Source: a virus. Taken from it: DNA of 24,066 nt. Positions within the stretch are counted from its first letter, which is position 1. Each line of letters starts with the position of its first letter. Of the stretch, positions 1 through 24,066 are shown one piece after another. Location: positions 1 through 24,066 of the IMG/VR virus record IMGVR_UViG_3300032307_000840. The stretch is one strand, 5' to 3'. A program made the translations under genes and the position numbers. Under the pieces are notes generated by a model. That model was not told the DNA's origin, did not search any database, and worked only from the letters and a program-made list of their open reading frames with translations.

Positions 1-78
1 CTCTTGAAAGAATCAAAAATAAATGATGAAGTTTCCAATGATATCAAGGATTATTTGTCTAGTTTAAATTTAATTTAA
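1..78 (+). CDS. C-terminal end of an unknown protein (cut by window edge)
   Basis: The first 25 codons from base 1 are open and end at TAA (76-78). The visible tail is Lys/Asp/Ser-rich and ends in a short hydrophobic run. It lies in the same direction as the RNR gene, and a promoter region follows directly. Nothing in the tail identifies a family, and because so little is seen the frame is supported only by being open and ending just before a promoter. Confidence 0.45.
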   Translation, partial: LLKESKINDEVSNDIKDYLSSLNLI

Positions 79-120
79 CAAAGAGTTTTGTTTGTAACAA
101 AACTATTAACAATAAACCAA

Positions 121-158
121 ACCACAGTTTTGCTTTTTTAAAAACACTGTGGTATAAT
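121..158 (+). promoter_or_regulatory. Promoter of the RNR gene with an inverted repeat
   Basis: A -35-like TTGCTT (130-135) lies 17 bp from a perfect TATAAT (153-158), which also carries the extended -10 bases TGG. An 8-bp inverted repeat, ACCACAGT (121-128) and ACTGTGGT (146-153), brackets the -35 box and spacer and touches the -10, so it could be an operator. The start codon is at 194 with an AAGGAAGG ribosome binding site at 176-183, so this mRNA has a leader of about 30 nt. Confidence 0.75.
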
Positions 159-193
159 TAACATCTAATTCAATCAAGGAAGGTGGCATATTT

Positions 194-2239
194 ATGTCCG
201 ATTTTTTCTCATTCAGACTTCCAGTAGATTTTGTTGAAAAATACACTACTGTAGAAGCACCATTTGGTTTCAGAGATGCAGGTGAAAACTCCATTGGAGA
301 AATTACTTTTGCTAGAACTTACTCTCGTGTTAAAGAAGATGGAACCAAAGAGCGTTGGTATGAAGTTTGTAAAAGAGTTATTGAGGGCATGTATTCTGTG
401 CAAAAAAATCATGCAAAAGACAACCGTCTTCCATGGAACGACTACAAAGCTCAGAAGTCAGCACAAGAAGCTTTTGACCGTATGTTTAACCTAAAGTGGA
501 CACCACCAGGACGTGGTATGTGGACATTTGGTACACCACTTACAATGGAAAAGCGTAACTCAGCTGCACTACAAAACTGTGCTGTAGTTTCTACAAAAGA
601 CCTAGACAAAAATGATCCAGGTGCATTGTTTGCTTGGGTAATGGATGCTCTTATGCTTGGTATTGGTGTTGGCTTTGATACCCTTGGACAAGACAAGGCG
701 TTGCTAATTTATGAACCTATTGAACCAAAGGTAGTGTACGAAATTCCAGACACTCGTGAAGGTTGGGTAGAAGCAACAAGACTGCTTCTTAACTCATTCT
801 TAAGACCAAACCAAAATAGACAAGAGCTAGACTACTCACTGATTAGACCTTTGGGTGCACCAATTAAGGGCTTTGGAGGAACCGCTTCTGGTCCTGGCCC
901 ACTAATCACTTTGCATGAACAAATCACTAAGGTTATTGGTGGAAGAGCTGGAGAAACCCTAGACTCTCGTGCAATTGTAGATATCATTAATCTTATTGGA
1001 ACCTGTGTTGTATCTGGAAACGTTCGTCGTTCAGCTACCCTTGCTTTGGGAGTAGAGGGTGATGAAGATTTCTTGAACCTAAAGAATGCAGAAGCTTTCC
1101 CAGAGCGTAACAGCTATGACCCAGATGCTCCAGGATGGGCATGGATGAGTAACAACTCTATCTCTGCTACTGTTGGCATGGACTACTCAAAATATGTAGA
1201 CCGCATTGCAGACAACGGAGAGCCAGGATTTATTTGGCTAGACGTTGCACGTAACTATGGACGTTTGGCAGATCAGCCAGACGGTGCAGACTACCGTGTG
1301 GTAGGCTTTAATCCGTGTGCAGAACAGCCACTGGAGTCCTATGAGCTTTGTACCCTAGTTGAGGTACACCTAAACCGTCACGAGTCCAAAGAGGACTTCC
1401 TACGCACTCTAAAGTTTGCCTATCTATATGGTAAGACTGTTACTTTGTTGCCAACACACTGGCAGCAGACTAATGGAATTATGCAACGTAACCGTCGTAT
1501 TGGAACATCCCTAACTGGAATTGCATCCTTTGCTGATGAGCATGGTCTTCCAACAGTTCGTGGATGGATGGATGAAGGATACAACAAGATTCGCTTCTAC
1601 GACAAGAAGTATTCTGAATGGCTATGTGTTCGTGAATCAATTCGTGTAACTACAGTAAAGCCATCTGGATCAGTATCATTGCTATCAGGTGCAACACCTG
1701 GAGTTCACTGGGGACCTGGTGGAGCATTCTACCTACGTGCTATTCGCTTTGGTAACACAGACCCAATGCTACACCTGTTTAAAGCTGCAGGGTACAAGTG
1801 TGAAGATGATCTAGTATCATCAAATACTACAGTTGTATACTTCCCAATTAAGTCTGGACAGAAGCGTAGCGAAAAGCAGGTATCTCTATTTGAGAAGATG
1901 TCTCTTGCTGCAACAGCTCAAGAATACTGGTCAGACAATGGTGTATCAGTAACCCTATCATTTGACAAAGAAACAGAGAAGCAGCACGTAGCATCTGTTC
2001 TTAATATGTATGAAGGTAAGCTAAAGGCTGTATCATTCTTGCCAATGGGAAATACTGTATACCCACAGCAACCATACACAGAAATTACTGAGGAAGAGTA
2101 TGACTACTACATTGGTCGTATTGCAAAGATTGACTTTTCTGCAATTTACGACGGTGTAGAGAATCTAGAAGCAACTGGAGAAGCATACTGTACAACAGAC
2201 TACTGTGAAATTAAGATTCCAGACAAAAGAGCAAAGTAA
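194..2239 (+). CDS. nrdJ: Adenosylcobalamin-dependent (class II) ribonucleoside-triphosphate reductase
   Basis: This 681-residue protein matches the monomeric class II reductase type of Lactobacillus leichmannii, which reduces ribonucleoside triphosphates with a cobalamin-generated thiyl radical. Visible landmarks are QNC with Cys129, the active-site N-P-C-A-E set (Asn373, Cys375, Glu377), and Cys386, exactly 11 residues after Cys375 as in the Lactobacillus enzyme (408 and 419). A C-terminal C-x4-C pair (Cys666, Cys671) would accept electrons from thioredoxin. PPGRGMW near residue 104 is the usual N-terminal motif. It is slightly shorter than the 739-residue reference but looks complete. The ATG has a strong AAGGAAGG site 10 nt upstream. 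The stop overlaps the start of the thioredoxin gene by one base, so the two are translationally coupled. It would supply dNTPs for phage replication. Confidence 0.95.
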   Translation: MSDFFSFRLPVDFVEKYTTVEAPFGFRDAGENSIGEITFARTYSRVKEDGTKERWYEVCKRVIEGMYSVQKNHAKDNRLPWNDYKAQKSAQEAFDRMFNLKWTPPGRGMWTFGTPLTMEKRNSAALQNCAVVSTKDLDKNDPGALFAWVMDALMLGIGVGFDTLGQDKALLIYEPIEPKVVYEIPDTREGWVEATRLLLNSFLRPNQNRQELDYSLIRPLGAPIKGFGGTASGPGPLITLHEQITKVIGGRAGETLDSRAIVDIINLIGTCVVSGNVRRSATLALGVEGDEDFLNLKNAEAFPERNSYDPDAPGWAWMSNNSISATVGMDYSKYVDRIADNGEPGFIWLDVARNYGRLADQPDGADYRVVGFNPCAEQPLESYELCTLVEVHLNRHESKEDFLRTLKFAYLYGKTVTLLPTHWQQTNGIMQRNRRIGTSLTGIASFADEHGLPTVRGWMDEGYNKIRFYDKKYSEWLCVRESIRVTTVKPSGSVSLLSGATPGVHWGPGGAFYLRAIRFGNTDPMLHLFKAAGYKCEDDLVSSNTTVVYFPIKSGQKRSEKQVSLFEKMSLAATAQEYWSDNGVSVTLSFDKETEKQHVASVLNMYEGKLKAVSFLPMGNTVYPQQPYTEITEEEYDYYIGRIAKIDFSAIYDGVENLEATGEAYCTTDYCEIKIPDKRAK

Positions 2240-2490
2240 TGAAACAGTTACTACACTTTACAGCAACCTGGTGTCAACCATGCAAGCAGATGGAGCCTCT
2301 AATTGCAAAACTTGTATCAGAAAATCTAGACATAAATTATGAAAAGATTGATGTAAGCGATGAGTTTGATCCAGCAGTTGAGTATGGTGTTAAAGGTGTT
2401 CCAACCTTTATTGCACTAGTTGACGGCAAAGAAGTTTCTAGACACACTGGTGTTGCAACAGAAGAAAAGTTGTTAAACCTTTTTAATTAA
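2239..2490 (+). CDS. Thioredoxin-like reductant of the RNR
   Basis: This 83-residue protein has the thioredoxin active site WCQPC (Cys12, Cys15) after a first beta strand and the conserved cis-proline motif GVPTF (Pro55). It is shorter than typical thioredoxin (about 105 residues), as is common in phages, and could equally be called glutaredoxin/NrdH-like by size, although WCxPC favours thioredoxin. Its ATG shares its A with the RNR stop codon (TAATG). The likely job is to re-reduce the Cys666/Cys671 pair of the reductase encoded just upstream. Confidence 0.9.
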   Translation: MKQLLHFTATWCQPCKQMEPLIAKLVSENLDINYEKIDVSDEFDPAVEYGVKGVPTFIALVDGKEVSRHTGVATEEKLLNLFN

Positions 2491-2495
2491 ATAAA

Positions 2496-2537
2496 TGGTA
2501 TAATATTCTTGTTAGAGATAACCCCACTAACAAGGAG
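2496..2537 (+). promoter_or_regulatory. Extended -10 promoter, 5'-terminal hairpin and RBS of the surface-protein gene
   Basis: TGG followed by TATAAT (2499-2504) makes an extended -10 promoter; no good -35 is seen. Transcription should start near 2511. A perfect 7-bp stem TTGTTAG (2509-2515) with CTAACAA (2527-2533) lies at the very 5' end of the RNA. It is followed by the ribosome binding site AAGGAG (2532-2537), whose first two bases are within the stem. The next codons contain no ATG, GTG or TTG in frame, only ATT at 2547. Confidence 0.65.
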
Positions 2538-2546
2538 ACCCCAAAA

Positions 2547-4166
2547 ATTAAAAAGTTTTTATACGCAACAATAGCCATAGCTATATTTTCTGTATCGTTA
2601 CTTTGGCCAGCAACTGCTAAAGCATCTACAACTGCAGTTTGTGATACTCATCAGGTTAATGGTGGAGATCAAGCATTCTTAATGAATTTGAATACTCCAC
2701 TAGAATTTGGTGGCACTGTATATAATGGTAACGTTTATGTAAGTCCAAAAGGAACAATGACTTTTGGTCAGGGTGATTTTACATTTTGGGACTTTCCACA
2801 AACCCCATCAATCTCTATAGCGTCTTGGGACTATCACGCTTTTGCAACTGGCACTCACCCTTGGGCAGCCCAAAATAACCTATACGTAAGATACGGATCA
2901 ACAGCAACATCTATTTGTGTTGACTGGAAAGTTTTACCTTGGGGTCAGTCTTCTGGAAATCCAGTTTATATAAGATTGATTGCAGAAGTTAATCCAGTAA
3001 ATTACACCTGGACTCCCACTTATCAAGTAAGCTCTAGTGCTCCAGCAGGGTCCAGATATGGTGTTCGTTATGTTCAGGGTGGTCCAGTATTACCTTTGAC
3101 TATTCAAACAATAACTGAGCCACCAGCACCAGCCCCCGTGGTCCCTCCAGCTCCAAGCCCTAGTCCTAGTCCTACACCAAGCCCCACTCCCACACCAAGC
3201 CCAACACCAACGCCACCATTTGTTCCAGAAGGATCCTTAGTGGTGCAAGAGGGAACCACGCTTGAAGTGGTGGCCCCAACAGGTAAAAAGATTTTAAATG
3301 CTGTAGGATATTATGGAGATCCAAACGATAGCACAAAAGGTGGAGAGGTTTCTTCTATCCTATATGACTTATTGTTTGGAAAAACCGCTGCAACCATAGA
3401 TGTATCAGATGAAACTTTTGAAAGTGCTATAGAGTCAGAAACTACCAAAGTTCTTATTTTTCTTATAACTTATGAGGATATCCCAGCAGAGCCAACTCCA
3501 ACACCTACTCCGACTCCAAGCCCTGTCTTACCAGTTGAACCTGTCGTACCGCCAACCAACCCAGTAGAGCCAACACCAGAACCTTCTCAGGATCCTGAGC
3601 CAATAGTCCCGCCAGCAATACAGCCAGAGGAACCAGAGCAAGTAATGCCACCAATTGAAGAACCTGAAGAATCTGTAAAACCTTCACCTGAACCAACTCC
3701 TTCTATTATAGAACCAGAAGAAGAGTCTATCACATCTGCAGAAGAATTACCAGTAGACATTTCTTCAGAAGAACTTCTGAATATAGACCTAGATCAAATT
3801 GAACCAACGGATCTTTCTGAGGCTCAGGCAGAAGCACTTATTGAAGCAGCTTTAGAAGTATTTGAAACAGCACAGCCAGGCTCTGAAGAATATGAGCAAG
3901 CTCTTGAAGCTTTATTTGTAGCAGCCCAGCAAGACGACATTGTTCTTGATGAGGCTCTTGCAGCTATACCGCTCCTTGGAGATGTTCTTGGTGGAGCTAC
4001 AGAGCTTATTAACTTTCTAGGAAACGCTGGGGCAGACATGAGTCCACAAGTAAGAGAAGACTCAGAAAAAATAGTAGTTACCGCAGTTGTTGCAGTGCAA
4101 GCAGCATTATCAGCAGTTTCTATAAGCGGTATAGCAACAACAGTAAACATAAGGAATGGAGCATAG
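2547..4166 (+). CDS. Exported Pro/Thr-rich surface protein, apparent ATT start
   Basis: From ATT at 2547 the product has 539 residues and begins with a classic signal peptide: two Lys, a hydrophobic core and an A-K-A cleavage site near residue 26. The AAGGAG site lies 9 nt before the ATT. The first in-frame ATG (2682) would delete the signal peptide. Next comes a beta-rich extracellular domain with two Cys that loosely recalls nidogen-like domains. Then follow a Pro-Ser/Pro-Thr linker, a small domain, a second Pro/Glu-rich linker, an acidic helical region and a hydrophobic C-terminal stretch that may be a membrane anchor. It is probably a surface or receptor-related protein of the phage or lysogen, but no family is recognised. 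Either ATT is a true rare start or the start codon has been mutated or misread. Confidence 0.7.
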   Translation: MKKFLYATIAIAIFSVSLLWPATAKASTTAVCDTHQVNGGDQAFLMNLNTPLEFGGTVYNGNVYVSPKGTMTFGQGDFTFWDFPQTPSISIASWDYHAFATGTHPWAAQNNLYVRYGSTATSICVDWKVLPWGQSSGNPVYIRLIAEVNPVNYTWTPTYQVSSSAPAGSRYGVRYVQGGPVLPLTIQTITEPPAPAPVVPPAPSPSPSPTPSPTPTPSPTPTPPFVPEGSLVVQEGTTLEVVAPTGKKILNAVGYYGDPNDSTKGGEVSSILYDLLFGKTAATIDVSDETFESAIESETTKVLIFLITYEDIPAEPTPTPTPTPSPVLPVEPVVPPTNPVEPTPEPSQDPEPIVPPAIQPEEPEQVMPPIEEPEESVKPSPEPTPSIIEPEEESITSAEELPVDISSEELLNIDLDQIEPTDLSEAQAEALIEAALEVFETAQPGSEEYEQALEALFVAAQQDDIVLDEALAAIPLLGDVLGGATELINFLGNAGADMSPQVREDSEKIVVTAVVAVQAALSAVSISGIATTVNIRNGA

Positions 4167-4167
4167 A

Positions 4168-4356
4168 ATGAAATTTTTAATAGCATTAGCTAAGGACGTC
4201 ATAGAGCAGGCATGGACATTGCTTGGTATGGTAGTTGCTTGGCTTGTCCTGGAGGGATCCGCTAAGGAACTCACAGGAAATCTCATACTAATTACCCTAT
4301 TAGTATGGATAGTAACATTTCCAATTTTTCGTTATGAAAAAGAAGAAACTAAGTAG
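4168..4356 (+). CDS. Small holin-like membrane protein 1
   Basis: This 62-residue protein has two hydrophobic segments (about residues 12-27 and 36-53) and a charged KEEETK-type tail. I chose ATG 4168 because GGAG at 4158-4161 sits at proper spacing and the previous gene stops at 4166; an upstream in-frame ATG at 4156 would overlap that gene. Size, two membrane helices and its place beside a second such protein suggest a holin or a holin partner. No catalytic motif is visible, so function is inferred from shape and context. Confidence 0.7.
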   Translation: MKFLIALAKDVIEQAWTLLGMVVAWLVLEGSAKELTGNLILITLLVWIVTFPIFRYEKEETK

Positions 4357-4369
4357 ATAGGAAAACCAA

Positions 4370-4639
4370 ATGGAAGAACAAGCAGTAGCAGGTGGTCTTG
4401 CAACCATCAAGAACGTAATTTGGAGAATTCTAGCAGTATTCGCAGCGTCTGGACTAACAGTTCTAGGTGCAGGTGCAGTGGTAGGCGTTGAGCTTTGGTC
4501 TGCTGTACTCATGGCGGGTATTCTGGGAGTAGCTTCAGTAGTTGAAAGACTAGCTAGATCATTCTTGGATGATGGCAAGCTAAGCCTAGACGAGATTAAC
4601 GCTGCCTTTGCTAAGGTAGACAAGAATCAAGAATCATAA
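4370..4639 (+). CDS. Small holin-like membrane protein 2
   Basis: This 89-residue protein has two Ala/Gly/Val-rich membrane segments (about residues 17-39 and 42-58). After them comes a soluble tail with D-D-G-K-L-S-L-D-E-I, a pattern frequent at the C terminus of small phage holins and reminiscent of half an EF-hand. An AGGAAA ribosome site precedes the ATG, 13 nt after the previous stop. With the 62-residue neighbour it forms a two-protein membrane pair like holin pairs in actinophages. The candidate endolysin lies some distance downstream at 7395. Confidence 0.65.
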   Translation: MEEQAVAGGLATIKNVIWRILAVFAASGLTVLGAGAVVGVELWSAVLMAGILGVASVVERLARSFLDDGKLSLDEINAAFAKVDKNQES

Positions 4640-4657
4640 TATAAACAATATGGTTGC

Positions 4658-4717
4658 TTGCAAAGCCCCTCTAGATAGTGTATAATGGGTTTATACAAAA
4701 TTTAGAGGGGTTTTCTT
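4658..4717 (+). promoter_or_regulatory. Promoter and RBS enclosed in a nested hairpin (terminator or translation switch)
   Basis: A near-consensus promoter, TTGCAA (4658-4663), 17-bp spacer, TATAAT (4681-4686), drives the next gene. The same bases form a nested stem-loop: outer arms 4662-4673 and 4703-4714 (12 pairs with one G-U), symmetric 5-nt internal loops, inner arms TGTATAA (4679-4685) and TTATACA (4691-4697), and a 5-nt loop. The right outer arm contains the ribosome site GAGG (4705-4708). RNA reading through from the holin-like genes can fold; RNA started at about 4693 lacks the left arm and cannot. The structure could terminate the upstream operon or mask the ribosome site. Confidence 0.7.
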
Positions 4718-5083
4718 ATGCCAACATCAGCCAAGTATGCAAAAATGCCTACAGAGGTTCAGATTGGAACACAGCTGTGGACAATTGAAGAGCGTAACAG
4801 AAACAAAGACTCTGCACTAAGCGACGAAGCCTATGGTTATACGCTACACAGAGATTCTTTAATTATTATAGACTCTTTGGCAACACCAAGCAGAAAAAGA
4901 CAAACGCTTTTGCATGAGCTAATGCATGCTGTTAGGCATAGTCTTGGAAGCCCAATCACTCCTAAAAATGATGACGACTCAGATGCTTGGGAACATTTTT
5001 TTATTGGCATGTACGAAGAGGGACTCTTGTTAATTATTCGTGACAATCCAAAAGTACTTGATTATCTTTTAAGTGAAGAATAA
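4718..5083 (+). CDS. Zinc-peptidase-like protein (HExxH), ImmA/IrrE-like
   Basis: This 121-residue protein carries HELMH (residues 66-70) in a predicted helix, the zinc-binding HExxH signature, preceded by a TLL-type strand-helix as in small ImmA/IrrE-like (DUF955) and phage metallopeptidase-like proteins. A downstream acidic site in DAWEHFF (Glu92) could be the third zinc ligand. There is no signal peptide, so it acts in the cytoplasm. In other phages such proteins cleave repressors or are of unknown substrate; here no repressor is adjacent. Its translation may depend on the hairpin-wrapped promoter just upstream. Confidence 0.7.
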   Translation: MPTSAKYAKMPTEVQIGTQLWTIEERNRNKDSALSDEAYGYTLHRDSLIIIDSLATPSRKRQTLLHELMHAVRHSLGSPITPKNDDDSDAWEHFFIGMYEEGLLLIIRDNPKVLDYLLSEE

Positions 5084-5085
5084 GC

Positions 5086-5114
5086 TTGACTTTTTTGCAC
5101 TCTGGGTGTAAAAT
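5086..5114 (+). promoter_or_regulatory. Consensus promoter, leaderless start
   Basis: TTGACT (5086-5091), 17-bp spacer, TAAAAT (5109-5114). Only 6 nt separate the -10 box from the ATG at 5121, and no ribosome site fits, so the transcript should begin at or next to the start codon. Confidence 0.8.
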
Positions 5115-5120
5115 ATATTT

Positions 5121-5366
5121 ATGACAGAAAAAACATTTGACGAATGGCTACAAGAAGGTCTTTCCCTTGGTTATTGTGGTCCAGCAATTTGTTATCCACA
5201 CGACGGTTTGCCATTAACTGAAAAAGAAGATGAGCAATTTGGCGAGGGCGAAGATCCTTGCATACACATTCTAAGACTATACGAAGACTTAGAGATGAAA
5301 AAAGCGGTAGAAGAAAATCATTCTCCATCTGTATGGAGAGCAACCAATTCTGGTTTCAAACTATAA
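5121..5366 (+). CDS. Conserved small actinophage protein of unknown function
   Basis: This 81-residue protein has the order EWL..G...G-Y-C-G-P-x-x-C...H-D-G-L-P-x-T-x-x-E-D-E...D-P-C-I-H-x-x-R-L-Y, which I recognise as a widespread small actinophage protein without an assigned function. Three Cys (19, 24, 47) and two nearby His suggest metal or redox binding, but this is only inferred. It has its own promoter and a predicted leaderless start, and it is followed 21 nt later by the exported protease gene. Confidence 0.75.
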   Translation: MTEKTFDEWLQEGLSLGYCGPAICYPHDGLPLTEKEDEQFGEGEDPCIHILRLYEDLEMKKAVEENHSPSVWRATNSGFKL

Positions 5367-5387
5367 AAACAAAAGGTAATTAAACAT

Positions 5388-6257
5388 ATGAAAAAGATAG
5401 CAATCTTTGCGACCATTGCCCTTGCAATGATAGGAACAGTTCCAGCACATGCATCAGAAAAACCATCAGTAGTAATTATTGATAGTGGTTTTGACACCTC
5501 TAAAGTTAAACCAATTGCTGAGGTTTGCATTCTTACTTTTAATCGTTGCAATAACGGTAAAAGTTTTGATGAATCATTAGGTGCCTCAACTACCTCTCTG
5601 GCTATTGGTAGAGCTGGTCAGCGTGACTGGACCCATGGAACTATTATGGCTGATATTGTTCGCCAGATCAACCCTGATGCTAATTTAATTTTTATTAGAA
5701 ACGCTTTTGTTACTGATAGGGGTGGTGTAAATATTGGCGGTATTCAAGAGTTTAATCTATCACTAGAATGGGTAATAGCCAATAAAGAAAAGTATAATAT
5801 TTCTGCAGTATCGTTTTCTCGTGGTCAGATCACTTGGACTAGAACATCTAACACTTGTCCAGTAGATGTAAGAACTCAGGGTCAAATTGTGTCTTTGCAA
5901 AATCTTGGAGTGGCTACTATAATTGCTGCAGGAAATGATAGAAATAAGACAAACATTAGCTACCCAGCCTGTATTGCAGAAGCAGTAGCTATCAGTGGAA
6001 TCTATTCTTCTAAATACACGCCAAAGATTTTTTCAACATATAGACAAACTTTTGGAACTAATTCAGGACCAGCAACTGATTTTTTTGCTTATGGAAATTT
6101 TAAAACTGTTGCAGGTCCAGTAGCTGAGTCAACGTCTGCCTCAACAGCAGCATTTGCTGGGTATTGGAGTAAAGTTTCTAATGGAAACTACTTTGAAACA
6201 TATGCAAAAATTTCTTCAACAATGACTTTACAAAAGTTCATTGACGTGCTAAACTGA
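5388..6257 (+). CDS. Exported subtilisin-like serine protease (S8 family)
   Basis: This 289-residue protein starts with a signal peptide (Lys-Lys, hydrophobic core, A-H-A cleavage site near residue 22). The catalytic triad is readable: Asp32 in VVIIDSG, His83 in WTHGTIMADI, and Ser250 in ESTSAS; Asn183 in IIAAGND is the oxyanion residue. The usual G-T-S-M-A-x-P is changed to S-T-S-A-S-T-A, so Gly, Met and Pro positions deviate. No pro-domain is obvious. An exported subtilase is unusual cargo for a phage. It could process surface proteins, alter the host envelope, or cut the exported protein encoded at 2547. The ribosome site (AAAGGTAA) is modest, and the gene probably shares the promoter at 5086. 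Confidence 0.9.
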   Translation: MKKIAIFATIALAMIGTVPAHASEKPSVVIIDSGFDTSKVKPIAEVCILTFNRCNNGKSFDESLGASTTSLAIGRAGQRDWTHGTIMADIVRQINPDANLIFIRNAFVTDRGGVNIGGIQEFNLSLEWVIANKEKYNISAVSFSRGQITWTRTSNTCPVDVRTQGQIVSLQNLGVATIIAAGNDRNKTNISYPACIAEAVAISGIYSSKYTPKIFSTYRQTFGTNSGPATDFFAYGNFKTVAGPVAESTSASTAAFAGYWSKVSNGNYFETYAKISSTMTLQKFIDVLN

Positions 6258-6269
6258 TAGGAAAGAATA

Positions 6270-6377
6270 ATGAAAAAAACAAAAGGTGCTAGAAACGATA
6301 ATCGTCCAAATGGAAAAGCTGAAAAGAAACGTCCAAAGATTTTTGATGCGATCAAACGTCGTTTAGTAATTAAATAA
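6270..6377 (+). CDS. 35-residue very basic peptide
   Basis: ATG 6270, preceded by TAGGAAAG, opens a 35-codon frame ending TAA at 6375-6377. About 14 of 35 residues are Lys or Arg, with two short KKRPK and IKRR clusters and no membrane segment. It sits 12 nt after the protease stop and just before the tRNA genes. It might bind nucleic acid. Its reality rests on the ribosome site, position and tight packing, since no family is recognised. Confidence 0.55.
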   Translation: MKKTKGARNDNRPNGKAEKKRPKIFDAIKRRLVIK

Positions 6378-6383
6378 CGGTAG

Positions 6384-6455
6384 TCCCCCTTAGCTCAGCG
6401 GCAGAGCAGAGAGCTGTTAACTCTAAGGTCCGTGGTTCGAATCCACGAGGGGGAG
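6384..6455 (+). tRNA. tRNA-Asn (anticodon GTT)
   Basis: The 7-bp acceptor stem (6384-6390 with 6448-6454), D stem GCTC/GAGC, anticodon loop CTGTTAA with GTT at 6416-6418, and T arm CGTGG/CCACG with TTCGAAT all fold. The outermost anticodon-stem pair is a G-A mismatch. The discriminator is G and no CCA is encoded. Confidence 0.92.
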
Positions 6456-6509
6456 CTAATGGTGTGGTCCATACCACTCTCACGGGTAGAAGAGATAAAA
6501 ATGGACAAT
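6456..6509 (+). other. tRNA spacer with a small hairpin
   Basis: The 54 nt between the Asn and Gly tRNAs contain a 5-bp hairpin GTGGT (6464-6468) with ACCAC (6473-6477). It does not fold as a tRNA and has no convincing ORF. It may be a processing element of the tRNA transcript. Confidence 0.35.
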
Positions 6510-6580
6510 GCGTATGTTGCATAGTGGTAGTGCCCTATCCTTCCAAGTTAGAGGTGCAGGTTCGATTCCTGTCATACGCT
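6510..6580 (+). tRNA. tRNA-Gly (anticodon TCC)
   Basis: The acceptor stem GCGTATG (6510-6516) pairs with CATACGC (6573-6579). The loop CTTCCAA gives anticodon TCC (6542-6544), and the T arm TGCAGG/CCTGT with TTCGATT is regular. One T-T mismatch lies in the anticodon stem. No CCA is encoded. Confidence 0.9.
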
Positions 6581-6584
6581 CAAA

Positions 6585-6658
6585 GGCTCTGTAGCTCAGT
6601 TGGTTAGAGCACTACCCTGTCACGGTAGGGGTCGCCAGTTCAAGTCTGGTCAGAGTCG
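6585..6658 (+). tRNA. tRNA-Asp (anticodon GTC)
   Basis: The acceptor stem GGCTCTG (6585-6591) pairs with CAGAGTC (6651-6657) with one G-T. The anticodon stem CTACC/GGTAG encloses CTGTCAC, and the D arm GCTC/GAGC and T arm GCCAG/CTGGT are present. Only 4 nt separate it from tRNA-Gly. Confidence 0.92.
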
Positions 6659-6662
6659 CAGT

Positions 6663-6735
6663 GGTCCGTTGGAGTAGCGGTTATCTCGTCTGCCTTTCAC
6701 GCAGAAGACCACGGGTTCAAGTCCCGTACGGACTG
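6663..6735 (+). tRNA. tRNA-Glu (anticodon TTC)
   Basis: The acceptor stem GGTCCGT (6663-6669) pairs with ACGGACT (6728-6734). The anticodon stem TCTGC/GCAGA encloses CTTTCAC, giving TTC. The T arm ACGGG/CCCGT with TTCAAGT is regular. It lies 4 nt after tRNA-Asp. Confidence 0.92.
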
Positions 6736-6742
6736 CTATAAT
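6734..6742 (+). promoter_or_regulatory. Extended -10 promoter for tRNA-Thr
   Basis: TGC followed by TATAAT (6737-6742) starts in the last two bases of tRNA-Glu. Predicted transcription starts near 6749-6750, only about 2 nt before the mature 5' end of tRNA-Thr (6752). Confidence 0.6.
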
Positions 6743-6751
6743 TAAATACAT

Positions 6752-6824
6752 GCCTCAATAGCTCATCTGGTAGAGCAACGCACTTGTAATGCGTAGGTGA
6801 CGGGTTCAAGTCCTGTTTGAGGCT
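6752..6824 (+). tRNA. tRNA-Thr (anticodon TGT)
   Basis: The acceptor stem GCCTCAA (6752-6758) pairs with TTGAGGC (6817-6823). The anticodon stem ACGCA/TGCGT encloses CTTGTAA, giving TGT. The D arm GCTC/GAGC and T arm ACGGG/CCTGT are present. No CCA is encoded. Confidence 0.92.
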
Positions 6825-6831
6825 CTGATTA

Positions 6832-6867
6832 TGATATAATTTATATGCCTGCCCAGTAAATGGGAGG
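6832..6867 (+). promoter_or_regulatory. Extended -10 promoter and 5'-end hairpin of the Hsp20 gene
   Basis: TGA followed by TATAAT (6835-6840) is an extended -10; no good -35 is present because the tRNA-Thr 3' end occupies that place. The predicted 5' end of the RNA (about 6847) carries a hairpin: CCT, a one-base bulge, CCCA (6848-6855) with TGGGAGG (6861-6867) and a 5-nt loop. The coding region begins at 6897 behind AAAAGGAG. Confidence 0.65.
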
Positions 6868-6896
6868 AACACAACTCGCTGAAAAGGAGAAACAAA

Positions 6897-7292
6897 ATGG
6901 TAACAACATTCACTACGGAGTTCTTAAAGGATCCGTTTTTTAATATGGGACTAAATACCCTAAATGCAACAAAACCAAGCTACCCACCATATAACGTAGT
7001 TAAAGTAGATGATGATCATCTAGTTATGGAATTTGCGGTAGCTGGATTCAAAAAAGACGAAATCAGTGTGACTACTGAAAAAAACGTCTTAACCATTAAA
7101 TCAACCAAAGATGAGACTGACGAAAAGGATTACCTACACAAGGGTATTGCTGCTCGTAAGTTTACTCGTTCTTTCACACTACCTGAATATTTTGAGGTAG
7201 ACAGTGCAAGCGTTGACAATGGCATTCTATACATTGATCTAATTAGGAATATTCCAGAAGAGAAAAAGCCTAAGACTATTAAGATCAAGTAA
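6897..7292 (+). CDS. Small heat-shock protein (Hsp20, alpha-crystallin domain)
   Basis: This 131-residue protein has the alpha-crystallin domain at about residues 30-118: a PYNVVK start, AGFKKDEISV, the ...NVLTIKS strand, and the signature A-S-V-D-N-G-I-L near residues 104-111. The C-terminal I-K-I (IxI motif) mediates assembly of sHsp oligomers. It is an ATP-independent holdase; several phages carry such genes, and it may protect virion proteins during assembly. A strong AAAAGGAG ribosome site precedes the ATG. It is flanked by its own promoter and a weak terminator, so it is probably a single-gene unit. Confidence 0.9.
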   Translation: MVTTFTTEFLKDPFFNMGLNTLNATKPSYPPYNVVKVDDDHLVMEFAVAGFKKDEISVTTEKNVLTIKSTKDETDEKDYLHKGIAARKFTRSFTLPEYFEVDSASVDNGILYIDLIRNIPEEKKPKTIKIK

Positions 7293-7308
7293 CTTAATCA
7301 AAACAACC

Positions 7309-7335
7309 TGAGCATGTTGGCAAAAGGCTCATTTT
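7309..7335 (+). terminator. Weak Rho-independent terminator after Hsp20
   Basis: A 5-bp stem TGAGC (7309-7313) with GCTCA (7327-7331) and a 13-nt loop is followed by TTTT. The stem is short, so this is tentative. Confidence 0.35.
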
Positions 7336-7341
7336 AAAACA

Positions 7342-7370
7342 TGGTATAATATATTTATGCTAAAAGCATA
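7342..7370 (+). promoter_or_regulatory. Extended -10 promoter and 5'-terminal hairpin of the endolysin gene
   Basis: TGG followed by TATAAT (7345-7350) is an extended -10. The RNA should begin near 7357. A 6-bp hairpin TATGCT (7356-7361) with AGCATA (7365-7370) and loop AAA lies right at that end. An ATG at 7357 opens a 5-codon frame (MLKAY), which may be translated leaderless or be incidental. The endolysin start at 7395 has AAGGAG upstream. Confidence 0.65.
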
Positions 7371-7394
7371 CTAAACTTTATAAGGAGAAACATA

Positions 7395-8147
7395 ATGGGA
7401 CAAGCACAACAGGCTATTGACGGTGTACAAGGCAAGGACTGGAAAGTTACCAGCCTTATGGGTAACAGAATTCACCCTGTAACCAAAGTACCAAAGCACC
7501 ACAATGGAACAGACATCTGGTCTCCACACGAGCCATGCTGGATTGAGGCACCATATGATGCAGTAGTTGTTGAGGCACGTAAGTCTACAGCAGCTGGTGG
7601 AGGGTTTGGGAACTTTGTTACCCTTTCCCACAAAATTAATGGTGAGGACTATGTAACTGTTTACGCTCACATGCAAGACGGTAGCCTAAAGGTAACTCCT
7701 GGTCAAAAAATTACAGCTGGAACCCCACTAGGCAAGATGGGCTCAACAGGTATGTCAACTGGCAAGCACCTACACTGGGAGCTACAAAAGGGTAAAAAGT
7801 ACGCTTGGAACGCCACTGGCCTAAACTTTATTGAGCCTGTTGCTTTCTTTGAGGCATTGGCTAGGCTGGGAGCGGTTACAGCAACAGCTGCAAACCAAAC
7901 CACTACAGCTGCCCCAGTAGCTCCAGCACCAGTTCATGGTCCTGGACCAAAACTGCCGTCAAGACCAACCTTGAGGCGTGGAGCCCCTGCAGGACCTCAC
8001 GTTCTTTATCTTCAGCAAAAACTGAACGTAAATCCTCCAGGGCCATTTGGACCACTAACTCACGCTGCCGTAGTTGCCTTCCAGGCTTCTAGGGGACTCA
8101 TTGCTGACGGCATTGTTGGACCTAGAACTTGGGCAGCACTGGGCTAA
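7395..8147 (+). CDS. Endolysin: M23 peptidase with C-terminal peptidoglycan-binding domain
   Basis: This 250-residue protein has a LytM/M23 zinc endopeptidase domain at about residues 15-155. Zinc ligands are His36 and Asp40 in the H-N-G-T-D motif and His127 in HLHWE, with His92 (YAHM) and His125 also in the active site. A Pro/Ala-rich linker leads to a PG_binding_1 domain (about residues 194-250) ending in DGIVGPRTWAALG. It would cut the peptide cross-links of host peptidoglycan. There is no signal peptide, so release needs a holin, such as the small membrane proteins at 4168/4370 or 12022. AAGGAG lies 8 nt before the ATG. Confidence 0.92.
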   Translation: MGQAQQAIDGVQGKDWKVTSLMGNRIHPVTKVPKHHNGTDIWSPHEPCWIEAPYDAVVVEARKSTAAGGGFGNFVTLSHKINGEDYVTVYAHMQDGSLKVTPGQKITAGTPLGKMGSTGMSTGKHLHWELQKGKKYAWNATGLNFIEPVAFFEALARLGAVTATAANQTTTAAPVAPAPVHGPGPKLPSRPTLRRGAPAGPHVLYLQQKLNVNPPGPFGPLTHAAVVAFQASRGLIADGIVGPRTWAALG

Positions 8148-8160
8148 TCCTAAAAAGATA

Positions 8161-8337
8161 ATGCCAATTTATGAATATGAGTGCTCTTCTTGCACTAAAA
8201 AAATAACGGTAACCAGAGGCATCAATGAGGATGACCCTGGATATCGTTGTAGCACTTGCAATTTAGAACTAAATCGTGTATACTCATTAGGAGCTGTTAC
8301 TTTCAACGGTAGCGGATTTTATAGTACTGATAAGTAA
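8161..8337 (+). CDS. FmdB-type zinc-ribbon protein
   Basis: The 58-residue product begins MPIYEYECSSC and has two C-x2-C knuckles (residues 8-11 and 30-33), followed by G-S-G-F-Y-S-T-D, which is the FmdB/CxxC_CxxC_SSSS regulatory-protein pattern. I chose the ATG at 8161 because MPIYEYxC is the conserved N terminus; the open frame extends upstream into the endolysin gene. It probably binds zinc; its role is unknown. Confidence 0.85.
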   Translation: MPIYEYECSSCTKKITVTRGINEDDPGYRCSTCNLELNRVYSLGAVTFNGSGFYSTDK

Positions 8338-8346
8338 GGAAACTTA

Positions 8347-8589
8347 ATGCAAGCAGTAGTAGATAAAACTCCAAAAGTTTGGACAATGAATGCAACAGAT
8401 CGTTGCGATTCTTGTGCTGCACAAGCCTATGTTTGGGTAAAGGGAATATCGGGAGAACTGTACTTCTGTTCTCATCATTATAACAAGATTATAGATGATC
8501 CTAAAGGCCATGAAAAAATGATGGGTTTTATGCTAGAAATTATTGACGAGAGAGATCGTTTAACTGAAAACAGGCTAAAGGATAGTTAA
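8347..8589 (+). CDS. Small Cys/His zinc-binding-like protein (DUF7455-type)
   Basis: This 80-residue protein has T-D-R-C-D-S-C-A-A-Q-A (Cys20, Cys23) and then F-C-S-H-H-Y (Cys41, His43, His44), the arrangement of a small actinobacterial/actinophage family whose function is unknown. AAGGAA precedes the ATG. Its stop overlaps the next start by one base (TAATG), so it is coupled to the following gene. Confidence 0.75.
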   Translation: MQAVVDKTPKVWTMNATDRCDSCAAQAYVWVKGISGELYFCSHHYNKIIDDPKGHEKMMGFMLEIIDERDRLTENRLKDS

Positions 8590-8912
8590 TGATAGAGCCA
8601 TCAATGGAGGAGCTAATCCTTAATGGTGTGGTAGAGGTAGCTGGAATTGATGCTGATACTGGAGAGTTTTTATACAACTTTACCCCAAAACTTAGAGAAT
8701 TAATGCCAGACTTGTGGAATGAGCGTCTTGATTTTATATATGAGCAAGTAATGTATTTTTGGGAAAAAGGTTTTTTAGATGCTGAAGGAATGGATGATAT
8801 TAATCCAATAGTTTTATTAACTGATTTAGCTCATGATGAAGATGCCATATCTAAACTACCTCCAGAAAGACAACAGTCTCTTAGAGAGATAAAAAGACTG
8901 TTTGAAAAGTGA
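8589..8912 (+). CDS. Acidic hypothetical protein, 107 residues
   Basis: The protein is acidic, helical and without signal peptide or membrane segment. The N-terminal part reads like a short beta unit (GVVEVAGIDADTGEFLYNF) similar to small phage accessory proteins; the rest is Leu/Glu-rich. It is coupled by TAATG to the zinc-binding gene upstream. I recognise no catalytic motif. Confidence 0.65.
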   Translation: MIEPSMEELILNGVVEVAGIDADTGEFLYNFTPKLRELMPDLWNERLDFIYEQVMYFWEKGFLDAEGMDDINPIVLLTDLAHDEDAISKLPPERQQSLREIKRLFEK

Positions 8913-8918
8913 TATAAT
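8910..8918 (+). promoter_or_regulatory. Extended -10 promoter, leaderless start
   Basis: TGA followed by TATAAT (8913-8918), with 6 nt to the ATG at 8925 and no ribosome site between. The TGA is also the stop codon of the gene upstream. Confidence 0.7.
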
Positions 8919-8924
8919 ATAACT

Positions 8925-10109
8925 ATGCCATATTCAATAGGAGAGCAGGGAAGCTACGAATGTAGCGGATATCCAGTCGTTAAAGACGACGATAAAAGAG
9001 TCATGGGTTGCCACGAGACAAGAGAAAAAGCTGTTGCACAGATTGCAGCAATTGAAGCTAATGAAAATAAGGGTGTTGGAATAAAAAACCCTGAGTCTTG
9101 GCCAACCAACCAAAAGAAGTATAAAAAGTTTAGGGTAAGACGCCACAAGCCAGGATACGTTTTTGATTCATCTGGTGCTGTAATTGCAGGGAGCGATTCA
9201 ATGACAACGAAGTCTGCGATTGCTGAGGGTGACTTTGTAATGGGACAAACATCTGAAGGAGTTGTTCATGGTGTTGTTGAACATATTATGTGGGAAGGTG
9301 GAACCCTCGGAACACCAGGATCAGAATACGCTCTTGAGTCCATGCCACCAGAAAATCCAGCTATGTCTGTAAGAATTTATGAATATGAAGATGATGAAGA
9401 GTACTGGGAGCCAACCGCTTATAGCATTGGAATGATGTATGTAGATGCAACGGTTGTTGACATGGAAGATCATGATATGGATGAAATGGAAATGATGAGT
9501 AAGGCAGAGGGCTACACTCCAACTTCTGGTATGAAAGCAGCTGCACGTCGTGCTCTTAAATGGAAAGAAGAAGGCAAGGCAACAGGCGCAGGAACTCCTG
9601 TAGGTTGGGGTAGAGCAACAGATATCGTAGCAGGACGGTCAATGTCTCTTAGTGTTGTTAGACGAATGTTTTCTTTCTTCTCTCGTCATGAGAAGTCAAG
9701 CAAGGGTGGAAAAGATTTTAACAACCTAAGCAATCCATCTAATGGTCGTATCATGTGGGATGCTTGGGGTGGAGATGCAGGATTTTCTTGGTCTCGTGCA
9801 ATCGTAAGACGTGAAATGGATAAGGCTTTGTTTTCTAATTTTGGAAAAGACTTTACCAATGTAGATCGTCTTACAGAAATTTTTAAGTCTATTTCGGTTG
9901 GATCCATGGTTTCTTGGAACTCTTCTGGCGGTAGAGCAAGAGGAAAAGTAATTAGAATTATTCGTGATGGTCGCTACAATGTACCAGGAACAGAGGTTAC
10001 TGTAACTGGAACTAAAGAGGAGCCAGCAGCAGTAATAAGACTCTACCGTGACGGAGAGCCAACAGATATAATCGTTGCCCACAAAATTAAATCACTTACT
10101 AGCCTTTAG
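8925..10109 (+). CDS. Multidomain phage protein with duplicated Tudor-like (HVA1-type) domains
   Basis: The 394-residue product has four parts. Residues 1-46 contain V-V-K-D-D-x-K-V-M-G-C-H-x-T, an N-terminal unit I associate with phage prohead-protease or portal-linked proteins. Residues about 99-178 and 323-394 are two divergent copies of one small beta domain, sharing the spaced pattern G-x3-G-x-V-x2-I...PG-x-E...E-x-PA...R-I/L-Y...PT; the second resembles HVA1/Tudor-like domains. Residues 200-300 form a conserved helical domain with ARRALKWKEEGKA, FFSRHE and MWDAWGGDAGFSW, known in actinophage structural proteins. It could be a virion-assembly or DNA-associated protein; no catalytic residues are clear. 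A predicted leaderless start is used. Confidence 0.7.
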   Translation: MPYSIGEQGSYECSGYPVVKDDDKRVMGCHETREKAVAQIAAIEANENKGVGIKNPESWPTNQKKYKKFRVRRHKPGYVFDSSGAVIAGSDSMTTKSAIAEGDFVMGQTSEGVVHGVVEHIMWEGGTLGTPGSEYALESMPPENPAMSVRIYEYEDDEEYWEPTAYSIGMMYVDATVVDMEDHDMDEMEMMSKAEGYTPTSGMKAAARRALKWKEEGKATGAGTPVGWGRATDIVAGRSMSLSVVRRMFSFFSRHEKSSKGGKDFNNLSNPSNGRIMWDAWGGDAGFSWSRAIVRREMDKALFSNFGKDFTNVDRLTEIFKSISVGSMVSWNSSGGRARGKVIRIIRDGRYNVPGTEVTVTGTKEEPAAVIRLYRDGEPTDIIVAHKIKSLTSL

Positions 10110-10116
10110 GGGAAAA

Positions 10117-10515
10117 ATGCTAGAATTTTCTTTATTTTTTTTAACAGGGGTATTGACAACACTATCCATAATTGCTATAATTATAAAGTATAATAAGCTA
10201 AGTCGTGCTAAAGCTAAGCCTGTAAGACAAAGTATTATATTCTGGGAATTAAAACAGTTTATGCCAGATATGATGAATGCTTTTCTAAACAAGCCAACGC
10301 AAGCACAGAGTTATGATGATAACAGAAGTTTTAAGTTTATTGAAATGCCAGACAACAAGGCGTATTGGTTAGACAGAAACAAGATTTATTATGCAGAGAT
10401 TAAGAATGATGGAAGGTTTGATCCAAAGGAAGGTAAGCTTTCTGAGATGAAAAACCTATCTGAAAAACAATTGGTAAAAATGTTGTTTATTTACAACAGC
10501 TTAAAGAACGGCTAG
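10117..10515 (+). CDS. Membrane-anchored hypothetical protein
   Basis: From ATG 10117 the product has 132 residues: one N-terminal membrane helix (about residues 3-27, LFFLTG...IIAIII) followed by a basic stretch and a soluble domain of about 95 residues with mixed alpha/beta character. AGGGGA at 10108-10113 supports this ATG; an in-frame TTG at 10075 lies inside the previous gene and is less likely. No family is recognised. Confidence 0.65.
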   Translation: MLEFSLFFLTGVLTTLSIIAIIIKYNKLSRAKAKPVRQSIIFWELKQFMPDMMNAFLNKPTQAQSYDDNRSFKFIEMPDNKAYWLDRNKIYYAEIKNDGRFDPKEGKLSEMKNLSEKQLVKMLFIYNSLKNG

Positions 10516-10519
10516 AAGA

Positions 10520-10870
10520 TTGAAGATTGCAGCACAGGGGACAAATAGCTTTAATGATTACAATGTTTTCATGAGAGCTATGGCAGTTGGTATGTCTATG
10601 CTATCAGAAGATGATAAAGAAATTTTAGTATATAGTGTTGGACCAAGACAGGTTAATGGCTATATTACTGAGTTTTGCAACATTACCGAACGCAGTCTAA
10701 AGTCTAGGGGAATCAAGATTCGTTATCAAAAAGTTCCTTTGACTTGGGCAGAAGAAAATGTTGCAACTTTTGATTACTTTATTTTTTTAAGTAAGCCAGG
10801 AGAGTATAACTCAAAGTTGGTAGCTCAAGCAGAGCTATCTGGAGTTGAGGTAGGGTTGTTTAAATTCTAA
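10520..10870 (+). CDS. Hypothetical Rossmann-like protein (possible SLOG/YspA relative), TTG start
   Basis: The 116-residue product starts at TTG (MKIAAQGTNSF), 4 nt after the upstream stop. A first beta strand plus the QGTNSFNDY loop, then a strand ILVYSVGPR and a late FDYFIFLSKPG strand, recall the nucleotide-binding SLOG fold of YspA/DUF2493 proteins. The family's Gly-rich GGAxG signature is not clear, so this is tentative. Its stop overlaps the next ATG (TAATG). Confidence 0.55.
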   Translation: MKIAAQGTNSFNDYNVFMRAMAVGMSMLSEDDKEILVYSVGPRQVNGYITEFCNITERSLKSRGIKIRYQKVPLTWAEENVATFDYFIFLSKPGEYNSKLVAQAELSGVEVGLFKF

Positions 10871-11118
10871 TGTCAAATACAAACACTCAATATAAAGAGG
10901 TAAAAATGAAACAAGTTAAATCACTAGGAAAGATGGAAAAGATCGTTTCTAGAAATAAATCCTTGTCATGGGATGGATGGAATGTAGTGGAGCTCATTAA
11001 GAATCCAGGTGCAATGTTTAAACCAAACGGTGCCAGGATTAAGGGAGTTTGGTATATCAAAAACATTTTCATCGTAGACCAAGATGGATGGAGAATACCT
11101 AGTAAATATGCGGAGTAA
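10870..11118 (+). CDS. Basic hypothetical protein
   Basis: This 82-residue frame is coupled to the previous gene through TAATG. A second in-frame ATG at 10909 has AAAGAGG at good spacing and would give a 69-residue protein starting MKQVKSL; either start is possible. The product is Lys-rich with several Trp and a KPNG turn, and has no membrane segment. It ends 3 nt before the WhiB gene. Confidence 0.55.
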   Translation: MSNTNTQYKEVKMKQVKSLGKMEKIVSRNKSLSWDGWNVVELIKNPGAMFKPNGARIKGVWYIKNIFIVDQDGWRIPSKYAE

Positions 11119-11121
11119 GAC

Positions 11122-11406
11122 ATGCAAAATGATAGTTGGAAAAACAAAGCTGCATGCCTTGGGGAAGATACAAATGATTTCTTTGACACATACGAAGAAG
11201 ACATTGATTCAAGATCTTTAGTAGACAAGATTTGTAGAGAGTGTCCTGTAAGAAAAATATGTTTCGCATCTGGAGTTTCTGGTAAAGAAACTGGAGTTTG
11301 GGGTGGTATTTATATTGAGCAGGGTGACATTTCAAGAGAGTTTAATAGACATAAAACGAAACAAGACTGGGGTAACACCTGGCAAGCATTAACAACGGAG
11401 CAGTAA
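11122..11406 (+). CDS. whiB: WhiB-family iron-sulfur transcription regulator
   Basis: This 94-residue protein has the four WhiB cysteines (Cys12, Cys38, Cys41, Cys47 as C...C-x2-C-x5-C) that hold a 4Fe-4S cluster, followed by the GVWGG turn (residues 58-62) and a short basic tail. WhiB proteins are restricted to actinobacteria and their phages; they bind the domain 4 region of the primary sigma factor. Phage copies can down-regulate host whiB genes and influence superinfection or septation. It sits in a run of overlapping small genes and ends with TAATG coupling to the next. Confidence 0.93.
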   Translation: MQNDSWKNKAACLGEDTNDFFDTYEEDIDSRSLVDKICRECPVRKICFASGVSGKETGVWGGIYIEQGDISREFNRHKTKQDWGNTWQALTTEQ

Positions 11407-11651
11407 TGGCATACACAGACGCAATGAGACGTGCTTTTCATTCAGTAACGCCACCCAAAGGCTTTGCTGGTGTTGAGCTTGTAGATAACGAGCACTTTAT
11501 TTCAATCAGGCTTGATGAAAAAAACTTTGCATCACTTCCTGAAGAGGATAAGCGTAGAGCTATTGAATATGTCTTTAGGGTAAAGAGTGCTCTTGAAGAC
11601 AACGGGGCTGTAGTTCTTGTAGTTAGAAAAGCATTAGGAGGAAAAGAATGA
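11406..11651 (+). CDS. Hypothetical protein, 81 residues
   Basis: The N terminus AYTDAMRRAF is followed by a beta hairpin (FISIRLDEKNF), a helix (EEDKRRAIEYVFRVKSALED) and a final strand (AVVLVVRK), a compact alpha/beta domain. It is coupled to whiB by TAATG and to the next gene by an ATGA overlap. No family is recognised. Confidence 0.6.
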   Translation: MAYTDAMRRAFHSVTPPKGFAGVELVDNEHFISIRLDEKNFASLPEEDKRRAIEYVFRVKSALEDNGAVVLVVRKALGGKE

Positions 11652-12025
11652 TTGAGTATCTTGAATTTATATATATAGGCTTAGTTAGCATATTACTGGC
11701 TTCAACTATTGTGTTGCTTGTTTTGCTAGCATTGTCTAAAATTAAAAATAAAGAGCTTGCTTCTGTAGTTTATAACCGTGAAGAAATTGCTAATGAATCT
11801 TACATTAAGTTTTTAAATACATCAAGAGACGATGCTTTTGATTACATTGTACAGGTTCAGGAAGAGCTAATTAATTTTGCAAACAAGGTTGAGCCACAGC
11901 TTAACTATTTTAACACTTATGGCAAAGCAGTACCAAGTCCACACACAATTATGCTAGAAGAAATAGACTCTGCATATCAGGATCTTAAGACTATTTTGCC
12001 AGAAGAAAATAAGGAGAAAAAATGA
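11648..12025 (+). CDS. Membrane-anchored coiled/helical protein
   Basis: The 125-residue protein has one long N-terminal membrane helix (about residues 8-29) and then a mostly helical soluble part with Tyr and Glu repeats. An ATGA overlap couples it to the gene before, and another couples it to the holin-like gene after (12022). In that position it resembles a membrane partner of lysis genes, for instance a spanin-like or antiholin-like protein, but no motif proves this. Confidence 0.6.
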   Translation: MIEYLEFIYIGLVSILLASTIVLLVLLALSKIKNKELASVVYNREEIANESYIKFLNTSRDDAFDYIVQVQEELINFANKVEPQLNYFNTYGKAVPSPHTIMLEEIDSAYQDLKTILPEENKEKK

Positions 12026-12369
12026 ACAAGGAAATGAAAACAATGCTAGACTCATACCTACGCAACCTGCTTGGTGTAGTTCTAGCTCTAGTAACAACAA
12101 CAATGGCAAGTGCGGAGCTTTCATCTCCCCTTGACTTTGGGACAGCTGAATGGCTAACAGTCGCAAACGGTCTATGGGCAGCTGCAGTTCCTACACTTTT
12201 GAGATACATTAACAAGCAAGATCCAGCGTTTGGTCTTGTTGCTGAAGTAGCTGCTAAAGAAGTATCTAAGAAGCTCTCAGAAGCTGCAAAGAAGGCTCCT
12301 GTAACTAAGAAGGCTCCTGCTACTGCTAAGAAAGCTGTAACGAAAAAAGCTGCTACCAAAAAGAAGTAG
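12022..12369 (+). CDS. Holin-like membrane protein with Lys/Ala-rich tail
   Basis: This 115-residue protein has two membrane segments (about residues 14-31 and 46-62) and a connecting DFGTAEW loop, then KQDPAFG, the usual layout of actinophage holins (hydrophobic hairpin ending before N-x-x-DPAFG). Its last 40 residues are a repetitive Lys/Ala/Pro/Thr tail like histone H1 or AlgP-type tails, suited to bind DNA or negatively charged lipids. It is translationally coupled to the gene before and ends at a strong terminator. Confidence 0.7.
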   Translation: MNKEMKTMLDSYLRNLLGVVLALVTTTMASAELSSPLDFGTAEWLTVANGLWAAAVPTLLRYINKQDPAFGLVAEVAAKEVSKKLSEAAKKAPVTKKAPATAKKAVTKKAATKKK

Positions 12370-12384
12370 TTTTAACTAGGATAG

Positions 12385-12411
12385 GCGGATCACAGTTTTG
12401 TGGTCCGCTTT
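12385..12411 (+). terminator. Rho-independent terminator
   Basis: A 10-bp stem, 12385-12394 with 12399-12408 (one G-U), loop GTTT, followed by TTT. It closes the gene chain that runs from 8925 to 12369. Confidence 0.85.
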
Positions 12412-12416
12412 CCCTA

Positions 12417-12425
12417 TGTTATACT
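12417..12425 (+). promoter_or_regulatory. Extended -10 promoter, probably leaderless
   Basis: TGT followed by TATACT (12420-12425) and an 8-nt gap to ATG 12434, directly after the terminator. No ribosome site lies in the gap. Confidence 0.6.
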
Positions 12426-12433
12426 TAATTATA

Positions 12434-13141
12434 ATGAAGGTTTCAATAATACTACTTACTTGGCAAAGACTACAAAATCTAGGTGCGACACTAGAAAGCC
12501 TAGAAAGACAAACATTTAAAGATTTTGATGTTTATATTTCTAATGGCAACATGAGTCGTCAAACCAAAGTTAACAAATACTACAACATGTTTAAGCAAAA
12601 ACTAAGACTACACCTTTCTCACGACGGCAATGATATTTGGTCTTTTAGAAGAATGTTTGTAGCAAAAAAAGCACTAGAAGAAGGTGCTGAAGTTATACTT
12701 TTTATTGATGATGATGTTACAATTCCAGACAACTACATAGAAAATTGTTTATCTCAATATGAGCCAAAGACATATAAGTCTGGCTACGCTTGGTATTTTA
12801 CAAATAAAACAAGTTATTACAAAGATAGAGTTAGAGTTCTTAATGAAAAAGATCCAGTACACTATAGCGGTACTGGTATTGCTATGATTGATGCCAGCAT
12901 ATTCTCAGAAGAAGGGCTACTGAAGGCACCAAGCTGTGCATATAAAATTGAGGATCTTTGGCTATCTTATTACGCAAACCATGTTCTTGGTTGGAAGCTT
13001 GGCTGGATAAAAGATAGTGGTGCAAGAGTTTTTGGAAGTGATCAGGTTGCTCTAAACAGAGAAGTAAAAAAATCAGAGTGTAACAAGGATAACTTTTTTT
13101 CTTATTTAACTTTAGAGTGTGGCTGGGATATAGTTAACTAA
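12434..13141 (+). CDS. Glycosyltransferase, GT-A fold (family 2-like)
   Basis: From ATG 12434 the 235-residue product begins with the GT2 strand VSIILLTWQR. It has a DDD metal and nucleotide-sugar site (I-D-D-D-V, residues 91-95) and a late E-D (residues 173-174) typical of the catalytic base region. An upstream in-frame start at 12398 would overlap the terminator, so it is rejected. The gene converges on a leftward glycosyltransferase operon and overlaps its last gene by 8 bp. The acceptor is unknown: virion protein, modified DNA or cell-surface glycan. Confidence 0.88.
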   Translation: MKVSIILLTWQRLQNLGATLESLERQTFKDFDVYISNGNMSRQTKVNKYYNMFKQKLRLHLSHDGNDIWSFRRMFVAKKALEEGAEVILFIDDDVTIPDNYIENCLSQYEPKTYKSGYAWYFTNKTSYYKDRVRVLNEKDPVHYSGTGIAMIDASIFSEEGLLKAPSCAYKIEDLWLSYYANHVLGWKLGWIKDSGARVFGSDQVALNREVKKSECNKDNFFSYLTLECGWDIVN

Positions 13142-14171
13142 TTTCTTCAAAAACTTTTTTATATTTTTCAAGCAAAACCTCATGAGAAAAATTACTGTAT
13201 CCAATATTAAAGGCTTTTTGTTTTTCTTCTATAGTGTCGGACTGTAAGTAGTTATCTAAAAGCAATGCTAAGTGTTTTGGGTTTGCCCCATAAACATTCA
13301 ACATGGTTCTTGTCATTAGTTTGCCAATCTTTGTTGACTCTGCAAGCCAATCTGGTGGAAGCAGGTCGTTGTTTGGAGAAATGTTTGTCATAAAAACTGG
13401 CAGGGCACTAATTAGTGCTTCATTCATTGGTAAACAAAGACCAGCATACCTTCTAGGAAGAATCATAGCGTCATAGCCAACATACATGTCTGAATGATCC
13501 TTGGTGTTATCCATGATAATGTTAATCCTACTATCCTTAATTGGAAGATTAATTTCTGTCTGAGTCCTAATATCCAAGACAACATCAGACTTTAAATACT
13601 TCATCATCTCAATGACAGTTTCAGTACCATTCCTATCTTTGACAGCAGCCTTACCAGCTATATGCAAGATCCTGCCATGTTTCTGCTTTAGATTGGTCTC
13701 CCGTGCCTTTCTGAAGGCTTCTGTGGCTGATGGTGGTGGCAGGAGCATCACTTTTGTTTTGCTTCCAAACCTCTCAACAACATCCTTAAAGTACCAAGAG
13801 CTTGGGGAAAGCAACGTGTCTGGCAAAACCCATCCAGGGTGATTTAGGTAGTCCAAAAACTCATAGTTGTATTGTAGGATGGTTTTAACACCAAGCTCTT
13901 TTGCAATGTTTACGAACATGCTATTATAAAATATTTCACAACTTAATACAACATCAATGTTTGTTAAAAAATCAATAATTTCATTTTCTTTTGCAAATCC
14001 ATTAGTAGTTTTAACATTATATCCTTTATACCACTCTGGATTTTGCTTGTTATTATTAAAAAAACTAGAATCAATTAGCATTACCTTATCAGGATTAAGC
14101 ATTCTTACTAGTTCTCTGGTTTGATTTCCTAGACCAGTATTGTCAGATCTTGCAATAATTCCTATTCTCAT
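13134..14171 (-). CDS. Glycosyltransferase, GT-B fold (family 4-like)
   Basis: The 345-residue protein starts with the first Rossmann strand MRIGIIARS and an N-terminal GLGNQTREL helix. In the C-terminal half it has HIAGKAAVKDRNGTET and the donor-binding element RRYAGLCLPMNEALISALPV (residues 240-259, Glu251), the E-x7-E region of retaining GT4 enzymes, though the second Glu is missing. It is the last gene of a leftward operon and overlaps the GT2 gene upstream by 4 nt (ATGA). Confidence 0.85.
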   Translation of the reverse strand: MRIGIIARSDNTGLGNQTRELVRMLNPDKVMLIDSSFFNNNKQNPEWYKGYNVKTTNGFAKENEIIDFLTNIDVVLSCEIFYNSMFVNIAKELGVKTILQYNYEFLDYLNHPGWVLPDTLLSPSSWYFKDVVERFGSKTKVMLLPPPSATEAFRKARETNLKQKHGRILHIAGKAAVKDRNGTETVIEMMKYLKSDVVLDIRTQTEINLPIKDSRINIIMDNTKDHSDMYVGYDAMILPRRYAGLCLPMNEALISALPVFMTNISPNNDLLPPDWLAESTKIGKLMTRTMLNVYGANPKHLALLLDNYLQSDTIEEKQKAFNIGYSNFSHEVLLEKYKKVFEEIS

Positions 14172-14908
14172 AGATTATTGAATCCGTATTTCTCTTTCAG
14201 CTCTTCTATGCTTCTTTGTTCCCAATAATTTATTTCATTATCTTGATTATTAAACGGTTTAGAATAAATGTTTTCTTTCTTTTCCCAAACAGTTGGAACT
14301 CCAAACCAAGGCTCGCCTTCTTTTTCAGCCAACTCTGGTCCACCCCATTTTTCAACAAAGTATTTACGCAAAGGAGCAATCATAATATAAGCACCATCTT
14401 TGCTTGCACCACCGTTTATTTGGCATATTGCATTAATATCAAAATTACCGTATTCATTTTGTTTTGCAAGGGAATACCTAAAATCCCAGTCACAGTCTTC
14501 TAAGTACCCTGGATAAAAATTTTCATCAAATCTACCAACAATATCAACAGCTTTTTTAGATATACCAATGCAGTGCCAAGCATGGTTTGTTCTAAAAACT
14601 AAGCCTTCGTAATCTTTTAACATTGCTGCAATTGGTTTAAAACCATTTTCAAAAATCATAGAGCTTGAAACAATAAAGGTCCAATCATGACCCTCATCTA
14701 TCCCAATATTCCAAGCACGAGGAACCCCAATGTTTTCACTTTGAGGAGCAACTCTAATACCTGGATATCTTTTTATAAGCTTCTGACAGTCATTTGTACC
14801 AGTATTGTCTATCAGCAGAACATGTTCGTAATCTTTTATTGATCTTAAACAATTTATAGTTCGTTGATGTACCTTATAAACTGGGATAACTATAAGATAA
14901 TCAATCAT
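14168..14908 (-). CDS. Glycosyltransferase family 2-like protein lacking the DXD motif
   Basis: The 246-residue protein has the GT2 start YLIVIPVYKVHQRTINCLRSI, the L-L-I-D-N-T strand and NIGVPRAWNIGI (residues 59-70). Where the DXD site is expected (F-I-V-S-S-S-M, residues 78-84) three Ser replace the acidic residues. A later YLEDCDWDF (136-143) keeps the E-D-x-D acidic set of rhamnosyltransferase-like GT2 enzymes. It overlaps both neighbours by ATGA, so it is part of one operon. It may be active with an altered metal site or be a non-catalytic partner. Confidence 0.78.
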   Translation of the reverse strand: MIDYLIVIPVYKVHQRTINCLRSIKDYEHVLLIDNTGTNDCQKLIKRYPGIRVAPQSENIGVPRAWNIGIDEGHDWTFIVSSSMIFENGFKPIAAMLKDYEGLVFRTNHAWHCIGISKKAVDIVGRFDENFYPGYLEDCDWDFRYSLAKQNEYGNFDINAICQINGGASKDGAYIMIAPLRKYFVEKWGGPELAEKEGEPWFGVPTVWEKKENIYSKPFNNQDNEINYWEQRSIEELKEKYGFNNL

Positions 14909-15846
14909 ATCTCTAATTCCTTAAGGATAGCTTCCCATCTATTTTTATATGTGTACTTATTTTTTACAAGCTCATGACCAGCTTTTCTAATTTGCTCACG
15001 TTCTTCGTCATGTTCTAAGTAGTAGTCAACCAACTCTTTTAGTTGTCTTAAATTGTTATATTGATAAAATACGACATGCTTCTTGTCTTCAAATTCTTTT
15101 TCAAGCCCTTTAATATATGGGTGAATTAGGAATCCACCACGCCCAATGGTTTCATAAATTCTGTCAGACCAGTAGTCTGGGTAAGAAAATTCTGGGCACA
15201 AAGTATCTCCAACGACAACTTTGGTGGATGCATAGAGGTTGTTTAGGTCTTGCCCCCTAACAATTCCCTTTCCTTCTTTTCCATATAGATTAAACCTTGT
15301 TTCATAAGTTTGAGTCAAAAACTTAATAAGCTTTGGTCTGTAAGGCCACTCTTTATGATAGGTTTTGCTTCCAACAAAAATAACACTTTCCTTAAAGGTA
15401 GATGGAGTATAGACACACTCTTTATCATAAACACCTGCTGGTAGATAGTGCCCCTTTACAGATGTTCTTGCATTAAACCAATCAGCCATTTTTTTATCTA
15501 CAGTAAAAAAATGATCTATGTGTTGGTATACTGGATTCCGACGGAGATCTTTTTGTCTGCTTAGCCCAAACCAAAGATCAAGATGATAGGTCATGCTTGG
15601 AACATGATGCTTTTTTAATTCAAGCAAAACGCTTTCCATTGTAAGTTTGCCAGGGGTGCTCCATCCATGAGTATGAACCCAAACAAAAAGAGCACTTTGT
15701 TTTGCATTTTCTAAAACTTGCTCAGCGGTTGCTTCACTTTCTTGCAGCCTAATTACCTGATGCCCCATAGACTCTAAAGTTTTTACATGGTGTGTTTCTG
15801 TAGTATAGTCAACACGAAAATTTCCCAAGAAAGTTATTTTTGCCAT
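14905..15846 (-). CDS. Glycosyltransferase, GT-B / CgeB-like
   Basis: This 313-residue protein begins MAKITFLGNFR with an early THHVKTLESMGH helix. Its C-terminal half has VIFVGSKTY, F-N-L-Y-G-K, and a donor-site helix SDRIYETIGRGGFLIHPY (about residues 227-244), followed by LKELVDYYLEHDEEREQIRKAG, the signature of Glyco_trans_1_2 (CgeB-like) enzymes. TAGGGG lies 8 nt before the ATG. It is the first of three overlapping leftward glycosyltransferase genes. Confidence 0.82.
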   Translation of the reverse strand: MAKITFLGNFRVDYTTETHHVKTLESMGHQVIRLQESEATAEQVLENAKQSALFVWVHTHGWSTPGKLTMESVLLELKKHHVPSMTYHLDLWFGLSRQKDLRRNPVYQHIDHFFTVDKKMADWFNARTSVKGHYLPAGVYDKECVYTPSTFKESVIFVGSKTYHKEWPYRPKLIKFLTQTYETRFNLYGKEGKGIVRGQDLNNLYASTKVVVGDTLCPEFSYPDYWSDRIYETIGRGGFLIHPYIKGLEKEFEDKKHVVFYQYNNLRQLKELVDYYLEHDEEREQIRKAGHELVKNKYTYKNRWEAILKELEI

Positions 15847-15854
15847 ACTTACCC

Positions 15855-16502
15855 CTACAACTGTATTGCTTTAGCAAACACGACTCTGGATGCCATCTTG
15901 GATGCACTAATGATAGCAATAGGTGCTGATACGCTTAGGATTACACCAGCCCACATCTGTGGGTTTGTCCAAGCATACTCCCAGAAGTCTAGGGTGTGAA
16001 AAGCATTAGCAAGAACAGCAATACCACCAAAGGCAATCATACCCCATAATGCACCATTGGTTTTTTCTGGGGTACCATCTTCATCAACACGAGATCCAAG
16101 AACAAGGTAAGCAACAAGATAAAGAAGATACATTAACTCAATAAAGAAGAAGAACAATCCAGCCATCCAGTCCTGAGACAGACCTACAAAAAAAGCTACA
16201 GATGTAATACCATTGAAAGACACAATGGCAGATGATATAAACGCAACACCAATGCCAAGAATCCAAGCCCATAAAACTAGCTTTTGATCAATTTGTACTT
16301 TTGGTGCTCGCTTAGCCTCTTGCTGCTGATACATTAAAGACTTATTGTTTTTAATATTACCCCTGACTGTTCGGGATACAGACTTAGACCTTTTGGCTTG
16401 TTTTACGCCTTCTATAGCCTCTTCTGCAGCCTCAATGAGGTTAGCAGGGGCTTCTTTTTTAGTATACCCACCAGTATTTGCGTCATAGTTAATGTTTGAC
16501 AT
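15855..16502 (-). CDS. Four-helix membrane protein with basic cytoplasmic N terminus
   Basis: The 215-residue product has a soluble basic N-terminal part (about residues 1-70, KR-rich, with an EAAEEAIEGVKQAKR helix) and four predicted membrane helices between about 74 and 205 with acidic loops. The arrangement recalls DUF2637/SpdB-type actinobacterial membrane proteins, but I cannot confirm the family. A TATAAT-like box lies 10 nt before the ATG, which also has AGGAAG in front. It precedes the glycosyltransferase operon by 8 nt and could be a membrane partner in glycan transfer. Confidence 0.65.
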   Translation of the reverse strand: MSNINYDANTGGYTKKEAPANLIEAAEEAIEGVKQAKRSKSVSRTVRGNIKNNKSLMYQQQEAKRAPKVQIDQKLVLWAWILGIGVAFISSAIVSFNGITSVAFFVGLSQDWMAGLFFFFIELMYLLYLVAYLVLGSRVDEDGTPEKTNGALWGMIAFGGIAVLANAFHTLDFWEYAWTNPQMWAGVILSVSAPIAIISASKMASRVVFAKAIQL

Positions 16503-16531
16503 AGTACTTCCTATTATATCTTATTTCTTAA

Positions 16532-16684
16532 TCAGGGGTTTTCAATCTCAAAGTCTAGCTCAGCATTTAATAGTCTTAGTCTCATCTCTATTGACTCCAG
16601 GGCCTCTTGGTTCATAGCAATTTCAAGTTCAATGCGATCTAGCTTTTGACTTATTTTTGCAGCCTCTGTTTCAAAATCATTCAT
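16532..16684 (-). CDS. 50-residue coiled-coil peptide
   Basis: ATG at 16684 overlaps the end of thyX by 8 nt and opens a 50-codon frame ending TGA at 16532-16534. The product is a single amphipathic heptad-type helix (ISQKLDRIELEIAMN...LESIEMRLRLLNAELDFE) with an acidic end, so it should dimerise. Tight overlap with thyX and the clean heptad pattern support a real gene. Function unknown. Confidence 0.65.
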   Translation of the reverse strand: MNDFETEAAKISQKLDRIELEIAMNQEALESIEMRLRLLNAELDFEIENP

Positions 16685-17375
16685 TATTAGTTAATGCTTT
16701 AAAAGTTTCTGGAAATGATTTGTGCGACAAGTCTCTAATAGCTATTGCATATTGCTGAATTTCCCATTGAGCGTCATGCTCCAGTCTCTGCTCTAAAAAC
16801 GTCATAACGCCCTGCAAGGATACAGTCCAACGCCAACGTACATACATTGCATATGCTGGCAAAAATAATCTTGCTTCTTCTGGAGCAATATCTTCTTTCA
16901 TAGCTTCATGATATAGTCTTACACCCTCAGTAATAACATCATTAAGCTTGTTTGTATAATAGAATCCGCTACTAGCAGAAATTGGCTTTCCGCTACCCTG
17001 CTTGCTATTTTCTGGCTTGCTTCTCCAGGAAGATGCTGATGGAACGTAAAACTCTTCTTTTTCAGTAATATATCTACGAGAAGATTCATTCCAACCATTT
17101 TGATCATCAATGTGCGATGAGGCTACAGCATACTTCCACCACTGTCTTGCTACAAAAAGTGGGGCATATACTTCAAAGGTTAAAGCAGCATGTCTAAAAG
17201 GGCTAGTGTGGTTTTCTCTAATTAAAAAATTAATAAGCTTAGAATCTTTTTCAGTAAATCTATCAATCTCTTTATCGTAAGATACTCTTGCAGCATTTAC
17301 TATACTTAGGTCATTACCAAGCGTATCCACTAGCCTTACATAGCCTTTGTCAAGAACATCTATCCTATTACTCAC
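16677..17375 (-). CDS. thyX: Flavin-dependent thymidylate synthase with divergent signature
   Basis: The 232-residue protein matches ThyX, which makes dTMP from dUMP using FAD, NADPH and methylene-tetrahydrofolate. Landmarks are HTSPFRH (56-62), the RQW...NESSRRY signature region (77-102), and a C-terminal FLEQR...AQWEIQQYA helix (193-210). The canonical R-H-R-x7-S motif is changed: RQWWKY replaces RQW-x-RHR, and the distance to N-E-S-S-R-R-Y is longer. GTG is the start, with AAGGGG upstream, and it overlaps the preceding stop (TAGTG). Together with the class II RNR it supplies DNA precursors. Confidence 0.88.
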   Translation of the reverse strand: MSNRIDVLDKGYVRLVDTLGNDLSIVNAARVSYDKEIDRFTEKDSKLINFLIRENHTSPFRHAALTFEVYAPLFVARQWWKYAVASSHIDDQNGWNESSRRYITEKEEFYVPSASSWRSKPENSKQGSGKPISASSGFYYTNKLNDVITEGVRLYHEAMKEDIAPEEARLFLPAYAMYVRWRWTVSLQGVMTFLEQRLEHDAQWEIQQYAIAIRDLSHKSFPETFKALTNNE

Positions 17376-17689
17376 TAGTATTGCCCCTTGTTGTGTGATA
17401 CTCCATGCTTATCATCAATATATTTATGCACTTTACGGAAAGATATCAACCTGCCAACAGCAAAAGCCGCACCAAGCCAAACTGTATTCCAAAATACTTC
17501 TGCAAGAACATGCTCCCAGCCAAACATTACTTCCCATAAGCCATCAAGCCCTTCATGACTGTGACCTGAGTGATATTCGTTATGAAGTTCTGTTGTTGGT
17601 GCAACACCCTCTAGTGCTGGTGCAACACCTTCTGTTGGAACAATGACTTCTGTTTCTTCATTTGAGTGATCGTGATTGTGATCTTCCAT
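17375..17689 (-). CDS. His-rich single-pass membrane protein
   Basis: This 104-residue protein begins MEDHNHDHSNEE and has a second His cluster (HNEYHSGHSHEG) around an internal Pro-Thr-Glu-Gly-Val-Ala-Pro repeat (VPTEGVAPALEGVAPT). A membrane helix follows at about residues 64-81, and then a basic tail. The His clusters could bind Ni, Zn or Cu ions on the outer side of the membrane. It is followed by thyX with one shared base. AAAGGAG-type sequence precedes its ATG. Confidence 0.65.
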   Translation of the reverse strand: MEDHNHDHSNEETEVIVPTEGVAPALEGVAPTTELHNEYHSGHSHEGLDGLWEVMFGWEHVLAEVFWNTVWLGAAFAVGRLISFRKVHKYIDDKHGVSHNKGQY

Positions 17690-17691
17690 TC

Positions 17692-17880
17692 CTACTCCTT
17701 TATTGGTGGGTTAGCTTTTTTATTAATAAGATTAATTGCATCCTCTATGTATGCTGCATAGTGTGGATCTTCTTTTCTTGCAATATAAAGCTCTTGCTTA
17801 AATACCCCAAGAATGGCAAACATGCCATCAACATAACCACGTTCGTAGTCCTCTGACCAATCAATATCTGGTATGCTCAT
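17692..17880 (-). CDS. Hypothetical protein, 62 residues
   Basis: An acidic helical protein with Y-E-R-G-Y-x-D-G near the N terminus, a motif shared in style with the small proteins at 18436 (WQKGYIAG) and 21924 (YQEGLAHG). AAGGAG sits upstream of the ATG, and a consensus leftward promoter lies at 17912-17940. It heads the thyX operon. No known family. Confidence 0.6.
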   Translation of the reverse strand: MSIPDIDWSEDYERGYVDGMFAILGVFKQELYIARKEDPHYAAYIEDAINLINKKANPPIKE

Positions 17881-17911
17881 TGTAAGTTAACTCCTTGTTT
17901 AGAATATTATA

Positions 17912-17940
17912 ATTATAGCTAAAATTCGGGTATTTGTCAA
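17912..17940 (-). promoter_or_regulatory. Consensus promoter of the thyX operon
   Basis: On the minus strand TTGACA (17940-17935), 17-bp spacer, TATAAT (17917-17912). The mRNA has a leader of about 25 nt with AAGGAG before ATG 17880. Its -35 box lies just before the end of the gene at 17945. Confidence 0.85.
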
Positions 17941-17944
17941 TAAC

Positions 17945-18436
17945 CTATACTGGCCAAACATAGTCGTATGACTGTGGAGCTCTACCAGTATCCTCATTCC
18001 AACTAAACTGGGAATACCATTCGTAATCTTTGGTTAGCAAAGCTAGACGATGACTCTTAGCAACCTCTTGATATAAGCTAGACTCTGTAATCCAATTTGG
18101 CGGAGTTTTGTCTGAAGATACAAGATCATGGTTTACTGCAACTTTTAAGGTTTCTGCAGCTTTATCTTTAATAGTTGTTTTGTATCCACGCAATACCCAT
18201 TCGTCAGTCATGGCAACAATGTAGTCAAACAAAGATTGTTCATGACCTTTCCACATTTTAACAGCAGGATGATTAGACCATCCCTTAGAAACTCTGTGGT
18301 CACCCTTGGGATCTAGCTGTAGCAGATTCATCATAATCTGCCATCCTTCAAGTGCCTGCTTGTTTAGTCTTTTATTATCTAGCACCTTGGCTATGTCAGA
18401 AAAGTTAGTGCTAGCAATCGGTACAAAGGTTTGCAT
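17945..18436 (-). CDS. MSMEG_6728-family protein, pyrimidine-dimer glycosylase-like
   Basis: The 163-residue product begins MQTFVPI...FSDIAKVLDNKRLNKQALEGWQIM and has the hallmark W-x-NHPAV-x-MWKGHE block (residues 53-66). I recognise this as the MSMEG_6728 family, related to T4 endonuclease V-like (Pyr_excise) proteins. The R/K and E residues in RLNKQALE may act in DNA binding or catalysis, by analogy only. A role in phage DNA repair is plausible. It follows the 66-residue gene with overlapping stop and start. Confidence 0.75.
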   Translation of the reverse strand: MQTFVPIASTNFSDIAKVLDNKRLNKQALEGWQIMMNLLQLDPKGDHRVSKGWSNHPAVKMWKGHEQSLFDYIVAMTDEWVLRGYKTTIKDKAAETLKVAVNHDLVSSDKTPPNWITESSLYQEVAKSHRLALLTKDYEWYSQFSWNEDTGRAPQSYDYVWPV

Positions 18437-18636
18437 TACTTATCATCCTCTTTATACTGATTAACCCTACTAACACCAGCAATATAACCTTTTTGCCACG
18501 CTAAAGCCTCTAGATCTGTTGGTTGATAACCAATCTCTTCTACCCATTTAACCATGTCTATCTTGGCATTTTTAACTATTGTTGTGGCCTGCCTGTCAGC
18601 CTTACGCTTTTCTTGTCTGTTCACTATGTCCTCCAC
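18436..18636 (-). CDS. Small basic hypothetical protein, leaderless GTG start likely
   Basis: The 66-residue protein has a basic N terminus (RQEKRKADRQ) and WQKGYIAGVSRVNQYKEDD at the end. The first GTG (18636) lies 5 nt after a -10 box and would be leaderless. An in-frame GTG at 18624 has GGAGG 5 nt upstream and is an alternative start. Its end overlaps the MSMEG_6728-type gene. Function unknown. Confidence 0.6.
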   Translation of the reverse strand: MEDIVNRQEKRKADRQATTIVKNAKIDMVKWVEEIGYQPTDLEALAWQKGYIAGVSRVNQYKEDDK

Positions 18637-18641
18637 TAAAC

Positions 18642-18670
18642 ATTTTACATTAAAAACAGTAAAAGGTCAA
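18642..18670 (-). promoter_or_regulatory. Leftward promoter for the 66-residue gene
   Basis: On the minus strand TTGACC (18670-18665), 17-bp spacer, TAAAAT (18647-18642), 5 nt from GTG 18636. It lies back to back with the rightward -10 at 18677-18682, so the polymerase sites overlap. Confidence 0.75.
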
Positions 18671-18673
18671 GTC

Positions 18674-18682
18674 TGCTATAAT
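18674..18682 (+). promoter_or_regulatory. Extended -10 promoter, leaderless start
   Basis: TGC followed by TATAAT (18677-18682), then 6 nt to ATG 18689. No -35 is evident because the opposite promoter occupies that DNA. Confidence 0.65.
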
Positions 18683-18688
18683 TAATAT

Positions 18689-18853
18689 ATGAACGAATGC
18701 GTATTTTGTTACCACGAGTTGGTAAACGTAATTTATGGATACCCCAGCCAAAAGCTGATTGATTTGGCAAAGACTGATGGTATTGCTTTGGGAGGTACTT
18801 TTTCTAAGGGTGCTCCAAAGTTTTATTGCTATGGTTGCCACGCAGCTTTTTAG
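18689..18853 (+). CDS. 54-residue zinc-ribbon protein
   Basis: The frame from ATG 18689 encodes two C-x2-C knuckles (Cys4/Cys7 and Cys47/Cys50, the second followed by His), about 40 residues apart, as in small phage zinc ribbons. It is a lone rightward gene between leftward genes and overlaps the end of the gene at 18850 by 4 bp. It has its own promoter and a leaderless start. Function unknown. Confidence 0.7.
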   Translation: MNECVFCYHELVNVIYGYPSQKLIDLAKTDGIALGGTFSKGAPKFYCYGCHAAF

Positions 18854-19038
18854 CTGTCTAAGTCTGTAACTTCTTCCATTTTATCCCGCACATCTAGCAT
18901 AATTTCTGCTTCTGCAGCTTCGTCAAGAGCTGCTTCTAGGATAGCCAAAATGTCCTTACCAAGAATTTCTTCATCGTGGTTTTCAAACTTAAGAACGTAG
19001 TGTTCTTCTGGCATGATGCGAAAGCGTGTTTTATTCAT
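18850..19038 (-). CDS. Acidic hypothetical protein, 62 residues
   Basis: The start is taken at ATG 19038 (MNKTRFRIM), exactly 6 nt after a TATAAT box on the same strand; an upstream in-frame ATG at 19053 would include that promoter. The first half is beta-like (YVLKFENHDEEILGKDI), the second a Glu/Ala helix. No family is recognised. Confidence 0.6.
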   Translation of the reverse strand: MNKTRFRIMPEEHYVLKFENHDEEILGKDILAILEAALDEAAEAEIMLDVRDKMEEVTDLDS

Positions 19039-19044
19039 AATATT

Positions 19045-19050
19045 ATTATA
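19045..19050 (-). promoter_or_regulatory. -10 box for the 62-residue gene, leaderless
   Basis: TATAAT on the minus strand with 6 nt to ATG 19038. The -35 region (19073-19068) is weak. The box overlaps the stop region of the membrane-protein gene at 19046. Confidence 0.55.
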
Positions 19051-19279
19051 CACTACCCTCTATTTTTTCATCTGCCTTCCAATGTAAATAAGATCTAATA
19101 TACACAGCACCATAAGCTATAGCTGAAACAATAAAGCCATACTGCTCTGTTATGACTGCATAAGCAATCCATATAACCTCATTAAATAACAGAACAAACC
19201 ACCCCCATAGGGTTTTTTTGCCAACAAAATAAATTCCAGCAACGCCAATTACGGCTAGAATCCAAGACCAATATTCCAT
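19046..19279 (-). CDS. Small membrane protein with three hydrophobic helices (PnuC-like flavour)
   Basis: The 77-residue protein is almost entirely membrane: about residues 4-19, 26-44 and 47-64. The order W-x-L-A-V-x-G-V-A-G-x-Y-x-x-G-K...W...N-E-x-x-W-I-A-Y recalls a portion of PnuC-type transporters found in many phages, but it is too short for a full transporter. It has a near-perfect promoter and a leaderless start. Tentative. Confidence 0.6.
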   Translation of the reverse strand: MEYWSWILAVIGVAGIYFVGKKTLWGWFVLLFNEVIWIAYAVITEQYGFIVSAIAYGAVYIRSYLHWKADEKIEGSV

Positions 19280-19285
19280 TTAGTA

Positions 19286-19314
19286 AGTATACCACTATCC
19301 CAGTTTTATGTCAA
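19286..19314 (-). promoter_or_regulatory. Consensus leftward promoter, leaderless
   Basis: TTGACA (19314-19309), 17-bp spacer, TATACT (19291-19286) with TGG in front, and 6 nt to ATG 19279. Confidence 0.85.
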
Positions 19315-19326
19315 CGCTCTACCAGC

Positions 19327-19355
19327 TTGACTCCAATAGCTAAATGGGGTATAAT
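19327..19355 (+). promoter_or_regulatory. Rightward promoter of the SLT gene
   Basis: TTGACT (19327-19332), 17-bp spacer, TATAAT (19350-19355). The mRNA has a leader of about 20 nt containing AAAGGAG before ATG 19382. It is divergent from the promoter at 19286-19314, with 12 bp between the two -35 boxes. Confidence 0.85.
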
Positions 19356-19381
19356 TATAGGACAACTTTAAAGGAGAGATA

Positions 19382-19906
19382 ATGTTTATCTTAATACCAG
19401 TTATGGTTATTGCTATGGTTACTTCATCTGGAATAATCAAAGACACAAAAGAAACAACCCCAATTCAAGAATTTAGTCAGTCTGAAACAACCAATGTTGC
19501 AGAACAGCTTCTAAAAGGAGAAATTATAGAAGCCGTTGTATATGACACCACAAAGCCCCTAGACCATTTACAGCTAAAGCACTTGCTTTCTAGCGTTGGT
19601 TTTGAGGGGGATCAGCTAAAGCAAGCCTGGGCAGTAGTAATGAAAGAATCAACTGGTAGACCAATGGCTCATAATCAAAATAGCAAGACTGGGGATAATT
19701 CCTATGGCCTATTTCAAATCAATATGATTGGTAGCCTTGGTCCAGCAAGGTTAGTAGAATATGGACTAAAGAGCAACGAAGAATTGTTTGATCCCTTGAC
19801 AAACGCAAGGATTGCATATATAATTTCAGAAGGTGGAAATAATTGGTCACCATGGAATGGTATGACAAGGTCTACCCTAAAATGGATGCAAGAGTTTCCA
19901 AACTAA
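19382..19906 (+). CDS. Secreted or anchored lytic transglycosylase-like protein (SLT / lysozyme-like)
   Basis: The 174-residue protein starts with a hydrophobic segment (residues 2-18) acting as signal or anchor, then a Thr/Gln/Ser linker. The C-terminal domain (about residues 70-174) has the SLT layout: AWAVVMKESTGRPMAHN with catalytic Glu89, then SYGLFQINM (residues 107-115), ARIAYIIS and a late WSPWNG. It would cleave the glycan backbone of peptidoglycan outside the membrane. AAAGGAG precedes the ATG. It could act in lysis or in virion entry. Confidence 0.88.
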   Translation: MFILIPVMVIAMVTSSGIIKDTKETTPIQEFSQSETTNVAEQLLKGEIIEAVVYDTTKPLDHLQLKHLLSSVGFEGDQLKQAWAVVMKESTGRPMAHNQNSKTGDNSYGLFQINMIGSLGPARLVEYGLKSNEELFDPLTNARIAYIISEGGNNWSPWNGMTRSTLKWMQEFPN

Positions 19907-19922
19907 CACTGAAAGAGATTAG

Positions 19923-20177
19923 ATGAAAAACGTTTATAAAAGTATTGTTATTTCTGTAGTTTTTGGAAACGTAATTGCGTTTCCTGTAATTGCATATACC
20001 TTTCCTTGGAGCACTTATTTAATTGATCCAAGCACTTACTACATTGTTCAATCAATATCTTTGGGTCTTCTTATTGCTTTCTGTATTTTTACATATGAAT
20101 GGATAAAGTACGGAGATAAGCCATGGCTAGGCAAGGCTAGAGCCCTTAAGAATAAACGAAGTAGTTCTAAAAGGTAG
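19923..20177 (+). CDS. Two-helix membrane protein with basic tail
   Basis: The 84-residue product has membrane helices at about residues 7-26 and 41-60 and ends in a Lys/Arg/Ser-rich tail (KNKRSSSKR). It follows the transglycosylase gene by 16 nt with AGAGATTAG upstream. The size and topology would suit a holin or a host-membrane factor, but there is no specific motif. Confidence 0.6.
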   Translation: MKNVYKSIVISVVFGNVIAFPVIAYTFPWSTYLIDPSTYYIVQSISLGLLIAFCIFTYEWIKYGDKPWLGKARALKNKRSSSKR

Positions 20178-20194
20178 ATTTATATCAAATTTTA

Positions 20195-20329
20195 TGGTAA
20201 AATAGTAGTAATGTTTCTGCCTGTGGCTATCGTCATGGGCAAATTCATTTTATAACTTAATAAGATGGGAAACCACCCACTAACGCTCAACGACCGAGTA
20301 CTAACTAACAAGGAAAGGTAGGTCGCCAA
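20195..20329 (+). promoter_or_regulatory. Promoter and long structured leader of the NlpC/P60 gene
   Basis: TGG followed by TAAAAT (20198-20203) is an extended -10; transcription should start near 20210, giving a leader of about 120 nt, the longest in the window. ATG 20211 opens a 14-codon leaderless uORF ending TAA at 20253-20255. The 5' end can fold: TGCC pairs with GGCA and TGGC with GTCA between 20218 and 20241. Near the gene, CGACC (20291-20295) can pair with GGTCG (20321-20325), enclosing the ribosome site AGGAAAGG (20311-20318). No known riboswitch class is matched. Confidence 0.55.
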
Positions 20330-21049
20330 ATGAAAAGAAAAAGGTTAATCACCACTGGTGCTATATCATTAATATTGACTATAGGCACTGGACAGGCTTT
20401 TGGAGCTATTCTAGAAGCTACTACGGCAGCTCAAGAAGCCGTAACAGAAGTACAAAAGAAAGTCATTATTTCTGGACCTGTACAAACCCCACTAATATCT
20501 GCAGGACCAATTCTTAAATCAGACGAACCCCTGGTTGGATCCCACGACTGGATGGTGCAAGAAAAAGCAGCAAAAGATAAACTAATGTCTGATGCTGAAA
20601 GAAAGCAAGCAGAGCTTGAGGCAGAAATTGCTAGACTAGAAAAGATTGCCAATGATACAACAAAGCTAAACGAGACTCTGGTTTTAGTAAAAAATCAAAT
20701 TGGTATAACCAGATGGGTTTTGGGTGGCTCCACTACTAGAGCCTGGGATTGCTCAGGTCTCGTAAGATGGACATATGCTCATCTAGACATAGATCTGAGA
20801 CATAGTGCTACAACTCAAAGATCGTCTGGAACCATCGTGACTGAGCCTAAAATTGGAGACTTGGTTTCTTTTAACTATAAGGGTCGCAAGAGTGCCTATC
20901 ACATTGGAATCTATCTAGGTCCTGACCAGATGATTCATTCTGGTGGAAAGCCAGGGGACAGGACAGAGATACGCTCTATCAGTGACTGGGTTAAGTCAAA
21001 CGGTAACAGTGAAGTTGTTTACACTCGCATTATTGAAACCAATAACTAA
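20330..21049 (+). CDS. Exported NlpC/P60 peptidoglycan endopeptidase
   Basis: The 239-residue product has a signal peptide (KRKR, hydrophobic core, cleavage near residue 25), a Val/Pro region, a coiled coil (about residues 75-110, Glu/Ala/Lys heptads) and an NlpC/P60 domain (about 118-237). Catalytic residues are Cys141 in DCSGLV, His191 in YHIGIYLG and His203 in MIHSGG. This is the RipA-like layout of actinobacterial wall hydrolases, in which the coiled coil restrains the enzyme. It would cut the peptide stems of host peptidoglycan. The long leader suggests post-transcriptional control. Confidence 0.92.
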   Translation: MKRKRLITTGAISLILTIGTGQAFGAILEATTAAQEAVTEVQKKVIISGPVQTPLISAGPILKSDEPLVGSHDWMVQEKAAKDKLMSDAERKQAELEAEIARLEKIANDTTKLNETLVLVKNQIGITRWVLGGSTTRAWDCSGLVRWTYAHLDIDLRHSATTQRSSGTIVTEPKIGDLVSFNYKGRKSAYHIGIYLGPDQMIHSGGKPGDRTEIRSISDWVKSNGNSEVVYTRIIETNN

Positions 21050-21057
21050 TCAGCAAC

Positions 21058-21474
21058 TTAAGCTTTTGATATAGTATCGCTTTCTATAAGGTAAATAACC
21101 TGATCTATAAACCCTGCTCTAATAGCAGTCTTAATCATCTTGTGTGAGGATAGACCATGCTTTGGAAGGTCTGAGAAGTATACTACAAACTTATAATCTG
21201 GATATAGGGTTTTAATGATAGCTCCAGAAGCAATGGCTTTTTTAACGTTGTCAGTCCTCTGTGCTCCTGGTCTCTTACCCAAGGCCACCTTACCGCCCTT
21301 AGCCTCAACCAAGACCTTCTGCCCACGATGTGTGGTAACAAAGTCTACCTCACAGCCAGTGCCCTCAATAATAACATTTTTGGCTATTTCAGTATAACCA
21401 AACCTAGACATGTCTTCAAGGACCATGTCCTCAAAGTGATCGCCTGACTTTTTTGATTCAGCTTGAAAATTCAT
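21058..21474 (-). CDS. PD-(D/E)XK nuclease-like protein
   Basis: The 138-residue protein shows the restriction-endonuclease fold core: an early helix with Glu15 (GDHFEDMVLE), GCEVDFVTTHRG with Asp44, and VLVEAKGG with Glu57 and Lys59. This resembles YraN/UPF0102-type and Holliday-junction-resolvase-like nucleases. It has its own promoter and a leaderless start. It could resolve recombination intermediates or degrade DNA; its substrate cannot be told from sequence. Confidence 0.82.
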   Translation of the reverse strand: MNFQAESKKSGDHFEDMVLEDMSRFGYTEIAKNVIIEGTGCEVDFVTTHRGQKVLVEAKGGKVALGKRPGAQRTDNVKKAIASGAIIKTLYPDYKFVVYFSDLPKHGLSSHKMIKTAIRAGFIDQVIYLIESDTISKA

Positions 21475-21480
21475 ATAACA

Positions 21481-21509
21481 AGAATACCAAACTAATGCTT
21501 TAATGTCAA
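21481..21509 (-). promoter_or_regulatory. Leftward promoter, leaderless
   Basis: TTGACA (21509-21504), 17-bp spacer, TATTCT (21486-21481) with TGG in front, and 6 nt to ATG 21474. Confidence 0.8.
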
Positions 21510-21538
21510 GCTTATTTGGGCACTAAGTTTCGGCGGTA

Positions 21539-21567
21539 TTGACAATGTGCTCATAATACCCTATAAT
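21539..21567 (+). promoter_or_regulatory. Consensus rightward promoter, leaderless
   Basis: TTGACA (21539-21544), 17-bp spacer, TATAAT (21562-21567), 6 nt to ATG 21574. A TTCGGCGGTA element (21529-21538) abuts the -35 box. Confidence 0.85.
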
Positions 21568-21573
21568 GTAAGA

Positions 21574-21711
21574 ATGAATAAACAGATTATAAAAGACAGC
21601 ATTGTGATAGGCACACTTATAGTGTCAATTTTATTTATATTTGTTGTGGCTATTCCGTTTGTTATGAGCGATGAGTTCGTTGACATTGCCTTGTCCCTAT
21701 TTGGACGATAA
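21574..21711 (+). CDS. 45-residue single-pass membrane peptide
   Basis: From ATG 21574 the product has a short basic start, one strong membrane helix (about residues 10-30, IVIGTLIVSILFIFVVAI) and a 15-residue acidic end. It has a perfect consensus promoter of its own and a leaderless start, which support expression. It lies between two copies of a 10-bp repeat (21529 and 21714). It may modify the host membrane; no family is recognised. Confidence 0.65.
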   Translation: MNKQIIKDSIVIGTLIVSILFIFVVAIPFVMSDEFVDIALSLFGR

Positions 21712-21751
21712 AGTTCGGCGGTAAATAAGAGATACATACAACCACAAGTGG

Positions 21752-21780
21752 TTGACATTCTCTAATATCCACTGTATAAT
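21752..21780 (+). promoter_or_regulatory. Consensus rightward promoter, leaderless
   Basis: TTGACA (21752-21757), 17-bp spacer, TATAAT (21775-21780), 6 nt to ATG 21787. Confidence 0.88.
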
Positions 21781-21786
21781 ATAGCT

Positions 21787-21918
21787 ATGGAAAAATCGAT
21801 GACTGAATGTTTTTGGTGTCAAAATGTCTATAATAAACAAGAGCATGACAAGTGCCCTACATGTTTATCTAGCCTCAACACAACAGAAATAACCATTGTC
21901 ACAGCTAAAGACAAGTAA
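21787..21918 (+). CDS. 43-residue zinc-ribbon peptide
   Basis: Two C-x2-C knuckles (Cys8/Cys11 and Cys23/Cys26) separated by 11 residues with a His between form a compact zinc ribbon, followed by a Thr-rich strand. It is expressed from a perfect promoter and is likely leaderless. The next gene follows after 5 nt. Small ribbons like this often bind RNA polymerase or DNA, but nothing here shows a target. Confidence 0.72.
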   Translation: MEKSMTECFWCQNVYNKQEHDKCPTCLSSLNTTEITIVTAKDK

Positions 21919-21923
21919 AGCCA

Positions 21924-22121
21924 ATGAAAGAAAAGCCAGACTGGGCTGAGCGTATTTTACGTAGTAGAGCCAGATTCTATCAAGAAGGTTTGGCACATGG
22001 TGCAGAACTAGAACAAGAACGTATTATCCAGATCCTAGATGAAAACCTAGGAAACATGGATTGGGATGATCTGGTTTGTTTAATCAGAAAAAATCCAGGG
22101 TATCAAGATCGTCAGGACTAA
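21924..22121 (+). CDS. Hypothetical helical protein, 65 residues
   Basis: A charged, mostly helical protein (WAERILRSRARFYQEGLAHGAELEQERIIQIL). It follows the zinc-ribbon gene by 5 nt and has only weak ribosome-site sequence, so translation probably continues from upstream. Its last 38 bp overlap the end of the convergent HAD-like gene. No family is recognised. Confidence 0.55.
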   Translation: MKEKPDWAERILRSRARFYQEGLAHGAELEQERIIQILDENLGNMDWDDLVCLIRKNPGYQDRQD

Positions 22122-22437
22122 TCGCTAGTATACCTACTGACCTATATAAAGATAACACATTAGGGTTATTGTCTATAGCCAATGTTAGGTTAGGGATGGT
22201 TTGAGCCATAGCCAATTTAAACTGATAGTCTTTATTATCGTCAACAGGGTTTAAGATAATCTCCTTGTAAACAAGGTCCAAACCATCCATGAGATTTATA
22301 TATCGCTTTCGTAATGATTCATGCGAGCCTGATATAAGATATATATCCTCAGTAACTGTTTTTAGATAGTCAATGGTTTTGGGTATGAGCTTTCCCTCAG
22401 ATGCAATTGTTCCGTTTATGTCAACTAATATGGCCAT
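22084..22437 (-). CDS. HAD-like phosphatase with Asp-to-Asn changes in motifs I and IV
   Basis: The 117-residue protein has the HAD order: motif I LVDINGT (Asp6, Asn8), motif II LISGS (Ser36), motif III region FKLAMAQ (Lys74), and motif IV LAIDNNP (Asp89, Asn90) with GILAIS after it. In active HAD phosphatases motif I is D-x-D, where the second Asp is the general acid. Here it is Asn, and motif IV also has Asn at its second acidic position. It may be a weakened or repurposed enzyme. Small phage HAD proteins of this size are often likened to polynucleotide phosphatases or nucleotidases. The start is leaderless (5 nt after TACAAT). Confidence 0.75.
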   Translation of the reverse strand: MAILVDINGTIASEGKLIPKTIDYLKTVTEDIYLISGSHESLRKRYINLMDGLDLVYKEIILNPVDDNKDYQFKLAMAQTIPNLTLAIDNNPNVLSLYRSVGILAISPDDLDTLDFF

Positions 22438-22442
22438 AGTCT

Positions 22443-22451
22443 ATTGTAGCA
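22443..22451 (-). promoter_or_regulatory. Extended -10 promoter of the HAD-like gene
   Basis: On the minus strand TGC precedes TACAAT (22448-22443), 5 nt from ATG 22437. There is no clear -35. It partly adjoins a CCAGGGTAT repeat (22457). Confidence 0.55.
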
Positions 22452-22456
22452 AATTT

Positions 22457-23051
22457 CCAGGGTATCAGGTGAAGCCATCGTAATCCCTAGTATAAGACAT
22501 AACCCCTAGTAATAACAAACCATGTTTTTGGACAAACCCCATAGCCCCAATATACCCATATCCCCCACATCAAAGATACTCTGATACCCCGCAAAAATAG
22601 CAAAGTTATACACATGGTTTGATACTTATCCACATAGTTATACACAGTTTATCCACATATAGTTCTTACTGATTTTATTTGTATATGGAGTATAAGTGGA
22701 GAAGAGTGGTTTGATATGGAGAATGGAGCCCCTGGCTTCGTAAGGCCGTAATCTTTCTCAAACCATTATACTCCCAAACCACCCAATAGTCAATAGTGGA
22801 AACCTAAAATCTTCTATCAAACCACATTTTCTAGGTATCCTACAAACCATTATAGCTGCCAAACCACCATATAAAACATATAAAAACATAGTGGTTTTTG
22901 GATCAAACCACATATAAATTTATATAAACTATATGGTTTTATATCAAAAGATAATGGTTTTGTATTGTTATTTATACTAGGGGTAATTGGTATTCTTTTT
23001 GATACCCTGGCCCGTAGGGCTGCAGCTCCGCTGCCAAAAATTCCAGGGTAT
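22457..23051. repeat. CCAGGGTAT repeats, direct and inverted
   Basis: CCAGGGTAT occurs at 22457 and 23043, each followed by a similar stretch (GAAGC, ATCGTAAT, ... TAATAACAAACCA) of about 50-65 bp. Another copy is at 22095 in the end of two convergent genes. The inverted ATACCCTGG (23002-23010) faces 23043-23051 with 32 bp between, holding a smaller GC-rich hairpin GCAG/CTGC. Confidence 0.6.
22606..22657 (+). repeat. Cluster of four DnaA-box-like 9-mers
   Basis: TTATACACA at 22606 and 22638 and TTATCCACA at 22626 and 22649 all lie on the same strand and match the classic DnaA box TTATNCACA without mismatch. Start-to-start distances are 20, 12 and 11 bp, so the last three are on nearly the same helix face. 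I found no further perfect box elsewhere in the window. Confidence 0.8.
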
Positions 23052-23110
23052 TTAGGAAGCTATCGTAATACCAAACCACATAATAACAAACCACTATAGT
23101 CTGATATACA

Positions 23111-23265
23111 AAAACTTTCAGTGATTTTTTTTAATTGGTTCGTAATGTCTTTTTGGGAAAAAGATGGTTTGATATATATGGGGATATGATGGTTTGGGAT
23201 CAAGGATGGTTTGACAAATACCCCCAAAACTTTCAGTGATTTTTTGGAGAAGGTTCTTAATGTCT
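23111..23265 (+). repeat. Direct repeat of about 40 bp, two copies 115 bp apart
   Basis: Positions 23111-23130 and 23226-23245 are identical over 20 bp. At equal offset, 23137-23150 and 23252-23265 match at 13 of 14. The second copy ends 1 bp before the -35 box of a perfect promoter; the equivalent place after the first copy holds only a degenerate promoter. Confidence 0.75.
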
Positions 23266-23266
23266 A

Positions 23267-23295
23267 TTGACAAATGGTTTTTGGTTTGATATAAT
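23267..23295 (+). promoter_or_regulatory. Perfect consensus promoter in the origin-like region
   Basis: TTGACA (23267-23272), 17-bp spacer, TATAAT (23290-23295). No gene follows on this strand. Transcription from about 23302 meets a terminator within about 50 nt. Confidence 0.85.
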
Positions 23296-23310
23296 GCGAG
23301 AGTGGTCGGC

Positions 23311-23353
23311 CCAGGAAAAGATCCCCACCTAGGGGGACCTCCTGGTTTTATTT
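23311..23353. terminator. Two-sided terminator next to the short promoter
   Basis: The outer stem CCAGGA (23311-23316) with TCCTGG (23340-23345) and the inner stem TCCCC (23322-23326) with GGGGA (23333-23337) form a hairpin. On the + strand TTTTATTT follows (23346-23353); on the - strand TCTTTT lies next to the inner stem. It can end the rightward short RNA and the leftward gene that stops at 23352. Confidence 0.75.
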
Positions 23354-23624
23354 ATTCTCTTACTTCACTAATTTCTAGAAGGTCGTTTAGTGTTTCAAAA
23401 CCACTATCCTCAACCTCTAAACTAGCCAACAGTAAATCAAAAGTTTCCTCAACGAAACGCTGTGCCATTTCTGTTGATTTCACAATGTCGTTGTCAATCG
23501 CATAAGCAAGTGGTAAGCCTAGGTCATTGTATTCTGTAAAGTCTGTGAACTCTTCATCACTACGATAGTTGAGCCACAAGTCTGCTAGTATGGCACACTT
23601 ATCAGTATAGCTTGTTGAGTTCAT
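23352..23624 (-). CDS. Conserved small acidic actinophage protein
   Basis: The 90-residue product contains K-C-x-I-L-A-D-L-W-x-N-Y-R...F-x-D-F-x-E-Y-N-D-L-G-L-P-L-A-Y-A-I...FVEETFDLLL, which I recognise as a widespread, uncharacterised actinophage protein. It is strongly acidic. Its start lies inside the end of the 71-residue gene (23-bp overlap), so translation is probably coupled. Its stop touches the two-sided terminator. Confidence 0.78.
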   Translation of the reverse strand: MNSTSYTDKCAILADLWLNYRSDEEFTDFTEYNDLGLPLAYAIDNDIVKSTEMAQRFVEETFDLLLASLEVEDSGFETLNDLLEISEVRE

Positions 23625-23817
23625 CTAACTTACCTTCTTTTTCTAGTTGGGCTATTTCTGCTATGTCTATTACTCTGTTGTATGAAACTAATGGTGCTAC
23701 CCTCGCAAAGTTCCTACCAACTTCTTCTATGTCTAATGTGTAGTCATTTACAATGTCTGATAGCTTCACTGCGATTTTCTCTTCTTTACTTGGTGGCAAT
23801 CTGCGACCTCTTGCCAT
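23602..23817 (-). CDS. Conserved small actinophage protein, basic N terminus
   Basis: The 71-residue protein begins MARGRRLPPSKEEKIAVKLSDIVNDYTLDIEEVGRNFARVAP, a pattern I know from actinophages next to the gene that follows here. Its basic start and helical body would fit a DNA-binding or complex-forming role, but none is established. AGGAG lies in front of the ATG, so this mRNA is not leaderless. Confidence 0.75.
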   Translation of the reverse strand: MARGRRLPPSKEEKIAVKLSDIVNDYTLDIEEVGRNFARVAPLVSYNRVIDIAEIAQLEKEGKLDELNKLY

Positions 23818-23861
23818 TGGTTCTCCTATTCAGTTATACCTATCCATTGTATCAAGAAATG

Positions 23862-23906
23862 GGGGGAAGCACAAGCAAGAAAGGTATAACAACCTGTGCC
23901 TCCCCC
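23862..23906 (-). terminator. Candidate terminator for the upstream leftward gene
   Basis: Arms 23862-23873 and 23895-23906 pair over 12 positions; on the minus-strand RNA the single odd pair is G-U, so the stem is complete there but not on the plus strand. The loop is 21 nt and the tail after it (CAUUUCUUG) is only moderately U-rich. A second hairpin, GTGGAG (23914-23919) with CTCCAC (23937-23942), lies between it and the gene end. Confidence 0.5.
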
Positions 23907-23979
23907 TAGTTTTGTGGAGCAGGAGACCCCTCGCCCCTCCACACGTTGGCAGGGAGCAAGCTCTACCCACCAAACCTAG

Positions 23980-24066
23980 TTATGCTACTTTGGTACCCTT
24001 ACGTAGGGCGTCCAAAGATACACTGTCAATGAACTTACCATTCTGACGGTATACAATACGCTCTGA
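23980..24066 (-). CDS. C-terminal end of an unknown protein (cut by window edge)
   Basis: On the minus strand the frame is open from the window edge for 28 codons and ends at TAA (23982-23980). The residues (ERIVYRQNGKFIDSVSLDALRKGTKVA) read as a plausible charged C terminus, and two hairpins follow within 120 nt. No family can be assigned. Confidence 0.55.
   Translation of the reverse strand, partial: SERIVYRQNGKFIDSVSLDALRKGTKVA

Follow-up and report, generated by a model that had tools for sequence, protein, structure and literature searches.

A promoter nested within a terminator-like hairpin at the end of a holin-like operon in uncultured phages, with a predicted lock on the downstream ribosome site

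In a linear virus record of 24,066 bases (IMGVR_UViG_3300032307_000840; the whole record is referred to here as the window), an inverted repeat with arms at 4662-4685 and 4691-4714 and a 5-nt loop lies between a holin-like gene and an M78-type peptidase gene, and a host-type promoter is nested within it. We consider it likely that this element is an operon boundary composed of a terminator-like hairpin, a masked ribosome site, and an internal promoter that escapes both. A broader proposal, to which we give about even chances, is that this three-in-one boundary element is fixed across a large uncultured phage group, probably actinobacterial, where it would act as an exchange point. It would remain attached to the holin-like gene, with at least ten unrelated genes having taken up the position at its start codon, shielded from transcription coming from upstream.

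We postulate that polymerase coming from the upstream operon transcribes both arms and that the resulting RNA forms a strong hairpin with a U-run behind it, where most upstream RNA would terminate. RNA that reads through would keep the ribosome site locked in the stem, and the downstream gene would not be made from upstream RNA. The host-type promoter, with its -10 in the hairpin, would start RNA within the right arm. This internally started RNA, without the left arm, would form no hairpin, would not terminate, and would leave the ribosome site exposed. A consensus host-type promoter would more likely be active early, and the lock may guard against read-through at later times. The start of transcription, its termination, the block to translation, and the timing in infection are all inferred here from sequence.

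Anatomy of the hairpin and nesting of the promoter

The element and its neighbors in the window are as follows.

4156-4356, + strand: small membrane-protein-like gene, 66 aa; an open frame with weak family matches only
4370-4639, + strand: holin-like gene, 89 aa; the element comes after its stop codon in most relatives
4658-4663, + strand: -35 hexamer TTGCAA; in relatives TTGACA or close to it
4662-4685, + strand: left hairpin arm, most of which falls within the -35/-10 spacer; it holds the complement of the ribosome site and covaries
4681-4686, + strand: -10 hexamer TATAAT, placed in the inner stem and loop
4691-4714, + strand: right arm of the hairpin, from the inverted repeat and predicted fold
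4693 (about 4692-4694), + strand: predicted transcription start, in the right inner arm, placed by its spacing from the -10
4704-4710, + strand: ribosome site AGAGGGG, within the right arm
4711-4717, + strand: T-run TTTTCTT, between the ribosome site and the start codon (ATG at 4718); it resembles the tail of an intrinsic terminator
4718-5083, + strand: M78/ImmA-like HExxH peptidase gene, 121 aa (PF06114, E 7e-07); other phages have unrelated genes instead

Folded as RNA, positions 4640-4740 reach -34.6 kcal/mol (z -4.2), a value that none of 200 shuffles equaled, and the predicted stability of the stem (4662-4714) is -27.4 kcal/mol. No excess structure was found on folding 4692-4760. A first-pass annotation of this DNA had described the hairpin with a 12-bp outer stem and 5-nt internal loops. 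The hairpin is present and folds, but in the energy model the outer stem is 15 bp long and includes two G.U pairs, the internal loop is 2x2, and a 7-bp inner stem is capped by a 5-nt loop. The annotation had also placed the -10 in the inner stem and the Shine-Dalgarno sequence (SD) of the HExxH gene in the right outer arm, and both are found there. The -35 and -10 hexamers are separated by a 17-base spacer. Because the predicted start lies in the right inner arm, RNA from the internal promoter would lack the left arm. In the window, opening the ribosome site is predicted to cost 19.6 kcal/mol in the read-through RNA and 4.6 kcal/mol in the internal RNA, a difference in SD accessibility in the direction that the annotation had proposed. 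When the internal RNA is taken to start after the -10, the ribosome site is predicted to be harder to open in the read-through RNA in 90 of 90 distinct elements (mean, 17.0 versus 3.3 kcal/mol). Rfam at its gathering score identified only tRNAs in the window, and a relaxed threshold added nothing credible.

The element is present in more than 100 related phages, mostly aquatic. Viral contigs contain 267 relatives of the holin-like protein. We took 80 of them for comparison, and most have the same arrangement directly after their stop codons. A separate pattern scan yielded at least 120 loci. Combining the holin relatives with the scan gave a larger set of 103 distinct oriented elements that is partly pattern-selected, as part of it was required to contain CCC..GGGGTTT. 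Our main claim rests on an unascertained set, in which the best promoter (at least 9/12) within 140 bases after each holin stop codon was chosen and folded only afterwards. Among the 40 distinct promoters in this set, 38 are nested in a hairpin. The mean arm pairing is -25.1 kcal/mol for a phage's own arms, -15.3 kcal/mol for arms swapped between phages, and -8.4 kcal/mol when right arms are shuffled; shuffled right arms reached -20 kcal/mol in 0.4% of trials. In three near-complete relatives (94-112 kb), each with 17-22 strong promoters, no strong promoter other than that of the element is nested in a strong hairpin. The nesting of promoter and hairpin is not due to chance.

Covariation of the arms and the conserved T-run

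The two arms covary. Across 24 hand-picked, aligned elements, both bases have changed in 11 of the 13 pairs of the outer stem and pairing is retained; none of 500 shuffles reached any of five measures, and the measures drop steeply when the register is slid. The signal is weaker in a second clade of 26 sequences, with covariation at 5 of 10 pairs and 12 cells changed on both sides (0/500 shuffles). A third alignment, of 93 elements, contains 197 covarying cells compared to 49 in shuffles, although fitting of that alignment (A3) to the model makes these counts lean towards structure. When changes are mapped by parsimony onto a holin protein tree, about 85 are double changes from one pair to another, 114 are single changes after which the position still pairs, and 38 disrupt pairing; these counts are approximate, since the alignment and the tree are so too. 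A lack of covariation in related phages had been named as grounds for abandoning the idea of a read-through switch; the covariation is strong, and that idea is not refuted.

The mismatches that do occur are unevenly distributed. A.C mismatches are depleted about four-fold (7 seen versus 25 expected, and 4 versus 16), whereas G.U mismatches are near expectation (48 seen of 61 expected, and 51 of 63). A DNA palindrome would treat A.C and G.U alike. Thus, selection appears to act on + strand RNA that contains both arms, that is, on the read-through RNA.

The T-run is also conserved. The spacer between the ribosome site and the ATG begins with TTT in 23 of 30 unascertained elements, compared to 2 of 140 other genes in the same phages, whose ribosome-site spacers are A-rich. 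The third and fourth T mostly fall beyond the consensus stem and so are not accounted for by helix length; a terminator U-run accounts for them. The strength of the run varies; the version in the window is moderate, and those in L043 and L044 are weak. A generic scan for terminators missed the element, probably because of the internal loop.

The ribosome site is not always part of the hairpin. Of the 38 nested elements in the unascertained set, six (L040, L043, L044, L045, L049 and L052) have it downstream of the hairpin, and hairpin and T-run are kept with the site outside the stem in L038-40, L043-45, L049 and L052. Two loci are natural separation-of-function variants: L012 (3280-3380) has a plain hairpin with a T-run, followed by a separate promoter, and L017 (3290-3400) keeps the hairpin and a longer T-run, with a decayed -35 and a new promoter after them. 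Since the hairpin outlives its overlap with the ribosome site and with the promoter, termination is favored as the common core. From these comparisons, it looks as though ribosome-site masking is a second lock, present in most phages. The earlier suggestion that read-through RNA is either stopped or has its SD hidden is therefore kept in part: masking is predicted and termination is at least as well supported, but hiding of the SD is not a constant property of the element.

Alternative explanations and known systems

The repeat overlaps the -35, the spacer and the -10, the classic place for an operator, and occurs about once per genome. These properties would fit a DNA operator for a dimeric regulator, or a cruciform, overlapping the promoter. 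However, the stem sequence is not conserved and drifts with compensatory changes, and DNA symmetry would not deplete A.C while tolerating G.U. We consider such a DNA element highly improbable and set it aside because of the strand bias in the mismatches. The least probable of the readings we weighed is an RNase III-type processing site, at which read-through RNA would be cut in the hairpin and two messages separated. T7-type phage RNA processing sites have a long stem with a small internal loop, which the element resembles, but processing leaves both the promoter inside the hairpin and the T-run after it unexplained.

Explanations that invoke either termination or translation, but not both, come closer. 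The element might be simply the intrinsic terminator of the holin operon, overlapping the next promoter for economy of space, with hiding of the ribosome site an unselected side effect. The conserved T-run, and the persistence of hairpin and T-run where the ribosome site is outside the stem or the promoter is separate (L012, L017), argue for this, and we regard it as a serious possibility, albeit one that we doubt. About 32 of the 38 nested elements in the unascertained set carry the ribosome site in the arm, where it is predicted to be fully masked in read-through RNA, and in most elements the -10 stays in the loop despite room downstream. Conversely, the element could be a translational switch only, as in T4 genes e and soc, with abundant read-through RNA silenced by the masked ribosome site and negligible termination. 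The predicted opening cost of about 17 kcal/mol in read-through RNA and the precedent of T4 e, where folding has a 100-fold repressive effect (PMC3014915), are in its favor. We think it unlikely, as the hairpin is kept in elements that have the ribosome site outside it, and the conserved T-run is unusual among the ribosome-site spacers of these phages. We prefer an operon boundary that combines termination, masking and an internal promoter.

Several phage genes are controlled by related means. In T4 genes e, soc, 49, I-TevI/II/III and segB, and in mobE of phage Aeh1, read-through RNA folds and hides the ribosome site. In the T4 genes, the long early RNAs are silent, and a late promoter located in the 5' strand of the structure gives an RNA that cannot fold and is translated; hairpins of this type are conserved in related phages, and the logic is proven for e and I-TevI (PMC3014915, PMC2988022). 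The element is similar to those of e and soc in that the ribosome site is predicted to be paired in RNA with both arms, RNA from the internal promoter lacks the 5' arm, judging by the sequence, and the fold is conserved. It differs in other respects. The T4 genes have late promoters TATAAATA, whereas the internal promoter here is by sequence not a phage late promoter but the host-type TTGACA-17-TATAAT, so the order of events in time need not match that in T4. In addition, the element carries a T-run, sometimes without a ribosome site in the hairpin. Its place is at the end of the holin operon upstream, whereas the genes that come after it vary. The first-pass comparison to e and soc thus fits the anatomy and the strong covariation, but not the promoter class or the inconstant hiding of the ribosome site. 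The element works like the T4 switch and is not a member of the T4 late-promoter family. The logic is known from T4; the promoter type, the added terminator and the phage group are different.

Other elements share fewer features. In the start-associated and extended start-associated sequences (SAS/ESAS) of cluster K mycobacteriophages, which are actinobacterial phages, an inverted repeat likewise lies immediately before a start codon. Pope et al. state that RNA pairing is not supported by the arms of ESAS (PMC3203893). Here, in contrast, the pairing covaries, and the element is single copy whereas ESAS is multi-copy. The SAS consensus GGGATAGGAGCCC has no match in the window at up to 2 mismatches. 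Like intrinsic (Rho-independent) terminators, the element closes an operon with a stable G+C-rich stem and a U-run after it, but unlike them it contains a -10 and usually the ribosome site of the next gene, and an internal loop interrupts its stem. A few searches of the open-licence literature, which are weak evidence of novelty, found no matching case of promoters nested in terminators.

The element would represent a T4-type read-through switch outside the T4-like phages, with an ordinary host-type promoter and unusually strong covariation, combined with a terminator in about 53 bases. It could serve as a portable, ready-made insulated promoter for testing, and its presence could mark a large group of uncultured phages. 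An element that is fixed while downstream genes are swapped also bears on how phages might exchange cargo genes without mis-expression.

Distribution, host and neighboring genes

The host is plausibly actinobacterial, as the first-pass annotation had supposed, and the suggestion comes from two sources: a WhiB gene in the window, and phage DSL-LC01, the only named relative found with the holin protein. DSL-LC01 is a metagenome-assembled phage with Actinomycetia as its predicted host (PMC10611076); the element is absent from it. No match turned up when 50,697 phage records were searched at the DNA level. Across 84,980 bacterial and archaeal genomes, the element pattern has 26 matches scattered over unrelated phyla, which are probably due to chance. 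When whole records were searched with the model, the element was found in 23 of 28, almost always as a single copy. Most records give a second match that is this site read from the opposite strand, and G021 and G025 have a further weak match.

In one relative, G001, the genes upstream of the element are all on one strand and include DNA polymerase, a UvsX-like recombinase, a Cas4-type exonuclease and RuvC through to terminase; ribonucleotide reductase and thioredoxin (both named by size and order as in the window) and the holin-like gene adjoin the element. We use the name holin because of the size, membrane segments and position of the protein; its match to PHROG holin 443 is weak (E 0.008), and its best PHROG match is annotated as a nuclease. 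Genes of at least ten families, unrelated to one another, lie downstream of the 103 elements: 67 encode a proteasome-like protein of 176 aa, 15 an M78 peptidase, 8 a small protein and 2 an endolysin-like protein (assigned by eye), and there are others. Since these families are unrelated, we suspect that the element travels with the upstream operon and that the next gene is exchanged at its start codon.

The 176-aa protein, encoded directly after the element in L177 and 66 other loci, starts with MTCIA..GDRGAS and resembles proteasome beta subunits only marginally (Pfam E 0.01, PDB E 0.25). Its sequence suggests that it is possibly a phage Ntn-hydrolase with the threonine at position 2. Elsewhere in the window, a 394-aa protein (8925-10109) has a C-terminal Hva1_TUDOR domain (PF11160, E 2.6e-07), and a pyrimidine dimer DNA glycosylase (17945-18436, - strand; PF03013, E 1.9e-19) is encoded near a thymidylate synthase gene (16677-17375). 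The region 22771-23268 contains several direct repeats that are imperfect, among them two 43-nt copies 115 bases apart.

Many other promoters in these phages may produce messages of a different kind. In G001, G003, G012 and the window, many strong promoters (12 of 64 that score 11/12 or better) have a -10 whose first base precedes an ATG by exactly 12 bases, a spacing that is a signature of leaderless messages. The nested element, with its ribosome-site leader, is an exception. The same 12-base spacing occurs in the window at a promoter at 5086-5114 (10/12) with its ATG at 5121.
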